A DNA stretch of 64,000 nt, from contig VXRD01000073.1 in the NCBI GenBank assembly GCA_009838845.1, forward strand, positions 1 to 64,000, given 5' to 3'. This document shows positions 1 through 64,000 of this stretch, one piece after another. Source of the DNA: Gemmatimonadota bacterium (GTDB lineage: Bacteria; Latescibacterota; UBA2968). The translations under genes and the position numbers were made by a program. Under the pieces are notes generated by a model. That model worked only from the letters and a program-made list of their open reading frames with translations, did not search any database and was not told where the DNA came from. Every line of letters starts with the position of its first letter. The first letter of the stretch is position 1.

Positions 1-79
1 TTGCTTTTGTTTATTTTGAGATACTTAAGCGTCGTACTATGTTCGCCAGCGCGCTACCCCACCCTGCGGATAGCTGGGT

Positions 80-1255
80 TTGCCGGTGGGGCTGGCGGGG
101 GGGGATTTGCAGGGGGGCGATGATCGGGTTTTGCAGGCTGGTGCGGATTATTTGCACCGTCTGGGCGGTGGTGTTTTGCAGATTTTGCCAGGGGTATATA
201 CGATGCGGAACGCGCTTTATTTGCATCCAAATTTGACTGTGCGCGGGGCGGGTAACGAGACGGTGTTGAAGAAGGCTGCGGGGGTTGTGACGCCTCTGGT
301 GCGGGATTCCGATTGGTATGAGGCGCGAGTCGAGGTGGAGGATGCACATGGGTTTGGCGTGGGATGTGGGGTGATGTTGCGGTCTTATGGCAAGTCCGGT
401 ATGACGGTGGTGAAAGATACAGTGATGGCGATAGAGGGACGGGTGATTTCACTTAGTAAGCGCGTGTACAAGAATATGTGGCTGGATGAACGGGCTACGC
501 TGGCGACGATTTTTCCCATTTTGACAGCGGAAGAAGGGGTTTGCGATGTAAATGTTGAGAATATAGTTCTGGATGGCAACAAAGAAAAGAATGAGGAGAT
601 CAATGGGAATTATTCGGGGGTGGTGTTTTTGCAGCGCTGCCACCGCTATACTTTTCGGAATGTGACGGCGCGCAATTACAATGGTGATGGGTTCAGTTTT
701 CAGGTTTGCGATGATTTTGTTTTTGAAAATTGTGTGTCGAAGAACAATGCCAATCTGGGGTTTCATCCGGGTAGCGGATCGCAGCGACCGCGATTTCACA
801 ACTGTCGGTCAACGGGCAATAGTCAGGGTATTTTCTTTTGCTGGGGTGTGTCGGATGGCATTGCCGAGGATTGCGCGTGTTTGGACAATCGGGATTTTGG
901 CATTTCAATTGGGCACAGAGATACGGATAACCGGATTGTCAATTGCGAGATTGCGGGTAATCACAAGGTGGGCATTTTGTTCCGGACGCCTTTATCCGAG
1001 TTTCGAGGGGCGCACAGGAATGCGATTCATGCGTGTGTGATCCGCGATAATGGTTTTGCCGAGAATGGATATGGAATTGAGATTCGCGGTACGACGTACG
1101 ATGTGGAGATTCGAGATAATCGGATTGAGGATTCGGGAGGAGAGAAGCAGAAGGTGGGGATTGCGATCGAGCGCGAAGCGCGCGGAACGGTGATCGAGGG
1201 AAATACTTTTGTCAATATGCAATCGGATGTTGTGCAAGAGTGTGCGGCAGAGTAA
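80..1255 (+). CDS. Right-handed parallel beta-helix (pectate-lyase-like) protein, 5' end uncertain
   Basis: Roughly 391 residues. Residues 10-55 look like the N-terminal cap of the pectate-lyase fold (a triple-Gly stretch followed by PGVYT). From about residue 155 onward the protein is a run of short strands rich in Asn and Cys (ENIVLDGN, FRNVTARNYN, FENCVSKNNA), typical of stacked beta-helix rungs. A role in binding or cleaving polysaccharide is inference. No signal peptide is visible. The first start after the in-frame stop at 71-73 is a TTG at 80 with no ribosome binding site, and a different frame is open from an ATG at 39, so the true start may be misplaced or frameshifted. The SDR gene begins 6 bases after the stop. 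Confidence 0.7.
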   Translation: MPVGLAGGDLQGGDDRVLQAGADYLHRLGGGVLQILPGVYTMRNALYLHPNLTVRGAGNETVLKKAAGVVTPLVRDSDWYEARVEVEDAHGFGVGCGVMLRSYGKSGMTVVKDTVMAIEGRVISLSKRVYKNMWLDERATLATIFPILTAEEGVCDVNVENIVLDGNKEKNEEINGNYSGVVFLQRCHRYTFRNVTARNYNGDGFSFQVCDDFVFENCVSKNNANLGFHPGSGSQRPRFHNCRSTGNSQGIFFCWGVSDGIAEDCACLDNRDFGISIGHRDTDNRIVNCEIAGNHKVGILFRTPLSEFRGAHRNAIHACVIRDNGFAENGYGIEIRGTTYDVEIRDNRIEDSGGEKQKVGIAIEREARGTVIEGNTFVNMQSDVVQECAAE

Positions 1256-1261
1256 GAGAAT

Positions 1262-2059
1262 ATGCAGCTTAAAGATAAAATAGCGATTGTCGTTGGGGCA
1301 GGGCAGTCGGCGGGCGAGACCATTGGCAATGGGCGGGCGACGGCTATTCGCTTTGCCAGGGCAGGCGCGCATGTGCTTCTGGTGGATAAGGATGTCGCGT
1401 CTGCGGAAGAGACTGCGCGGATGATTGCACAGGAGAAGGGGAGCGCGTCGGTGCTCGGCGCAGATATTACGATTGAAGATGATTGTCGGGCTATTGGTGA
1501 GACTTGTGTCCAGCGCTATCGGCGTATCGATATTTTGCACAATAATGTCGGTACGCTGAGGGGTGACGGTGGTTCTGTTGACTTGAGTGGTGAAGGCTGG
1601 CAGCGACTTATGGATATCAATCTCAAGGGGCTGTTTCTTACCTGTAAATATGTGCTTCCCATTATGCGTGCACAGAGAAGTGGTGTTATCGTCAATATTT
1701 CTTCTACGGCGGCTGTGTGTTTTCGCCCCAGGACGCTTGCGTACAAAATTGCCAAGGCGGGGATCAATGCACTTACGCAGAATCTCGCGCTTGAAAACGC
1801 GCCTTATGGCGTGCGCGTAAATGCAATTTTGCCCGGTTTGATGGATACGCCTATGGCGATTGAATCTCGCGTTCAAGATCAGGGTGTCAACCGGGATGCG
1901 CTTCGCAAAGAACGCGCTGAACAGGTGCCTCTTGAACAAAAGATGGGGTCGGCGTGGGATGTGGCTGCTGCTGCGGTGTTTCTCGCTTCAGAGGAGGCGA
2001 GGTACATTACAGGCGTTTTACTCCCGGTTGATGGGGGATTGAGCGCGCGCGTTGGTTAA
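1262..2059 (+). CDS. SDR family NAD(P)-dependent oxidoreductase
   Basis: A classical short-chain dehydrogenase of 265 residues. The Gly-rich cofactor loop is a variant, VVGAGQSAGETIGNG, near residues 11-25. NNVG is near residue 95, the catalytic Ser is in VNISST near 145, and YKIAK (YxxxK) is near 161. An Asp after the second strand (LLVDKD) suggests NAD rather than NADP. The C-terminus ITGVLLPVDGG is typical of the family. The substrate is unknown, probably a sugar or sugar acid given the neighbours. It starts 6 bases after the beta-helix gene and is probably co-transcribed with it. Confidence 0.9.
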   Translation: MQLKDKIAIVVGAGQSAGETIGNGRATAIRFARAGAHVLLVDKDVASAEETARMIAQEKGSASVLGADITIEDDCRAIGETCVQRYRRIDILHNNVGTLRGDGGSVDLSGEGWQRLMDINLKGLFLTCKYVLPIMRAQRSGVIVNISSTAAVCFRPRTLAYKIAKAGINALTQNLALENAPYGVRVNAILPGLMDTPMAIESRVQDQGVNRDALRKERAEQVPLEQKMGSAWDVAAAAVFLASEEARYITGVLLPVDGGLSARVG

Positions 2060-2075
2060 ATAGGAAGGATTATGT

Positions 2076-2303
2076 ATGTATAAGGCTATCGGAGGAGGAA
2101 TCGGACATGTAGCAACTGGTCTGGTGGTTATAATCGTACTGCGGCTTATTGATATCAATATATCGCCTGCTGTTGTGGCAGGGATTATGGCTGCGATGGT
2201 GATACCCGCATCATATCACGCCTATAATATGGGTAAAAAGGACGGGATGTCCGCTGCTCAGAAGGTTGAGGAAGATCGCACAGACAGGGGAGAGGAGAGT
2301 TAG
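2076..2303 (+). CDS. Small membrane protein, function unknown
   Basis: A 75-residue protein with two hydrophobic segments (about residues 8-24 and 29-48) joined by a short polar turn, followed by a charged tail rich in Glu, Arg and Asp. AGGAAGG sits just upstream of the ATG, 16 bases after the SDR stop, and an intrinsic terminator follows immediately. It therefore looks like the last gene of this small operon. Nothing in it identifies a family. Confidence 0.65.
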   Translation: MYKAIGGGIGHVATGLVVIIVLRLIDINISPAVVAGIMAAMVIPASYHAYNMGKKDGMSAAQKVEEDRTDRGEES

Positions 2304-2331
2304 AGACAGAATTGAGACGTTTTACGATTAG

Positions 2332-2354
2332 ACGGTCTCTCTATGAGGGACCGT
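2332..2354 (+). terminator. Intrinsic terminator after the small membrane protein
   Basis: A 10-bp stem (acggtctctc with gagggaccgt, one G-T wobble) closes a 3-base loop and is followed by a T-rich run (tattattttttt). It lies between two converging genes. Confidence 0.85.
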
Positions 2355-2356
2355 TA

Positions 2357-3208
2357 TTATTTTTTTAGATAGATACGTTCTGCGTTCTTATGGAAGAGTT
2401 TTTCCTGGTCCGCTACGTCGGCGTTGGCGACGATTTCGCGCGATATTTGGACCCAGGTTTGGATATCGGACCGCGTGTTGCAAACGGGCCAGTCGCTGCC
2501 CCAGACCACGCGATTCCAGCCAAAGCTGGCGATGCAGTGTTCGACATAAGGGCGTACGGCTTCGGTGGTGGCATTTCCTTCGGCGCAATAGGCGAGGACG
2601 CCCGAGATTTTGCATGCGACATTGGGGAGGGTGGCTATTTGTGCGATGCGGTCACGCCAGGGATCTGTCTCGCTATTTGCAATATCCGGTACGCCGCAGT
2701 GGTCGAGGATGAATTGGACGTCTGGACATTTTTGCGCGAGGTTGCGGGCGATGGGTAGTTGGTCGGCGCGGAAGCAGAGGTCGAAGGTGAGGTCGTATTT
2801 TTCGAGCAGTCGGATGTTTGCCGAGAAGTGATCCGATTGGGAGAGGTCGTCGGGCATGGTGTGCAGGATGCGGCGGAAGCCGACGAGTTTGGGGTGCTGA
2901 ACAGATTCGATATAGGCTTCAAATCCAGAGGGAGATTCAGGACGGCAGTTGGCGATGACGCCTTCGATTATGGCATTGGGTTGTTCGGATAGTTCATAAA
3001 CAAATTGCGTTTCGTCCAGCCAGTGGGGGTCATCGGGCGAGGCTTCCATGAAAATGGTGCGCGTGATGCCGCTGCCTTTTGTGAGGGTCAAATAGTCTTC
3101 GATGTGGAAGGCATTGCCTTTGAGTGGTGGTAGGCTATCAGTCCACGAATAGGGGTATTTGTCCGGGTAGATGAGGTGTTGATGGGTGTCTAAGATGGGG
3201 ATGCTCAT
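2357..3208 (-). CDS. Amidohydrolase family protein (lactonase-like TIM barrel)
   Basis: A 283-residue amidohydrolase of the COG3618 type. The metal-binding HxH is at the N-terminus (DTHQH, residues 7-11), FILDHCG is near residue 165 and WGSDWPV near 235, the latter carrying the metal-binding Asp. Relatives hydrolyse sugar lactones (such as L-fuconolactone) or 2-pyrone-4,6-dicarboxylate, so a sugar-lactonase role is the best guess but not proven. AAAGGAAAAC precedes the ATG. It lies 21 bases after the Gfo/Idh oxidoreductase on the same strand. Together they could oxidise a sugar and open the resulting lactone. Confidence 0.85.
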   Translation of the reverse strand: MSIPILDTHQHLIYPDKYPYSWTDSLPPLKGNAFHIEDYLTLTKGSGITRTIFMEASPDDPHWLDETQFVYELSEQPNAIIEGVIANCRPESPSGFEAYIESVQHPKLVGFRRILHTMPDDLSQSDHFSANIRLLEKYDLTFDLCFRADQLPIARNLAQKCPDVQFILDHCGVPDIANSETDPWRDRIAQIATLPNVACKISGVLAYCAEGNATTEAVRPYVEHCIASFGWNRVVWGSDWPVCNTRSDIQTWVQISREIVANADVADQEKLFHKNAERIYLKK

Positions 3209-3229
3209 GGGGTTTTCCTTTGTTGTGTT

Positions 3230-4318
3230 TTATTTTTTGGGGAGTGGGTTTTGTCGATGGGATTCTTCTATTACGGCGATTTGTGTGCGCACTTGCGCGG
3301 GTGTGATGAGGAGTTCGCCATTGTTTTTGAGGGCGTCGTAGATGTTGTTGTAGAAGCGTTCAGGACCGCTTTCGAGTGAGACGGAGGGGGTGTTGTTTTT
3401 CTTTTCTTCTTCGAGTGTCCACGTTTCTTCGGTCCAGTCGAGTTCTTCGCGGGTGTACTGTCGGTTTACCGACCAGGTCCACATGTCGTGTTTGGGTGCT
3501 TTTTCGGGATCAAAATAACGCCATTTGAGTGCTGATGATCCCCCTGTGAGACCGCCGTAAGTGCCGTTAATGGTGTAGGTGTCGTTTTGCGGGTAATGCA
3601 GATAGTTGCTCACGACGATGTCGATTTGGGGTGCCTGTCGTTCGGGGTCGTACAATGTGACGGTGCAGTGATCGTCGGCATCGCCATCAAAGGGGTTGTT
3701 GCAGTCCATTCGGGCAAAGACGCTGGGGGTGCGGTCAAAGCCGAAGAGGCAGAGGGCTTGATCGACGGGATGGGGACCTGTGTTGAGCAGACCACCGCCC
3801 CAGTTTTCCTGACGGGTTTGCCAGTCCCAGCGCCGCGAAAAACCGCCCCAGGAGGATCGGATGTACACGATTTTGCCCAAAACGCCCGAGTTGATGATTT
3901 CCTGGATTTTGTCAAAGTAGGGCTGCAACCGGTTGTTCTGAAAGGGGGCAAAGACGCGGTTGTTATCTCTGGCTGTCTGAACGATGTCGTCGAATTGCGC
4001 CACGGTTTTGCAAGTGGGTTTTTCGCATACGACATGGCCACCCGCCTGGAGAGCGGCAATGCTGGCGACGGGGTGCAGGGGCTGGTGCAGGGCGTTGACA
4101 AAGAGATCAAATCTACCCGCTTTGATCATGTCTTGCCAGTCTTCATAAGCTTCGGCTCCAAATTGTTCGCGGGCATCGCGCCTGCGCTCGGGCAATTGAT
4201 CGGCTACGGCTACAATTTTGAATTTGTCGGGCATCTGATTCAATTGTTTGGCGTGGATGTTGTATCCACTGCGACCCTGACCACCGATGGCGACGCGAAT
4301 GATGTTGTCGTTGGACAT
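3230..4318 (-). CDS. Gfo/Idh/MocA family oxidoreductase
   Basis: 362 residues. The N-terminal Rossmann fold has a variant Gly motif, RVAIGGQGRSGYN. The family signature with the catalytic Lys is CEKPTCKT near residue 100, and the substrate-side motif NTGPHPVDQAL is near 185. Such enzymes oxidise or epimerise sugars and inositols with NAD(P). The frame is open up to 4384, but that stretch overlaps a terminator at 4374-4394. The ATG at 4318, preceded by AAGGAACGCAC, is therefore chosen. It is upstream of and probably co-transcribed with the lactonase-like gene. Confidence 0.88.
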   Translation of the reverse strand: MSNDNIIRVAIGGQGRSGYNIHAKQLNQMPDKFKIVAVADQLPERRRDAREQFGAEAYEDWQDMIKAGRFDLFVNALHQPLHPVASIAALQAGGHVVCEKPTCKTVAQFDDIVQTARDNNRVFAPFQNNRLQPYFDKIQEIINSGVLGKIVYIRSSWGGFSRRWDWQTRQENWGGGLLNTGPHPVDQALCLFGFDRTPSVFARMDCNNPFDGDADDHCTVTLYDPERQAPQIDIVVSNYLHYPQNDTYTINGTYGGLTGGSSALKWRYFDPEKAPKHDMWTWSVNRQYTREELDWTEETWTLEEEKKNNTPSVSLESGPERFYNNIYDALKNNGELLITPAQVRTQIAVIEESHRQNPLPKK

Positions 4319-4373
4319 GTGCGTTCCTTTGTGAGTTGAGTTTTCGGTATTTCTATTTGAGAAAATAAAAAAG

Positions 4374-4394
4374 GCGATTCCCAATAGGAATCGC
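4374..4394 (-). terminator. Intrinsic terminator of the PIN gene
   Basis: An 8-bp perfect stem (gcgattcc / ggaatcgc) closes a 5-base loop. On the minus strand it is followed by a T-rich run (the plus strand reads gaaaataaaaaa just before it). Confidence 0.8.
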
Positions 4395-4417
4395 TTCTTC
4401 TATTTTACCATTGTCAT

Positions 4418-4921
4418 TCAAACATCTACCACACCTTTATCTGCTTCATCTTCTTGTTTAAATACTAATTCATCGAGGACCAGTACTTTCACATCCTCTA
4501 CTCGTTTAAGAGCTTTATCATTGGTCAGAAAGACCTGGCAGTTCGCCGTTTTAGCAACAGCAACTTGCAGTGCATCAGGTGTACGTAACCCATACTGCGC
4601 TCGAAGAACAGCGGCTTGCTCGGCTATCTCTATATTGACAGGTAACATATAAAAGTTGGCACTATGAAGCAACAAATCGCGATATTCTTTTTGTAGATGA
4701 ATATGTCCTTGTTTCAGAGGCTGAGTTAAAACTTCCGTCAAGGTAATGGCTGAAGTAAATCCTGTAATGATTCCTTGCTCAATCCTCCGAAAAATCTCCG
4801 TAACCAATACATCGTATTCGGGATGCATTTCGATTAAATAAATGATAAGCGGCGTATCGCATCCCAACATTGTCACATCTGCCAATGCGTCATCCAGTGT
4901 GATCACTGTCGATGATCCCAT
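4418..4921 (-). CDS. PIN-domain ribonuclease, VapC-like toxin
   Basis: 167 residues. Acidic PIN residues are visible: Asp in GCDTPLIIYLIE near residue 22, Glu in ITLTEVL near 63, RTPDALQVA near 113-121 and FLTNDKAL near 131-138. This order matches the metal site of VapC-type RNases. It overlaps the end of the upstream small gene by 19 bases, the usual coupling of an antitoxin-toxin pair. A single-stranded-RNA endonuclease role is inferred from the family. Confidence 0.85.
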   Translation of the reverse strand: MGSSTVITLDDALADVTMLGCDTPLIIYLIEMHPEYDVLVTEIFRRIEQGIITGFTSAITLTEVLTQPLKQGHIHLQKEYRDLLLHSANFYMLPVNIEIAEQAAVLRAQYGLRTPDALQVAVAKTANCQVFLTNDKALKRVEDVKVLVLDELVFKQEDEADKGVVDV

Positions 4922-5133
4922 TCTTCTCGAAGACTGTCAACATACTTTTGAGGATCTACACCTTTCCAAATTTCTTTGCCTAATCCACGCAACTCCAGGA
5001 TACTCCGTTTTTTGGTGTCCTGAGGGGCGGTAAGTGCCAAATCATGAACCGTCATCTCTAACAAGCGTAAACGCTCTGATGCAGGTAAAGGTTTAACATA
5101 TTTTTTATAAACTTCTTCCAGATGATCCGCCAT
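4903..5133 (-). CDS. Small antitoxin-like partner of the PIN protein
   Basis: 76 residues, hydrophilic and probably helical, with no recognised DNA-binding motif. AAAGGAG lies just upstream of the ATG at 5133. The frame stays open to 5178, but no comparable ribosome binding site is there. It precedes and overlaps the PIN gene, so it is called an antitoxin by position. A tail of the type VDSLREEWDHR is common in small antitoxins that cradle PIN toxins. Confidence 0.7.
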   Translation of the reverse strand: MADHLEEVYKKYVKPLPASERLRLLEMTVHDLALTAPQDTKKRSILELRGLGKEIWKGVDPQKYVDSLREEWDHRQ

Positions 5134-5299
5134 GCCATCTCCTTTCACTACATCTAACAGGCTACCGCTTACAGGCAATCCTCCTGATTATACTCACTTT
5201 TTATTTTTTAAGCAAGCTGAGATGTAATATTGTACGGATTGACAATCTAAGTTTGGCACTATTGTATATAATCCCCTATCAACCGATTTCTAAAAAAAG

Positions 5300-5332
5300 A
5301 AAGACCGCGAGATATTTCGATTCGTGGTCTTT
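5300..5332 (-). terminator. Intrinsic terminator after the FtsX-like permease
   Basis: An 11-bp stem (aaagaccgcga with tcgtggtcttt, one wobble) is followed on the minus strand by a T-run, read as taaaaaaaga on the plus strand at 5291-5300. The rest of the 5134-5369 gap shows no gene. Confidence 0.8.
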
Positions 5333-5369
5333 ACTTTATAGGTGATGCGCGGCTAATCCGCGTCTTTTA

Positions 5370-7778
5370 CTATTCATACCGCAAGGCTTCAACCGGATTG
5401 GCAGTTGCGGCTTTGAAGGCGTGATAGGCTACAGTTACAGAAGAAATTGTCAAGGTGAGCAGTCCCCCAACTAGAAAAGGACTAACACCCAGATGGATTC
5501 GATATGGAAAGCTCTGGAGCCAGACCTCCGCAACATAATAAGATATAGGATAGGCAAGCAAGTTTGCATATATAACCAATTTTGAGAACTCCTTCGAGAG
5601 TAATACCACGATGTTGATACCGGAAGCACCGAGGACTTTTCGCACGCCCACTTCCTTTGTTCTTTCTTCTGTGGAAAAAGCTGCAAGGCTGAATAGCCCC
5701 AGACAAGCAATAGAAATTGCGATCACGGCAAAAGTACCTATAATGTGTGCCTGTCTTTCTTCAGCGCGATACAGTTGATCAAACCGGTCGTCTAAAAAGA
5801 AAAATTCAAATGGGCGATTGGGGTTAAATTCTTTCCATCTGCGTTTTAGGAAACTTAGTACATTCTGAACATCTGACCCTGAAATCCGTACTGACAAAAA
5901 AGCATAATAGTAAGACTTTTCAATAGTATCAATGTGAAATAAGATGGGTTCAATAGATCTATGTAAAGAATGGTAGTGAAAATCTTTTACAAGGCCGATG
6001 ATGCGGCCTTTTTTCCTTACCCATTTATCTCTCCAATATCTAAGCGTTAGTTCCTTTCCAATCGGTTGTAGCCAGCCTAATTTTTCCGCCGCAGCTTCAT
6101 TCACGAGAAATGCGTGAGCCGCGTCACTGATATGATGTTCAGAAAAGTCACGGCCGTTGAGAATTTCCATATTATAGGTCTCGACAAAATCTTTATCCAC
6201 AGTTAAAGTAAAAATTTCCAAACTGTCGTCTCGAGCATTATTGGGAAAGATATGAAATTCATAAAGCCCCACTTGGGTCGGCACCCCTGAAGAACCTGTT
6301 ACGCTTATCACGCCGGCACCTTCACTCCATTTCTGTTTGAGTACTCTGTAATTTTTTTGATCGTCAATCTCGCGTAAAGGGACAATCACCATCTGTTCTT
6401 TATCAAATCCCAGACGTGCATGTTGCAGGAAATTGAGCTGGCTATAAATAATGACCGTACCGATGATTAGAATGCTCGATATCGCGAACTGAAAGATCAC
6501 CAACCCTTTGCGCAGCCAGGCAGAATGGCTATGAGGCGTAAATAAGACGCCTCTTACAGCTCTGGCAGGTGTAAATCTCGAAAGGTAAAATGCCGGATAG
6601 CTTCCGGCTATCACACCTACCCCCAATACCAACCCCACTGAGATGAGAAAAACAGTCAGATATTCTAAATCCTGCCAGCCGACTTGCTTTTGTGAAATAG
6701 AGTTGAATATTGGCAACAGACATTCTACGAGCCCAAGTGCAAGCACACAAGCCAATGTTGCGACAAGCAGGGATTCGCACAGAAATTGTCTGACAAGCTG
6801 GCTGCGATATGCACCAAATACTTTGTGCATGCCGACTTCCAATGCACGTCGAGCCGATTGGGCTGTTGTCATGTTGATGAAATTGATGCAGGCTATGAGC
6901 AAAATAAAAAAAGCAATGGTGGAAAAAATATATACATAGACAATATCACTGTTGGGGGTCAGTTCTCTTTCGAGATGAGAATATAGATGTATGCGTTTTA
7001 AAGCTTGAACCCTAAAACTCACCTGTCCGCTTATATGCGAAGGCATATTTTGCGCGATAAATTTTGGCATCTGGGTTCGAATTTCAACTATGTCATGATC
7101 CTCATGGAGTAGGATATATGTGTACATGGGAGGCCATTCCCAGTTTACAATCCACGGATCCACGGATTCAGCGGTTGCAAAAGACGCCAGAAAATCAAAC
7201 TGGATATGTGAATTATAAGGTGGATCCTGAACAATGCCCGTTATTTTGCAATCAAATTTCCGGTCTATATTGAGTACTTGGCCAATCGCACTTTCATTTC
7301 CGAAGTACCGCTTAGCTGTCGATTCAGTCAGTACTACCGAGAAGGGTGCTTTCAAAACTTCGGCGGGATTACCTTCGAGAATTCGAAATGAAAAAACTTT
7401 AAAAAAAGCAGGATCAGTATAAAAGAAGCGTTCCTCTTGAAATTCTGCCTGTACACCCCGCGCAACAAGAGAGTTTTTGGGATATAGACGAACAACTTCC
7501 TCAATCTCGGGGTAGGTATCTTGGAGGGTCAGGGCAAGTCGTGCGGGCGTGGTAGCTGACCGAGTGACCCCCATTCCTTTGTGAAGCACTTCGCTGGTAA
7601 TACGGTAAATCCTGTGGGCTTGCCTATGAAATCCGTCGTAGTTCAATTCGTCTTTAACATAAAGCATAATGAGCAAACAGCAGGCCATACCCAGTGCAAG
7701 CCCGATGATGTTAATAAATGTATAAGTCCTGGACTTAATCAGAATCCTCAGGGCTGTCTTAAAGTATATTTTGAACAT
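5370..7778 (-). CDS. ABC transporter permease, FtsX/MacB type
   Basis: 802 residues with the layout of Bacteroidetes-style FtsX-like permeases. A first membrane segment (about residues 20-42) is followed by a periplasmic MacB-type domain. Three membrane helices near 285-390 form one FtsX domain. A second copy follows: a helix near 425-445, a periplasmic domain, then three helices near 675-790, ending in ANPVEALRYE. Such proteins usually pair with a separate ATPase to export peptides or lipids or to transmit force, and no ATPase gene is in the window. TGGAGAAAAA precedes the ATG. A 100-bp gap separates it from the upstream TPR gene. Confidence 0.88.
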   Translation of the reverse strand: MFKIYFKTALRILIKSRTYTFINIIGLALGMACCLLIMLYVKDELNYDGFHRQAHRIYRITSEVLHKGMGVTRSATTPARLALTLQDTYPEIEEVVRLYPKNSLVARGVQAEFQEERFFYTDPAFFKVFSFRILEGNPAEVLKAPFSVVLTESTAKRYFGNESAIGQVLNIDRKFDCKITGIVQDPPYNSHIQFDFLASFATAESVDPWIVNWEWPPMYTYILLHEDHDIVEIRTQMPKFIAQNMPSHISGQVSFRVQALKRIHLYSHLERELTPNSDIVYVYIFSTIAFFILLIACINFINMTTAQSARRALEVGMHKVFGAYRSQLVRQFLCESLLVATLACVLALGLVECLLPIFNSISQKQVGWQDLEYLTVFLISVGLVLGVGVIAGSYPAFYLSRFTPARAVRGVLFTPHSHSAWLRKGLVIFQFAISSILIIGTVIIYSQLNFLQHARLGFDKEQMVIVPLREIDDQKNYRVLKQKWSEGAGVISVTGSSGVPTQVGLYEFHIFPNNARDDSLEIFTLTVDKDFVETYNMEILNGRDFSEHHISDAAHAFLVNEAAAEKLGWLQPIGKELTLRYWRDKWVRKKGRIIGLVKDFHYHSLHRSIEPILFHIDTIEKSYYYAFLSVRISGSDVQNVLSFLKRRWKEFNPNRPFEFFFLDDRFDQLYRAEERQAHIIGTFAVIAISIACLGLFSLAAFSTEERTKEVGVRKVLGASGINIVVLLSKEFSKLVIYANLLAYPISYYVAEVWLQSFPYRIHLGVSPFLVGGLLTLTISSVTVAYHAFKAATANPVEALRYE

Positions 7779-7877
7779 TTTTTCTCCAGGCTTAGTCTGG
7801 CTTGAACAGACTCAAAATGACTTTCTACTTTCTGCTGACATTTTCATATCAAACGTAAAAAACAGATACTCTGTGAC

Positions 7878-8738
7878 CTAATTCTCCTTTTTCATCTTCG
7901 GCAACAGATCGTATTTGACCCAGCCATTATCTGGATCAATTTCGAGCGCTTTTTCAAAAGCTGCTCGCGCTGAATCCTTCTCATCGCGGTCCATATACGC
8001 GATGCCCAGCCAGGCATAGGTCTCGCTGTGTCCCCAAACGGGATGGATGGGATCGGTTGGTTTTTCTCGTGCAAAGAGTTCTGCAGCGCGCTGGAGCCCT
8101 TCCTGTGCTCGTTCTTTGCTCCCACCCCACATTTTGGGTGTGTTAAAAGCACTGATGGCCGTGCTCAGGACTACGCGCGGATTGTCGGGTGCGAGTTGTT
8201 CGGCTTTTTTTAGGAGATTGCCGGATTTAGGGCCGAGGAACATGCCTTTGATTCCACTCAGGCTGATTTGCCGTCCGTACACGCTCGAGAGCAGTGCATA
8301 GACTTCGGCAGCGATCGTTTTGGCATCTTCCCGAGTGACTTCTTCCCGTGTGACTTTTTCCAGATGCTCAGCCGCTTCTTTGAGGTGTTTAGAGGCCCGG
8401 TCTTTGTCCTTTTTGCCTTGAGCTAAGAGATAGTTGGCGATGCGGTAGTCGGTGAGGGCGATGTAGTAATGGCTCCATGCGGAGAGGCTCTTATCGGTGA
8501 GGGTGCGTTCGAATGTCGCCCGGGCGGCGTACATGGCGTCGAGATTGTTCTCGTTTATACTCTGTTGAAGGATATTTCTGCCGCTGGTGAGGAGGCTGGC
8601 GGCGGATTGTGCGGGTTCGTCAGATTTGGCAGTCGGCGGACCGGAATTTTGCTCATAGGTTGATTGCCGCGCAGCCGCACATCCGAGTTTGGTGAAGATG
8701 ATGAGGGAGGCGATGAATGCGAGTAAAATGTATTGCAT
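7878..8738 (-). CDS. TPR-containing lipoprotein
   Basis: 286 residues. A short hydrophobic signal ends in a lipobox-like TKLGC (Cys near residue 20). The rest is helical with tetratricopeptide-like pairs, the clearest being near residues 236-270 (YAWLGIAYMDRDEKDSARAAFEKALEIDPDNG). It is probably an envelope scaffold. AGGAGAACAGCC precedes the ATG and the gene starts 16 bases after the outer-membrane receptor, so it is likely part of the same operon. Confidence 0.8.
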   Translation of the reverse strand: MQYILLAFIASLIIFTKLGCAAARQSTYEQNSGPPTAKSDEPAQSAASLLTSGRNILQQSINENNLDAMYAARATFERTLTDKSLSAWSHYYIALTDYRIANYLLAQGKKDKDRASKHLKEAAEHLEKVTREEVTREDAKTIAAEVYALLSSVYGRQISLSGIKGMFLGPKSGNLLKKAEQLAPDNPRVVLSTAISAFNTPKMWGGSKERAQEGLQRAAELFAREKPTDPIHPVWGHSETYAWLGIAYMDRDEKDSARAAFEKALEIDPDNGWVKYDLLPKMKKEN

Positions 8739-8754
8739 GGCTGTTCTCCTGAAT

Positions 8755-10989
8755 CTATGGGTTTAAAGTGACGGTGGCACCGAAGTAGATGGATCGGCGA
8801 AAGGTGGTGGTGCGAGGCTGGCGTTGGCTGTAGTCTATAGAGTAATCGTAGTCGAGCACATTGGCGCGGTTGAGCAAATTGTTGATTGCCATATAGAAGA
8901 CGATCTGGTGATTTGCGCCAAAGGGTAGTAAATAGCTCAGTTGTCCATCTACTTGCCGAAAGGACGGTAGCCGTTCTGAGCCGATGGGGCCTTCGATGGG
9001 CAGGTAGTAGCCCTGGTTTGCTACGGGAATTGCGCCCACGATTGGGGTGATGGGGCGACCCGTGGCATACTTCACGGTCAGGCCGCCGCTGAGGTCGTCA
9101 ATGAGCCGCATTTTTGCGACGAGTGTCAGGTTGTGTGTGATGTCATAAGGCGATGGGGCTTCTTCGTAGTGCATCTCTGATCCGATGTGGCGCACCTGCA
9201 AGCGGCGGGATCTCAGCAGGCTGTAGGCCATCCAACCGCTGAAGCGCGTGCTGAGAAAATCGCCGCGTTTGAGGAAGAGATCTAAGCCAGAGGCGCTGCC
9301 TTTGCCATCGTTGGAGAGGTTCAGGTCGGGATGATCCAGTACGAGGTTGCGGTAGGGTTTGTGGTATGCCTCCAGGCGCATCATGAACTGGTCGCGTTCG
9401 TGGTGCAGGCCGATGATTCTGTGCTGGGCGCGTTGAGGTCCTATATTGGGATTGCCGCTGGTGGCGTTGTATTTGGACGGGCCGGGAAATTGGTGGTAGA
9501 TGCCCCAGGCGAGGCGTGCGTCTGTGTGTTCGGTAAACTGGTAGCGCGCAGATACGCGCGGGTCTATGGCAAACCGGTCGCTTAGATTGTGGTGGTCGGC
9601 GCGTGTGCCGAGATTGACGACGAGGCGGCGGGCAGGTTCAAAGTCGATTTCAAAGTAGGCACCCGCGCGCCGGGCACCGTAGGATGTATCGAGTTCAAAT
9701 ATCTCTGCCTGGGGGTCGAATATATCGCCTTGAGGAATACTGCCCACGAATTGATTATCCGTGTGTTCGATTTCGCCGCCCAGGCGCAAGAACGCAGATG
9801 TGGTGAGGGCGCGTTCTATGTCTGTGCGGAGTTTGAGGGTCAGGTCGCGGGGCGAGAAATCCAGATTGCCCAGTTGTTTCCGCGCTGTGTGGTGGTTGAG
9901 CGAGGCGCTGGTCTCCATGATCCAATTGGCGAATACCTCCATCCACTCGAGGTTGTGCAACGCGCTGTTGGAACTGCCTTTGTAAATACCGTCAAAAGAG
10001 GGTTCTGTGACGCGCACGCCCAGGCGGTCGCTCGCGTTGAAGCTGAAGAATTTGAGGCGTCCGGTCGGCGAGTACTGGTAGATCAAATTGAGGTTGCCGT
10101 CGTGTCCGCGCGGCGTGGTGGTGAACGCTCTGCTGTGGCGGTTGACGCGAAACAAAAGATCGGTAAAGCTGAGGTTGCCGGTGAAGCGTACGCCCAATTT
10201 GTCGGATACAAGGGGCAGGTTGAGGCCCAGAGAGCCAGCGGCGAGGCCCAGGTTGAGCGTGTAGCTTTTTTGCGCGGGCATGTTATGGGTTTCCATGGAC
10301 AGGACTGCGGAAAGCGCGTTGCCATAGCGCGCGGGAAATCCGCCTGTGGAGAAGACGGTGCCCTGTACCATAAAGGGAGAGATGGTGCCGAAGACACCGC
10401 CGGTGGGCGACTCGTATTTGTAGGGATGTACGACTGTGGCTTGTCCGAGCAATATGACGGTTTCGCTTACGTCGCCTCCGCGTACAAAGAGGCCGGCGCC
10501 GTCATCGACGGTCGCGACGCCGGGGAAGGTTTTGAATGCGCGGAATATATCGGCAGAAGCGCCAGGTGTTGTTACGACATCCAGGGGAGAGAGGGTTACG
10601 GTTTCGTCTTCCCCAGTGGTATAGGTGCTTGCCGTGACGGTGGTCTCGTCGAGTTGGATGAGGACGAGGCGCAGGATCAGGCGAACGGTTGTGGTATCGC
10701 CGGGCGTTAGATGCAGGGTCTGCTGAGCGGGTTCATAGCCGATGAAGGATGCGTGCAGTTTGCATTTGCCCATGTGCTGTGTGGAGAAGGCGAAGCGTCC
10801 TTCGCGATCGGTGATTGCGCCGTCGAGCGTGCCAGTGATTTGCACGTTGACATAGGCTACTGGGCGATCTGTTTCGTCGATTACCTGGCCCTGAATAAAG
10901 GCGTGATTCTGTGCAAAGGCGGGCATAGCGAAAGACAGAAGGAGGAGGACTATTGCCCATTGCGTTTTGTATGTGGGGAGATGTTTCAT
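8755..10989 (-). CDS. TonB-dependent receptor-like outer-membrane protein
   Basis: 744 residues from the preferred start. A signal peptide (hydrophobic core then AFAQ) is followed by a carboxypeptidase-D-like beta-sandwich (about residues 30-110), a plug domain (LFVRGGDVSETVILL near 165) and a long C-terminal beta-barrel with alternating aromatic strands. This is the SusC/TonB receptor layout, though shorter than most SusC proteins. No TonB box could be identified with confidence. The ATG at 10989 is preferred over an upstream in-frame ATG at 11019 because the signal peptide starts there and 11019 lies inside the regulator gene. Confidence 0.88.
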   Translation of the reverse strand: MKHLPTYKTQWAIVLLLLSFAMPAFAQNHAFIQGQVIDETDRPVAYVNVQITGTLDGAITDREGRFAFSTQHMGKCKLHASFIGYEPAQQTLHLTPGDTTTVRLILRLVLIQLDETTVTASTYTTGEDETVTLSPLDVVTTPGASADIFRAFKTFPGVATVDDGAGLFVRGGDVSETVILLGQATVVHPYKYESPTGGVFGTISPFMVQGTVFSTGGFPARYGNALSAVLSMETHNMPAQKSYTLNLGLAAGSLGLNLPLVSDKLGVRFTGNLSFTDLLFRVNRHSRAFTTTPRGHDGNLNLIYQYSPTGRLKFFSFNASDRLGVRVTEPSFDGIYKGSSNSALHNLEWMEVFANWIMETSASLNHHTARKQLGNLDFSPRDLTLKLRTDIERALTTSAFLRLGGEIEHTDNQFVGSIPQGDIFDPQAEIFELDTSYGARRAGAYFEIDFEPARRLVVNLGTRADHHNLSDRFAIDPRVSARYQFTEHTDARLAWGIYHQFPGPSKYNATSGNPNIGPQRAQHRIIGLHHERDQFMMRLEAYHKPYRNLVLDHPDLNLSNDGKGSASGLDLFLKRGDFLSTRFSGWMAYSLLRSRRLQVRHIGSEMHYEEAPSPYDITHNLTLVAKMRLIDDLSGGLTVKYATGRPITPIVGAIPVANQGYYLPIEGPIGSERLPSFRQVDGQLSYLLPFGANHQIVFYMAINNLLNRANVLDYDYSIDYSQRQPRTTTFRRSIYFGATVTLNP

Positions 10990-11002
10990 GTTTGTACGCC
11001 TG

Positions 11003-11329
11003 TTAGTCAATGCCGGCACTGCGGATTACGGTTTGCAGGGCTTTTAAGTGTGTGGTTAAAGACGCGCGGCCTTTTTCCGTGAGGCTGTACCAGGTGACTG
11101 GTTTTCGGTTTTCGAATCGCTTGTCAATATCGACATAGCCCATGTCTTCCAGTTTTCGCAGGTGCGCGCCCATGTTGCCGTCGGTTTCTTTTAGCAGTTG
11201 TTTCAAACTGGTAAAGGTCATGGCGTCGGTGTCGGCGAGGAGTACACAGGCGCCGAGCCGAGACCGGTGTTCCAGTAGTTTGTCCAGTTGGGCAAGACTA
11301 TCGGAGGTGTTAGACGGTGCTTTTTTCAT
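11003..11329 (-). CDS. Winged-helix transcriptional regulator
   Basis: 108 residues. The helix-turn-helix is near residues 38-65 (FTSLKQLL, then NMGAHLRKLEDMGYV) and the wing near 70-88 (RKPVTWYSLTEKGR). This matches the small HTH_34/MarR-like winged-helix family. The start overlaps the end of the upstream membrane gene by 20 bases. It sits in an operon with a membrane protein and an outer-membrane receptor, and a matching inverted repeat lies over the operon promoter, so autoregulation is plausible. Confidence 0.88.
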   Translation of the reverse strand: MKKAPSNTSDSLAQLDKLLEHRSRLGACVLLADTDAMTFTSLKQLLKETDGNMGAHLRKLEDMGYVDIDKRFENRKPVTWYSLTEKGRASLTTHLKALQTVIRSAGID

Positions 11330-11879
11330 GAGGTTTCATCCATAAGGCACTGATGATCAGGCTGGCGGCGATGGCCATGCCGGCCATGGTCCAGGGGTAG
11401 GGAGCGAGATAGTCAACAGCAGGGGCACTCACGATGCATACGACACCAGGGAGAAGAAAGCGACGGTCCAGGTGCAGACCGCCCAGGTACCAGGTGACAC
11501 CAGAAATTAGAGTGATGTACTGACCCATTACCCAGCCATCCAGGCCGTGTCGCAGGGCGATGAACACAATAGCGGCAATCGTAAAAAACAAACTGCCCCA
11601 ATGCAGGCTGTGTTTAGCTCCATCGCTGCGTTTTGCGATGCCTTCCGCCCGCTTTGCCCGCACGCCGATCCAGATGCTGATCAGGAATCCAATGGAGGTC
11701 GCAATGGGCCAATAGAGGTGGCTTATTTCGGGACGAAAATCGTTGACCATATAACCGGCGACGAGGATGATGGCCCAGAGCACGACTATGGCAATGGAGT
11801 TGTATTGCCTCTGATCGCGTTTTTCAACAGCTTCGCGGACGAAGGCCACGTCTTCTTCAAATTTTTGCGTGGGTTGCAT
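11310..11879 (-). CDS. Multi-pass membrane protein of unknown function
   Basis: 189 residues with about five hydrophobic segments (near 27-45, 57-72, 93-108, 116-132 and 139-178) after a charged N-terminus. The tail is basic. AAAGGAGAAATCAA precedes the ATG. It is the first gene of the operon and overlaps the winged-helix regulator. Small membrane partners of such regulators are common in FCB bacteria, but no function is known from the sequence. Confidence 0.75.
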   Translation of the reverse strand: MQPTQKFEEDVAFVREAVEKRDQRQYNSIAIVVLWAIILVAGYMVNDFRPEISHLYWPIATSIGFLISIWIGVRAKRAEGIAKRSDGAKHSLHWGSLFFTIAAIVFIALRHGLDGWVMGQYITLISGVTWYLGGLHLDRRFLLPGVVCIVSAPAVDYLAPYPWTMAGMAIAASLIISALWMKPHEKSTV

Positions 11880-11909
11880 TTGATTTCTCCTTTGATGAAT
11901 TTTAGAGTT

Positions 11910-11942
11910 CTCTATTTTTTAGAGTTACTTAAGAAAATAGAG
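11910..11942. promoter_or_regulatory. Candidate operator over the -10 box
   Basis: A perfect 9-bp inverted repeat (ctctatttt ... aaaatagag) with a 15-base centre. The second arm covers the -10 box of the operon promoter. Within it, tagagtt occurs twice 17 bases apart on the plus strand (AACTCTA on the minus strand). Such a layout suits a dimeric winged-helix repressor. The link to the regulator at 11003-11329 is inference. Confidence 0.5.
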
Positions 11943-11962
11943 TAAATGATCTCGGATGTCAA
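11934..11962 (-). promoter_or_regulatory. Sigma-70-like promoter of the membrane protein/regulator/receptor operon
   Basis: Read on the minus strand: TTGACA, 17-base spacer, TATTTT, ending 54 bases upstream of the ATG at 11879. The -35 is a perfect consensus. Confidence 0.75.
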
Positions 11963-12000
11963 CTTTTTTTTGGAGGTTCAGCAGGGAGGGTTCGCTAAAT

Positions 12001-13251
12001 TCATCGGGTCAAATAAATTTCTGTCTTCAATGCGCTTTTGTTGTCGCCGCCAATTCCGCCGGCATTTAAGCCACGTGTGTACATCATCCAGTGACCACCG
12101 CCAAACCGTTGATCGGGGCGCGTCCAATCCCATTGCTCCAGTGCGGGTAACCAGTTCGCTGCCGCTCTGTCGGTTTCGGTGCGTTGGTCTAAAGAGACTA
12201 ACGCGCCTTTTTCGTCGAGTATTGCATAAAATAATTCCAGTTCGGGGCTGAACCATTCACACCGCTTTTTGTGCGGATGTGTCGCAAATGCAAAGTGCAA
12301 TCTGCCTTTGTGATCTCGGGATAGCGATGTCGCGCGTCCGCCTTCCATGTTCAAACCATTGAGGACCGGGGATAGATCCACAGGCTCCCATCTCGCGTCG
12401 CTGCGATGCCACAATACGCCACTTTGATACCCGGGATATGAGCAGAAGAACCACGGTTGATTGTTTGCATCTACGACGTGATTGCCCACGCGCACGCTGT
12501 GCTGGCCATCTCCGCCCTGCGGATCGTGGCAAATGGCTCGCATGGTTTCCATTGTCAATGGGGCGTCAAAGCGCGCGCCTTCGTTAAACCACGTATCGCC
12601 GCCGTCTTCTGAATACACATGTACTGCTGCGCGTCCCCGGCAATCTGCTGCGTGTCCAGATTCTGCAAAGTGAAATTGAAATACCAGATGCAGGGTTCCG
12701 TCTGGTCCCGTGGTCAGAGATTGCATGAAATGATTGTATCCCGCGACCGGGCTTACTGCAATTGAACGCGGTGGTTCCCAGTTCTGGTTGGCTTTTTTTC
12801 GCCGGTACCACATAGCCCATCTGTCCCCGCTCTCGCGATATGACAGGTGAAGTGTTCCCTCCTGATCCACTGCGAAACTGGGATATGTGCTCAATGCGCC
12901 CAATGCCTCTGCTTCACTCCAGGTATTTGGATCTTCTGGGTTGTCCGACCATCGATAAAAAAATGGACCGTGGTGCGCTCCGACGAGGGCGTGCAATCGG
13001 CCGTTGTCGTCCAGTATCAGGGCGGGTCCACAGTGGTTGTCAATGCCTTCGCCAATTTGAAATGTCCGGTGCATCTCGCCGGATACTTCGTCACAAACGC
13101 CTATCATGATCCTCGCCTGTGTGCCTTTTTCTGATGGGGCATCCAACCATCCGATGAATAATTTGCCATCGCGCCGAATCAGTTTCCCGCTCATGTTATA
13201 TCCGGTTCCGCGGTCTGATCCCTGCGTTGAAATCAGGTGTCGTGTGTTCAA
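12001..13251 (-). CDS. BNR-repeat (sialidase-like beta-propeller) protein
   Basis: 416 residues resembling the BNR_4 family. Repeated propeller blades include Asp-box-like pieces such as YSEDGGDTWFNEG near residue 210, and SYPSFAVDQEGTLHLSYRE-type strands. These proteins bind or cleave acidic glycans, and the substrate here is unknown. The start is a TTG at 13251 overlapping the stop of the upstream dioxygenase-HEAT gene (TTTTGAAC), with AAAGGAAG at ideal distance. The two are therefore translationally coupled. No signal peptide is seen. Confidence 0.82.
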   Translation of the reverse strand: MNTRHLISTQGSDRGTGYNMSGKLIRRDGKLFIGWLDAPSEKGTQARIMIGVCDEVSGEMHRTFQIGEGIDNHCGPALILDDNGRLHALVGAHHGPFFYRWSDNPEDPNTWSEAEALGALSTYPSFAVDQEGTLHLSYRESGDRWAMWYRRKKANQNWEPPRSIAVSPVAGYNHFMQSLTTGPDGTLHLVFQFHFAESGHAADCRGRAAVHVYSEDGGDTWFNEGARFDAPLTMETMRAICHDPQGGDGQHSVRVGNHVVDANNQPWFFCSYPGYQSGVLWHRSDARWEPVDLSPVLNGLNMEGGRATSLSRDHKGRLHFAFATHPHKKRCEWFSPELELFYAILDEKGALVSLDQRTETDRAAANWLPALEQWDWTRPDQRFGGGHWMMYTRGLNAGGIGGDNKSALKTEIYLTR

Positions 13252-14843
13252 AATAGTCTTCCTTTCTCTATGCTTTCATCCCACCGCCGGGTCATCAGAT
13301 ATTCCATGACGCCATCCATTGCCGAGGGCGTGCCTATCCGCCGCAATGCTTCTAGGGCAAATGCAGCGACGTGACCGTTGGGGTCGGATAATGTGTCGAG
13401 TAGGAGAGCTTCGGCAGATATGGCGTCTTTGCCCAGGCGCGTAAATACCATTGCGGCGTTGACGCGGACCTGGTCATAGGGCGTCCAGTCGCGTCGGTCG
13501 GGCATTTGCCATTCAGGGCGTCCCACTTTGAGTAATCTTTCAAGTACGGGTATAAATTCTTCGCTGTTTCGCCGAATGCTGCCCAGTGCATCTGCGGCTG
13601 TTCGCACAACGCAGTGAGACGCATCGTCCAGACAGCGCGTGAGTGCAGGTACGGCTTGTGCCGCCAGAGTATCCATTTCACCGAGCGCGAAGGCCGCGTT
13701 GATACGTGCCCATTCGCTTGAGTTTTCCAGCAGTCCAATTAGAGGATCCAGTGAAGGTGTGCCTATGGCAACGAGGGCATGGACAGCATCTTCCATCGAT
13801 ATGGCGCCTTCATTCCAGGATGTGGGTACGGGGTTCTCGTCTTTGTGTGTGGCAGTGTCTAAGAGTGTTTCTATCAGGGGCTGTACTGCGGGTTGGCCTA
13901 TTGCGCCCAGAGTATATATAGCCGCGAGGCGCGTCCACTGGTCGTCGGTATTGAGCTTGCGAATCAGCGCTGGAATGGCATCGGTGTTTTTTGTCGCGGC
14001 TATTGAGTGCATGGCTGCGAGTCGTTTGTCCAGGTTGTTGTGATGCAGGTCTTCCAATCCATAAGTTGCGGGGTCTGATGCGCAAAAACTTTCGTATCGA
14101 TCCTTTTTGCCACAGAGCCAATCCCATATATGCGACCAGATTAGGTGCAGATCATGCGGAGTTTTGTATGTTTCGGGATTTCGCCAGATGTGATCCCGAC
14201 AATCCCACGAGGGGGCGGTCGGTTCTTCGGCGCGCACGTAAATGAATTTTATCATATGCCGGGGTTGGCGAAGCGCGTTGATGCCTGCGGCGTGTCCTAT
14301 ATCAAAGTGTGTGATTGATACTGTGCCAGCTTTACCGGCTATTGGAATGGCGTTCTGGCGGTCTTGATCGGTCAATCGCCTGTGATACTGTGTGCCGGGA
14401 ATCGCGTGTGTGGGACCGATTTCAACGGGTGAGTCCTGTGGATAGTACATGATGCGCGCAAAGCGCGGGTAGTGTTGGCGCGGGCGTCCCAGAGGGGTGT
14501 AAGAATCTTGATGACAATTTTGGGCGAGTGTTCTTTGTGTTGCGTCGGGCGAGATGTAGTGACAAAACCGATGCGGGTGTTCGATATATCCTGGGCCGAG
14601 TACGCTGATGAGCGCGCCCTGTACTTCTGGGCTGTTTAAGATGCGATCCATCTCGGGGACGCGAGGCAGCACGTTGTTGCCGTAATTGAATTCTTCATCG
14701 ACCATAAATTGCAGTTTTTGCCGAATTGTCTCGTGCAGGTCATCGGGGACATCTGGCTCAAAAACCACGTATCCATCTGCGATATATTGACGCATTTGTT
14801 CATCGTTAAACAATTTCGGGTCTTCTCGTCTGCCATATCCCAT
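13248..14843 (-). CDS. Phytanoyl-CoA dioxygenase (PhyH) domain fused to HEAT repeats
   Basis: 531 residues in two parts. Residues 1 to about 255 are a PhyH-type Fe(II)/2-oxoglutarate dioxygenase: HxD in NCHQDSY near 125, and the second His in THFDIGHAAG near 195. From about 280 to 520 come five to six HEAT/PBS-type repeats of about 35 residues (AIPALIRKL, AVQPLIETLL, SLDPLIGLL, AVPALTRCL and similar), each with the buried Ala-Leu pattern. AGGAGAACACAGAT precedes the ATG. It is the first gene of a coupled pair with the BNR protein. The substrate is unknown. Confidence 0.85.
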   Translation of the reverse strand: MGYGRREDPKLFNDEQMRQYIADGYVVFEPDVPDDLHETIRQKLQFMVDEEFNYGNNVLPRVPEMDRILNSPEVQGALISVLGPGYIEHPHRFCHYISPDATQRTLAQNCHQDSYTPLGRPRQHYPRFARIMYYPQDSPVEIGPTHAIPGTQYHRRLTDQDRQNAIPIAGKAGTVSITHFDIGHAAGINALRQPRHMIKFIYVRAEEPTAPSWDCRDHIWRNPETYKTPHDLHLIWSHIWDWLCGKKDRYESFCASDPATYGLEDLHHNNLDKRLAAMHSIAATKNTDAIPALIRKLNTDDQWTRLAAIYTLGAIGQPAVQPLIETLLDTATHKDENPVPTSWNEGAISMEDAVHALVAIGTPSLDPLIGLLENSSEWARINAAFALGEMDTLAAQAVPALTRCLDDASHCVVRTAADALGSIRRNSEEFIPVLERLLKVGRPEWQMPDRRDWTPYDQVRVNAAMVFTRLGKDAISAEALLLDTLSDPNGHVAAFALEALRRIGTPSAMDGVMEYLMTRRWDESIEKGRLF

Positions 14844-14953
14844 ATCTGTGTTCTCCTGTTCTATGGCGCTAAAATGATTAGCGCGGATTGGGTACTGATA
14901 TATAGTATATAATCTTATCTAAAGATACCTATAAAAAAATTTCAAATTAGGTC

Positions 14954-14982
14954 TTGACATCCCGCAATTTATCGGGTTATAT
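14954..14982 (+). promoter_or_regulatory. Strong sigma-70-like promoter of an unassigned transcript
   Basis: TTGACA, 17-base spacer, TTATAT. It points away from the dioxygenase gene and into a stretch with no convincing gene that ends in a strong terminator. Confidence 0.7.
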
Positions 14983-14988
14983 TCCAAA

Positions 14989-15334
14989 ATAACAGGCGAT
15001 ATGAATCGTCAGGCGGCATTCCGCTCGAAAAGGTTCTCGCCCGTGTGTTTTTACATCTGGTCTTTTTTTTCGTCGGACTCGTTGCCGCCATTCGGTAACC
15101 CGACCTGGATACCGTTCTTTAGGCCTTCGCGCAAACACACAGGGCACAGAGAGTTCATTGGACCGCGAGTGGGCGTGACGGGCCGCGATACTCATAAGAG
15201 GAGGTTACTATGCCACCAATCTGTATCCAGCGGTCGGGTGTTAGGACCTCTCCCCCGATCAGCTGACATAGGAGGTTCCATGACTTGTAGTACATAAATG
15301 GCCGCGATGAATGATCGCGGCCATTCTTTTTTTG
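14989..15334 (+). ncRNA. Candidate structured non-coding RNA, about 0.35 kb
   Basis: The 14844-15353 gap of 510 bases holds a complete transcription unit: promoter at 14954-14982 and terminator at 15297-15325. Local pairings are visible, for example gcgg-catt-ccgc, gttgccg with cggtaac enclosed by gtcgg/ccgac, and a longer-range gcccgtgtgttt with aaacacac-a-gggc. None of the signatures of tmRNA, RNase P RNA or SRP RNA could be found. The one frame open through it (15001-15297) has no ribosome binding site and looks like chance. Two tiny frames with good Shine-Dalgarno sites lie inside (ATG at 15210, 18 codons; ATG at 15280, 5 codons). Confidence 0.45.
15297..15325 (+). terminator. Intrinsic terminator of the candidate RNA
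   Basis: A perfect 12-bp stem (aatggccgcgat / atcgcggccatt) closes a 5-base loop and is followed by ctttttttg. It also lies just past the esterase gene arriving on the other strand. Confidence 0.9.
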
Positions 15335-15353
15335 TTTAGCAGTCCCTAATCTT

Positions 15354-16130
15354 TCACATCAAATACGCAATACCCACTTTTGCCATTCCAGCATTGTTGT
15401 GTCCCACGTTGGGTGCTGTGTCCAACTGCCAGCTAAATGGCACATTGAGTGCTTCGGCTTCTCGTTTTGCCGTTTCAAAAAATGTATGACCGCGCTCAAA
15501 GCGGTGTGCGCCCTGCATCATCGCCTGCGGCGTGCGTCTCAATTTGGGGTGGTTTACATCTACATCATCAGTTCCCAGGAGTACCACAACCCGCTGGTTC
15601 AGTGATCGTTTCAAATCCGCGACAGTCAGCCCCGATTCAGCCAATCCATAGGGATAGGTCTGTTTGAATGTGGGCATGGTGTACCATCCAGCGTTGGCCG
15701 CTACAAAGATATGTGCATATGACTGAGGCATGAAGTACAAAAATCGGTGTACAAACTGGCTTCCCGCCGAATGCCCATAAAATCCGTAGGACGATGCTTG
15801 GAGTCCCACTCGTTTTTTGACGTGGTCAAAAATGCCTTCAATTATTTGAAAAGACCAATCGGCCATGGCATTTCGCGTTCCATCTTCGGCAAATACATTG
15901 CCCAGGTTAAATGTCCTTTCATCGGGGTAATTTACCTGTGAAAACTCCGGGGCCAATAATAAAAATCCGTGCGTTTCGGCATGGCTGGCCCAGGTGTTGC
16001 GATAGGTGCTGGCATTGCGCGAGGCACCGTGCAGGGCAAATACCACTGGCAGGTCGGCAAGATGGTCTTGAGGGCAATGATACCATACTTTGACGCGATC
16101 AAAATTAAATGCTCCGGAACCCGATTCCAT
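15354..16130 (-). CDS. Alpha/beta-hydrolase, PHB-depolymerase/esterase-like
   Basis: 258 residues. The alpha/beta-hydrolase fold is shown by VVFALHGASRNAS near residue 28 (oxyanion side), the nucleophile elbow GHSAGS near 120, GTDDVDVN near 188 as the acid region, and NVGHNNAG near 245 carrying the His. It resembles small polyhydroxybutyrate-depolymerase-like esterases. No signal peptide is seen. AGAGGAAAAT precedes the ATG at 16130, which is why an in-frame ATG at 16169 inside the cytochrome gene is rejected. It lies 13 bases after the cytochrome stop. Confidence 0.8.
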   Translation of the reverse strand: MESGSGAFNFDRVKVWYHCPQDHLADLPVVFALHGASRNASTYRNTWASHAETHGFLLLAPEFSQVNYPDERTFNLGNVFAEDGTRNAMADWSFQIIEGIFDHVKKRVGLQASSYGFYGHSAGSQFVHRFLYFMPQSYAHIFVAANAGWYTMPTFKQTYPYGLAESGLTVADLKRSLNQRVVVLLGTDDVDVNHPKLRRTPQAMMQGAHRFERGHTFFETAKREAEALNVPFSWQLDTAPNVGHNNAGMAKVGIAYLM

Positions 16131-16143
16131 ATTTTCCTCTTTA

Positions 16144-17118
16144 TTATTCCACAAACCGTTCGACGGCATTTCGGATCGGCGCGACGGTTTGCAGATAGTC
16201 GTAGATGGCGCTGAGGTCTTCGTCTGTCATGCCCGCGTACATCGTCCAGGGCATTACGCTGTTCATGCCATTCTGCAATAGTATGTGTTTTGCGTTTTCC
16301 CCGGCAAATTGTCTGAAACGCCCGATGAAGTACTCTTTTTTCCAATGCCCAATTCCCGTTTCTGTGTCGGGTGTAATATTGGCCGATTGCACGGTTTTGC
16401 CACTGGGCAATCGAAATTGAAATCCTCCGGCGAATTGCATGTCTTCAACTGGCTGCCTCTGTTGATTATGAGGCGTATGGCAAGTGGCACATCCGGCAAT
16501 GGTCGCCAAATACTTGCCATAAGCAACGGGATCTGAACGATCAAACGGCTTGGGGAGTTTATAGGGTTCTGGCATTGTGCGTACAAGCAGGTTCATGGGA
16601 AAATTCAATTTGGACCGCGGTGGGATATGGTCAATGGGAGATAGGGTACGCACATAAGCGACAATGGCGTCAATATCTGCTGGCATGAGATTTCGATATG
16701 CGCGATAGGGCATCAGTGGAAAAAGCGGATCGCCGTTTTTATTTACGCCGCTGGTAAAAGCCCGAATGATTTCGCCATCTGTCCAATCTCCCAGAGCTGC
16801 CGGTGTAATATTGGGGGCGATCAAGGTGCCTGGAAATCCCGCTGTTTCCGGAAATACCTCGCCGCCTTTGCCCTCGGTGCCCGGTAGCGGTGGCGCAGAA
16901 TAATGCGCCCAATCCCGCGTTGAATGGCATTCGAGACATACCGTGACGTGATTGGCTAAATAACGTCCCCGTGCGATTTGTTCGGGCGTTCTCGACACGC
17001 GAATATTATAAGGCGGGTCTGCTTTGGGAAAATTGGTTTTCAGATGGTAGACAACGCCCAGCGCACCCACAATTACGAGTGCCACTATAACAGTTACAGT
17101 CACGACCACCCACTTCAT
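16144..17118 (-). CDS. Membrane-anchored dihaem cytochrome c
   Basis: 324 residues. One N-terminal membrane anchor (about residues 3-23) is followed by two class-I cytochrome c domains, each with a CxxCH haem site: CLECH at 61-65 and CATCH at 210-214. Likely distal Met ligands are in NLMPADI-like loops. It resembles electron-accepting subunits of membrane alcohol, aldehyde or sugar dehydrogenases, but no such dehydrogenase is adjacent. GGAGAGAAATACCA precedes the ATG at 17118. It probably shares an mRNA with the downstream esterase. Confidence 0.9.
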   Translation of the reverse strand: MKWVVVTVTVIVALVIVGALGVVYHLKTNFPKADPPYNIRVSRTPEQIARGRYLANHVTVCLECHSTRDWAHYSAPPLPGTEGKGGEVFPETAGFPGTLIAPNITPAALGDWTDGEIIRAFTSGVNKNGDPLFPLMPYRAYRNLMPADIDAIVAYVRTLSPIDHIPPRSKLNFPMNLLVRTMPEPYKLPKPFDRSDPVAYGKYLATIAGCATCHTPHNQQRQPVEDMQFAGGFQFRLPSGKTVQSANITPDTETGIGHWKKEYFIGRFRQFAGENAKHILLQNGMNSVMPWTMYAGMTDEDLSAIYDYLQTVAPIRNAVERFVE

Positions 17119-17211
17119 TGGTATTTCTCTCCGGGTATGATATCCATACAAAGTCTATCGCAAACGATAGATTTATCTGAACAAATTGTCAAGAGTCTCG
17201 TATTTTGTCTA

Positions 17212-17239
17212 TTGACTTAATATAAAAAATTAGTATTAT
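17212..17239 (+). promoter_or_regulatory. Promoter of the 41-residue membrane protein
   Basis: TTGACT, 16-base spacer, TATTAT, located 45 bases before the ATG in a very A+T-rich stretch. It is divergent from the cytochrome gene. Confidence 0.6.
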
Positions 17240-17283
17240 TTATATAGACCATATCCGTCCGCACTACTCAAAGGGGGAAAGCC

Positions 17284-17409
17284 ATGCAGACTTTCAACGA
17301 ATTGCGCGACCGGGAAGAGGATAGAATCAGCTTACAATTCAAAGTCGCTATGGGCATTATAGGCGTAATTTTTGCGGTTACTCTGGTTTATAGTGTTCTC
17401 AGTTTCTAA
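17284..17409 (+). CDS. Small single-pass membrane protein (41 residues)
   Basis: A charged N-terminal half (MQTFNELRDREEDRISLQ) is followed by one hydrophobic helix (about residues 21-40). It has its own promoter, an AAAGGGGGAAAGCC ribosome binding site and a terminator 22 bases after the stop, so it is almost certainly expressed as a single gene. No family is recognised. The size and topology recall small regulatory membrane proteins. Confidence 0.7.
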   Translation: MQTFNELRDREEDRISLQFKVAMGIIGVIFAVTLVYSVLSF

Positions 17410-17430
17410 TGCATACAATATCACAGACAG

Positions 17431-17454
17431 CCTCAACGCTGAAAAGCGTTGGGG
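17431..17454 (+). terminator. Intrinsic terminator after the small membrane protein
   Basis: A 10-bp stem (cctcaacgct / agcgttgggg, one wobble) with a GAAA loop, followed by cttttttt. Confidence 0.88.
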
Positions 17455-17460
17455 CTTTTT

Positions 17461-18489
17461 TTATTTGTTTTTTTCCACGGCATTTCGCATCGCTACCATT
17501 TGACCAATGGCATACGCCCAGCCAATGCGCGTATCTGGTGTATCACCCAGAATGCCCGGCGTGTGGTCGGGGTCAATCATGCCGTTGTAACCCACCTCTT
17601 GAAATGCCTGAACGCAGGCAAACATATCGCATTCGCCGTCATCGTGAAAGGTCTCGATATACTTAAATCGAGGTATTTCCACTTTCACATTTCGGAAATG
17701 CACGGTTCCAATGCGATTCCGCGATCCAAAATAGCGAATCATCTCGACGGCATCCGCGCCTTTTTCCGTCATTACGCCCGTGTCGTAAAAAATGCAATTT
17801 GATGGGCTGTCTATCACTTCGATCAACCGTTGCATGCCCGCGATGTCGCCCAGGGGTTGGGCAACGCCGCGATATTCGGGAACCGGTGGATCATTGGGAT
17901 GTGCGGCCAATTGTACACCCGCTTTTTCTGCCGTTGGGATCGCGTTTTCCAAAAAATAGGTCAGATTGTCCCACATTTCATCCATTCCAATTCGCCCGAT
18001 TGAATTGAGAGGTGGGAGATTGGCTATCCGCTCGTTGTCAAAGTCCCGCAAATCTGCGCCGCCGCGTCCCGCACCTCGCTGCGCCGCATATCCTTCTGAT
18101 GCTCTGAGGGCTGTGAAACTGTAGTTCAATGCTCGAAGTCCCAGCCGTCCTGCGATTTCGATATTGGTTTTTATAATTTTCAGATCGTCTTCTCTACCCG
18201 GTTGGCCCATTAATATGCGCCCTGAAATACCCAATCCCGCGATTAGAGGTGTCAGATCAAATGATTCGATTCTGGCTTTGATGCGTTGCAATTCCCGTTC
18301 GTCCCATATTCCTCCTTGCGCACCTTTTGGCCCCATCTGTGTTGGCGGTACCAGTTTGCGTTCGCCCGTTCCCGGTTCTGTACGCCATCGCGTTGGCATT
18401 ACTACCGCATCGACCCCAATTTGCCGATAAAAGCGCAATGTTTGCTCTGAAATATCGCCAATACCTTTGCCTATTTTGATTTGTGGCAT
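17461..18489 (-). CDS. Mannonate dehydratase-like (UxuA-family) TIM-barrel enzyme
   Basis: 342 residues. UxuA-family landmarks are visible: AAHPNDPP near residue 203, a TGVMTEKGAD segment, TVHFRNVK near 272 and the HDDGECDM metal/substrate loop near 287, then DPDHTPG near 310. UxuA dehydrates D-mannonate to 2-keto-3-deoxygluconate in glucuronate breakdown. KDG kinase and KDPG aldolase genes occur at 60.8-63 kb. Many family members have other sugar-acid substrates, so the exact reaction is open. AAGGAGA lies upstream of the ATG. Confidence 0.82.
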   Translation of the reverse strand: MPQIKIGKGIGDISEQTLRFYRQIGVDAVVMPTRWRTEPGTGERKLVPPTQMGPKGAQGGIWDERELQRIKARIESFDLTPLIAGLGISGRILMGQPGREDDLKIIKTNIEIAGRLGLRALNYSFTALRASEGYAAQRGAGRGGADLRDFDNERIANLPPLNSIGRIGMDEMWDNLTYFLENAIPTAEKAGVQLAAHPNDPPVPEYRGVAQPLGDIAGMQRLIEVIDSPSNCIFYDTGVMTEKGADAVEMIRYFGSRNRIGTVHFRNVKVEIPRFKYIETFHDDGECDMFACVQAFQEVGYNGMIDPDHTPGILGDTPDTRIGWAYAIGQMVAMRNAVEKNK

Positions 18490-18526
18490 TGCGGTTGTTC
18501 TCCTTTTTTTGTAATGTTGTTGATCG

Positions 18527-18554
18527 CTGACTGCTGACCACTGACTACTGACTG
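18527..18554. repeat. Heptad tandem repeat before the kinase gene
   Basis: Four near-identical 7-base units (ctgactg, ctgacca, ctgacta, ctgactg) directly upstream of the start codon at 18558. A related gctgactgct occurs at about 60774-60783. Confidence 0.7.
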
Positions 18555-18557
18555 CTC

Positions 18558-19739
18558 ATGATGGATCAACTCAAAACTGAAATGAATCGCCGGTTTGGTG
18601 TTGCGCCTGCCGATGTGCGCGTTGTGCGATCGCCTTATCGGATATGTCCTCTCGGCGCACATATTGATCACCAGCTTGGGCAGGTTACGGCTATGGCTAT
18701 TGATCAGGCTGTGTACCTGGCTTTCGCGCCATCGGTCGATGGAAATACGCATCTTCAGAGTCTTACTTTTGAGGGCGAGGTCTCGTTTGCACTGAGCGAT
18801 GTGCCCGACAAAATAGATGGGGATTGGGGCAATTTCCCGCGCGGCGCAGTGCGTGCATTGCAGCAAGAGGGCCATAAACTCACGCGCGGGATTACGGGGC
18901 TTACAGCGGGCAGGATGAACGAAGGGGGTTTGAGTTCATCGGCTGCTATTGGTGTGGCGTATTTGCTCGCTTATGAAGAGGCCAATGATTTGTCCCTGTC
19001 GCCCGCAGATAATATTCGGCTCGATCAGGCGATTGAAAATGGCTACCTCGGTCTGAAAAATGGCATTTTGGATCAATCGGCTATCCTGTTATCGCAAAAG
19101 AGATTTCTCACGGTGATCGATTGCGCGTCTGCCACGCACGAATTGATTCCCCAGTCCAATACTATGCCAGACTTTGATATTCTGATTGCCCAATCGGGCT
19201 TGCGCGAGGCGCTGGTTTCGACAGGGTATAACACGCGGGTAGATGAATGCGCCCGTGCAGCGCGAATATTGCTCGATGCCGTGGGGCGTGCCGATCGAGA
19301 ACCTTTGCTCGGCAATATTGCCTTTGAAGAATACGATATGCATAAAAATCTGTTGAGCGGTGCCCCTGCCAAACGCGCCAGACACTTTTTTACGGAATCT
19401 GAGCGCGTGCGTCTGGGGATTGATGCCTGGCGCGCTGGCGACCTCGAGACTTTTGGCAGGCTGATCGCCGAATCGGGGCGCAGTTCTATTGATAATTACG
19501 AATGCGGTAGCAACCCCCTCATTGATCTCTATCATATTCTCATTGAGACCGATGGGGTTTACGGCGCCAGGTTTAGCGGCGCTGGTTTTCGGGGGTGTTG
19601 TGTTGCGCTGGTTAATCTCCAAAAATCCAGTGCAGCGATTGAACAGATTCAATCGGCTTATCGCGCCAAATATCCCGATTTGTCAAAAAATGCCCCAGTT
19701 TTTATTTGTCAACCCGACGATGGAGTCAGGATTCTGTGA
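18558..19739 (+). CDS. GHMP kinase, galacturonokinase/galactokinase-like
   Basis: 393 residues. Motif 1 (SPYRICPLGAHIDHQLGQ, about 25-42) is the sugar-binding signature; the form PLGAHIDHQ is closer to plant galacturonokinase than to GalK (PGRVNLIGEH). The ATP loop EGGLSSSAAIG is near 123-133 and the third GHMP motif GARFSGAGFRG near 337-347. It likely phosphorylates galacturonate or a related sugar at C1. The next gene, a nucleotidyltransferase, overlaps its stop by 4 bases and could activate the product to an NDP-sugar. Confidence 0.82.
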   Translation: MMDQLKTEMNRRFGVAPADVRVVRSPYRICPLGAHIDHQLGQVTAMAIDQAVYLAFAPSVDGNTHLQSLTFEGEVSFALSDVPDKIDGDWGNFPRGAVRALQQEGHKLTRGITGLTAGRMNEGGLSSSAAIGVAYLLAYEEANDLSLSPADNIRLDQAIENGYLGLKNGILDQSAILLSQKRFLTVIDCASATHELIPQSNTMPDFDILIAQSGLREALVSTGYNTRVDECARAARILLDAVGRADREPLLGNIAFEEYDMHKNLLSGAPAKRARHFFTESERVRLGIDAWRAGDLETFGRLIAESGRSSIDNYECGSNPLIDLYHILIETDGVYGARFSGAGFRGCCVALVNLQKSSAAIEQIQSAYRAKYPDLSKNAPVFICQPDDGVRIL

Positions 19740-20476
19740 AAGCTATTATTCTCGCGGCGGGATACGCCACGCGGCTGTATCCTCTTACAAAAAAATTTCC
19801 CAAGCCTCTGCTCAAAGTGGGGGGCAAGACGATTCTCGATTACCTGCTTGAACAGATTAAAGCTATTGCAGATATCGATGGTGTTTATGTGGTGACCAAT
19901 CGCCGATTTTATGGGCACTTTGCCGACTGGGCGCGTGCAAATAGAGCGATACAGACTGAGATACTCGACGATGGTACGACTTCCAATGACAATCGTTTGG
20001 GTGCTGTGGGCGATATCCAGTTTGCTATTGAAGCGCGCAATATTGCCGATGATGTTCTCGTTCTCGCCGCGGATAATATTCTGCTGTTTTCTCTCTCCAA
20101 ATTGGTCAATATATTTAAATCCAATCCCGTCTCCCATATTGCCGTGCGCCACAATCCCGATTACGATGATCGCAAGCGCAGGGGCAATGTCCGGTTAGAC
20201 AAAGATAATCGCGTTTTGCAATTTATTGAAAAACCCGATAGACCCATTTCCGAGTGGTCGGCATCACCCGTTTATATTTACCCGGCATCGATACTGTCCC
20301 GTTTTAAGGAATATATCGCCAACGGAGGCAATCCCGACGCGCCCGGGCATTTTTTGGAGTGGTTGCATATATGCGAAACCGTTTACGCGTACGATATTGA
20401 AGGTGGTGTTCTCGATATTGGCAACCGCGAATCTCTGGCCGAAGCGCGGGCGTTTTTTCAATCCAAAGATCGCTGA
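19736..20476 (+). CDS. Nucleotidyltransferase (sugar-1-phosphate NTP transferase)
   Basis: 246 residues. The N-terminus AIILAAGYATRLYPLT with KKFPKPLL is the NTP-binding signature of RfbA/GalU-like enzymes, and LAADNILL near 109 carries the metal-binding Asp. The start is a GTG at 19736 overlapping the kinase stop (GTGA), so the two proteins are translationally coupled. It most likely turns the kinase product into an NDP-sugar. An internal TGGVLDIGNRESLAEA-like end is typical of glucose-1-phosphate thymidylyltransferase relatives. Confidence 0.87.
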   Translation: MKAIILAAGYATRLYPLTKKFPKPLLKVGGKTILDYLLEQIKAIADIDGVYVVTNRRFYGHFADWARANRAIQTEILDDGTTSNDNRLGAVGDIQFAIEARNIADDVLVLAADNILLFSLSKLVNIFKSNPVSHIAVRHNPDYDDRKRRGNVRLDKDNRVLQFIEKPDRPISEWSASPVYIYPASILSRFKEYIANGGNPDAPGHFLEWLHICETVYAYDIEGGVLDIGNRESLAEARAFFQSKDR

Positions 20477-20565
20477 TCATCCTCGCGCATTGACATTGTG
20501 TATTTCAGGCTCTATCTTGTAGAAAATCGAATTTCTGGTAACCTCAATACAAAGGATTTTTCACT

Positions 20566-21765
20566 ATGGCAAGCGTCAATATTATCCGTCATAAGCCCAT
20601 TCCCATTTTTTGTAGCACAGCCGAAGTCGTTATGACATACAACGACGACCAGGTCGTGCGCCTCGTTGAACCCAGCGGCAATGTGGGTACGCAGTATCCC
20701 AATGAACTCGGATCAGAGTGGTTTGGTACCATTGAGAACCTGAGTCTGGGGCTTGCTCGCGGGGGCGCGAACTGGGGCGATGTGTACAAAACCGATGTCC
20801 TGTGGACGACGCCATCTGATAGTCGTGACGACTGTGAGGCTTACCGAGATGCGTTCAATGCCGTATATGGACCTGTGATTGATGCTGTGACGGATTGTGA
20901 ACTCAAATCCAATCGCATGGCGCGTTTTACCCATGGAGAAGGATTTCCAGATCCAGTAGCGCTTTTTGAGGTGGAAATTAAAGCGGTTAAGGGCGAGGAT
21001 ATTTCCTTTGGCGATGGGAAGATCGAATACGGTGCATGGACCGACCACCAGCCCAGTGGCGCGTCGGTGATGCACACCGATGCTGAGGGCAATACGGTTA
21101 CGACACTCGGCGATGACCTCAAACGAGAGATGGAATTTGTGCTCGTAGAACAGTACGAAAAAAAGCTCGCGGCTGACAATGTGGATTTCAAGACCCAAAC
21201 CGCGCATCTCGAGGTGCTCGTGGCGATTGACGACGATCCTTCGGCGACCTGGACGCGCATTGAAACTGTGCGCGAAGTGATTGCCGATTATTTTGGTGAC
21301 CACCGCCCCGCAGGTAGAATTTATGCGGTTTCGCGTATTCCCAATCTCGATGGTATCGTTGAACCCCAACCGCGCTGTGTTACCGGCGATGTCGCTATTG
21401 ATCGCTCGGGGGAGATTGTAGATGGTTTCAGTACCTGGACGGCCATTCGGCACCAGGGGATATCCGAGGTTCTCGTGAGCGGTGTTGGTGGCGATGATGC
21501 AGATGCTATTCTCAATACGATTGACGGGCATATCGTGGCAGCAGGCGGCGCAGGGTTGAAAGAAAATGGGGTTTTTAACAATGCGTACATTGTGGCTGCA
21601 GAGAGTAGTGAGGCTTCGCGCGACCGTTTGACTACGTTTAATGAACGATTCTCGGGCTATTATACAGGCGTGGCACCTTCTGGCCGAACTGCCCAATTTG
21701 TGCCTGGATTCATGCGCGAAGATTGCATCTGCGGTATTTCAAATCGCTCGATATTTGCGGGGTAA
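20566..21765 (+). CDS. Rid-like (YjgF/RidA) protein, apparently three tandem domains
   Basis: 399 residues, whereas ordinary RidA is about 130. The first segment (about 1-115) ends in a helix-strand pair of the Rid type (ENLSLGLARGGANWGDVYKTDVLW). A second (about 165-275) and third (about 285-390) show similar order (strand pair, long helix with a conserved AHLEVLV or GISEVLVSG strand). A deaminase or small-molecule-binding role is inferred from the fold; the usual catalytic Arg could not be placed with confidence. An ATG follows AAAGGATTTTTCACT. Confidence 0.55.
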   Translation: MASVNIIRHKPIPIFCSTAEVVMTYNDDQVVRLVEPSGNVGTQYPNELGSEWFGTIENLSLGLARGGANWGDVYKTDVLWTTPSDSRDDCEAYRDAFNAVYGPVIDAVTDCELKSNRMARFTHGEGFPDPVALFEVEIKAVKGEDISFGDGKIEYGAWTDHQPSGASVMHTDAEGNTVTTLGDDLKREMEFVLVEQYEKKLAADNVDFKTQTAHLEVLVAIDDDPSATWTRIETVREVIADYFGDHRPAGRIYAVSRIPNLDGIVEPQPRCVTGDVAIDRSGEIVDGFSTWTAIRHQGISEVLVSGVGGDDADAILNTIDGHIVAAGGAGLKENGVFNNAYIVAAESSEASRDRLTTFNERFSGYYTGVAPSGRTAQFVPGFMREDCICGISNRSIFAG

Positions 21766-21769
21766 AATA

Positions 21770-22534
21770 TCACCCTTTTATCAATCGCATCACTTCTTCA
21801 AATAACGCCCCGTTTGTACTTACGGCTTCGTTGCCCCAGATGGTCGCTTCGCCGCTCCACGTTGTGAATGTGCCGCCCGCTTCTTTCAGGATGGGCGCGA
21901 GGGCAGCACAATCCCATACGCTCATAATGGGGTCGAGCATGATTTCTGCCCGGCCGGTTGCGACGAGCATGTGGCCATAACAATCGCCCCAGCCGCGCAC
22001 GAGTTTGGCGCGTGAGCAAATCCGGTTTATGGCTTCACCTCGCTTATGCCCATTTACGAAATCGGTCAAGATCACGGTCGCGTCCTGAATATCCGATATG
22101 TCAGATACTTGTGTGGGGCGACCATTCCATGTGCAGCCCAATCCCCTGGCAGCACAAATCATTTCATTTAGTGCTGGAAAATGAACGACGCCAACGGCGG
22201 GTTTGTCCTCGACCTCCACGCCGACCATTACCCCGTAGAGGGGTACGCCGTGTACGAATGATTTTGTGCCGTCAATAGGGTCTAAAATCCATCGCCGCCC
22301 ACTTGTGCCTTTTTTGTCTTCGTGCTCTTCTCCCACAATGCCGTCGTCGGGAAAGCGCGCTTCTATCAATTCTCTCAATTTTGTTTCGGCTCCTTTGTCT
22401 GCAGCCGTTACAGGTGATTCATCCGCCTTTTCCTCTACTTCGACTCCGGTCTGGAAATATCGCAGTGTGATGCGTCCGGCTTGCCAGGCGGCATCTGTTG
22501 CAAAATCCAATACTTCTCGCAGTGTATCTGCCAT
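21770..22534 (-). CDS. Inositol-monophosphatase family phosphatase (histidinol-phosphatase-like)
   Basis: 254 residues. The metal-binding motifs are complete: GEEHE near 68, DPIDGTKSFVHG near 85-96 and WDCAALAPIL near 203. The GTKSFVHG form and overall spacing resemble HisN-type histidinol phosphatases, but inositol or sugar phosphates are equally possible. AAGGAAAAAAA precedes the ATG at 22534. It is divergent from the hydrolase at 22560 with only 25 bases between start codons. Confidence 0.87.
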   Translation of the reverse strand: MADTLREVLDFATDAAWQAGRITLRYFQTGVEVEEKADESPVTAADKGAETKLRELIEARFPDDGIVGEEHEDKKGTSGRRWILDPIDGTKSFVHGVPLYGVMVGVEVEDKPAVGVVHFPALNEMICAARGLGCTWNGRPTQVSDISDIQDATVILTDFVNGHKRGEAINRICSRAKLVRGWGDCYGHMLVATGRAEIMLDPIMSVWDCAALAPILKEAGGTFTTWSGEATIWGNEAVSTNGALFEEVMRLIKG

Positions 22535-22559
22535 TTTTTTTCCTTGAAAGGTATTCAAT

Positions 22560-23606
22560 ATGGAACATCCCGAACACAGCGGTGCGGTTCGCACCTATCT
22601 CGACGCTCTTTATGCCGATGAACTGCGCTATGTCGCGTGTCGGGCAACTGATCGCGAATCTTTTTTTTACTGGCAAGAGGAGGCGCGTCCTGTGCTTCAG
22701 CATCTGCTGGGTCTTGAAAGTATTGGCGCGTCTCTGGGCGATCACACGATTCAGGTGCAACTCGGTGTAGCGCAAGATATGGGCGATTATACGTTGCAAC
22801 CCGGTGTTATTACTACCGAGCCGCGTTTTGGTTTGCCTTTCTGGTATCTCCAACCCAGGGGAGATGGTCCTTTTCCGCTCGCTGTTTTGCCACACGGGCA
22901 CGACAAATACGGCATGGATACGTATATTGGCAAAGCGCGCGATGACGATCATCGCAAGAAGATTGAGGCCGAAGACCGCGATGTTGCTGTTCAGGCGGTC
23001 AGGCGCGGGTTTGCCGCCATTGCGCCCGCTGCACGCGGTACGAGTACTACGGCTATTCCCGATATTAACAAGCGCCACGGCGACCGCGATTGCCGCAGTC
23101 AATTTATGCACGCTTTGCTCGCTGGACGCACTGCGACGGGTGAGCGCGTGTGGGATGTGATGCGTCTTATTGACTGGGCACAGGATATTCCCGAGATTGA
23201 TACTTCTACGATTCTGGTTATGGGCAACTCGGGGGGTGGAGTTATCACCTGTTATGCCGCCGCGGTTGATCCCCGCATTACTATTGCTGTGCCGAGTTGC
23301 TCTTTTTGTACGCTTGTGGGCACCAGTGGTTTGATTCACCATTGCGATTGCAATGGCGTGCCCGGCATTTTGCGCTTTGGCGAAATCTGGGATGTTACGG
23401 GTCTTATTGCTCCGCGCCATCTCTGTATTGTCAATGGGAAACAGGATACGCTATTCCCCGTGCCCGAAGTCGATCGCGCGGTTAAAGGTATCGCGCGTCT
23501 CTACGAGACCGCCGGTGTGCCCGACCATGTCGAACATCACTACGGCGCCGCGGGCCACCGCTTCTACAGCGATCTTATGTGGCCGTTTGTTGAAAAAGTG
23601 AGGTGA
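22560..23606 (+). CDS. Alpha/beta-hydrolase (acetyl-xylan-esterase/dienelactone-hydrolase-like)
   Basis: 348 residues. A lid and N-terminal region lead into LAVLPHGHDKYG near 105 (oxyanion area). The nucleophile elbow is MGNSGGG near 223, the acid is probably in VNGKQDTLFP near 292, and the His is in YGAAGHRF near 330. Proteins of this length and motif order are usually carbohydrate esterases. GAAAGG lies 10 bases upstream of the ATG. Confidence 0.82.
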   Translation: MEHPEHSGAVRTYLDALYADELRYVACRATDRESFFYWQEEARPVLQHLLGLESIGASLGDHTIQVQLGVAQDMGDYTLQPGVITTEPRFGLPFWYLQPRGDGPFPLAVLPHGHDKYGMDTYIGKARDDDHRKKIEAEDRDVAVQAVRRGFAAIAPAARGTSTTAIPDINKRHGDRDCRSQFMHALLAGRTATGERVWDVMRLIDWAQDIPEIDTSTILVMGNSGGGVITCYAAAVDPRITIAVPSCSFCTLVGTSGLIHHCDCNGVPGILRFGEIWDVTGLIAPRHLCIVNGKQDTLFPVPEVDRAVKGIARLYETAGVPDHVEHHYGAAGHRFYSDLMWPFVEKVR

Positions 23607-23616
23607 CGGATGATGC

Positions 23617-25215
23617 TCATTTTGCCAATTCTTGGTGGTAAGGGTGTACCTTAACCCGCACGGCCCATTCGGTCCATTCTCGCTCGAGTGATTTTACCAA
23701 TTCGGGATGTTCTGTTGATAGATCGCTGGTTTCACAGCGGTCTATTTCCATGTCGTAGAGTTCCCAATCTCCGTTGGGGTATCGGGTATTGCCTTTCAGC
23801 AATTTCCATTTTTCCCTGCGTATGGCGCTGGCTTCAAAGTGATCGAAGCACAGGCTGCGTTCGGGCAGGTTTTGCGCGTTGAATAGGGGAACAAGGCTCG
23901 TTCCTTCTTGCGGGTGAATGCGTTCTCCATTGTGCGTTTCGGGATATTCGGCTCCGGTAATTTCGCATATAGTCGGCATGATGTCAAACAGGTGCATGGG
24001 GGTGCGAACCCAGCGGTCGGGTTGTGCAATTCCTTCGGGCCAATAGGCGATGAAGGGGCTGCAATTTCCGCCTTCGTGGTTGTAGTGTTTGTACATGCGC
24101 AGCGGTGTGTTGCTCAGGCACGACCACGCGCTGCCCACAGAGTGATACGTGTCCGACCCGCCGATTTTTTTGAGTTCGTCACCCGTGTGGAGATGGGTGA
24201 CTCCCAATCTGCTGCGTTCGTCAAATCCAAAAGGTCCCCATTCGTAACACGCGCCGTTGTCGCTTGTAAACAGGATGAGTGTGTTGTCCAGCTCTCCTGC
24301 TTTTTCCAGGCGGTCAATAATTCTGCCTATGCCGCGATCGATATGTTCGATCATGGCGGCAAAGACCGCCATGCGGTAGGCGAGGTCTTCCTGTCGGTCT
24401 TGGGAGAGATCCTCCCACGCGGGATTCTGTTTGCCGCTGTACCCATTTGCGATGGCATCATTTTCTTCGATGGGGACAAGTGAGCGCGGTGTGAATTGCC
24501 AGTTTTCCGTTGCCAGGCCAGATTCTTGCTGGCGCACGTAGCGTTCGCGGCGCAATACATCCCAACCTCGGCGGTAAATATCGAGATATGAATCGCGGGT
24601 TTCTGCCGGGGCATGTAGGGGGAAATGCGGAGCCGAGTGGGCGAGGTAGAGGAAATAGGGGTTGTCTTTTTGTTGTGCCTGTTCGATAAATTCTACGGCG
24701 TAATCGTTGAATGCTTCTGTTGCGTAGTATGCATCGTCGATAAAAGAAAGTTCGGGTGTTCGAGTTTCGGGATAGCGATGATAATAAGACGGATCCCATT
24801 GCGGTGCGCTGTGGCCTTTGATGAATCCGTAGTATTCGTCAAATCCCCGGTTTGTTGGATTAACTTGATCGCCAACGTGCCATTTTCCGACGCCGTACGT
24901 GCTGTAGCCCTCGGTTTTTAGGACTTCGGCCAATGTCACGCAGTTGTTGTTTAACCGTCCCAAATAGGCCGGTCCCCATTCGGCGGTTCGGTCAGGGCCC
25001 GTAAAATTGGCGATGCCAGCCTGATGGGAATACAGGCCTGTGAGCAGCGAAGCCCGAGAGGGACAACAGCGGGCAGAGTTGTAACTTTGCGTGAATCGCA
25101 ATCCATTTGCCGATAGGCGATCCAGATTGGGCGTTCGGATCTCGCCACCATAAGAACCGAGATCCGAATAGCCCATGTCATCTACGAGAATGACGATGAT
25201 ATTGGGTTTTTTCAT
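23617..25215 (-). CDS. Sulfatase (arylsulfatase type)
   Basis: 532 residues. The metal-binding Asp pair is in ILVDDMG (residues 10-15). The formylglycine site is CCPSR at 50-54, with Cys50 the residue to be modified, followed by ASLLTG. GKWHVG near 112 and LFTSDNGA near 317-324 complete the site. No signal peptide is visible, so it may act on imported oligosaccharides. Its ATG overlaps the stop of the 2-hydroxyacid dehydrogenase (ATGA), so they are coupled. No formylglycine-generating enzyme is in the window. Confidence 0.93.
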   Translation of the reverse strand: MKKPNIIVILVDDMGYSDLGSYGGEIRTPNLDRLSANGLRFTQSYNSARCCPSRASLLTGLYSHQAGIANFTGPDRTAEWGPAYLGRLNNNCVTLAEVLKTEGYSTYGVGKWHVGDQVNPTNRGFDEYYGFIKGHSAPQWDPSYYHRYPETRTPELSFIDDAYYATEAFNDYAVEFIEQAQQKDNPYFLYLAHSAPHFPLHAPAETRDSYLDIYRRGWDVLRRERYVRQQESGLATENWQFTPRSLVPIEENDAIANGYSGKQNPAWEDLSQDRQEDLAYRMAVFAAMIEHIDRGIGRIIDRLEKAGELDNTLILFTSDNGACYEWGPFGFDERSRLGVTHLHTGDELKKIGGSDTYHSVGSAWSCLSNTPLRMYKHYNHEGGNCSPFIAYWPEGIAQPDRWVRTPMHLFDIMPTICEITGAEYPETHNGERIHPQEGTSLVPLFNAQNLPERSLCFDHFEASAIRREKWKLLKGNTRYPNGDWELYDMEIDRCETSDLSTEHPELVKSLEREWTEWAVRVKVHPYHQELAK

Positions 25216-26171
25216 TTGACGCGCCGTTCTCGTTTTGGATATCCGAGGGATTTGTCAACTTCGTTAAAGAGCGGCTCGCCAGCCTGGTAGCGTTTCAGGT
25301 TTTGGCAGAAGAATCCAATGGTTCGGTTGTGTCGATTGGGAGAGCCACCGGCTGCGTGTGGGGTGATAATGGCATTTTCCATGTCCCAGAGCGGGCTATC
25401 GGGAGACAGGGGTTCTTTTTCAAATACGTCCAGGCCAGCACCGGCGATTTCGCCGTTTTTGAGGCCCTCGGCCAAAGCGGCTTCATCGACGATGGGACCG
25501 CGTGCGGTGTTGACCAAAAAGGCGGTGTTTTTCATCAGGCTCAGGGTGCGGGCATTGATGAGTTTTTCGGTTTCGGGTGTGTACGGTACGGCGATAAATA
25601 CGACATCTGCTATTTGCAGACCTTCATCCAGGCGATCCATGTCCCAGATCGCTTCGACGTAATCGGGTTTGTCTCCGCCCTGTATATCCAGCGCAATCAG
25701 ACGCGCGTCATAGCCCTGAGCGAGTTGTGCATAGTATTGACCAATGCCGCCAAATCCGACGATGAGAATGGTGGCTTCCAATAAGTCGGCGAGTGGTGGA
25801 CGCGTCCAGGCATGGTCGAGTTGATGGCGAAAAGAAACGTGTAGCCCGCGCGTGAGGGCGGTGGTGAGTGCCCAGGCGTGTTCGGCGACCTGAACGGCAT
25901 GGACGCCGCTGGCATTGCATAGTGTGATGTCGCTGTTGGCGACTTCGGGGATCAGTGCTTTGTCCATGCCGGCACTCGTGGATTGAATCCATTTGAGATT
26001 GGGGGCTGCATTGACAATTTCAGACGAAAAATTTCCAAATATAATTTCGGCATCTGCGACAGCTTCAATGACATTTTTGCCATCTGCCATGACAACTTCG
26101 GCGTTGGGAGCCGTGTCTCGCACTTGTTGGCAAAGGTCTTCATCGACAGGGGGGTGTAAAACAATTTTCAT
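25212..26171 (-). CDS. D-isomer-specific 2-hydroxyacid dehydrogenase
   Basis: 319 residues. The NAD-binding motif GFGGIGQ is near 143, followed by the Asp-containing strand LIALD. The catalytic Arg is in VNTARGPIVD near 233 and the catalytic His in ITPHAAGG near 280. The substrate is a 2-keto or 2-hydroxy acid, unknown. AAAGGAACAAAG precedes the ATG at 26171. The frame is open to 26393 but would run through the amtB terminator. The sulfatase starts inside its stop codon. Confidence 0.88.
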   Translation of the reverse strand: MKIVLHPPVDEDLCQQVRDTAPNAEVVMADGKNVIEAVADAEIIFGNFSSEIVNAAPNLKWIQSTSAGMDKALIPEVANSDITLCNASGVHAVQVAEHAWALTTALTRGLHVSFRHQLDHAWTRPPLADLLEATILIVGFGGIGQYYAQLAQGYDARLIALDIQGGDKPDYVEAIWDMDRLDEGLQIADVVFIAVPYTPETEKLINARTLSLMKNTAFLVNTARGPIVDEAALAEGLKNGEIAGAGLDVFEKEPLSPDSPLWDMENAIITPHAAGGSPNRHNRTIGFFCQNLKRYQAGEPLFNEVDKSLGYPKRERRVK

Positions 26172-26246
26172 CTTTGTTCCTTTCTGTGGTGGATTATGAC
26201 GGTTGTCGGTGAGAAATAAAGGTGTCTGGAAAATAATTGCAACAAT

Positions 26247-26279
26247 AAAAAAAGCGGGTACAATGTGCCCGCTTTTTTT
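26247..26279 (-). terminator. Terminator of the downstream glnK-amtB unit
   Basis: A long stem (aaaaaaagcgggtac with gtgcccgcttttttt, one wobble) with a 3-base loop. It is nearly symmetrical and could act in both directions. Confidence 0.88.
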
Positions 26280-26301
26280 AGTCCGCTTTGTCAAGCGGGT
26301 A

Positions 26302-27624
26302 TTAATAATTATAGCCGCGTTCGTCGTGGAGGGCAATATCGAGTCCTCCGGTTTCTTCTTCTTGCGAGACGCGCAGGCCAACGGCGGCGTCAACGATTTT
26401 GAGCAGGATGAAGGATACCACGCCGCAATAGACGATGGTGATAATGACCGCTATCAGTTGCGCGGTGAATTGACTGCCCATGGTCATGCCTTCGGCCAAT
26501 CCCTGACCACCCAGACTTTTGACGACAAAAATACCACATAGCAGGGTGCCAATAATGCCGCCCACGCCGTGAACGCCGAAGACGTCGAGGGAGTCGTCGT
26601 AGCCCAATTTGCGTTTGAGTGTGGTGGATGCCCAAAAGCAAATCGCACCGGCAGCAAGGCCGATGACAATTGCACCTATGGGACCTACGCTGCCCGACGC
26701 CGGTGTAATGGCGCCCAATCCGGCAATGGTGCCCGTGACAGCACCTAAAATACTGGGTTTGCCGTTTTTGATCCATTCGATAAACATCCAGGTGGAGGTG
26801 GCGACGGCAGCAGATATCTGCGTGACGAGCATGGCCATGCCTGCATCACTATTGGCACCAGCAGCACTTCCGGCATTAAAGCCGAACCAACCGACCCACA
26901 GCATGGACGCGCCAACAACTGTAAGGCTGAGGCTGTGTGGCAATATTTGTGCGTCGGGATAGCCCTGGCGTTTGCCGATGACAATACACGCGACGAGTGC
27001 TGCGACACCCGCGTTGATGTGTACAACAAGTCCACCTGCAAAGTCGAGTACGCCCATGTCGCCAAAGAAGGAGCCGTCACCACCCCATGTCATGTGGCAG
27101 ATAGGCGCGTAAACAAGAATGCCCCAGAGTACAGAGAATAAGAGTACGGCTGAAAATTTCATGCGTTCGGCAAAAGCTCCGACAATGAGCGCAGGTGTGA
27201 TGATGAAGAAGGTCATTTGAAAGGTGATCCAAACAGTTTCTGGAATTGTACCAGATAAGCTATCGGCTGTTACACCGGATAAGAACGCAGTGCCCAGACC
27301 ACCGATAAAGGAGTTGAAATTGGTAGTACCTGCTGTCATGCCATTGGTGTTGAAGGCGAGGCTATAGCCGATGATGACCCAGACGACGCTCAATATTGCG
27401 GTGAGTGCAAAACACTGCATGAGGACGGAGAGTACATTTTTGGCGCGTACGAGGCCGCCGTAAAAGAGGGCGAGGCCGGGGATGGTCATAAATAGCACCA
27501 GCGCAGTTGAGGTGAGTAGCCAGGCTGTGTCGCTGCCGTTGAGTTCGTGTCCATCGGCAAGCGCGAGGTCCGGCAGTCCTAAGACGAGCATGAGGCTTGC
27601 TAAGATGTAAGTGTGGCGTTTCAT
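26302..27624 (-). CDS. amtB: Ammonium transporter, downstream copy
   Basis: 440 residues. A signal peptide (about 1-23, ending ALADGHE) is followed by 11 membrane helices. Transport residues are present: the Asp of GVLDFAGGLVVHINAG with the first pore His, and the second pore His in VHGVGGIIGT. The C-terminal tail GLDIALHDERGYNY resembles the tail that contacts GlnK in E. coli. GGAGGGAACACAAAT precedes the ATG at 27624. It follows a glnK gene by 36 bases, the standard glnK-amtB operon. Confidence 0.95.
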   Translation of the reverse strand: MKRHTYILASLMLVLGLPDLALADGHELNGSDTAWLLTSTALVLFMTIPGLALFYGGLVRAKNVLSVLMQCFALTAILSVVWVIIGYSLAFNTNGMTAGTTNFNSFIGGLGTAFLSGVTADSLSGTIPETVWITFQMTFFIITPALIVGAFAERMKFSAVLLFSVLWGILVYAPICHMTWGGDGSFFGDMGVLDFAGGLVVHINAGVAALVACIVIGKRQGYPDAQILPHSLSLTVVGASMLWVGWFGFNAGSAAGANSDAGMAMLVTQISAAVATSTWMFIEWIKNGKPSILGAVTGTIAGLGAITPASGSVGPIGAIVIGLAAGAICFWASTTLKRKLGYDDSLDVFGVHGVGGIIGTLLCGIFVVKSLGGQGLAEGMTMGSQFTAQLIAVIITIVYCGVVSFILLKIVDAAVGLRVSQEEETGGLDIALHDERGYNY

Positions 27625-27660
27625 ATTTGTGTTCCCTCCAGAGTTTTTCATTTTGTGGTT

Positions 27661-27999
27661 CTAAAGTGCGTCGGGTCCGGTTTCGCCCGTTCGAATGCGA
27701 ACTGCTTGTCCCAAGTCTGTGACAAAAATTTTCCCATCACCTACATTGCCGGTTTTGGCTGCATGCTCTATCGCATCAATAGCGCGGTCAACTTCATCGT
27801 CATTGATGGCGATCTCCAGCTTGGCTTTGGGCAGAAAATCGACGATGTATTCGGCACCGCGATAGACTTCTCGGTGTCCTCTTTGGCGTCCAAAGCCGCG
27901 CGCTTCCGTGACGGTCATGCCCTGGATGCCGATGTCGCCGAGTGCTGCGCGCACATCGTCCAGCTTGTGGGGCTGGATGACTGCTGTGATGAGTTTCAT
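27661..27999 (-). CDS. glnK: PII nitrogen regulatory protein, downstream copy
   Basis: 112 residues, the exact PII length. The T-loop GRQRGHREVYRGAEYIVDFLPK carries Tyr51, the site of uridylylation in E. coli GlnB/GlnK, and VGDGKIFV and RIRTGE form the ATP/ADP site. It differs from the upstream copy at only three residues (Ile/Val, His/Asn, Thr/Ala). The start at 27999 is fixed by the universal MKLITAVI. AAGGAGTACAGT is the ribosome binding site. Confidence 0.96.
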   Translation of the reverse strand: MKLITAVIQPHKLDDVRAALGDIGIQGMTVTEARGFGRQRGHREVYRGAEYIVDFLPKAKLEIAINDDEVDRAIDAIEHAAKTGNVGDGKIFVTDLGQAVRIRTGETGPDAL

Positions 28000-28063
28000 A
28001 CTGTACTCCTTCTTCATAAGGTGTGTAATCGGGATCGTCTTTCGATCCATTTCCGGGATGAGT

Positions 28064-28091
28064 ATTATAAAACCCGATTTTTGAATTACAA
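28064..28091 (-). promoter_or_regulatory. Promoter of the downstream glnK-amtB unit
   Basis: On the minus strand: TTGTAA, 16-base spacer, TATAAT, 65 bases before the glnK ATG. It sits just after the terminators of the upstream unit, so the two units have separate transcription. Confidence 0.6.
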
Positions 28092-28103
28092 AGAAAAAAA
28101 AAA

Positions 28104-28126
28104 GCGCACTTCATAAAAAAGTGCGC
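28104..28126 (-). terminator. Second terminator after upstream amtB
   Basis: An 8-bp stem (gcgcactt / aagtgcgc), with a long T-run on the minus strand (plus-strand A-run at 28094-28103). Confidence 0.75.
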
Positions 28127-28151
28127 CTGGAGAGTTTTGTTTAAAAAATAA

Positions 28152-28182
28152 AAAAGAGCGGACACAGTGTGCCCGCTCTTTT
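28152..28182 (-). terminator. First terminator after upstream amtB
   Basis: A 14-bp stem (aaaagagcggacac / gtgcccgctctttt, one mismatch) followed by T-rich sequence on the minus strand. Confidence 0.85.
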
Positions 28183-28199
28183 GATTTGGCTGACAGTTT

Positions 28200-29528
28200 T
28201 TAATAATTGTAGCCACGCTCGTCGTGGAGCGAAATATCGAGTCCTTCTGTTTCTTCGTCTTGCGAGACGCGCAGGCCAATAATGGCATCGACGATTTTGA
28301 GCAAGATGAAGGATAAGACACCGCAATACACGATGGTGAAGACGACGCCGATGAGCTGTACGACGAATTGTCCGCCGATAGAATCGGCACTGAGTCCTTG
28401 TCCACCGAGGCTTTCAGCAGCAAAGATGCCCGTCAGGAGCGCACCTACAATACCGCCTATGCCGTGAACACCGAAAGCGTCGAGGGAGTCGTCATAACCC
28501 AATGCGCGCTTGAGGCTGGTGGCAGCCCAGAAGCAGAGGACGCCAGATGCCAGACCAACGACAATCGCGCCCATCGGTCCTACGCTGCCCGAAGCAGGGG
28601 TGATGGCGACGAGACCGGCAACAGCACCCGTGACTGCGCCCAGGATACTGGGTTTGCCGAGTTTGATCCATTCGGCGGCTATCCAGCCCAATGTTGCAGA
28701 TGCAGTGGCGACCTGCGTGACGAGCATGGCCATGCCTGCGGCTCCGTCGGCTGCGACAGCACTTCCGGCATTAAAGCCGAACCAGCCGACCCACAGCATG
28801 GACGCGCCTATAACGGTGATTGTCAGGCTATGAGGGGCCATAAGTGTATCGGGATAGCCCTGGCGTTTGCCGATGACAATACACGCGACAAGTGCTGCGA
28901 TACCCGCGTTGATGTGTACAACCGTACCACCTGCAAAGTCGAGTACGCCCATGTCGCCAAAGAAGGAACCGTCACCACTCCAGGCCATGTGGCAGATTGG
29001 TGCATAGACGATGATGGACCAGAGGATCGAGAACACAATCATGGCCGAGAATTTCATGCGCTCTGCAAAAGCACCGACGATGAGGGCCGGGGTGATAATG
29101 GCAAAGGTCATCTGGAAGGTGATGAAAACTGTTTCGGGAATGGTGCCAGACAGGCTGCTGGCAGTCACACCGGATAAGAACATGGTGCCTAAACCGCCGA
29201 CAAAGGAATTTATGTTGGTCGAACCAGCTTCCATGCCATCGGTGTTAAAGGCGAGACTATAGCCGATGATGACCCAGACCAGAGTCATAATAGAGGTGAG
29301 GGCGAAACACTGCATGAGAACAGACAAAACATTTTTGGTGCGTACGAGGCCGCCGTAAAAGAGGGCGAGGCCAGGGATGGTCATAAATAGCACCAGTGCG
29401 GTTGAGGTAAGCATCCAGGCTGTGTCGCCTGAGTTGGGTTCGTGTGCGTCGGCAAGCGCGACGTTGGGCAAGGCCAGCAACAATGCCAGACCGATGAGCA
29501 GGGTGAAGATGTTATGGCGTTTAATCAT
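28200..29528 (-). CDS. amtB: Ammonium transporter, upstream copy
   Basis: 442 residues, clearly a paralogue of the other AmtB. It has the same signal peptide style (ALADAHE), the same Asp/His signature GVLDFAGGTVVHINAG, the second pore His in VHGIGGIVGA and the same C-terminal HDERGYNY. Differences are spread through the middle of the protein (for instance ASATLGWIAAEWIKLG). CAGGAGAATACA precedes the ATG at 29528. It follows its own glnK by 25 bases. Confidence 0.95.
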   Translation of the reverse strand: MIKRHNIFTLLIGLALLLALPNVALADAHEPNSGDTAWMLTSTALVLFMTIPGLALFYGGLVRTKNVLSVLMQCFALTSIMTLVWVIIGYSLAFNTDGMEAGSTNINSFVGGLGTMFLSGVTASSLSGTIPETVFITFQMTFAIITPALIVGAFAERMKFSAMIVFSILWSIIVYAPICHMAWSGDGSFFGDMGVLDFAGGTVVHINAGIAALVACIVIGKRQGYPDTLMAPHSLTITVIGASMLWVGWFGFNAGSAVAADGAAGMAMLVTQVATASATLGWIAAEWIKLGKPSILGAVTGAVAGLVAITPASGSVGPMGAIVVGLASGVLCFWAATSLKRALGYDDSLDAFGVHGIGGIVGALLTGIFAAESLGGQGLSADSIGGQFVVQLIGVVFTIVYCGVLSFILLKIVDAIIGLRVSQDEETEGLDISLHDERGYNY

Positions 29529-29553
29529 TGTATTCTCCTGAGATATGATTGTG

Positions 29554-29892
29554 TTACAGTGCATCGGGCCCGGTTTCGCCCGTTCGAATGCGAACAGCTT
29601 GTCCCAAATCCGCAACGAATATCTTTCCATCGCCTACATTGCCGGTTTTGGCAGCGTTCTCTATCGCATCAATGGCGCGATCAACTTCATCGTCATTGAC
29701 GGCGATCTCCAGCTTGGCTTTGGGCAGAAAATCGACAATGTATTCAGCACCGCGATAGACTTCTCGGTGTCCTCTTTGGCGTCCAAAGCCGCGCGCTTCT
29801 GTGACGGTCATGCCCTGGATGCCGATGTCGCCGAGTGCTGCGCGCACATCGTCCAGCTTGTGGGGCTGGATGACTGCTGTGATGAGTTTCAT
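29554..29892 (-). CDS. glnK: PII nitrogen regulatory protein, upstream copy
   Basis: 112 residues with Tyr51 in the T-loop and the same nucleotide-binding motifs as its twin. The first half of the gene is almost identical in DNA to the downstream copy (about three differences over the first 160 bases), while the second half has clearly more differences. That pattern suggests recent gene conversion. AGGGAGGAATTCAGT precedes the ATG. No consensus sigma-54 promoter could be found in 29893-30067. Confidence 0.96.
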   Translation of the reverse strand: MKLITAVIQPHKLDDVRAALGDIGIQGMTVTEARGFGRQRGHREVYRGAEYIVDFLPKAKLEIAVNDDEVDRAIDAIENAAKTGNVGDGKIFVADLGQAVRIRTGETGPDAL

Positions 29893-30067
29893 ACTGAATT
29901 CCTCCCTGAGATAGTTGGGGTGGCGTAAACTGACGGTTGAATATATTAGGTGTATATTTCTTTACCGTTTCTTATCTGTTAAATGTGTATTACATATCGG
30001 TACGTTTATTGAGATTTTCCCATAAATTTTCGTATATTGTCCGGAGTACATTTTACGGGGAGAGTAT

Positions 30068-32200
30068 GTGGATAAGCGTTTGGAATTTAAATACAAATTG
30101 CACGAGCGATATGCTGTTCAGGCGTATGATAACGCAGATGTCTGGGCTGGTAATCTGACGGTTGAGTTGGATGGCATTCGATATGATGCAGTGATGGCTC
30201 GGGCATTTTTGATGTCCGATAGTGCGGTAGAAGCGCGTGTTCGAGCTGAGTTATTTGTTGCGGATATCGATTTTGCCACCTGTCGCACAGGCGATGTGGA
30301 AGCGCGTTTGTGGACCGATGTGAATGATCGCGGCTTTGTAGATGAGCGGGGGGAATTTCGCACAGGTACAGGTTTTTACGTTTCTATGCATATGATTGTG
30401 GATGAGAGAGGGCGACCCGTTCTTTCGGGGAATAATCTGATTTTCGAATCGGATGTGATACAGATCGATCAGACGGGTGTTTTTCACTATACGGTCGAGT
30501 TTTCGGCTGATGATAAGGCAGTGTCAGATGCTTCAAAGGCGTGGATATCGGTCAATGATATTGCACTGAATCGAGATGGGGTAATCGCGATCAGCCCCGA
30601 ACAGGTTCGCCGTTGTCTTTCAATTACCGAAGTCTGTGTGCGAAAAGTTGGCGCGCGTCTGGATGAAGATGGACAATTTGTGAGCGGTACATTTTGCGAT
30701 GTGACATCGCGCCTTGGAGAGATGCAGACAGATGTGGTGTATTTGCTCCCTTTTTTTGAACCTGGATTTGGCGATTTACACACGGGACAGGATGTGCGCA
30801 AAGGCGCGCTGGGCAGTGTTTATGCCGTGCGGGATTTTTATCGGATTGATCCCGCTCTGGTCACGCCGCCAGAAGAGGTGGATTTTCTTTCGCTGGTGTC
30901 GGATGGGTTGATTACCGACTTGGATTTGCAGACTTTATTGCACGAGCGACAGTTGTCGAGGTTGCGCAAGGTCGATGATTTTAACAATTTTCGCACATTC
31001 AAAGAACTGATTGATTGGGTTGGACGCGATACGCTGATGCAGTTGATTGGGCGTGCGGAATTGCGTGCGCTAACGCGGCGGGCACACGCGCTGGGCAAGC
31101 AGGTGATTTTCGATCTGGTGTTGATGCAAACCAGTCGCGATTGTCCGTTGATTGAACAATATCCCGATTGGTATGTGATGGATGAGCACGGGCAGCCCAA
31201 AATTCATCAGATTGCATGGCTGGTTTATTCGGATGTGGCGTTGCTCGACTTGCCTTTTAACAGGCCCTTGCAAAATTATCTGTCGGGAATCGCGCCTTTT
31301 TGGATGCGTACTTGTGATCTGGATGGGGTGCGTATTGACGCGAGCCAAACTGTGGATCGGCCATTTTTGAAGCAGATTAAAAACCGCATCAATGCGGTTA
31401 AACCCGATGCGCTCGTTTTGGGCGAAACTCTGTGCGAGTTAGGTGAGGCAGTGGATATTCCGGTGGATATGATTTATGCATTGCTGGTGGATTTTCATCG
31501 GGATGCGGAATACGGAAATCAATATGCCGACTTTTTAGAACGCACTTCTGGCACATTTGCACCTCGCACGGTGGCAATGGCCTATTTTGAGAATCACGAT
31601 AGCCCGCGCGCGACAAAAATTTGGCGAGATTGCTATCATTCCCGGACGCTGGCACTGCTGCGCAATATCCAGTGTTCGCTGATCAATGCGACGGCGGGTA
31701 CGGCACATTGTGTGAATTTGGCGTATGCTTTAGAGTGGGGTTCAGAATGGGGCGAGGAGGCGCGCACTGATTTTGAAGCATCCACATTGTTGCATCCCGA
31801 GTGGGCCGATAGAGAACCCCATTCACAGCTTGTTGCCGCTTATGAGGCTTTGCACAGGTTTGTGAGCCAGCGGCCTGAGTTGCAAACCGGGCATGTTTAT
31901 TTTCATCGCAATACCGACTCTGAAGACCGCGTTTTTGCCTATACGCGCTATACCCGGCATTCGGGCTTGTTGGTGGTGCACAATCTGGATGCGCGTTTTG
32001 TTAGAGAAGTTGTCTGTCCAATTCATCTCTTGCCAGATGTTTTGCTATTGCGTATAGACCGGGTTCCCGCGTACGATACTTATGAATTTTTTCATGGATC
32101 GGATTCTGATTGCATCGCGTTGACGGATGAAGGTGTGTCGATGAAATTGCAACCCCTTCAAAGTGTGGTGATAAAGCTGGTGTTTAGATGCGAAGAATAA
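30068..32200 (+). CDS. GH13-like (alpha-amylase superfamily) protein with a novel N-terminal region
   Basis: 710 residues. About 1-200 is beta-rich and not recognised. The TIM barrel follows (VVYLLPFFEPGFGDLHTGQ near 225 for strand 1). All three catalytic acids can be placed: Asp424 in DGVRIDAS, Glu453 in VLGETLCE and Asp511 in ENHDSPR. The C-terminal part is a short beta domain. A retaining glycosidase or maltosyltransferase role follows from the fold; GlgE-like enzymes share this general plan. The start is a GTG at 30068 after GGGGAGAGTAT. It runs divergently from glnK. Confidence 0.75.
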   Translation: MDKRLEFKYKLHERYAVQAYDNADVWAGNLTVELDGIRYDAVMARAFLMSDSAVEARVRAELFVADIDFATCRTGDVEARLWTDVNDRGFVDERGEFRTGTGFYVSMHMIVDERGRPVLSGNNLIFESDVIQIDQTGVFHYTVEFSADDKAVSDASKAWISVNDIALNRDGVIAISPEQVRRCLSITEVCVRKVGARLDEDGQFVSGTFCDVTSRLGEMQTDVVYLLPFFEPGFGDLHTGQDVRKGALGSVYAVRDFYRIDPALVTPPEEVDFLSLVSDGLITDLDLQTLLHERQLSRLRKVDDFNNFRTFKELIDWVGRDTLMQLIGRAELRALTRRAHALGKQVIFDLVLMQTSRDCPLIEQYPDWYVMDEHGQPKIHQIAWLVYSDVALLDLPFNRPLQNYLSGIAPFWMRTCDLDGVRIDASQTVDRPFLKQIKNRINAVKPDALVLGETLCELGEAVDIPVDMIYALLVDFHRDAEYGNQYADFLERTSGTFAPRTVAMAYFENHDSPRATKIWRDCYHSRTLALLRNIQCSLINATAGTAHCVNLAYALEWGSEWGEEARTDFEASTLLHPEWADREPHSQLVAAYEALHRFVSQRPELQTGHVYFHRNTDSEDRVFAYTRYTRHSGLLVVHNLDARFVREVVCPIHLLPDVLLLRIDRVPAYDTYEFFHGSDSDCIALTDEGVSMKLQPLQSVVIKLVFRCEE

Positions 32201-32232
32201 GATGACGAGTTCAATAATTGGAGGGCATGGCT

Positions 32233-34224
32233 ATGAGTTCAGTAGTGGAGTATCCAGCAGGGGCGGATCAAATTGATCACGAGATGCCTTTGGAGTCGTT
32301 TGACCCGGGGCGAATTTTGGAAAAATTAGATCTGACGGGTTTGGAGGGGGCAAAACGGGCTGCAGATGCTGGAGATAGAATTGGCGCACTTACAGCTTTG
32401 CGTGATTATTATCGAGCGAAATATCCACTGGATGGGGCGTCTGGAGAAGACGATTTTGTGGGTGCAGTACCTGAAGGTACTTTTGAAACAGCCGACAAAA
32501 TTTGTCAGCGCATTATTCAGTGGGGACCTTATGAAGAGGCGCGCTATGGCGATGATTTTGACTGGGAATGGGATCCCCGCGGCGATATTGAATGGGTTGC
32601 GGCTGTGTACCGTTTTTATTGGGCTGCACCGCTCGCACAGGCTTATGCTGCGACGCGCGATGAAAAATACGCCCAGACATTTGTGGAGATGACGACGGAT
32701 TGGATTTCAAAACATCCGCTGGAAAATCACACGAAAACCCATTCCGTTTATACGTACTGGAAGGGGTTTGTCTGGCTGGATATTCAGACGGGTATTCGAG
32801 CGACGAATATCTGTTCGGCATTTCGCAGTTTGGTTCATGCCGAGGCATTTACGCCCGAGTTCCTCGGTATGTTGCTGGCAAGTCTGTATGATCATCAGGT
32901 TAAGACAAAGCAGATTCCGATGGGGTTGATTCACAATAAGGCAGTGTTTGAACAGCGGGGATTTATCAATATTGCCTATACGTTCCGGGAGTTTGTGGAA
33001 TCGCGTGAATGGATGGAATTGGCACTGGAGCGGGTTGAAGAGAATTTTCTGGCGCAGACAACAACAGATGGCGTTCAGCGAGAGTGGTCTTTTGGGTATC
33101 ATGTGGGTGTGTTGCGAGATGCTGTGGAGATTTTTGGACGCATGGATACTTTTGGTATTGAGATTTCAGAGGCGTTCCGCGAGCGCGTGCGGTTGATGCA
33201 CGATTATATTTTTTGGATTGCGTCGCCCGATCTGGGTGCGCCTATGTTTGGCGATGGGTCGCGTTCGTTGCCTGAGACGGATGATCGCTCAAAGTGGGAT
33301 CTTTATGACTCACTTGTCGAAGCTACAGAATTGCTGGGTGATCCCAAATACGCCGCGCGGGCGACCCTGGATCGGAAATTTTTACCCGAGCAAAAGAGTC
33401 GTGCATTTCAAGAGGCCGGTTTGTATGTGATGCGCGATGATTGGGGACCCGATCAGATTCACATGGCGCTGCATTGTTCACCGCCCGCGATTTCGAGTCA
33501 CGATCAACCGGATAATGGGACGTTTGAATTGTACGCTTATGGGCACTGGTTGATGTCTGATACGGGTTTTTACACTTATGGTCACGATGCAGAAGGCCGC
33601 GCGTGGCACCGGCAGACGACAGTGCATCAAACTCTGACATTGGACGGTGGGGATACGTCCGATGATGGGCGGCATTTGTTGTGGGTGTCAGAAGGGGCTG
33701 ATAGCGATGTGCTGGTCGTGGAGAATGGATCGTATCCGGGATTGATTCACCGCCGTTCGGTGTGGTTTGTCAATCGACAATTTTTCGCGTTTTTGGATGA
33801 AGGGATTGGCAATGTCCCTGGGCAACTTGATTTGCATTTCCAATTTGCGCCGGGCGATGTGGTATTTGACGAGGCGGGAAGGCGTGCTTTTACGCAATTT
33901 GACGACGCTAATGTGCTGGTGCAGGCTGGTGCAAATTGCGAGACGTGTATGGCAGAAGAAGAGGGATGGTTTGCCTGGACTTATGGTTCGCGTGTGCCGC
34001 GCAAAGCATTTCGTTTTGCGCTGAACCAGCAGGCACCGACAGCGTTTTTGACTGTGGTTGTGCCCTATCGCGGGACAGATGTTCCCGGCGTTGTAGCCGA
34101 ATTGTCCGATGTATTTCGCGCTGGAGATGACCGCGTTGAATTGGCTGTTGAGGCTTTTGAGAAGACCTGGACGCTTGGACGAGATCTATCTTCGGGTGAG
34201 GCATGGGTGCGAATAGACGAATAG
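32233..34224 (+). CDS. Heparinase II/III-like polysaccharide lyase
   Basis: 663 residues. An alpha/alpha-toroid N-terminal half (helices through about 370) is followed by a beta-sandwich half containing SSHDQPDNGTFELYAYG and LMSDTGFYTYG near 400-440, which matches the Hepar_II_III domain of alginate and heparin lyases. No signal peptide is visible. GGAGG lies 8 bases before the ATG at 32233. Earlier in-frame starts at 32218 (TTG) and 32227 overlap or crowd that site. The last codons (RIDE) are built from the 8-base repeat that follows. Confidence 0.82.
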   Translation: MSSVVEYPAGADQIDHEMPLESFDPGRILEKLDLTGLEGAKRAADAGDRIGALTALRDYYRAKYPLDGASGEDDFVGAVPEGTFETADKICQRIIQWGPYEEARYGDDFDWEWDPRGDIEWVAAVYRFYWAAPLAQAYAATRDEKYAQTFVEMTTDWISKHPLENHTKTHSVYTYWKGFVWLDIQTGIRATNICSAFRSLVHAEAFTPEFLGMLLASLYDHQVKTKQIPMGLIHNKAVFEQRGFINIAYTFREFVESREWMELALERVEENFLAQTTTDGVQREWSFGYHVGVLRDAVEIFGRMDTFGIEISEAFRERVRLMHDYIFWIASPDLGAPMFGDGSRSLPETDDRSKWDLYDSLVEATELLGDPKYAARATLDRKFLPEQKSRAFQEAGLYVMRDDWGPDQIHMALHCSPPAISSHDQPDNGTFELYAYGHWLMSDTGFYTYGHDAEGRAWHRQTTVHQTLTLDGGDTSDDGRHLLWVSEGADSDVLVVENGSYPGLIHRRSVWFVNRQFFAFLDEGIGNVPGQLDLHFQFAPGDVVFDEAGRRAFTQFDDANVLVQAGANCETCMAEEEGWFAWTYGSRVPRKAFRFALNQQAPTAFLTVVVPYRGTDVPGVVAELSDVFRAGDDRVELAVEAFEKTWTLGRDLSSGEAWVRIDE

Positions 34225-34246
34225 ACGAATAGACGAATAGACGAAT
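34210..34246. repeat. 8-base tandem repeat, left array
   Basis: Four exact copies of cgaataga plus cgaat. It begins within the last codons of the lyase gene and runs past its stop. Confidence 0.85.
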
Positions 34247-34281
34247 GGCGATGCATACTGATTTTGGGAGGATGGGCGGGG

Positions 34282-34313
34282 TTCGTTGATTCGTTGATTC
34301 GTTGATTCGTAGA
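34282..34313. repeat. 8-base tandem repeat, right array
   Basis: Three copies of ttcgttga and one ttcgtaga. The reverse complement of the unit (cgaatcaa as a rotation) shares 6 of 8 bases with the left array, so the two form an imperfect inverted pair around 35 bases. The next gene starts 12 bases later. Confidence 0.8.
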
Positions 34314-34325
34314 ATGGAGCCTGCT

Positions 34326-35849
34326 ATGGATTTACAACTCCCTGAAGTTGGTATCCCCGATCGCGTCAGTATGACCGGACCTTTGCCGGCCAACCAAAAA
34401 GCCGTCTATGCCGAACTCGATGGGCCAGGCTGTATTCAGCACCTTTGGGTCGTACTGTCGCGGCCAGAGCGCATACCCATGACCAGCCGCAAAGTGCTTA
34501 TCCGCATCTATTTTGATGATGAGCCGACCCCCTATGTTGAGGCGCCCGTCGGTGACTTTTTTGGGGTTATGCATGGCCAGGGCTGGTATCCGATAGATAC
34601 CCACTTCCTATCGGTCAAGGCCTGGATTGGCTACAACTGCTACTTCCAGATGCCCTTCGCCCGATCCGCACGGGTTGAGTTTGAAGCCGGACCCGAAGAG
34701 AACCGCGCCTACCTGCAGGTGGATTGGCACCGTTACCCCAATCAGACGCTGAGTGAACGGCGACGTTTCTGCGCCCGTTGGCGGCGAGAAATGCCGACCC
34801 AGCGCTACGGTGAAGACTTTCTGATGCTGGATGCCGACGGGCCAGGAGAGTTGTTGGGCTTTGTGTACGGCGTGCGGTTGCTCGATGATGTCGATCGCTG
34901 GAGCCACGGCGGGGCTGAAAATATCTACATCGATGGAGAGGGCGAACACCCGGCCTTTTTGCGCGGTATTGGGGGTGAGGATACCTTTGGGGCTGGCTAC
35001 GGGGGAGCCTTGCATCCACCCGAAACCCATCACTACGCCGCAATGCCTTACTATGTGCATGAGGATGTGGGACAGGCGCGCCCGGCGCAACGGTTGGTGG
35101 GCTACCGCTTCTTCGAAAAGGATTCTCTTCCCTTCCAGCAATCGATTCACATGCGCTTCGGCTGTATGGCAAACGATATCTGCTCTACCGTCTATTGGTA
35201 CCAGGAGGACGCCGTGCGACCGTTCTTCGCTATGCCCGATTGGTCGCAGCTGCTGCCCGGTGTCGAACTGCCGCGCGGGACCCATGATCTGCCGCTGCCA
35301 GCCAGCGGCGAATGGTGGCTATGCGGCCCTTTCGCCAATCACAACGGTCAAGCGATGGAAACGGCCTTGCCTCCGGAGACGGCCTTTCATATAGAAGCGA
35401 CGTTTGATGGTTTGCACGGTGAAGAGTCGGCCTGGTTGACCGCTGGCTCACGACAACGGGGACGGGACGTAGCGCGTTGGGTCAAACGCGCCGCTCACCA
35501 CGGCTTTGTCGATTTTAACCATGTGTTTCGGCCCTGGGGTCCGGGTGTGGGCAATACCGATGTGGGCGCAGCGCTTGCCCGCTGCGTCTTACATGCACCT
35601 GCAGATATGACGGCAAATCTGCGTGTGGCCTGGGATGACGCTTTGATTCTGCGCGTAAATGATGAGGTTTTCGATCTGGGTCACCACTACGCCTTTCGAG
35701 CCCAGAGCATTCCGGTGACGCTTCGGGCAGGTGCCAATTCCATCGTGCTCAAGCTCAGTAACGACCGGGGCTCCAATCACGGCGGCTGGGCGTTTGCTTT
35801 CCGGGCCACAACAGCCGATGGAGTCGTTCTGGTTCCCCAGGTAGCGTAA
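34326..35849 (+). CDS. DUF2961 (GH172-like) family protein
   Basis: 507 residues. The N-terminal two thirds have the DUF2961 double jelly-roll pattern: GCIQHLWVVL near 35, RIYFDDEPTPYVEAPVGDFFG near 60-80, then a YFQMPFARSARVE strand. The family includes glycoside hydrolases of GH172. The C-terminal 130 residues form a separate beta-sandwich. GGAG lies 6 bases before the ATG at 34326. Codon use is GC-richer than in its neighbours, a possible sign of transfer. Confidence 0.78.
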   Translation: MDLQLPEVGIPDRVSMTGPLPANQKAVYAELDGPGCIQHLWVVLSRPERIPMTSRKVLIRIYFDDEPTPYVEAPVGDFFGVMHGQGWYPIDTHFLSVKAWIGYNCYFQMPFARSARVEFEAGPEENRAYLQVDWHRYPNQTLSERRRFCARWRREMPTQRYGEDFLMLDADGPGELLGFVYGVRLLDDVDRWSHGGAENIYIDGEGEHPAFLRGIGGEDTFGAGYGGALHPPETHHYAAMPYYVHEDVGQARPAQRLVGYRFFEKDSLPFQQSIHMRFGCMANDICSTVYWYQEDAVRPFFAMPDWSQLLPGVELPRGTHDLPLPASGEWWLCGPFANHNGQAMETALPPETAFHIEATFDGLHGEESAWLTAGSRQRGRDVARWVKRAAHHGFVDFNHVFRPWGPGVGNTDVGAALARCVLHAPADMTANLRVAWDDALILRVNDEVFDLGHHYAFRAQSIPVTLRAGANSIVLKLSNDRGSNHGGWAFAFRATTADGVVLVPQVA

Positions 35850-35864
35850 AAAGGAGGTTTTTTT

Positions 35865-36938
35865 ATGATTCACGACAATGTCGAATTTCACAATGTAGCT
35901 GAGTTGCGAGAAGTTGAGGGGAGAGATGGACTTCGGGTGCAGCGTGTGCCCGAAGATGTGCGGTTGTGTTTGAATGCGGGTGCCCAGGAACGCATGTTGA
36001 GTCCGGCGGGGTCGGAGATCCGTTTTGTGAGCGCGGGCAATAAGGTCAATGTGACGCTGTCCAGCCCGGGCGGATCGGCTGAAGTGATTCCGTTTTTTGG
36101 CCCTTTTCAAGAGAAAGAGCGTTTTCAAATTGGGAAAGAGCCAAGGACGCTGGAATTGACTTATCCTGCAAGATTAAAGACGATTGAATCTGAAGCGGTG
36201 AGGGATTTGTCTTTTTCGCACAATGTATGGCGGTTGATCCTGAGAAATACCAGTTTGCACTATCACAGTATCGAGGGCGAAGGGCTTCGCCCGCCCACGG
36301 CTGACGAATTGCCAAAGCGGCGGTATTTGAGCTATGGCACGTCGATTACACACGGTGCGTCGGCTACGGCTATGCATTTGACCTATGTGAGTCAGGTGGC
36401 GTGGCGTTTGGGAGCGGATTTGATCAATTTGGGCGTGGGGGGATCGGCTTATTGCGAACGCGAATTGGCAGATTATATTGCCGCGCGCGACGATTGGGAT
36501 GTGGCGACGCTGGCTTTGTCGGTCAATATGATGGGTGCGGGATTTTCTCTGTCGGAATTTTCCGAGCGCGTGACGTATATGGTAAATGCGGTTGCAGGTG
36601 CAAATCCCGACCGGCCCGTGGGGTGTATTACGATTTATCCGCATTTTAGAGAATTTTGTGGCGATGCCGAAGAACGCGAAAGGACGGCGGCTTTCAGGCA
36701 AGCATTGCGAGATGCGGTGGATGGTTGTCCCCATGAAAATGCACGTTTGATTGAGGGGACAGAAATGTTGAGCAATATCGGTGGGTTGACGGTGGATCTG
36801 ATTCATCCAGGGGATCACGGGATGATCGAGATGGGAGAGCGCGTTGCGGGACGGTTGGAGTCTCTATTAGATCGTGATGAGCAAGGTGGGATCATTAGAA
36901 AGGTCAGGAAGGTTAGAAGGATAAAGAAGACAAAATAG
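35865..36938 (+). CDS. SGNH/GDSL-family hydrolase
   Basis: 357 residues. A beta-rich N-terminal domain (about 1-140) is followed by the SGNH domain: block I YGTSITHG near 160-167 (nucleophile Ser), block II GVGGSAYCE near 190 (oxyanion Gly), and the C-terminal DLIHPGDHG near 308 with the Asp-His pair. Such two-domain proteins are often carbohydrate acetylesterases. AAAAGGAGG lies upstream of the ATG, 15 bases after the DUF2961 gene. Confidence 0.85.
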   Translation: MIHDNVEFHNVAELREVEGRDGLRVQRVPEDVRLCLNAGAQERMLSPAGSEIRFVSAGNKVNVTLSSPGGSAEVIPFFGPFQEKERFQIGKEPRTLELTYPARLKTIESEAVRDLSFSHNVWRLILRNTSLHYHSIEGEGLRPPTADELPKRRYLSYGTSITHGASATAMHLTYVSQVAWRLGADLINLGVGGSAYCERELADYIAARDDWDVATLALSVNMMGAGFSLSEFSERVTYMVNAVAGANPDRPVGCITIYPHFREFCGDAEERERTAAFRQALRDAVDGCPHENARLIEGTEMLSNIGGLTVDLIHPGDHGMIEMGERVAGRLESLLDRDEQGGIIRKVRKVRRIKKTK

Positions 36939-36960
36939 AAATTGGTTTTTTGTCGCAAAA

Positions 36961-37002
36961 CAAAAGCTCGGATGAACTTCTTCAGAATCATCCGAGCTTT
37001 TG
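36961..37002. terminator. Bidirectional terminator between the SGNH gene and frdD
   Basis: A 15-bp perfect stem (caaaagctcggatga / tcatccgagcttttg) with a 12-base loop and a T-run after it. It serves two converging genes. Confidence 0.9.
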
Positions 37003-37020
37003 TTTTTTTGTTGAGATGGC

Positions 37021-37383
37021 TTAGAGCAATACCCACAAGATGTAGAGGACTACCACTGTGCCTACCAATGCGCCGCCATAACAGAGAAAGGGCAGGACTT
37101 TGGCGAGGCTGTGCAATCCGATTTCAGCGAGGGTGAAGCGGATTCGGTGAGCCGCGTGGTAGAGGGGGAAGATGAGCAGGACACAGAGATAGAGTTTGAC
37201 TAACGGATTTTGGAGCAGTCCGGTCAGACGTTCATGTGACATGAGGTCGGCGTCTATAAGTCCCAAATGTACGGCGATGCCGCCCAGGAATATGTGGATG
37301 GGTATGAGGAGTGCGGCAATAACACCGCCTTGCGAGAACATGCCCCACCAGAAGGGTTCGCTTTTGTGTTCTTTGTAATTCAC
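37021..37383 (-). CDS. frdD: Fumarate reductase membrane subunit D
   Basis: 120 residues with three membrane helices (about 18-38, 60-80 and 95-118). The FrdD-like segment FWWGMFSQGGVIAALLIPIHIFL contains the helix that faces the quinone. It is the last gene of an frdABCD order identical to that of E. coli, 15 bases after frdC. Confidence 0.85.
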   Translation of the reverse strand: MNYKEHKSEPFWWGMFSQGGVIAALLIPIHIFLGGIAVHLGLIDADLMSHERLTGLLQNPLVKLYLCVLLIFPLYHAAHRIRFTLAEIGLHSLAKVLPFLCYGGALVGTVVVLYILWVLL

Positions 37384-37398
37384 GGCGATATCCTCGGT

Positions 37399-37833
37399 CT
37401 ATAGAGTTAGGAATAGGTAGGCGATGACGATTGTTGCAACTATCCAGGCGCCGTAAGACCCCAGTGCAATAAAAATGGGTGGCAGGGTCTTTGTGCCAAT
37501 TTTGACGAGGCCACGTCCAGCTGCTTGCATTTTGGTCGTTAGCCCCAACCAGGTCCAGCTGTGGTACAGGGCGAAGAGCAAGGCGATGACGTGAAATGCG
37601 ATCCAGGGACCTGAACTCAGGGATTCGCGGAAGGCTGCGTGTGCGTCTGGCCCTTTTGTCAGGAGAAAAATTTCGTAGATAAAGAGCACGACGTACAGGG
37701 CGACGAATACGCTTGTGAGTTCGCGAAGCAAGAACATGAAATATCTGCGATTAAAATGTCCGCGGTCGCGTAGCCACCAGGCTTTGGATATGGGGCGCGT
37801 ATAGGTTTTGGTCGTTTCGGAGTCGAGCATCAT
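37399..37833 (-). CDS. frdC: Fumarate reductase membrane subunit C
   Basis: 144 residues, three membrane helices (about 30-52, 70-92 and 115-140). The N-terminal [28 protein letters not shown] closely fits FrdC, and [18 protein letters not shown] carries His residues of the anchor. The start at 37833 overlaps the frdB stop (ATGA). The further open frame to 37947 lies within frdB and is ignored. Confidence 0.88.
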
Positions 37834-38582
37834 GTTTTCTTTCCCCAGGGCATGACAAGCGATTTGACGCGGTTGGTTGTGGTTGCCACTTTGGTCTGTT
37901 GAATGGCTTCTGCGGGATCGACGTGTTTGGGACAAACGACGGAGCATTCACCGATATACGTGCATTCCCAGATGCCTTCTTTGCTGGCAATGACGTGTTG
38001 ACGCTGTTGATTGCCTTCATCTCGAGAATCGAGGTTGTAGCGGTGGCCCAGGGCAATTGCGGCCGGACCGACGAAGTCGTGTTCGAGGCCATAGACCGGA
38101 CAGGCCGCGTAACAGAGCATGCAGTTGATGCACTGGCTGAATTGCTTGTAATCTTTGAGCTGATCCGGTGTCTGGAGATATTCTCCTTCGGATACGGGTT
38201 TTTCTTCTTCTCGAATGATCCAGGGTTTGACCGCTTTGAGTTTGTCCATAAAGTCGGTCATGTCAGTGACGAGATCGCGCACAATGGGGAAGTTGACCAG
38301 GGGTTCCACGCGCACTTCGTTGGGATAATAGTCGCGCAACATCGCGGCACAGGTGAGTTTGGGTTCGCCATTGACCATCATGCCGCAACTGCCGCATACG
38401 CCCATCCGACAAGACCAGCGGAATGAAAGCGTGCCGTCGATGTGGTCTTTGATGTGGTTGAGCGCGTCGAGAACGACCCAGTCGTCGCGAAATTCAACTT
38501 CGTAAGTCTGTTCGGTTGGCTCGTCCTCTTCTTCGGGACGATAGCGCAATACCGTGATTTTTATGGTTCTGAGATCGCTCAT
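37830..38582 (-). CDS. frdB: Fumarate reductase iron-sulfur subunit
   Basis: 250 residues. The [2Fe-2S] ligands are in [10 protein letters not shown] with a following Cys (LTCAAM). The 4Fe and 3Fe sites are in [12 protein letters not shown] near 149 and [17 protein letters not shown] near 208. It passes electrons between the FAD subunit and the membrane quinone. It starts 10 bases after frdA and is coupled to frdC. Confidence 0.95.
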
Positions 38583-38592
38583 AAATTTTCCT

Positions 38593-40299
38593 TTAATAGG
38601 TTCGTTCTTCGGGTTCCCAGCGCGTGAGTGTTACGGGCAGGTACTCGATGCGGGGGTCGCCCTCGGTTTGATAAGCCAGAGAGTGTTTGAGGAAGTTTTC
38701 GTCGTCGCGCTCTTCATAGTCTGATCGCGCGTGAGAGCCTCGAGATTCGCGTCGCAAGAGGGCTGAATGTGCGAGCCCTTCGGCGACGTCGAGCATGTAA
38801 CCCAGTTCGAGGGCGTTGACGAGTTCGGTATTGAAGACGCGCGAGTGGTCGTCTATGCCGATATTTTCATAGCGTTCTTTGAGGGTGCGAATGGTGTCAC
38901 ACGTGGTTTGGAGCGCGTCTTCGGTTCGGAAGATGCCTGCGCCTTCTTCCATGGTTTTGCGGAGGTCATCGCGGATATTGGCCACGCGCTCTTTGCCGTT
39001 GTCGCCAAAGAATTGGGTTTCAATGCGTTTTTGTTCGTCTTGCGCCATTTTGGCCATTGAGGCCGAATCTGCAAAGTCGGTATCGGCGGCGTGTTGCGCG
39101 GCTACCTGGCCTGCGCGTGCGCCAAAGACGAGGCATTCGCTCAGTGAGTTGGATCCCAGGCGATTGGCTCCATTGAGGCTGACACAAGCCGCTTCGCCTG
39201 CGGCATAAAGACCGGGGATGGGTGTTGCGCCATCGATGTCGGTATGCACACCGCCCATGCAGTAGTGGACGACCGGACGCACGGGAATGGGTTCGTGGAC
39301 CGGATCAATGCCGACGTAATTGCGGGTGAGTTCGCGTACGAAGGGCAGTCTTTCGTCAATGATTTTTTCACCCAAGTGCCGAAGGTCGAGGTGTACATAG
39401 CTGCCATCGGGACCTTCAAAGACGTTGCCCTTGTGCTGTTCGTGAATAAAGGAGCGAGATAAGATGTCGCGCGGACCGAGTTCCATTTTGCCGGGTACAT
39501 ATTCACTGAGGTAGCGTTCGCCCTGGCTGTTGACGAGGTGGCCGCCTTCGCCGCGCGAGGCTTCGGTCATTAAGATTCCCGTGCCGGGCAAGCCCGTGGG
39601 GTGATATTGTACAAATTCGAGGTCTTTTAGAGGACAGCCAATGCGGTAGGCCAGAGCCATTCCGTCGCCGTTTTTGATGGCGGCATTGGTGGTAAATGGA
39701 AAAATTTTGCCCGCGCCACCCGTACATATAATAACGGATTTTGCGCCAATGGCGTGAATGTTGCCGGATCGGATGTTGAGAGCCGTGACGCCACATACCC
39801 TGCCATCTTCGACGAGCAAAGAGGTGACAAACCATTCGTCGTATCGGGTAATGGCGTCGTATTTGAGAGATGTTTGAAAGAGAGCGTGCAGCATGTGGAA
39901 GCCGGTTTTGTCGGCGGCATAGAGCGTGCGTTTAACACTCATGCCACCAAATGCGCGGACGCTTACGCGACCGTCTTCGTCGCGGCTCCAGGGGCACCCC
40001 CAGTGTTCTAATTGGACGACTTCATCAACGGCTTCTTTGACAAAGGCTTCTACCACATCCTGGTCGCCGAGGTAGTCGCTGCCTTTGATGGTGTCATAAG
40101 CATGCAAATCCAGATTGTCGTCTTCTCGCAGGACCGCTGCCGTGCCACCTTCGGCAGAGACGGTGTGACTTCGCATGGGATAGACTTTGGAGACTACGCC
40201 AATATCTGCGCCTTGATAAGTTTCAGATGCGGCGATTGCAGCGCGCAGGCCTGCACCCCCTCCACCTACTAAGAGCACATCGTGTTTGGGGATGTTCAT
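38593..40299 (-). CDS. frdA: Fumarate reductase flavoprotein subunit
   Basis: 568 residues. FAD-binding [10 protein letters not shown] is near 13, the covalent-flavin His in [11 protein letters not shown] near 45, and the active-site region [13 protein letters not shown] near 355. It interconverts fumarate and succinate in the cytoplasm; with a four-subunit FrdABCD layout the reductase direction is favoured, but a succinate dehydrogenase role cannot be excluded. ACGAGGTATTT precedes the ATG at 40299. The C-terminus [18 protein letters not shown] is typical. Confidence 0.95.
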
Positions 40300-40339
40300 A
40301 AATACCTCGTTTAACTGTGATTGATAATGAATAGGAGTA

Positions 40340-40368
40340 ATTATAACTTGTTCTTCTTGTCTCGTCAA
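40340..40368 (-). promoter_or_regulatory. Promoter of the frd operon
   Basis: On the minus strand: TTGACG, 17-base spacer, TATAAT, 40 bases before the frdA ATG. No clear Fnr box was seen beside it. Confidence 0.75.
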
Positions 40369-40443
40369 TCGGAAAATTGGGATAGATATGCGTTTCAGGC
40401 ACCGCATATCTGATAAGCACAGACGGGCATTTTGGGGGGTAGT

Positions 40444-40866
40444 CTAAATCTCTTGTTCAGCGGTACTGAGCAGGAAAATTTCTGCGTTGACTGTTACGGT
40501 ATCTGGTCCATTGTTGAGAAAAACGATGTAGTAGGTGTCACTGTCATCAATGGAAAAGCTAAAGGTATCTTCAGATACTATGTCCGTGCTATAAATCACG
40601 GTGGGCGTGCTCCCTGCTCGCCAGATTTGATACTGGGATTCGGTCACAACAGCCATCTGAACACTGCCATTTTCAACGCTAAATTCGCCTTGAAGAATGA
40701 CGTTTTGCTGTATATCTGTGTCAACGGTAAAGCCAAAGTCTTCACTTGTTCCACTCGGCAGATTAAATGTTTGATTGACGACGGGTTGGCCCGAATCGGC
40801 AGGATTGTCGTCACCGCATGCGGCGATTGCGAATATCAGACACAAAACAGGTATAATTTTGTTCAT
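40444..40866 (-). CDS. Small lipoprotein of unknown function
   Basis: 140 residues. The signal peptide ends in a lipobox (AIAAC, Cys at 17) followed by Asp-Asp, then a beta-rich domain with an SDTYYIVFLNNGPDTVTVNAEI stretch near the C-terminus that resembles bacterial pre-peptidase-like sandwich domains. AAAAGGAAAAATC precedes the ATG at 40866. The frd promoter lies downstream of it, so it is a separate unit. Confidence 0.72.
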   Translation of the reverse strand: MNKIIPVLCLIFAIAACGDDNPADSGQPVVNQTFNLPSGTSEDFGFTVDTDIQQNVILQGEFSVENGSVQMAVVTESQYQIWRAGSTPTVIYSTDIVSEDTFSFSIDDSDTYYIVFLNNGPDTVTVNAEIFLLSTAEQEI

Positions 40867-40954
40867 GATTTTTCCTTTTCCCCGGCAGGTGTAAATGGCT
40901 GTGATGTCCCGTGTAAGACGTTTGGGGACAAAGCGAGGTTCCTCAGACAATCGA

Positions 40955-41371
40955 TCAAGTCAATTCGTTTTGAAAAAATTCGATGATTTCGCCATCGGGA
41001 CCTTTGCAAAAGGCGATGCGTACAGGGGTTTTGTGGGGTTCGCTGGGGATTTCGAGGCTTTTGGGTTCTATGGTGACTTCGGCTCCGGCTGCTCTGGCGC
41101 GTTCAATGGCGGCGTCGCAATCGCTGGTGCGCAGAGCAAAGTGGATGATGGACCCTTCCGGTTTGGGTTCATCTGTGCCATTGGCGAAAATTTCGAGGTA
41201 ATTCCCATCCCCAGTGTCGAGCATGATGGCGCGTCTTTTGCCTTCACCCCAGGAGATTTTTTTTTGAAATCCCATCGCTTCAGTATAAAATTTTACGGAT
41301 GCTTCAAAGTCGTGGGCGCGAATTGCAACGTGGTGAAAGCCCCCACCCCCAATGGTTTTGTTTTGCGACAT
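40955..41371 (-). CDS. VOC-family (glyoxalase-like) protein
   Basis: 138 residues. Two beta-alpha-beta-beta-beta modules. The metal-ligand positions are FHHVAIRAHD (His near 13), an internal IIHFALRT, and the terminal GPDGEIIEFFQ Glu. The family covers glyoxalases, epimerases and dioxygenases, so the reaction is unknown. It lies upstream of the lipoprotein on the same strand (88-base gap). Confidence 0.88.
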   Translation of the reverse strand: MSQNKTIGGGGFHHVAIRAHDFEASVKFYTEAMGFQKKISWGEGKRRAIMLDTGDGNYLEIFANGTDEPKPEGSIIHFALRTSDCDAAIERARAAGAEVTIEPKSLEIPSEPHKTPVRIAFCKGPDGEIIEFFQNELT

Positions 41372-41503
41372 GACCTGCTCCTCTTTTGTGTTGATTATTG
41401 TTTGATTTATCGCAAAGATAGGTTAAGATAAAAATTCCGCAAGCAGATTGATGTTAGACCATTGGTAGAATGGCGGAAACACCATTTCTATTGGAGGGAT
41501 GTT

Positions 41504-42694
41504 ATGGATCGTCTCAAAATTGCACTTGTGGGTGCCGGGCGGCGCGGCGCAGGGGCGCATTTGCCTGTGATTGTGCAGTTGGCAGATGTTTTTGACTTTG
41601 TCGCCATTTGCGATAAGGATGAGGAAACAGCCCAGAGTCTGGCAGCAGAACACGGGGTAAGGGCTTATACGAGTGTGCGGGACCTGGTCGATAATGAAGA
41701 TATCGATGTTGCCGATGTGGTAGTGCCAGGTGTGGCACACCATGCGATTTGCTGTTTTTTGGCGCAAGCAGGTGTGCATCAGGTTGTGGAGACCCCCATT
41801 GCTATGACTCGACCGGCATCAGATATGATGATTCGAGCTGCGCGAGATGCGGGCGTTTATCTGGAGGTCGCCGAGAATTATTATCGCGCGCCGATTGAGC
41901 GGTTAAAGAAGAAGGTGCTCGTATCAGATGTTATTGGGGAGATTGGACGGATCTATCGGATATGCCACGAGGGTGGGTATCACGGGATGAGTTTGTTGCG
42001 CGTGTTGGCCGGTGGCAATCCCAGGCAGGTGATTGGGTTGAGCCATACAACGCCTGTGATTCCGCATATAGATCGCATGAAGCGACATCACGAGTTGGAA
42101 AGATGGAGTTTGAGTTTTTTGGAATTCGACAATGATGTGGCTGCGTTGATGGTGTATTCCAATGTGATTCACGCGCGTTCACTCGGGCGCAAGCAAGCGG
42201 GTATGGATGAGATTGATGGAACAGCGGGTAGCATTGTGGATGGCAATGTGTATGTTGTGCCAAAGGGCGAATTGGAAACCGGCGCACAGGGTGTGGCTTA
42301 TGAACCCGTGCGCGTGACGGAAACAGTAGATGGGGTAAATGTGTTGCGCGAGATTCGCTATGAGTTGCCCGGCGGTGCGATTGCGTGGGAGAATCCATTT
42401 GCAAACTATGCGCTGAGTGAAGGGCAAGTGGCCGTGGCAGATGAGTTGTTGAGTATTGCCAATGCCGTTCGAGAAGATCGCGAGCCGGATTACGGTGCTG
42501 CGATGGGTCGGTTGGATCAGGAGATGAGTCTGGCGGTGAATGCGTCAATTGAGGCCGATCGAGAGACGATTGTGTTCCCGCTGCCCGACGAGACAGAGGT
42601 TGAGCACAATATTCATCGCGGATTTGAAGAGCGATTTTTGTGTGCATGGGATGATGTGGAGACTCTGGTGGATGTGTTTTATCCGAGGAGTTAG
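41504..42694 (+). CDS. Gfo/Idh/MocA family oxidoreductase
   Basis: 396 residues. The Rossmann motif is LVGAGRRGAGAH near 7. The usual EKP is changed to ETP (VVETPIAMTRPA near 95), so the conserved Lys is missing from its normal place. The central and C-terminal domain is typical of the family. GGAGGG precedes the ATG at 41504. Because of the EKP change it may bind a different ligand or work differently. It is followed 18 bases later by the DCC-family gene. Confidence 0.82.
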   Translation: MDRLKIALVGAGRRGAGAHLPVIVQLADVFDFVAICDKDEETAQSLAAEHGVRAYTSVRDLVDNEDIDVADVVVPGVAHHAICCFLAQAGVHQVVETPIAMTRPASDMMIRAARDAGVYLEVAENYYRAPIERLKKKVLVSDVIGEIGRIYRICHEGGYHGMSLLRVLAGGNPRQVIGLSHTTPVIPHIDRMKRHHELERWSLSFLEFDNDVAALMVYSNVIHARSLGRKQAGMDEIDGTAGSIVDGNVYVVPKGELETGAQGVAYEPVRVTETVDGVNVLREIRYELPGGAIAWENPFANYALSEGQVAVADELLSIANAVREDREPDYGAAMGRLDQEMSLAVNASIEADRETIVFPLPDETEVEHNIHRGFEERFLCAWDDVETLVDVFYPRS

Positions 42695-42712
42695 GTTTTT
42701 CGCGGAGGCGTG

Positions 42713-43135
42713 ATGGAAAAACCGATTGTTGTATATGACGGCGAATGTCGTTTTTGTATCTGGAGCGTTCGCCGTATGAAAAAGAAAGACAAACGCAGTC
42801 AGTTTGATTATTTGCCCAGGCAGACGCAGGGGATTGAAGACCATTTTCCAAAGCTGGCGTCGTCGGATTTCAATACGGGTATGCGTCTGGTGGTGGGAAA
42901 AGAGGATATTTACGTGGGTGCGGATGCCGTGTATCAAATCTATCGCAGGCTACCGCCTTTCCATTTGTTTGCCTGGTTGTACCGCGTGCCGGTTTTGCAT
43001 CTCGTTTTTCGGGCGGGATATGCGCTGATTGCGCGATATCGCCACCTTTCAGGTCGCGTGGCGTGCGATACGGGGACGTGTGAATTGTCTTATGGGGAGC
43101 GCGTAGTAGAGAAAAAAGAAGATCAAACGGCTTGA
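42713..43135 (+). CDS. DCC-family (DUF393) thiol-oxidoreductase-like protein
   Basis: 140 residues. The family signature DGECRFC (DxxCxxC) sits near residues 9-15, followed by a thioredoxin-like pattern and the VYQIYRRLPPFHLFAWLYRVP helix. The role is unknown beyond likely disulfide chemistry. CGGAGG lies 5 bases before the ATG. Its stop codon lies inside the -35 box of the first copy of the duplicated promoter (43132-43160). Confidence 0.85.
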   Translation: MEKPIVVYDGECRFCIWSVRRMKKKDKRSQFDYLPRQTQGIEDHFPKLASSDFNTGMRLVVGKEDIYVGADAVYQIYRRLPPFHLFAWLYRVPVLHLVFRAGYALIARYRHLSGRVACDTGTCELSYGERVVEKKEDQTA

Positions 43136-43160
43136 CGTGAGTTTTTGGAGTCGCTATTTT
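43116..43160 (+). repeat. Left copy of a 45-bp promoter-bearing direct repeat
   Basis: Matches 46611-46655 at 36 of 45 positions, in the same orientation. It contains the last codons of the DCC gene and a complete promoter. The pair bounds a three-gene cassette of different base composition. Confidence 0.8.
43132..43160 (+). promoter_or_regulatory. Promoter before the GC-rich cassette
   Basis: TTGACG, 17-base spacer, TATTTT, overlapping the DCC stop codon. It is the same layout as the trpS promoter at 46627-46655. Confidence 0.65.
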
Positions 43161-43221
43161 TTTGATGATACATTAGAGGGGTGTTCTAACGTCCTTCCGG
43201 ACCATCTCAAGGAGGATTCCA

Positions 43222-44067
43222 TTGTCGAGTCCGATCCAATCCGGCGAGCCTTTCGGAGAAGAGACCACCCGGGAGATCATCGACCGATTCCACAGAGACG
43301 GTTTCGCGCATATCCCCGGCGTGCTCGAAGCAGGTGAAATGCAGGCGCTGCGGGACCGAACGGATGCGCTTCTCGACGATCCTTTACTTGCGGAAGAGGA
43401 AGATCTCGGCTTGCACGACCGCCGCTACGTGCAAATGCACGGCGAGGGGGATCAACCGTTTATCCTTCGGAACACGATCGCGCTGGACGGGATCTTCAGG
43501 GAGATGCTTCTTCGGGAACCGATCTTGAGCCTTGCTGAGGCGATTGTCGGACCCAACTGCCGCTTCTGTGGACAGAATGTGCTGCGAAACCAGTCCGGCG
43601 TGGCGATCGAAAGGTGGCACGTGGATGGTGCGGTCCACTTCCCCGTCTCGGAGAACGTGCCCCGTCACGATCCCCGGATTCGGCCGCCAGTGCTCTGGAT
43701 TACCGTGCAAATGGCGCTGAGCGATATCGAGCGGATCGAACACGGGCCCACACAGTACGTCCCCGGAAGTCACCTTTCGGGCAAGGATCCGAACAGTCAG
43801 GAGAATCCAGAGTTCGAGGGGCAAGGTCCCGTATCCGTTTTCTGCAAGGCAGGAGACATCTATGTGCAGGATCCGCAGTGCTGGCACCGGGGGGCGCCGA
43901 ACAGGTCCGATCGCACGCGGTACCTGATGCAATCTCAGTACGCGGTTGACTGGGCGTTCCGGCGGTTTGGATGGATGAACCGGGTGCCCATTCCCGAAGA
44001 TGCGCGGGTGTCTGCCAGCGATCGCCTGCTTCAATTGCTCGGCGGCCGCCATCCAGAAGGAGGGTAG
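43222..44067 (+). CDS. Phytanoyl-CoA dioxygenase (PhyH) family protein
   Basis: 281 residues. The iron site is HxD in ERWHVDGA near 133-135 and the distal His in CWHRGAPNRSDRTRY near 222, whose Arg would hold 2-oxoglutarate. It is a compact PhyH enzyme without HEAT repeats, unlike the one at 13248-14843. The start is a TTG at 43222 after AAGGAGGATTCCA. It is the first gene of a cassette whose codons end in G or C far more often than in the flanking genes. Confidence 0.9.
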   Translation: MSSPIQSGEPFGEETTREIIDRFHRDGFAHIPGVLEAGEMQALRDRTDALLDDPLLAEEEDLGLHDRRYVQMHGEGDQPFILRNTIALDGIFREMLLREPILSLAEAIVGPNCRFCGQNVLRNQSGVAIERWHVDGAVHFPVSENVPRHDPRIRPPVLWITVQMALSDIERIEHGPTQYVPGSHLSGKDPNSQENPEFEGQGPVSVFCKAGDIYVQDPQCWHRGAPNRSDRTRYLMQSQYAVDWAFRRFGWMNRVPIPEDARVSASDRLLQLLGGRHPEGG

Positions 44068-44132
44068 CGCTTCATCCACATTCGTTTTTTCCTCGCTGTT
44101 CCTGGTTCATCTTCTTTTCCTGGAGGTTCCCC

Positions 44133-45080
44133 ATGATCAAAGTAGCTGCCTGGTGTCAAGACCCGTCCGACGCGACGTTGCGCCAGCTAACCCAGCTGGG
44201 CGTCGATTGCGTTGATGCCCTGCCATTGCCGACCGATGACCGTGGCGTTTTCGATCTGGACGAGGCACTGAAAATGAAGAAACGAGTTCATTCCTGGGGT
44301 CTGCAGGTGAATCGCATCAGTTTGCCCGGTCTATCGAAGCGGTTCATGGACGAAGAGGATGGGGCTGAGGAGGAGCTCGACGTCGCGTGCGAGTCCGTCC
44401 AGGTCCTTGGCGAAGCAGGCTATCCTCTCGGACGGGTGCACTTCGACTATTCCACAGATCCCTGGATGATTGGACACTATCGGGCATCGCACCGCGGTGG
44501 TTACCTGGCTCGAGGGGACAGTCTGTCACTCGCAGAGGGGGATGAGCCGCCGGCCATAGCAGTGCGGGAGCAGCGGTGGGGACGCGTCTGTGCGGCTTAC
44601 GAACGGCTCGTACCCGTCGCGGAAGCCGCAGGCGTCAGACTGATGATGCATCCCTCCGATCCGCCGACGCAAGATGCGCTCTTCGGCGGGCTGGGATTCC
44701 ACCGGGTGATCGATGCCTTTCCGAACCCGTGTGTCGGTTACCTCTACTGTTGTGGGACACGCGCGGAGGCTGGAGGACTCCCACTCGTCCTGGACGAGAT
44801 TCACAACTACGGGCGAAAGGGACGTCTCTTCGAGGTCCACTTTCGAAACGTGCGGGCGAGCTTTGCAACTGCCGGTGCGTTCGAAGAGGTCCTGCTCGAC
44901 GATGGGGACATGAACATGTTCAAGATCCTGCGCGAACTGAAGCGGGTGGGTTACGACGGCTGTCTGAATCCCGATCACTATCCGACGCTTGAAGGAGATG
45001 GGCCTGCTGGCAATACCCATGCGCTCGCCTACTCAGTCGGGTATATCAAAGCTTTGTTGGCCGCTCTTGCGTGTGAGTAG
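44133..45080 (+). CDS. Mannonate dehydratase-like TIM-barrel protein
   Basis: 315 residues, a distant relative of the protein at 17461-18489. It shares MMHPSDPP near 172, FEVHFRNVR near 235, LLDDGDMNMF near 254 and LNPDHYPTLEGD near 277. It is shorter and lacks some N-terminal UxuA features, so another sugar-acid dehydratase or isomerase activity is possible. TGGAGGTTCCCC precedes the ATG at 44133. It is the second gene of the GC-rich cassette. Confidence 0.78.
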   Translation: MIKVAAWCQDPSDATLRQLTQLGVDCVDALPLPTDDRGVFDLDEALKMKKRVHSWGLQVNRISLPGLSKRFMDEEDGAEEELDVACESVQVLGEAGYPLGRVHFDYSTDPWMIGHYRASHRGGYLARGDSLSLAEGDEPPAIAVREQRWGRVCAAYERLVPVAEAAGVRLMMHPSDPPTQDALFGGLGFHRVIDAFPNPCVGYLYCCGTRAEAGGLPLVLDEIHNYGRKGRLFEVHFRNVRASFATAGAFEEVLLDDGDMNMFKILRELKRVGYDGCLNPDHYPTLEGDGPAGNTHALAYSVGYIKALLAALACE

Positions 45081-45144
45081 GGATGTACAGGATGGATCAG
45101 GCAAACTTTTTGTAGTTGGCATCGACAATAGGAAGGAGTATCTC

Positions 45145-46611
45145 ATGGCCGTCCAGGTTGGGAACCGGAAACAGCTTTTCATTGACGCGCGCTTCTTTGA
45201 TCGAGTCTCTGGTGTCAATCTCCGTATGAATCCGCCTTTGCAGTCCCCCGAGCCAGTGCTCCGGGCGGACAAGCCGTGGGAGAAGCTCGGGATTGGGGCG
45301 TACAACACGGTGATCCGGGAAGGGGAGCGGCACTTCCGGCTCTGGTACGGCGCACAGATGAAATCGGGAGGTCCGCAGGAGGGGGCGGTTCGTCTCTGCT
45401 ATGCGGAGTCCGAAGACGGGGTCTTCTGGCAGAAGCCGGAGATGCACCTCGTCACGTTCCAGGGTAGCACCGCCAACAACATCGTCGCCCCGCTGGATGA
45501 GCGTCAGAGTATGCAGGGCGCGACGGTTTATATAGACGAACGGGCGCCCGCCGATTCGCGCTACCGGCTCTGGTCGAAGTACTATCCCAGGGATGATGAG
45601 ATCGAGGCCGGTGTTCTGCCGGGGCTTTGGGCCATGCATTCGCCCGACGGGATCCATTGGACGTATGATGAGGGCCAGCCGAATCCGCCCAACCAGATGT
45701 GCGACACTCAGAATGTTTTTTTCTGGGATGACAGCCTGGACCTCTACGTCGGCTATACGCGGGTACACGAGACCCAGCGACGGGACGAGGCGGCGGAAAT
45801 GGAGCTCGGAAAGCGATACCGATCCGTTGGCCGGATCACGTCGCCCGACTTTAAGACCTGGTCGCAGCCCACGCTGATCGTTCTGGAGGGAGATGCGCTG
45901 GACCTGGAAGCCCCTCTGCCTCCCCGGTCAATGGACAGGCCGCAGGTTGACTACTACACGAACGCGGTTTACAAACATCCCGAGGCGGATGATGCGTACT
46001 TTATGATGCCCGCCGCTTACTACCACTGGGAAGAGTCCGATTTCCCGGCCACAATGGATGTCCGGCTCCTCACGAGCCGTGACGGGGTCATATGGTCGCG
46101 TCAGGGAGACCGGGAGCCGTTCATCCGTCGAGGGCTGGATGGGGGACCATCGGGTGGCATGGTGATGGCCAATGTCTGGCCCGTGCTTACCGAGACCGAG
46201 ATGTGGATCTACTATTCGGGCAGGGGAAGTCGGCACAATGATGAGGTGCGCGACGGTTGGAATACCGGTCTGTTCCGGGCGATCCTGAGGCGGGACGGTT
46301 TCGTCTCGGCGGATGCGTCTCTCTCTGGCGGAGAGTTTGTGACACCGCCGCTGGCGTTCGATGGCCAGGCGCTCGAGCTAAATGTAGATTGTGGCGGGGG
46401 AGGCTGGCTGCTGGTCGAGCTGCAGGACGAGGAGGGGCGCCCCGTGGAAGGCTACACGTTGAAGGCGTGCGAGACGATTGTCGCCAACGCAATCAAGGTA
46501 GGCGTGTCGTGGCAGGGGGTCGGTCGCCAGATCCCCACGGATCGGGGACCGCTGCGGCTTCGCGTCGCGATGCGGTCGGCAAAGCTCTACTCGTTCCGGT
46601 TCGTGAGTTAA
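45145..46611 (+). CDS. Beta-propeller glycoside-hydrolase-like protein (GH32/43-like)
   Basis: 488 residues. Five-bladed propeller strands are visible, with repeats of the type YAESEDGVFWQKP, MHSPDGIHWTYDE and LTSRDGVIWSRQG (near 90, 190 and 315), and a C-terminal beta-sandwich from about 400. Close to the GH32/GH43-like group, but catalytic acids could not be assigned with confidence. AAGGAGTATCTC precedes the ATG at 45145. Its stop codon coincides with the start of the right-hand direct repeat. Confidence 0.7.
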   Translation: MAVQVGNRKQLFIDARFFDRVSGVNLRMNPPLQSPEPVLRADKPWEKLGIGAYNTVIREGERHFRLWYGAQMKSGGPQEGAVRLCYAESEDGVFWQKPEMHLVTFQGSTANNIVAPLDERQSMQGATVYIDERAPADSRYRLWSKYYPRDDEIEAGVLPGLWAMHSPDGIHWTYDEGQPNPPNQMCDTQNVFFWDDSLDLYVGYTRVHETQRRDEAAEMELGKRYRSVGRITSPDFKTWSQPTLIVLEGDALDLEAPLPPRSMDRPQVDYYTNAVYKHPEADDAYFMMPAAYYHWEESDFPATMDVRLLTSRDGVIWSRQGDREPFIRRGLDGGPSGGMVMANVWPVLTETEMWIYYSGRGSRHNDEVRDGWNTGLFRAILRRDGFVSADASLSGGEFVTPPLAFDGQALELNVDCGGGGWLLVELQDEEGRPVEGYTLKACETIVANAIKVGVSWQGVGRQIPTDRGPLRLRVAMRSAKLYSFRFVS

Positions 46612-46655
46612 AGAAAATCAAACGGCTTGACTTGGGGGGGTGAAGTCGTTATTTT
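46611..46655 (+). repeat. Right copy of the 45-bp promoter-bearing direct repeat
   Basis: It still contains a copy of the end of the DCC gene (codons KENQTA-stop against KEDQTA-stop on the left), although no DCC gene precedes it here. This marks it as a remnant of the original gene order. Confidence 0.8.
46627..46655 (+). promoter_or_regulatory. Promoter of the trpS leader
   Basis: TTGACT, 17-base spacer, TATTTT, 28 bases before the first leader-peptide ATG. The spacer is G-rich where the left copy is T-rich. Confidence 0.75.
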
Positions 46656-46683
46656 CTTCGGCGGTATATCACGGGAGTTTGTT

Positions 46684-46782
46684 ATGACTATGTACGATCA
46701 CACTTTAACTGATGCGACGCTGGCTCCCCGTGTGTCTGAAACCGTCCGTGGTTGGTGGCGTGCCGCTGTGTGGGTTTGCTGA
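46684..46782 (+). CDS. Trp leader peptide 1 (32 residues)
   Basis: ATG at 46684 after GGGAGTTTGTT. The sequence ends GWWRAAVWVC-stop, with TGG codons at 46753-46758 (tandem) and 46771-46773. The stop overlaps a segment (46778-46785, gctgacgg) that is an exact complement of the 5' arm of the following terminator (46818-46825, ccgtcagc). This is the organisation of a classical Trp attenuator: a ribosome stalled on the tandem Trp codons would leave the segment free to break the terminator, whereas one reaching the stop would cover it. trpS follows. Confidence 0.75.
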   Translation: MTMYDHTLTDATLAPRVSETVRGWWRAAVWVC

Positions 46783-46813
46783 CGGATTGTATTTATTTGA
46801 GAATTCTGAATTG

Positions 46814-46839
46814 ACCGCCGTCAGCTTTTTGACGGCGGT
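46814..46839 (+). terminator. Attenuator 1 terminator hairpin
   Basis: A 10-bp perfect stem (accgccgtca / tgacggcggt), 6-base loop, eight Ts. It is mutually exclusive with pairing of 46778-46785 to 46818-46825. Confidence 0.88.
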
Positions 46840-46860
46840 TTTTTTTGTAGTAGGTATGCG

Positions 46861-47031
46861 ATGTTTTTGAGTGCGATGACAGAGCTGTTTAATGTTGGCA
46901 GACGCTGGTGGTGGACAGGCGCAATGGGAGATGTATGTCCACCACCGGATATCTGGCGATCTTTGTTTGCTTGCACCGCGCGCTACCGGAAGGTGGCGCG
47001 CTTTTTTTTTGGAAATTATGGAGATTTTTAA
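46861..47031 (+). CDS. Candidate Trp leader reading frame 2 (56 codons, WWW)
   Basis: ATG at 46861 with a weak TAGGT upstream (a second in-frame ATG is at 46876). Codons 16-18 are TGG TGG TGG (46906-46914), with a further TGG at codon 32. These codons form one arm of a 13-bp hairpin (46905-46917 with 46936-46948). Unlike ordinary leader peptides it has no stop before the terminator; it reads through the hairpin and ends 22 bases before trpS. It may be a true leader or only the footprint of an RNA element. Expression is unproven. Confidence 0.5.
   Translation: MFLSAMTELFNVGRRWWWTGAMGDVCPPPDIWRSLFACTARYRKVARFFFGNYGDF
46905..46996 (+). promoter_or_regulatory. Attenuator 2: sequestering hairpin and antiterminator
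   Basis: The Trp-codon arm 46905-46917 pairs with 46936-46948 (13 bp, one wobble). If freed, 46939-46948 can instead pair with 46986-46996 (5 bp, a small internal loop, 4 bp), which would take away the loop and parts of both arms of terminator 2. That gives the mutually exclusive 1:2, 2:3 and 3:4 pairings of trp-type attenuation. Confidence 0.55.
46978..47001 (+). terminator. Attenuator 2 terminator hairpin
   Basis: A 10-bp stem (gcgcgctacc / ggtggcgcgc, one wobble), GGAA loop, then a run of nine Ts. It ends 52 bases before the trpS ATG. Confidence 0.88.
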
Positions 47032-47053
47032 TAGTTCAAAGAAAGGAACAGAC

Positions 47054-48052
47054 ATGAGTCGCACAATTGTTTTAACAGGTGATCGCCCGACGGGTAAAAT
47101 GCATTTGGGGCATTATGTCGGGTCGTTGAAGAATCGGTTTGAGATGCAGGATGAGTTTCAGTGTTTTTTTATGATTGCCGATTATCAGGCGCTGACGACG
47201 CATAGGGACCGGACAGAAGATCTGGAGCATCACGTCAGAGAAATGGTGCTGGATTATCTGGCGGCGGGATTTGATCCCAAAAAAAGCGTTTGTTTTTTGC
47301 AATCACAGGTGCCGCAACTGGCAGAGTTAACCATGATTTTTTCCAATTTGGTGACGTTGCCGCGTTTGTTGCGGAATCCAACGGTTAGGGAAGAGATGGG
47401 TAAGATGGGGTTGGGGAATCGGGTGCCTTACGGGTTTGTGGGATATCCGGTGTCTCAGGCGGCGGATATTTTGCTTTTTCGTCCGCGATATGTGCCGGTG
47501 GGGCCAGATCAAAGACCCCATATTGAACTGGCGCAGGAAGTGGCTGCGCGATTTAATCGGATTTATGGCGAGGTGTTTCCCATTCCCGATGGCGTTTATG
47601 GCACGCGCTTGAAGGGCACAGATGGTCAGAGTAAGATGGGGAAGAGCTACGGCAATGCTATTGATTTGTCGGATAGAGAAACGTCTGTGCGGGCAAAGGT
47701 GATGAATATGGTTACCGATCCGGGGCGGGTGCGGGCAACTGATCCGGGAAATCCCGGTGTGTGTTCGGCATTTCACTATCGAGAGGTGTTTGATGAAGAG
47801 AATGCCGAGCAGGTGGCAAGGGCCTGCCGCAGTGGTTCGGTTGGCTGTACGACGTGTAAAGGCGCGTTGGCAGATGTGCTGAATGATTTTATGACGCCGT
47901 TTCGGATACGTCGCAAGGGTTTTGAAGAACAGTCCGATCTGGTGCGCGATATTTTGAATCTGGGCGGTTCGAGGGCGCGTATTGAAGGGCAACGCACACT
48001 GGAACACGTCAAGGAGGTGATGGGGATGGGGTATAATGCGTTGATGGGGTGA
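47054..48052 (+). CDS. trpS: Tryptophanyl-tRNA synthetase
   Basis: 332 residues, the usual bacterial length. The class-I signature is MHLGHY (HIGH-like, residues 16-21) and the KMSKS loop appears as KMGKS in QSKMGKSYGN near 197. GDRPTGKMHLGHYVGS and the Trp-pocket region are typical of TrpS. AAAGGAACAGAC precedes the ATG at 47054. Upstream in-frame ATGs (from 46892) lie inside the second attenuator and are rejected. The leader makes control by charged tRNA-Trp very likely. Confidence 0.95.
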   Translation: MSRTIVLTGDRPTGKMHLGHYVGSLKNRFEMQDEFQCFFMIADYQALTTHRDRTEDLEHHVREMVLDYLAAGFDPKKSVCFLQSQVPQLAELTMIFSNLVTLPRLLRNPTVREEMGKMGLGNRVPYGFVGYPVSQAADILLFRPRYVPVGPDQRPHIELAQEVAARFNRIYGEVFPIPDGVYGTRLKGTDGQSKMGKSYGNAIDLSDRETSVRAKVMNMVTDPGRVRATDPGNPGVCSAFHYREVFDEENAEQVARACRSGSVGCTTCKGALADVLNDFMTPFRIRRKGFEEQSDLVRDILNLGGSRARIEGQRTLEHVKEVMGMGYNALMG

Positions 48053-48057
48053 GGAGG

Positions 48058-48627
48058 TTATTTTTTAATTTTTAGCTGGGCGAAGATGGCTTCCCAGCGT
48101 TCGGGGTGGCTTTCGTGGGTGTTGAGGGGCTGGAAGCCCGCGTCGAGGTAGGTTTTGATAGCCGGTAGGCGCCAGTCATCGGTTTTGAGATGTGCTTTTT
48201 GATAGCCCAGATCTTTTAAGCGATGGAGGACGAGGGCGTTGAGCAAATGCCCGAGTCCTTTGCCGCGGTGGTCTGCGTGCGCGGCGACCATGTGAACTTC
48301 ACCTGTTTCTGGCGATTGGCCGGGTGTTTTCCAGGCACACGCACTGGCTATAGGGTCGTCGTTGTGGGTGATGAAAAAGAGGTTCTCTGCCTGGAAGCGG
48401 GGATCGCGGATCAATTGCGCTCGGCATTTCTCCGTTGTCCAGTTGCTGCCTACATTGCCTTCCATGATGCGACACCAGGCGGCTTCGTCACCCGAACGAT
48501 AGGTGCGTGTGGCATAACCGGTAATTTGCTGAATTTCGGGCAGGTTATTGAGGTGGTCGCGAAACATTTCGAGTTGCGGCAGGTGTTCGACAGGAGGGGC
48601 GAATAGTTTTTTGAGCCAGTTGAACAT
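48058..48627 (-). CDS. GNAT-family N-acetyltransferase
   Basis: 189 residues. The acetyl-CoA motif A is VAAHADHRGKGLGHLL near 115-130 (R/QxxGxG/A form), followed by the helix HRLKDLGYQKAHLKTD and the typical end AIKTYLDAGFQPL. The substrate is unknown. It converges on trpS, with 5 bases between stop codons, and is followed by no obvious terminator. Confidence 0.88.
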   Translation of the reverse strand: MFNWLKKLFAPPVEHLPQLEMFRDHLNNLPEIQQITGYATRTYRSGDEAAWCRIMEGNVGSNWTTEKCRAQLIRDPRFQAENLFFITHNDDPIASACAWKTPGQSPETGEVHMVAAHADHRGKGLGHLLNALVLHRLKDLGYQKAHLKTDDWRLPAIKTYLDAGFQPLNTHESHPERWEAIFAQLKIKK

Positions 48628-48641
48628 GTGTTTTCCATCTT

Positions 48642-51407
48642 TTAATGCGCTTCCAGCCAGGTATTTCCCATGCCCATTTCCACGACAATTGGCACGGACA
48701 TTGGCAGGGCATTCTTCATCGCGTCTTCGATTAGGGGCATCGCGATATCGGCTTCGTCTTTGTGCATGTCAAAGACGAGTTCGTCGTGTACTTGTAGCAG
48801 CATGCGCGTTTTTAAGTCCCGTTCAAACAAGGCATCCTGGACGCGGCGCATCGCAATTTTAATCATGTCGGCCGCTGTGCCCTGAATCCGCGAGTTGATT
48901 GCGTTGCGCTCGGCACTTTTGCGCGTGGTGGCATTGCGCGAGTGGATATCCCGCAGATATCGCCTGCGTCCCGTCATGGTTTCCACATATCCGTGTTCTC
49001 GCGCAAAGTCAATGGTGTCATCCATGTACTTTTTTGCGCCGGGAAATTGCTCAAAATATTGCTCGATTAAATTACCGGCTTCAAATCTCGGAATATTCAG
49101 GCGTTGCGCCAGACCAAAGGCAGAAATTCCATAAATAATGCCAAAGTTTACAGTTTTTGCCTGCCGGCGCATGTCGTCGGTTACATCGCGTTCGTCCAAT
49201 CCGTAAATTTTCATTGCGGTTGCCGCATGGATATCCAGGCCTTCTCGAAATGCTCTGTGCATCTCTTCATCGCGACTCAGTTCAGCCGCTACGCGCAATT
49301 CTATCTGCGAATAGTCTGCTGACAAGAGCGTGTAATTTTCATTGCGAGGTACAAAGGCTTTGCGAATTTCGCGTCCCTTTTCCGTGCGAATGGGAATATT
49401 TTGTAGATTTGGTCCATGCGATTGCAACCGCCCGGTGGCTGTGACGGCCTGCTCGTAGTGCGTGTGGATGTGTCCGGTACCCTTAAATACCGCGCCCGGC
49501 AACATATCCAGATAGGTGGATTTCAGTTTTGAATATGTTCGATATTCCAAAATTTGTTCTACTATTTCGTGTTTATAAGCCAACCGCTGCAAAATTGATT
49601 CCCCTGTTTGATATTGCTTTGTCTTAGCTGTGCGCCGCGCATTGGGATCGAGTTTCAATTTTTCAAATAGGATATCGCCCAATTGCTTGGGGGAGTTTAA
49701 ATTAAATGTTTCACCAGCCAGGTCGTAAATGCGCTGTCGGATGGCGACTAATTCATCCTGCAGGTCTTCCGAAAGTGCTTCGATTACAGATGCTTCCATG
49801 CGAATGCCTTCGTATTCCATTTGCGCCAGTACAGATACCAGCGGGCATTCTATGTCTTCAAATACGCGCGTTTGTCCCATTTCTTTGATTTTGGGGCGCA
49901 GAGCTTCGGACAGTTGCAAGGTGATGTCCGCATCTTCGGCTGCGTATTCTGCTACTTTGTCCAGGGGGACTTCGCGCAGGGTTTTTTGTTCTTTGCCCTT
50001 TTCTTTTTCGCCGATTAAAGACTCAATTTTAATGGGTTCATATCCCAGTAATGCCAGCGACAGAGAATCCATGCCGCGACGCATTTCGGGTGCGGTCACA
50101 TAAGCGGCGAGCATGGTATCAAAAGCCAGTCCCTGAACTCTGATGCCTTGCCACAATAATACGGCGAGGTCAAATTTGAGATTGTGTCCGATTTTCTCGG
50201 TGTTCGGATTTTCCAAAATTCCGCGGAATTCTTCCAATACGGTCTTATTTTTATCCGGGTCTTCTGGCATTGGTACGTAATATCCCGTGTGTGGTTGAAA
50301 TGAAAAGGCGATACCGAGCATTTCACACGTTCTCGGGTTTAGTCCCGTTGTTTCTGTATCAAAACAAAACGCCTTTTGCTGTGCCAATTTTTCGATCAAT
50401 GCTGCGCGCTTTTCCGGGGTATCCACGAGGTGATATGTGTGTTCGACATCCGCAATGGTTTTGTGTGTTGATACGCCCGCTACCGCTGTTTCATCGCCGA
50501 AGAGCGAGATTTGTTGCTGATCTATATTAAAATCATTTCCAAATAGCCGTTTGCCCAGTGTGCTGAATTCCAATTCTGCGAACAGGGTTTTCAATTTTTG
50601 TTCGTCTCGTGTTTTCACTGCGAGATCATCTAATCCAAAGTCCAACGGTACGTTGAGGTGGATGGTGACCAGTTCCTTTGACAGCAGAGCCTGTTCTCTA
50701 TATGTCTCTACATTTTCTTTTTGTTTGCCTTTCAATTCATCGACGTGATCGAGCAATCCCTCCACACTGTCGTACTGCGCGATCAATTTTTGTGCGGTTT
50801 TTGGCCCTATGCCCGGTACGCCCGGCACATTATCACTCGAATCGCCCATTAGCCCCAGCATGTCGATTACCTGATCTACGCGCTCAATTTCCCATTGTTC
50901 CAGTATCTCTGGAACGCCCAGGATCTCAGCACCGTCGCCCGTGCGTCCGGGTTTGCTGATGAATGTTTTATTTGAGACGAGTTGTGCGTAGTCTTTATCA
51001 GGGGTTACCATATATGTTGTAAACCCGAATTTTTCAGCTTCTTTTGCCAGTGTGCCGATTACGTCGTCGGCTTCATAACCCGGTTTGCGGATGACGGGCA
51101 CGTTGAACGCTTCACACATTTGGTCGATGTAGGGCAGCGCGCCACTTATGTCTTCGGGCATTTTTTCTCGTTGTGCCTTGTATTCTTTGTATATCTCGTC
51201 CCGAAATGTCGGTTCTGGCGTGTCGAAGACCACGGCCAAATGCGAGGGTTGTGTGTTGCCCAAAATATCCAATAGGGTATTGGCAAAAACGAATAACGAC
51301 GAGGTGTTCAGTCCTTTTGATGTCATCCTCGGACTGCGTATCAGCGCAAAATGTCCTCGATAGACCAGTGCCATGCCGTCTAATAAATACAGGGTTTTGT
51401 CTGCCAT
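48642..51407 (-). CDS. polA: DNA polymerase I
   Basis: 921 residues, full three-domain form. The 5'-3' exonuclease is at about 1-290 (DDVIGTLA, GDSSDNVPGVPGIGPKTA). The 3'-5' exonuclease is at about 335-520 and keeps its acids (CFDTETTGL, HNLKFD, YAAEDAD). The polymerase has motif A LLSADYSQIELR near 690, motif B RRQAKTVNFGIIYG near 738 and motif C QVHDELVFD near 867. It is used for repair and Okazaki-fragment processing. It follows the MORN-like lipoprotein gene by 11 bases. Confidence 0.97.
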   Translation of the reverse strand: MADKTLYLLDGMALVYRGHFALIRSPRMTSKGLNTSSLFVFANTLLDILGNTQPSHLAVVFDTPEPTFRDEIYKEYKAQREKMPEDISGALPYIDQMCEAFNVPVIRKPGYEADDVIGTLAKEAEKFGFTTYMVTPDKDYAQLVSNKTFISKPGRTGDGAEILGVPEILEQWEIERVDQVIDMLGLMGDSSDNVPGVPGIGPKTAQKLIAQYDSVEGLLDHVDELKGKQKENVETYREQALLSKELVTIHLNVPLDFGLDDLAVKTRDEQKLKTLFAELEFSTLGKRLFGNDFNIDQQQISLFGDETAVAGVSTHKTIADVEHTYHLVDTPEKRAALIEKLAQQKAFCFDTETTGLNPRTCEMLGIAFSFQPHTGYYVPMPEDPDKNKTVLEEFRGILENPNTEKIGHNLKFDLAVLLWQGIRVQGLAFDTMLAAYVTAPEMRRGMDSLSLALLGYEPIKIESLIGEKEKGKEQKTLREVPLDKVAEYAAEDADITLQLSEALRPKIKEMGQTRVFEDIECPLVSVLAQMEYEGIRMEASVIEALSEDLQDELVAIRQRIYDLAGETFNLNSPKQLGDILFEKLKLDPNARRTAKTKQYQTGESILQRLAYKHEIVEQILEYRTYSKLKSTYLDMLPGAVFKGTGHIHTHYEQAVTATGRLQSHGPNLQNIPIRTEKGREIRKAFVPRNENYTLLSADYSQIELRVAAELSRDEEMHRAFREGLDIHAATAMKIYGLDERDVTDDMRRQAKTVNFGIIYGISAFGLAQRLNIPRFEAGNLIEQYFEQFPGAKKYMDDTIDFAREHGYVETMTGRRRYLRDIHSRNATTRKSAERNAINSRIQGTAADMIKIAMRRVQDALFERDLKTRMLLQVHDELVFDMHKDEADIAMPLIEDAMKNALPMSVPIVVEMGMGNTWLEAH

Positions 51408-51418
51408 TTCTGATCCTT

Positions 51419-51940
51419 TCAGCGTTTCATTTCCTCTTCAACCCGCAAAAATGCACCGCGATCCCAATACTGCTTTTTTGTTATGACACCCGTCGAGTCC
51501 CAATATGTCCAGATTCCGTCGGGTTCTCCTTCTATGTAATTCACTTCTTTTTCTTTTTTTCCGTTTGCATACCACCAGGTCGAGAGACCATGTCGCCCAC
51601 CGTTTTCCCACGTCCCCATGTTTTTTTGCTGTCCGTTTTTGTACCATTCTGTCACTACGCCTTCGGGCTTGCCATCTACCCAGTCCATTTCTCCCTGTTT
51701 TTGTCCGTTTTCATACCAGTGTGTCCAAACGCCCACTTTTATGTCTTGTTCGTATTTGCCAACCGAACGCTGGCGACCACTTTCGTAAAATGACTGGTAT
51801 AACCCATGTCTGAAATACCTTTTGTGAGCGTCATCCCAATACACATAGTATTCTTCGTGTCCATCTTTTACCAATTGAACATCGGGTCCACACGCAGATA
51901 GCGCGATACCAAGCGCGATAAGTCCCAATTGACGCCACAT
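51419..51940 (-). CDS. MORN-like repeat lipoprotein
   Basis: 173 residues. The signal peptide ends in a lipobox (IALSAC, Cys at about 17). Then come six to seven repeats of about 20 residues built on W/YYENGQKQGE, WYKNGQQKN, WYANGKKEKE and YWDSTG. This is the YwqK/MORN-variant repeat found in surface proteins. The function is unknown. The ATG at 51940 is preferred since the signal peptide starts there; an earlier in-frame ATG at 51982 lies in the neighbouring broken gene. Confidence 0.82.
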   Translation of the reverse strand: MWRQLGLIALGIALSACGPDVQLVKDGHEEYYVYWDDAHKRYFRHGLYQSFYESGRQRSVGKYEQDIKVGVWTHWYENGQKQGEMDWVDGKPEGVVTEWYKNGQQKNMGTWENGGRHGLSTWWYANGKKEKEVNYIEGEPDGIWTYWDSTGVITKKQYWDRGAFLRVEEEMKR

Positions 51941-51944
51941 GTTT

Positions 51945-52243
51945 TTACCTGATTTTTGAAGATAGTTCGAAGGGAGACTCAAAACGTGTCGGTTGCTTTG
52001 CTTCTTTAATCACTTGTAAAAGTGATTCGATGTCCTCATGCGTGACATAGGGCGGTTTTTCCATTGCTTTGATAATGCGTTGCGAAGTTGGATTTTTTTT
52101 CTTTGCTCCGGCGATGATTTCTTCTCCTTGGCTTTCCATGTTAGAAATTCGAGGTAGTCTTTCAGTTGTTCCATTTCTCGATCAGGAAGCCCATCCACAC
52201 CCCTACGATTCAGACCGCGAAGCCTCTTTCCAATAAGTGGCAC
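51945..52243 (-). pseudogene. Frameshifted small antitoxin-like gene
   Basis: Two overlapping frames together make one plausible antitoxin. The first (52243 to about 52130) gives LPDREMEQLKDYLEFLTWK, the helix common at the start of small antitoxins. The second (52139 to 51945) gives SQRIIKAMEKPPYVTHEDI and KQPTRFESPFE, which looks like the C-terminal half of the same kind of protein. The second frame has no ribosome binding site. A single-base shift near 52100-52140 would join them. No intact toxin gene lies directly beside it. Confidence 0.5.
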
Positions 52244-52266
52244 TCAGTCGGTCAAGCGCATCGCAT

Positions 52267-52446
52267 TTAATTCACAGATGTCTCGCTTTTCATTTTTATC
52301 GTTTGCTGATGCTTTCGCAGCAACTCGGTACGTTCTCGCCAGAACGCTAGTTGTTCTTTGAGTGTCATGTTTGCTACTTGATTGTAGATTCGTTCTGCGC
52401 CACGGCGTTTCATCTCAACGCAATCAAATGTCTTTTTCGTCTTCAT
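52267..52446 (-). CDS. Small antitoxin-like protein
   Basis: 59 residues, charged and helical (KTKKTFDCVEMKRRGAERI, then LAFWRERTELLRKHQ). Proteins of this look are found beside PIN toxins. It begins inside the end of the PIN gene (23-base overlap), so here the toxin comes first. The ATG at 52446 is chosen because the recognisable sequence starts there; an in-frame ATG lies at 52479. Confidence 0.68.
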   Translation of the reverse strand: MKTKKTFDCVEMKRRGAERIYNQVANMTLKEQLAFWRERTELLRKHQQTIKMKSETSVN

Positions 52447-52903
52447 AATTAATCGCCTCATGAGGGGAATGGATAGCAATATTTGAGTATCCAGAAAGTG
52501 TGTTTACCGCATTGTATAGCGGAATTTTTGAAAAATGTACGATATGTTTGAAATTCCAACTTACAATCATTGAGCAGCCTCCTATGGTGGCTAAGGCGAC
52601 GTGTAGGGCGTCCGCTGCCCATTTTTCGGTCACAATTTTCGCATTTAAGTAAGCCTGCTGGAGTTGTAAAACCTCCTCAGAAATCCCTACAATTTCTGCA
52701 AAGTTAAGCATCTGTTCAAAGTGTGTTACAACTTCCGCAGGGGCAGACCCGATCTCCTCTTGCACCACGACTGATGTCAACAGGTTAAAATATCCATGTC
52801 GAACCATATCGAAAAAGGACTCACTGGCCTGACGAAACTCTTCATCGAATACACCACCAAAAACGGATGTATCCGCATATACACTCAAAATCTTTGAATT
52901 CAA
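52424..52903 (-). CDS. PIN-domain protein, VapC-like toxin
   Basis: 159 residues. Asp11 in VYADTSVFGG, Glu near 49 in VVVQEEIG, and the Asp of KWAADALHVALA near 98 mark the PIN active site; the fourth acid position is less clear (MIVSWNFKHIVHF has Asn where Asp is common). The RNase role is inferred. The partner at 52267-52446 overlaps its end. Confidence 0.8.
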   Translation of the reverse strand: MNSKILSVYADTSVFGGVFDEEFRQASESFFDMVRHGYFNLLTSVVVQEEIGSAPAEVVTHFEQMLNFAEIVGISEEVLQLQQAYLNAKIVTEKWAADALHVALATIGGCSMIVSWNFKHIVHFSKIPLYNAVNTLSGYSNIAIHSPHEAINYEDEKDI

Positions 52904-52940
52904 TTTTCATCCTTTCAATCAATCAGCAATTTTCCAGACA

Positions 52941-53564
52941 TCAATCTATAATCACCTTTCTAAAGGTTAGCGATACCCGTCGCCGCCGATCATGCTTGTA
53001 GCCATCCAACTTATCCGATTTTCTGGCGGCAATCCCGTGCAACCATTTATATCTCGCTTCATTTTTTAGGACGACAATACTTCTTGGCTCAAGCCAAACC
53101 GAAATTTTTTTTGTTTCATCTTTATTTGTGAAATCCATAAAACAGCCCGATCCCAAACTCAAAGAAACAATCGTATCCTCAAAACAAGGTTCACAATCAA
53201 TATGCCTTGATATCCCTTGCCCCGGTCTGTATTCATTCACAATCACCTGATCAGCGATTTTTGGCATGTGTCTATCTTTCCATAATTTCTCAGACAACTC
53301 TTCCAGCCACTCAGGCAATTTACCATTACCAATACGCATATCACGGGCTACCCTCCGCGCTTTGTAGTCGTACTTATACCCGTAATGCTGAACCCGCCGT
53401 TTCAGGTCGTTGAGCCACTGTTGTTCATCAATCCGCTTCATCAGCATATTGTGTTTACTCTCATTGATATAGTCTTCTTTGTAATCAAGCTCGGCGATTA
53501 CATCAATCGCCTCCTGATTGCTTAGAGGGGGCAATCTGGAAAAGAGGCTTAATTGTTCTTGCAT
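52941..53564 (-). CDS. AlkB-like 2-oxoglutarate/Fe(II) oxygenase
   Basis: 207 residues. The iron site HxD is in SRHIDCEP near 120, the distal His in KWLHGIAARKS near 173, and the RRRRVSLTFRK tail at 193-203 provides the Arg residues that bind 2-oxoglutarate. NEYRPGQGISRHID is a close fit to AlkB-family DNA/RNA demethylases (the ALKBH8/ALKBH4 style). A repair role is likely but the substrate is unknown. The 53565-53697 gap shows no gene. Confidence 0.9.
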   Translation of the reverse strand: MQEQLSLFSRLPPLSNQEAIDVIAELDYKEDYINESKHNMLMKRIDEQQWLNDLKRRVQHYGYKYDYKARRVARDMRIGNGKLPEWLEELSEKLWKDRHMPKIADQVIVNEYRPGQGISRHIDCEPCFEDTIVSLSLGSGCFMDFTNKDETKKISVWLEPRSIVVLKNEARYKWLHGIAARKSDKLDGYKHDRRRRVSLTFRKVIID

Positions 53565-53697
53565 GGTTAAGTCCCTAATGGTCTAAAACGGTAATAGATC
53601 GTTGGAAAGTATATCACAATAGACCTGTCTCGGGTTAGACCGACGCATTATTAACTGCTGGTCTTCTTTTGAATTTTTTGGTAGTGCGTTCGTACAA

Positions 53698-54132
53698 CTA
53701 AACCACAATCTCTAATAATTGAATCGTCATAGTGATTTCTTCACCCGCAAAGGGATGGTTGCCGTCTAATGTCACGGTTTGGGATGTTATGTCTTTTACA
53801 GAGACTTCGACGGGTGTACCAGTGGGGTCGGCCTGTACTTCCATACGCATTCCCTTTTCGAGAAGTGCATCGGGAGGAAATTTCGATCGCGCAACTTCGA
53901 TTACAAAGTCGGGATTATAGGGGCCAAACGCATCTTCTGGAGATAGGATCACCGTGCGGGAATCGCCTTCTTCTAATCCGTTTACAAGACGCGTGAATAT
54001 GTCTTTTACAGATTCGTCTCCCACTGTAAATTCAAATGGTTCATTCTCTGGTGTGCCTTCGGCTATGGTCCCGTCTTCCAGGATTCCCTTGTAATAAATC
54101 AATACGCGGTCGCCTGTTTCTGCTTGTGCCAT
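53698..54132 (-). CDS. FKBP-type peptidyl-prolyl isomerase, SlyD-like
   Basis: 144 residues. It starts GDRVLIYYKGILEDGTIAEG, the usual FKBP opening. The insert-in-flap domain is at about 70-125 (LSPEDAFGPYNPDFV, then VTLDGNHPFAGEEITM), which marks the SlyD/FkpB group of chaperone-isomerases. The metal-binding His-rich tail of E. coli SlyD is absent. It is divergent from the PorV-like gene. Confidence 0.93.
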   Translation of the reverse strand: MAQAETGDRVLIYYKGILEDGTIAEGTPENEPFEFTVGDESVKDIFTRLVNGLEEGDSRTVILSPEDAFGPYNPDFVIEVARSKFPPDALLEKGMRMEVQADPTGTPVEVSVKDITSQTVTLDGNHPFAGEEITMTIQLLEIVV

Positions 54133-54299
54133 AATGCCTCCCTTATGAGCGTCTGAACAATGTAAACAGGAGAATGGATATTGTCAATTGCGCGCTTGAG
54201 ATGGTCTATTTTACTAATGGGCGGTTGACACATTTTGTTCGTTTGCTTAATCTTGTAAAATGCACTGGGTTTTGGAGCATTTGTATGCAGGAGGTTTTT

Positions 54300-55184
54300 G
54301 TGAAGCGCATTGTTTTCGGTATTTTTATTGTGACATGTTGTCTGTTTTCCGCTGAGGCCAGTTCTTCGGCGCGCAAAGCCGGTTTTGTATTGCTGCGCGA
54401 AGGGGTTGGTGCGCGTGCTGCTGCGATGGGTGAGGCGCAGACCGCTGTGGTAGGTGAACAGACTGCTGCGTTTTGGAATCCGGCAGGTGTGGCGGCTATG
54501 CAGGGCAAACATTTTATTCTGGCGCACCACCGATCGTTTCAGGGTATCAAGCAGGGGTATGGCGGCTGGGCTTATGGCAATGATAGACGCGGTCTTGCAC
54601 TGAGTTTGGGCGTTTATGGGGTTGGTGGATTGGAAGCGCGGCGGGAACCGACCGCGACGCCTGCGGGTACGTTTAGCGTTTACGATCTCAATGCAGGGCT
54701 GTCTTATGCGCAGAAGATAGGACAGCGAATTTATGTGGGATTTTCGATTCGGGCATTGCATGAAAATATCGGGCCAGAGAGTGCGTGGGGGATGAGCGCG
54801 GATGGGGGCGTGTTGTATCGCTTGTCTGAGAGCTTGATGCTGGGAGCGGCGTATCGAAATTTGGGACGGATGGCGCAGTTAGACCGAGAGCGCACCCCCT
54901 TGCCCCGGGTGTTTCGCCTGGGGGGAGCGTGGTTCTGGCACACGTGGATAGCAACAGCCGATTTTCGCCTGCCAGAGGCGGGCAATAGAGGTGCGAATTT
55001 TGGTTTGGAATACGGGGTGATGGGCAGGTTGTTTTTACGCGGTGGAATTCAAACCGGGCACGATACGCGCATGTTGTCGTTTGGAATGGGTATTACACGG
55101 CGCAACTGGCGGGTGGATTACGCTTTTGTGCCTGCATCGCAGGGGTTGGGCGATTCTCATCGCATTGCAGTGGGGATAAGGTGA
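54300..55184 (+). CDS. PorV/PorQ-like outer-membrane beta-barrel protein
   Basis: 294 residues. A signal peptide (about 1-22) is followed by GFVLLREGVGARAAAMGEAQTAVVGEQTAAFWNPAG, the N-terminal signature of the PorV/UPF0164 family (GARALGMGGAFTAVADDASA.WNPAGL type). The rest is amphipathic beta-strands ending in Arg. PorV proteins help type IX secretion in Bacteroidetes, but similar barrels exist elsewhere. The start is a GTG at 54300 after AGGAGGTTTTT. Confidence 0.8.
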   Translation: MKRIVFGIFIVTCCLFSAEASSSARKAGFVLLREGVGARAAAMGEAQTAVVGEQTAAFWNPAGVAAMQGKHFILAHHRSFQGIKQGYGGWAYGNDRRGLALSLGVYGVGGLEARREPTATPAGTFSVYDLNAGLSYAQKIGQRIYVGFSIRALHENIGPESAWGMSADGGVLYRLSESLMLGAAYRNLGRMAQLDRERTPLPRVFRLGGAWFWHTWIATADFRLPEAGNRGANFGLEYGVMGRLFLRGGIQTGHDTRMLSFGMGITRRNWRVDYAFVPASQGLGDSHRIAVGIR

Positions 55185-55193
55185 GAGGAAGGA

Positions 55194-55214
55194 GTGTGAA
55201 GTATGAAGTGTGAA
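55194..55214. repeat. Heptad tandem repeat before the M50 protease gene
   Basis: Three 7-base units (gtgtgaa, gtatgaa, gtgtgaa), ending 16 bases before the GTG start at 55231. Confidence 0.6.
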
Positions 55215-55230
55215 GGAAGAGGGAGCGATT

Positions 55231-56208
55231 GTGTCAGACGATTTGAATGGTAATCGGTATTTTCCCACGCAGACGGCTTTGCCCAGGACGCAGGAGAATT
55301 TGAGACTGCATGTTGGATTGTTTTTGGCGACTGCGTACACGACGACGGTGGCGGGGATGATCATGTCGCCACAATTGGCCTCTATGTCCGTGTTCGAAGA
55401 CTGGCGCATTTTCGATCCGCGTTATCTGGTCTATGGTCTGCCGTTTTCTGCTACGTTGCTGATTATTTTGGGCATACACGAGATGGGGCATTACGTGACT
55501 TCGCGCCGCTGGGGCGTACGCGCATCGTTGCCCTATTTTATCCCCTTCCCTTCTTTTATTGGCACCCTGGGCGCAGTGATCAAATTGCGATCTCAAATTC
55601 CGAACAGTCGGGCGCTTATCGATATTGGTGCGTCTGGACCTATTGCTGGATTTGTAATGTCGGTGATTGCGTGGAGTGCTGGTCTGCACATGTCGGAAAT
55701 CATGGAAGCGCGGGATGTGTCCGCAGGGACACTCGCGCTGGGTCATTCCCTGTTGTCGGGCTGGTTGGGCAACTGGGTTGTTGGCGATCTGCCTGAGGGC
55801 CACACGATAATGTTGCATCCGGTGGCTTTTGCGGGTTGGTTGGGTTTGTTTGTGACGGTGTTGAATTTGTTGCCGATGGGACAATTTGATGGCGGGCATA
55901 TTGTATATGCGATTTTTGGTGGGAAACACCGGTTAATTTCTCGGGCGACAATGGTGGGGTTGGCATTGATGTGGTTATTGGCACCGCCTTACCACTGGTG
56001 GGATGCAGAATCTATATTTAAGACCTGGTATGATTCCCGCTGGGTCGGTTGGCTGGTGTGGTTGGGATTGGCTGCGCTGGTGGGGCGACATCATCCGCCG
56101 CTTGCAAATCCCGATGTTGAACTGGATCCCGCCCGGCGATGGGTTGGGTACGCATCGCTGGCTATTTTTATATTGTGTTTTATTCCCGATCCAATTCAGA
56201 TTTATTGA
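55231..56208 (+). CDS. Site-2-protease family (M50) membrane metalloprotease
   Basis: 325 residues with about seven membrane segments. The zinc motif is HEMGH near residue 85 (HExxH) and the third ligand is in LLPMGQFDGGH near 216-226 (the conserved Asp of NxxPxxxxDGG). No PDZ domain is present. It resembles plant EGY-like and cyanobacterial S2P relatives. It probably cuts membrane proteins. The start is a GTG at 55231 after GAGGGAGCGATT, 46 bases after the PorV-like gene. Confidence 0.9.
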   Translation: MSDDLNGNRYFPTQTALPRTQENLRLHVGLFLATAYTTTVAGMIMSPQLASMSVFEDWRIFDPRYLVYGLPFSATLLIILGIHEMGHYVTSRRWGVRASLPYFIPFPSFIGTLGAVIKLRSQIPNSRALIDIGASGPIAGFVMSVIAWSAGLHMSEIMEARDVSAGTLALGHSLLSGWLGNWVVGDLPEGHTIMLHPVAFAGWLGLFVTVLNLLPMGQFDGGHIVYAIFGGKHRLISRATMVGLALMWLLAPPYHWWDAESIFKTWYDSRWVGWLVWLGLAALVGRHHPPLANPDVELDPARRWVGYASLAIFILCFIPDPIQIY

Positions 56209-56217
56209 GTTTGCAAA

Positions 56218-57453
56218 ATGGCGAAGCGTTTGTCCCAAAAAAGACCATTGGAAATGGCTCGCAAGCGGCGATCTCTTCGGTTATGGGTTGTGCCCTGTGT
56301 TATAATAATTCTGATCGCCGGTGGATTGGCTGTATATTTTTGGCTACCTCAGTCGTATTTTTGGCGACTGCGATCATATTTTTGGCGACCACAGTTGGTC
56401 GAATATGCACTTCCTGCAGAAGAGGCACCAAGATGGAAAGCCGGTCCAGAAGATATTGACGCATTTACCGATACGATGGTCGTGCGGGCAAAAGAGGTGT
56501 TGATCGAGCTGGGGGTTCCTCCTGAAGTGATTAAAGAGGTGCGTTTGTCCAAAGGCGAAGTGCGTTGGGAAGTGCAGTCGAAAGTGCCCGATGCTCTGCC
56601 GCTGGCTCTTTGCAATCTGTCTTTGACCCATCTGGCGCATGAATTGGGTGGAGCGGTAATTGAAGGTAGCGAAGACCGACAGGGCAATGTGTTGTGGCTT
56701 CGCGTGGGGTTGAATGATAAACAGACCAATTTGTTCCGGCTTGAGAAGAATAAAGAACTCGAACGACTCGCGGGGCGCATTGCCATTGTGATCGATGATT
56801 TTGGATATCAGGATCAGAATTTGATTCTGTCTTTTTGTGAGTTGCCACAGCCGATTACGTTTTCCATTTTTCCCGGCGAGAAGCATACGGCCTGGATAGC
56901 GCAACAGGCGATTGAGAAAAATCACGGCGTGATGGTTCATTTGCCTATGGAGCCGATAGGCTATCCAGCGCGCGATCCAGGTCCCAATGCGATTTTTTTG
57001 GATTATGCGCCGGAAAAGATCGCGGAGTTGACTCAGAATGCTCTCTCATCTGTGCCCCATGCAAAGGGGATGAATAATCACATGGGGTCTCGCGTAACAC
57101 AAAATTTTGAAGCGATGAAATCGGTGTTGCGGGTCGTAAAACGATGGAATTTCTTTTTTATAGATAGTGTCACGTCACCCGAATCAGTGGCTTATGCAAT
57201 TGCACGGGATATGGGTATTCCAGGTGGTCGCAATGCGATGTTTTTGGATATCGTCGAAGATGAGGACGCGGTGGTCAAGCGACTATACAGGCTCGCTGCA
57301 CACGCACGGCATGAAGGCACTGTGATAGGTATTGGGCATGCAAAACCCAATACACTACATGCACTGCAACGCATGTTACCCGAATTGACAGAACAGGGGT
57401 TTGTATTTGTGCTGGCTGAAGAAGCAGTGAAACAGGTGGGAAGTGAGGAGTGA
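56218..57453 (+). CDS. Divergent polysaccharide deacetylase (YibQ/DUF610-like)
   Basis: 411 residues. A basic N-terminus and one membrane anchor (about 23-41) lead to the catalytic-type domain: IAIVIDDFGYQ near 188, ITFSIFPGEKHT near 212, MVHLPMEPIGYP near 240, HMGSRVTQ near 290 and FFIDSVT near 315. This is the YibQ family, thought to act in the periplasm. A local triplicated segment near residues 40-58 (YFWLPQS, YFWRLRS, YFWRPQL) comes from tandem copies in the DNA. The ATG at 56218 has no strong ribosome binding site. Confidence 0.88.
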   Translation: MAKRLSQKRPLEMARKRRSLRLWVVPCVIIILIAGGLAVYFWLPQSYFWRLRSYFWRPQLVEYALPAEEAPRWKAGPEDIDAFTDTMVVRAKEVLIELGVPPEVIKEVRLSKGEVRWEVQSKVPDALPLALCNLSLTHLAHELGGAVIEGSEDRQGNVLWLRVGLNDKQTNLFRLEKNKELERLAGRIAIVIDDFGYQDQNLILSFCELPQPITFSIFPGEKHTAWIAQQAIEKNHGVMVHLPMEPIGYPARDPGPNAIFLDYAPEKIAELTQNALSSVPHAKGMNNHMGSRVTQNFEAMKSVLRVVKRWNFFFIDSVTSPESVAYAIARDMGIPGGRNAMFLDIVEDEDAVVKRLYRLAAHARHEGTVIGIGHAKPNTLHALQRMLPELTEQGFVFVLAEEAVKQVGSEE

Positions 57454-59125
<1,672 letters not shown>

Positions 59126-59145
59126 TAGAAAGGTGAAATTTGGCG

Positions 59146-60075
59146 ATGAGGGTAGTGTTTATGGGCACGCCCGATTTTGCGGTGCCGTCGCTTGTGAGCG
59201 TGGCTCAAAGCGGTCATGATCTTGTGGGCGTGGTGACACGACCAGACAGGCCACGTGGTCGGGGTCAGCAGATGCAATCAACCGATGTGAAGGCTGCGGT
59301 TGTGTCGCTGGGGTTGGATGTGCCGGTTTTGCAGCCCGAGTCGCTCAGAGATGAGAATTTTTACGCGCAGTTGCAGGCTCTGGAACCAGATTTACTTGTG
59401 GTGGTGGCTTTTCTGATTTTGCCGCGTTCTGTGCTGGCGATTCCCAAATTGGGGTCTATGAATGTCCACCCCTCTCTGTTGCCCAAATACCGCGGAGCAG
59501 CGCCTATTCAATGGGCTATTATGAATGGTGAGACCGAGACGGGTGTGACCATTTTTCAACTATCGCCGCGCGTGGATGCTGGCGATATTTTAATTCAACA
59601 AAAGATGGCGATTGGGGACGATGAGACGGCGGGCGAACTGTATGAGCGGTTGAAAGTGATGGGCGCTGAGTTGCTCATTCGGGCTATTGATGGCATGGCA
59701 GATGGTTCTGTTATTGCCGTGCCGCAGACGGATGCAGGGGTGAGTCGCGCTCCAAAATTAGAGAAAGAAGATGGCGAGATTGATTGGTCAAAAGGTGCTG
59801 GAGATATTCGCAATCTCATTCGGGGAACCAATCCTTTTCCGGGAGCGTTTACACTCTGGCGCAACAAATTGCTGAAGGTTCACCGGGCAATAGTTGACAC
59901 GGGGATGGGAGAAGCGGGCATCGTGATTGGTGCAGATGGGAAACGCGGACTTGTCGTGGGAACGGGCGAGGGAGTTCTCGCGCTGGACGAGGTGCAACCG
60001 GCAGGTAAAAAGCGCATGTCCGGTGCTGATTTTGTGCGGGGATATCGCATTGAGGTCGGGGAGAGATTTGGTTAA
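59146..60075 (+). CDS. fmt: Methionyl-tRNA formyltransferase
   Basis: 309 residues. MRVVFMGTPDFAVPSL starts the formyltransferase domain, and NVHPSLLPKYRGAAPIQWAI near 105-125 plus VDAGDILIQ near 140 form the catalytic region (Asn, His, Asp). The C-terminal tRNA-binding domain starts at about 205. It formylates initiator Met-tRNA. A TTG at 59140 is also possible, but MRVVFMGTP is the conserved start and AAAGGTG is within reach. Confidence 0.96.
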   Translation: MRVVFMGTPDFAVPSLVSVAQSGHDLVGVVTRPDRPRGRGQQMQSTDVKAAVVSLGLDVPVLQPESLRDENFYAQLQALEPDLLVVVAFLILPRSVLAIPKLGSMNVHPSLLPKYRGAAPIQWAIMNGETETGVTIFQLSPRVDAGDILIQQKMAIGDDETAGELYERLKVMGAELLIRAIDGMADGSVIAVPQTDAGVSRAPKLEKEDGEIDWSKGAGDIRNLIRGTNPFPGAFTLWRNKLLKVHRAIVDTGMGEAGIVIGADGKRGLVVGTGEGVLALDEVQPAGKKRMSGADFVRGYRIEVGERFG

Positions 60076-60093
60076 TCGATTCAGGAGGTGGTC

Positions 60094-60774
60094 ATGCTGG
60101 TAGGTTTGATGGTGATGTTTATAGGAATAGCCATTACGTTGTGGGCGCAATTTAAGGTGAAGCGCACATTTCGCAAATACGATGAATTTGTTGCGCGAAG
60201 CGGTGCGACTGCAGATCAGGTCGCGCGAGATATTTTGCGTCGCGGCGGTTTGCCCGTGGGCGTGGAGCCTGTGCATGGGCATTTGACAGATCACTACGAT
60301 CCGAGAGATCGCATGCTGCGCCTGTCGGAAAGTGTGTATGGCAATCGCTCCTTAGCCGCGATTGGCGTGGCTGCTCACGAAGCCGGGCATGCGTTTCAAC
60401 ACGCACAGGGATATGTGCCCCTGTCTCTTCGGACGAGCCTGGTTCCGGTGGCTAATTTGGGATCGAAGGCGGCGTGGATTTTCATTATTGCCGGGGCACT
60501 TTTCAGCATATTTGAACTGCTGTTTTTGGGTATTGTGTTCTTTTCGGCGGCTGTGGTTTTCAGTATTGTCACCCTGCCAGTTGAATTTAATGCGAGTAGT
60601 CGGGCTATTCATATTCTGGCAGATGGCGGATATTTGACACCTGAGGAGATCCCCGCTTCGCGCAAGGTTTTGAATGCCGCCGCGCTGACTTATGTCGCAT
60701 CAGCACTGGTGGCGATTTTGGAGTTGTTGCGCTTGTTGTGGATGGCGGGTTTTTTGGGCGGATCGGATGAGTAG
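60094..60774 (+). CDS. Membrane zinc metalloprotease, YugP-like
   Basis: 226 residues. An N-terminal membrane segment is followed by a soluble part with LTDHYDPRDRMLRLSESVYGNRSLAA, then the zinc motif HEAGHA near residue 95 (HExxH) and FQHAQGY. Two more hydrophobic stretches (about 120-165) and a C-terminal helix follow. This matches the YugP family of unknown biological role. CAGGAGGTGGTC precedes the ATG at 60094, 18 bases after fmt. Confidence 0.9.
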   Translation: MLVGLMVMFIGIAITLWAQFKVKRTFRKYDEFVARSGATADQVARDILRRGGLPVGVEPVHGHLTDHYDPRDRMLRLSESVYGNRSLAAIGVAAHEAGHAFQHAQGYVPLSLRTSLVPVANLGSKAAWIFIIAGALFSIFELLFLGIVFFSAAVVFSIVTLPVEFNASSRAIHILADGGYLTPEEIPASRKVLNAAALTYVASALVAILELLRLLWMAGFLGGSDE

Positions 60775-60802
60775 CTGACTGCTAATTTTTAGGGAGGACT
60801 AT

Positions 60803-61846
60803 ATGTACGATGTGGTGACTTTTGGCGAGGCGATGATTCGGTTGTCTTCGCCAGAATACCGCCGATTGGAGAATGCGAGTAAACTCGATGTCGAGATCGG
60901 TGGGGGAGAATACAATGTCGCGGTCGGTTGCGCGCATTTGGGTTTGAAGGCGGCGTGGGTGTCCCGGTTGGTCGATAATTGGACGGGTTGGATTATTCGC
61001 AACAAGGGGCGCGAGCACGGGGTGGATATGTCCAATATTTTGTGGACGGATTTTGACGGTGTAGGGCTTGAGCGTAATGGGTTTTATCATATGGAAGTGG
61101 GGGTGGGGCCGCGTGCGAGTGCGGTGACGTATGACAGAGGTCATACCGCGATTATGAATATCAAACCCGGAATGGTGGATTGGGTATCTATTTTTGAAGG
61201 GAGCAAGTGGTTTCACGTCAGTGGGATTACACCCGCGTTGTCCGAAGGTGCGTCAGAGGCTACAGTAGAAGCACTGGTAGCAGCCCGCGATGCAGGCGTG
61301 ACCACGAGTTTTGATCTCAATTTCAGATCTAAATTGTGGAGTGCAGAACAAGCACAGGAGACGATTGCAAAGTGTATTCCGCATGTGCAGGTGCTTATCG
61401 GTAACGAAGAGGATTTTGAAAAGACGATGGGGCTTAAAGCCGAAGGCACGTCGGGCGATTACGATGCGCTGGATCCCGAAAGCTATAAAGATGTCGCGCG
61501 GAAGGCCATATCGCAATATCCCAATGTGACGCTTGTGGGCACAACCCTGCGCGTTGCGAAGACCGGATTGCTGAATGACTGGCGCACACTGCTTTACGAT
61601 GGCAGTGAGTTTTATTTTTCGCGTATTTACGAAAATTTGGAGATGGTAGATCGCGTGGGTGGTGGCGATAATTTTTCAGCGGGTATTATTGCCGGGGTGC
61701 TCGAGGGCGAGCCAGCTCAGGATATCGTGGATTTCGCAGGGGCTTATTCGGCGCTGGCACATACGTTCCCGGGGGATGTGAACTGGGCTACGCGATCGGA
61801 AGCCGAGAGTGCGATGAAGGGTGAGAGTGCGCGGATTAGACGATAG
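60803..61846 (+). CDS. kdgK: PfkB-family sugar kinase, 2-keto-3-deoxygluconate-kinase-like
   Basis: 347 residues. The N-terminal VTFGEAMIRLS and IGGGEYNVAVGCAHLG are PfkB signature 1. The ATP/anion-hole signature is VDRVGGGDNFSAG near 288, where the usual GAGD is GGGD, keeping the catalytic Asp. ITPALSE and DLNFRSKLW near 170-180 agree with KDG kinases. It would make KDPG, which the aldolase at 62453-63094 would split. AGGGAGGACTAT precedes the ATG. Confidence 0.85.
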   Translation: MYDVVTFGEAMIRLSSPEYRRLENASKLDVEIGGGEYNVAVGCAHLGLKAAWVSRLVDNWTGWIIRNKGREHGVDMSNILWTDFDGVGLERNGFYHMEVGVGPRASAVTYDRGHTAIMNIKPGMVDWVSIFEGSKWFHVSGITPALSEGASEATVEALVAARDAGVTTSFDLNFRSKLWSAEQAQETIAKCIPHVQVLIGNEEDFEKTMGLKAEGTSGDYDALDPESYKDVARKAISQYPNVTLVGTTLRVAKTGLLNDWRTLLYDGSEFYFSRIYENLEMVDRVGGGDNFSAGIIAGVLEGEPAQDIVDFAGAYSALAHTFPGDVNWATRSEAESAMKGESARIRR

Positions 61847-61878
61847 CGTCTGAAAGGGGATATGGCAAGGTTGCAAAA

Positions 61879-62103
61879 ATGGCAAAACTTGATAAATTAA
61901 AAGAAGAAATAGGATGGATGAAAATTATATTTGGTATATTGGTTGCCATTGATATCTCCCTTGTTGCCTGGTTGGCACAAAACTACAAAACCGCTACATT
62001 CCTTGTGTTTATATGTGCCATTGGGGCTTTTGGGACCACAGTCGGCATTGTATGGGTCAACAAAGCGGCGTATCACAAAATCAACAAACTGGAGGATTTG
62101 TGA
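61879..62103 (+). CDS. Small membrane protein, two helices
   Basis: 74 residues: a charged N-terminal part (MAKLDKLKEEIG), then two hydrophobic segments (about 14-32 and 38-60) and a polar tail. Not recognised; the layout resembles coiled-coil-plus-two-helix membrane proteins encoded beside other tiny proteins. Its last base is shared with the start codon of the next gene (TGATGG). Confidence 0.7.
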   Translation: MAKLDKLKEEIGWMKIIFGILVAIDISLVAWLAQNYKTATFLVFICAIGAFGTTVGIVWVNKAAYHKINKLEDL

Positions 62104-62222
62104 TGGAATGGTTGCTCATTACAGTTTTTTTGGTATTTATGACAGGCATTGGCATTGTCACTGTCCAGGCCGTTAGAAACGGTAGCGAAACGGATAGCAA
62201 GTCCGACAAATCAACGCCCTGA
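62103..62222 (+). CDS. Tiny membrane protein (39 residues), first copy
   Basis: MEWLLITVFLVFMTGIGIVTVQAV is one membrane helix, then a short tail rich in Ser, Lys and Asp ending KSTP. ACTGGAGGATTTGTG is the ribosome binding site. It is a paralogue of the next gene. Confidence 0.7.
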   Translation: MEWLLITVFLVFMTGIGIVTVQAVRNGSETDSKSDKSTP

Positions 62223-62248
62223 TGGTTGATTGATAAACTGGAGGATCT

Positions 62249-62374
62249 ATGAGGGAATGGTTCCTTATTGCAGGTTTTGCGATCTTCATGACTGGCATTA
62301 TTACGGTGGCTGTACAGGCCATTAGACATGCCTATAAGGATGATGGCAAGTCCAGCAAATCGACGCGCCCATGA
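62249..62374 (+). CDS. Tiny membrane protein (41 residues), second copy
   Basis: The sequence MREWFLIAGFAIFMTGIITVAVQAIRH is similar to the preceding protein at most positions, followed by a tail ending SSKSTRP. ACTGGAGGATCT lies before the ATG, matching the ribosome binding site of the first copy. It is thus a tandem duplication of the whole small unit. A terminator follows. Confidence 0.7.
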   Translation: MREWFLIAGFAIFMTGIITVAVQAIRHAYKDDGKSSKSTRP

Positions 62375-62407
62375 AGGGTCAGGTTATGTATGGTGCAATA
62401 ACGAATG

Positions 62408-62430
62408 CCTCTCTCCATTTTGGAGAGAGG
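62408..62430 (+). terminator. Intrinsic terminator after the small membrane genes
   Basis: A 9-bp perfect stem (cctctctcc / ggagagagg), a 5-base loop and tttaatttt. It separates these genes from the aldolase. Confidence 0.85.
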
Positions 62431-62452
62431 TTTAATTTTGTGAGGAGGATAA

Positions 62453-63094
62453 ATGTCAAGTACTTTGGATCGCATTATTGATTGCGGTGTGGTTGCCGTG
62501 TTGCGGGCAGATAATCCGTCGCAGTTGATGGATGTGTCAAAAGCGTTGCGCGAAGGCGGTGTGGTGGCAATTGAAGTGACGATGACGGTGCCGGGGGCGC
62601 TGAAGGTGATTGAAGAAGCGTCGGCAAAGATGGCAGATACGATTATTGGGGTGGGGTCTGTGCTCGATCCAGAGACGGCGCGGGCAGCAATTCTATCCGG
62701 CGCAGAATATGTGGTGAGTCCCATTTTGAATACGGCGGTAATCGAGATGAGCAAGCGGTATGGCAAGGCCGTGATGCCCGCAGGGTTTACGCCTACAGAA
62801 ATTTTGACGGCCTGGCAAGCGGGAGCCGATGTGGTCAAGGTGTTTCCCGCTGGCGTGGGAGGACCGTCTTATTTTAAGGATATTCTGGGTCCTTTGCCAC
62901 AGGTGAAGCTCATGCCCACGGGTGGGGTAGATGCCAAAACAACGCCCGAGTTTATCAAAAATGGCGCGGTGGCTGTGGGGGCTGGCAGTGCGATGGTCGA
63001 TAAGACGGCTGTGGATAATAAAGACTGGGCATCTTTGACGGCAACGGCAAAATCTTTTGTAGATGCTGTGGCGCAGGCGCGAGTGGAAAAATGA
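62453..63094 (+). CDS. eda: KDPG/KHG aldolase (2-keto-3-deoxy-6-phosphogluconate aldolase)
   Basis: 213 residues, usual length. The catalytic Glu is in AIEVTMT near 42, VGSVLD near 67 and the Schiff-base Lys in VVKVFPAG near 126, then TGGVD near 156. It splits KDPG to pyruvate and glyceraldehyde-3-phosphate. GAGGAGGATAA precedes the ATG. Its stop overlaps the ROK kinase start (ATGA), so the two are coupled. Confidence 0.93.
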   Translation: MSSTLDRIIDCGVVAVLRADNPSQLMDVSKALREGGVVAIEVTMTVPGALKVIEEASAKMADTIIGVGSVLDPETARAAILSGAEYVVSPILNTAVIEMSKRYGKAVMPAGFTPTEILTAWQAGADVVKVFPAGVGGPSYFKDILGPLPQVKLMPTGGVDAKTTPEFIKNGAVAVGAGSAMVDKTAVDNKDWASLTATAKSFVDAVAQARVEK

Positions 63095-64000
63095 GTTTGA
63101 CGATTGGCATAGATTTAGGGGGCACCAATACGCGTGCGGGGCTTGTGACAGCGTCTGGGGAGATTGTAGGTAGGGCGCGGGGACCGACGCGATTGCATCT
63201 GGGGGCTGAGGGTGTGATATATGGCATTGCCGAATGTGCGCGTGCGGCTGCGCGAGATGGTGGGATTTCACTGGCAGAAGTACAGGGGGTAGGGGTTGGT
63301 GCGCCCGGTCCATTAGATCCGTTTGAGGGCGTGATCATATCGCCCGAGAATTTGCAGTGTATGCACGGTGTGCGGTTAAAGGATCGCCTGGAGGCATTGC
63401 TCGGTCTGGGCGTGGTGGTGGATAATGATGCAAATTTAGCGGCTTATGGCGAGCAATGGCTGGGAGCTGGTCGAGGTGTTGATCACTTTTTGTGCGTGAC
63501 TCTGGGCACGGGAGTTGGCGGTGGATGGATTAGCGAGGGACGGGTTATGCACGGGTTTAATGGCAATGCGGCCGAGGTGGGGCATATTACAGTGGATCAC
63601 AATGGACCGCGCTGTCCGTGTGGTAATTTTGGATGTTTGGAGATGTATGCATCGGCCACGGCCATGGTGCGCCGCACGCTGGAAAGACTTGAAGGGGAAA
63701 AGCCGGAGACGTCTCTGAAAGCCGGGGGTTTGACCACACAGGTTATTTTTGAAGCGGCAGAGACAGGTGATGATTTTGCAATGCAGATGTTTGAGGAGAC
63801 GGGGTTTTTCCTCGGTGTGGGGCTGGTGAGTCTGGTGAATGTATTGAATGTGGATCGCGTTGCACTAACAGGCGGATTGGCGCAGGCGGGTGATTGGATT
63901 TTTGATCCGGCGATGCGAACTTTTTGGGATCGCGGTACTGTTGGTGTAAAAGAACATGTGCAGATTGTTTCTGCTGAATTGGGCGATGACGCGGGAATTT
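63091..64000 (+). CDS. ROK-family sugar kinase (cut by the window end)
   Basis: At least 303 residues, with the C-terminus outside the window. The phosphate-binding motif is GIDLGGTNTRAG near 5-16, the catalytic Asp is in VVDNDANLAAYG near 111-122, and the ROK zinc site is GHITVDHNGPRCPCGNFGCLE near 165-185 (HxxCxCGxxGCxE form). It is a glucokinase-like or other sugar kinase. The start overlaps the aldolase stop. Confidence 0.93.
   Translation, partial: MSLTIGIDLGGTNTRAGLVTASGEIVGRARGPTRLHLGAEGVIYGIAECARAAARDGGISLAEVQGVGVGAPGPLDPFEGVIISPENLQCMHGVRLKDRLEALLGLGVVVDNDANLAAYGEQWLGAGRGVDHFLCVTLGTGVGGGWISEGRVMHGFNGNAAEVGHITVDHNGPRCPCGNFGCLEMYASATAMVRRTLERLEGEKPETSLKAGGLTTQVIFEAAETGDDFAMQMFEETGFFLGVGLVSLVNVLNVDRVALTGGLAQAGDWIFDPAMRTFWDRGTVGVKEHVQIVSAELGDDAGI

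Follow-up and report, generated by a model that had tools for sequence, protein, structure and literature searches.

Why should a tryptophanyl-tRNA synthetase gene (trpS) lie behind two short reading frames, each of which carries a run of Trp codons and is associated with its own terminator? This arrangement occurs in an uncultured Latescibacterota bacterium, in a window of 64,000 nucleotides (the whole stretch of DNA that we analyzed), and all of the features that we describe at this locus are on its forward strand. We propose that two serial ribosome-mediated transcription attenuators, both sensing charged tRNA-Trp, control what is an auxiliary TrpRS gene, a reading to which we assign a probability of roughly 0.8 on the basis of sequence comparison. 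That the elements are leader-peptide attenuators is very likely, and that both of them act in series is probable. A preliminary description of the locus had reported a promoter, a 32-codon leader with TGG TGG ... TGG, a second frame with TGG TGG TGG, two terminators ahead of trpS, and one alternative pairing for each terminator. Sequence inspection, translation, and promoter and terminator scans placed all of these features exactly where they had been reported, and fold calculations reproduced both pairings to the nucleotide.

The leader transcript is predicted to start from a sigma-70-like promoter (46627..46655, TTGACT-17-TATTTT, 9/12 consensus match in the scan), the -35 element of which is TTGACA in many relatives and which reads TTGACA-17-TATTCT in another genus. 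Leader peptide 1 (46684..46782) comprises exactly 32 codons in translation (MTMYDHTLTDATLAPRVSETVRGWWRAAVWVC*), with Trp at codons 24 and 25 (46753..46758) and again at codon 30 (46771-46773). Its TGA stop codon falls inside segment 2 of attenuator 1 (46778..46785), a position that the preliminary description had missed. Segment 2 pairs perfectly over 8 bp with 46818-46825 to form the predicted antiterminator (-12.6 kcal/mol), compared with -20.2 kcal/mol for terminator 1 (46813..46846), which was detected by the scan as a stem at 46813-46840 followed by a T-run and is conserved. Among the 12 genomes that carry attenuator 1, leader 1 has frame-keeping indels, and in every one of them it retains two or three adjacent Trp codons and ends on or before segment 2, always ahead of the terminator. 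The antiterminator keeps 98.9% of its pair cells among these relatives; one pair is CG in a genome of another genus (L010) and UA or UG in the others.

Leader frame 2 (46861..47031 by translation) begins at ATG 46861, or at the in-frame ATG 46876, and continues through segment 2 and terminator 2 to a stop at 47029. Its Trp codons, TGG TGG TGG (46906..46914), have counterparts of two or three Trp codons at the same place in relatives. As had not been recognized in the preliminary description, the Trp run doubles as segment 1: CUGGUGGUGGACA (46905-46917) pairs with UGUCCACCACCGG (46936-46948) in a predicted 13-bp hairpin 1:2 (46905..46948, -24.1 kcal/mol). Segment 2 (46939..46950) reads Pro-Pro-Pro-Asp in frame, and in the predicted antiterminator its portion CCACCACCGG (46939-46948) pairs with CCGGAAGGUGG (46986-46996) through 9 bp interrupted by a small internal loop (-11.1 kcal/mol), compared with -21.7 kcal/mol for terminator 2 (46978..47010), a scanned element with a 10-bp stem (46978-47001) followed by nine T. 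Because segment 2 pairs mostly with the terminator loop and 3' side, attenuator 2 would compete late, a point against the proposed mechanism. With a ribosome placed on the Trp run in the model and RNA ending at 46990-46996, the antiterminator was the lowest-energy fold and the terminator stem was still incomplete. Fold modelling gave a similar pairing between segment 2 and the terminator arm in the seven sequences that represent family f1; for the second family, the antiterminator was weak in one genus and was not predicted in genus g7, where another competing fold appeared.

Both attenuator regions fold better than all 200 shuffled sequences (z = -3.0 and -4.7), more than chance would give. 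In attenuator 2, 10 of 23 pairs had both partners changed, compared with 3.0 in shuffles and no more than 3 in slid controls, in an alignment that was fitted to the structure and thus favours covariation. The changes occur in helix 1 (the 1:2 stem) and helix 3 (the terminator stem), whereas the antiterminator pairs hardly vary and are therefore backed by conservation and not by covariation. The preliminary description had looked for compensatory base changes, and the 1:2 and terminator stems of attenuator 2 supplied them; in attenuator 1, covariation is weak because its pairs vary little. Conservation in relatives had been set beforehand as a check that could overturn the proposal, and the comparison found both the Trp runs and the pairings conserved. 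The claim of two serial Trp attenuators thus held in its main parts, as the Trp runs, segment 2, pairings, and terminators are maintained throughout the genus and also in a second one, and attenuator 2 co-occurs with a TrpRS paralog across the order.

From the frames, Trp runs, predicted structures, conservation, and paralog co-occurrence, we infer the following course of events. A single transcript would start near 46660, and a ribosome would translate the short Trp-run frame at each attenuator. When Trp-tRNA is ample, the ribosome would move on and cover segment 2, allowing the terminator to form and halt RNA polymerase; in leader 1, it would pause at the stop codon within segment 2. When Trp-tRNA is scarce, the ribosome would stall on the Trp run, so that segment 2 could engage part of the terminator and transcription would continue. 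If translation did not occur at all, the 1:2 hairpin of attenuator 2 would sequester segment 2, with termination as the default. Since trpS would be reached only past both switches, their read-through probabilities should multiply; the preliminary description had suggested that such a series would make the response to charged tRNA-Trp steeper or graded.

The two elements differ in distribution within the phylum. A first covariance model, for which family f1 supplied the attenuator 2 sequences, gave matches in 19 of 64 Latescibacterota genomes, including three second-family genomes that the model had not seen (E 7e-7 to 1e-9); one of the 19 (G059) looked chance-like on reading. A second model that included the new members detected attenuator 2 in 18 of the 21 genomes of the order. 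It precedes a TrpRS paralog in 17 of these 18 (a broken copy in L062), and in the remaining one (G012) it runs off the contig end, with the downstream gene beyond view. The three genomes of the order that lack attenuator 2 each have a single TrpRS gene and no paralog. As far as both are visible in the assembled sequences, genomes of the order thus have either both attenuator 2 and the paralog or neither. Ten weak extra matches elsewhere in the genomes were attributed to chance, seven of them being one homologous stretch in a sulfatase-like gene. Attenuator 1 is found in 11 genomes of genus g1 and in L010 of genus g3, mostly with a promoter-like sequence upstream, and is absent from the other genera checked; two genomes of g2 and g4 (L009 and L014) have attenuator 2 alone. 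As attenuator 2 is order-wide and attenuator 1 is confined to two genera, the tandem appears to be young and the second switch old. Furthermore, in the three second-family genomes (L059, L060, and L061), the element and the paralog lie directly downstream of the housekeeping trpS, and this location of the element, between the housekeeping gene and the paralog, suggests that attenuator 2 is probably the older part. We also asked whether attenuator 1 arose by duplication of attenuator 2; their terminators and segments were unlike by eye, so we treated the two as unrelated.

This uneven distribution is what would be expected if only attenuator 2 regulated the gene and attenuator 1 were weak, had been added recently, or represented the terminator of an independent small RNA, with no true serial logic; the genomes with attenuator 2 alone point the same way. 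However, the Trp run of attenuator 1, its stop on or just before segment 2, its antiterminator, and its terminator are kept in 12 genomes of two genera, with frame-keeping indels, and the single promoter-like site that a consensus scan found upstream of the leaders precedes attenuator 1. We therefore regard regulation by attenuator 2 alone as unlikely and favour two switches in series. A separate observation concerns the Trp runs themselves: throughout the genus (46753-46758, 46906-46914, and 10 relatives), the runs contain either two and three or three and two Trp codons, always five in total. The two types are scattered on a tree of trpS plus trpE with at least three changes, from which it follows that the runs were exchanged together or are balanced.

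One feature of attenuator 2 counts against the serial-attenuator reading: textbook leaders have a stop ahead of the terminator, whereas frame 2 has none. From the Trp run to the terminator, no stop interrupts frame 2 in any relative that was read, an openness that had escaped the preliminary description. Six of seven genera keep the frame open across the whole terminator; in the remaining one (L061), a TGA occurs within the terminator 3' arm. Ahead of that arm, frame 0 is closed by a stop in 0/7 genera, as against 6/14 in the other two frames; a hand calculation gives about p = 0.06, so that the absence of a stop is only suggestive. Representatives have 92, 98, or 101 nt between the Trp run and the end of the stem, all in one phase; the window's own subclade has four extra bases in this interval and is out of the common phase.

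Such an open frame would also be found if attenuator 2 worked like pyrBI/pyrL, with a ribosome close behind RNA polymerase blocking the terminator so that translation itself acts as the antiterminator. An effect of translation on an intrinsic terminator is on record: in E. coli lacking EF-P, polyproline pausing upstream of the terminator raises termination, whereas cells that have EF-P show little effect (PMC5021804). On the other hand, trpS expression would then fall when Trp is short, and the conserved pairings of segment 2 with the Trp run and with the terminator would be left unexplained. A pyrBI/pyrL-like switch is accordingly quite improbable, and we return to Trp-dependent attenuation through segment 2. 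The codons on segment 2 specify Pro-Pro-Pro-Asp in five genera; one further genus has PPPS and another PTPG. Genus g7 uses CCG and not CCA as its first Pro codon, a silent difference by which a U-A pair of helix 1:2 becomes U-G. A pause on these Pro codons may take the place of a stop codon, although the codons are also fixed by RNA pairing. Outside the Trp and Pro runs, the leader codons showed no constraint at the amino-acid level (variable sites by codon position 14/13/12 and 11/11/16), as expected for leaders, though this is no proof of translation.

What is the gene behind the two switches? The window protein (trpS, 47054..48052, 332 aa) scores 270 bits against TIGR00233 (tryptophan--tRNA ligase), for which the cut-off is 176.75, has a HIGH-like HLGH and a KMSKS-like KMGKS motif, and is closest among solved structures to Deinococcus radiodurans TrpRS II (2a4m, E 2.6e-87). 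The same genome contains a second TrpRS gene (G000:C143), which lacks the leader and whose product is 46% identical to the window protein. The leader-bearing paralogs form one side of a branch with support of 100, apart from the housekeeping trpS genes, in front of which a search for attenuator 2 gave no match. Judged from these sequences, the attenuated gene is the auxiliary and not the housekeeping TrpRS, a distinction that the preliminary description had not drawn. The window protein and all other leader-bearing paralogs contain no Trp residue, and the housekeeping copies have one; we rejected the Trp-free protein as a special mark, as several distant TrpRS of the same group are Trp-free as well. 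In addition, the trpS reading frame can be extended back without a stop to ATG 46892, across terminator 2 (46892-48052, 386 aa), and a gene caller could therefore set the trpS start too far upstream.

The paralogs have repeatedly lost KMSKS or HIGH. Three genomes (L011, L012, and L013) share an in-frame deletion of about 84 residues that takes KMSKS, and pairwise dN/dS of 0.05-0.08 among their paralogs indicates purifying selection. In the second family (L059, L060, and L061), the paralogs fall below the TIGR00233 cut-off and their catalytic motifs are degenerate or lost; two g7 paralogs with degenerate motifs have a dN/dS of 0.38. The paralog copy of G004 is broken by stops. Putting these features together with frame 2 yields a wider picture, which we offer tentatively and consider doubtful as a whole: attenuator 2 would be a stop-less leader-peptide attenuator in which PPPD slows the ribosome on segment 2, the role of the stop codon in trpL; its terminated RNAs would be non-stop messages needing ribosome rescue; and the guarded paralog, in some lineages kept without the catalytic KMSKS loop, would serve something other than ordinary tRNA charging. 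The genome contains tmRNA.

T-boxes control trpS in many Firmicutes, but sensing of Trp by a T-box or another translation-independent RNA element is a very remote prospect here, as an Rfam scan of the window found no family at its cut-off and the leader had no T-box match even at E up to 10. Leaders of a related kind may occur elsewhere in the order. Upstream of trpE in most of its genomes (L104-L123), there is a short frame with many Trp, Phe, and Tyr codons, which in the window's genome (L102, G000:C15) reads MNAFATYFWYFWRRFDGRYYYYRRPSKSVVCPAC* and is followed by a terminator-like hairpin. This trpE leader is a candidate aromatic leader-peptide attenuator, from which it would follow that such control is not unique to trpS in the order, and it suggests that the clade uses this type of control. 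In another genome (G002, L068), a threonyl-tRNA synthetase-like gene is closely preceded by a terminator-like hairpin with a T-run.

Among known systems, the enteric trp operon leader (trpL, RF00513) likewise combines a Trp-run leader peptide, mutually exclusive antiterminator and terminator, and a T-run. Attenuator 1 alone, at 46747-46844, aligns to the whole RF00513 Trp_leader model (1-100), with 19.7 bits, below the 41-bit cut-off. The present locus differs from trpL in that the gene is trpS and not trpE, two elements stand in series, and frame 2 lacks a stop before the terminator. A single Trp leader-peptide attenuator before a TrpRS gene was reportedly described for trpRS1 of S. coelicolor by Vecchione and Sello in 2010. 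In Streptomyces avermitilis, trpS2 is also predicted to follow a classical Trp leader-peptide attenuator, but a single one and in Actinobacteria (PMC1262725). The preliminary description knew of no trpS with two serial ribosome-mediated attenuators, and our literature search likewise found none. Nor did it find tandem leader peptides for the same amino acid or any attenuation in Latescibacterota, although subscription papers were mostly outside the search and such absence is weak evidence. Since attenuated trpS genes and tandem leader attenuators are already known, the apparently new part, which we could not find described, is the serial arrangement for one amino acid.

If the reading is correct, leader-peptide attenuation extends to Latescibacterota, and the locus would achieve steeper, multiplicative control by RNA alone and could serve as a natural experiment on whether attenuators in series sharpen a response. 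It also draws attention to the TrpRS paralog, which is conserved but loses catalytic motifs, under purifying selection in one lineage, in a manner comparable in kind to HisZ. In bacilli, His leader peptides occur upstream of the hisS* and hisZ paralogs (PMC2965389), which are likewise a case, from neither Proteobacteria nor Actinobacteria, of a leader-peptide attenuator on a duplicated synthetase-like gene; they differ in sensing His instead of Trp, in belonging to Firmicutes, and in not being described as tandem. A counterpart in architecture is Salmonella mgtCBR, whose tandem leader-ORF attenuators mgtM and mgtP were called a singular example (PMC3641672): two short frames in one leader, each in an attenuator-like switch, are arranged in series. 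In mgtCBR, however, the two frames sense different signals, ATP and proline-tRNA, whereas here both carry Trp runs.
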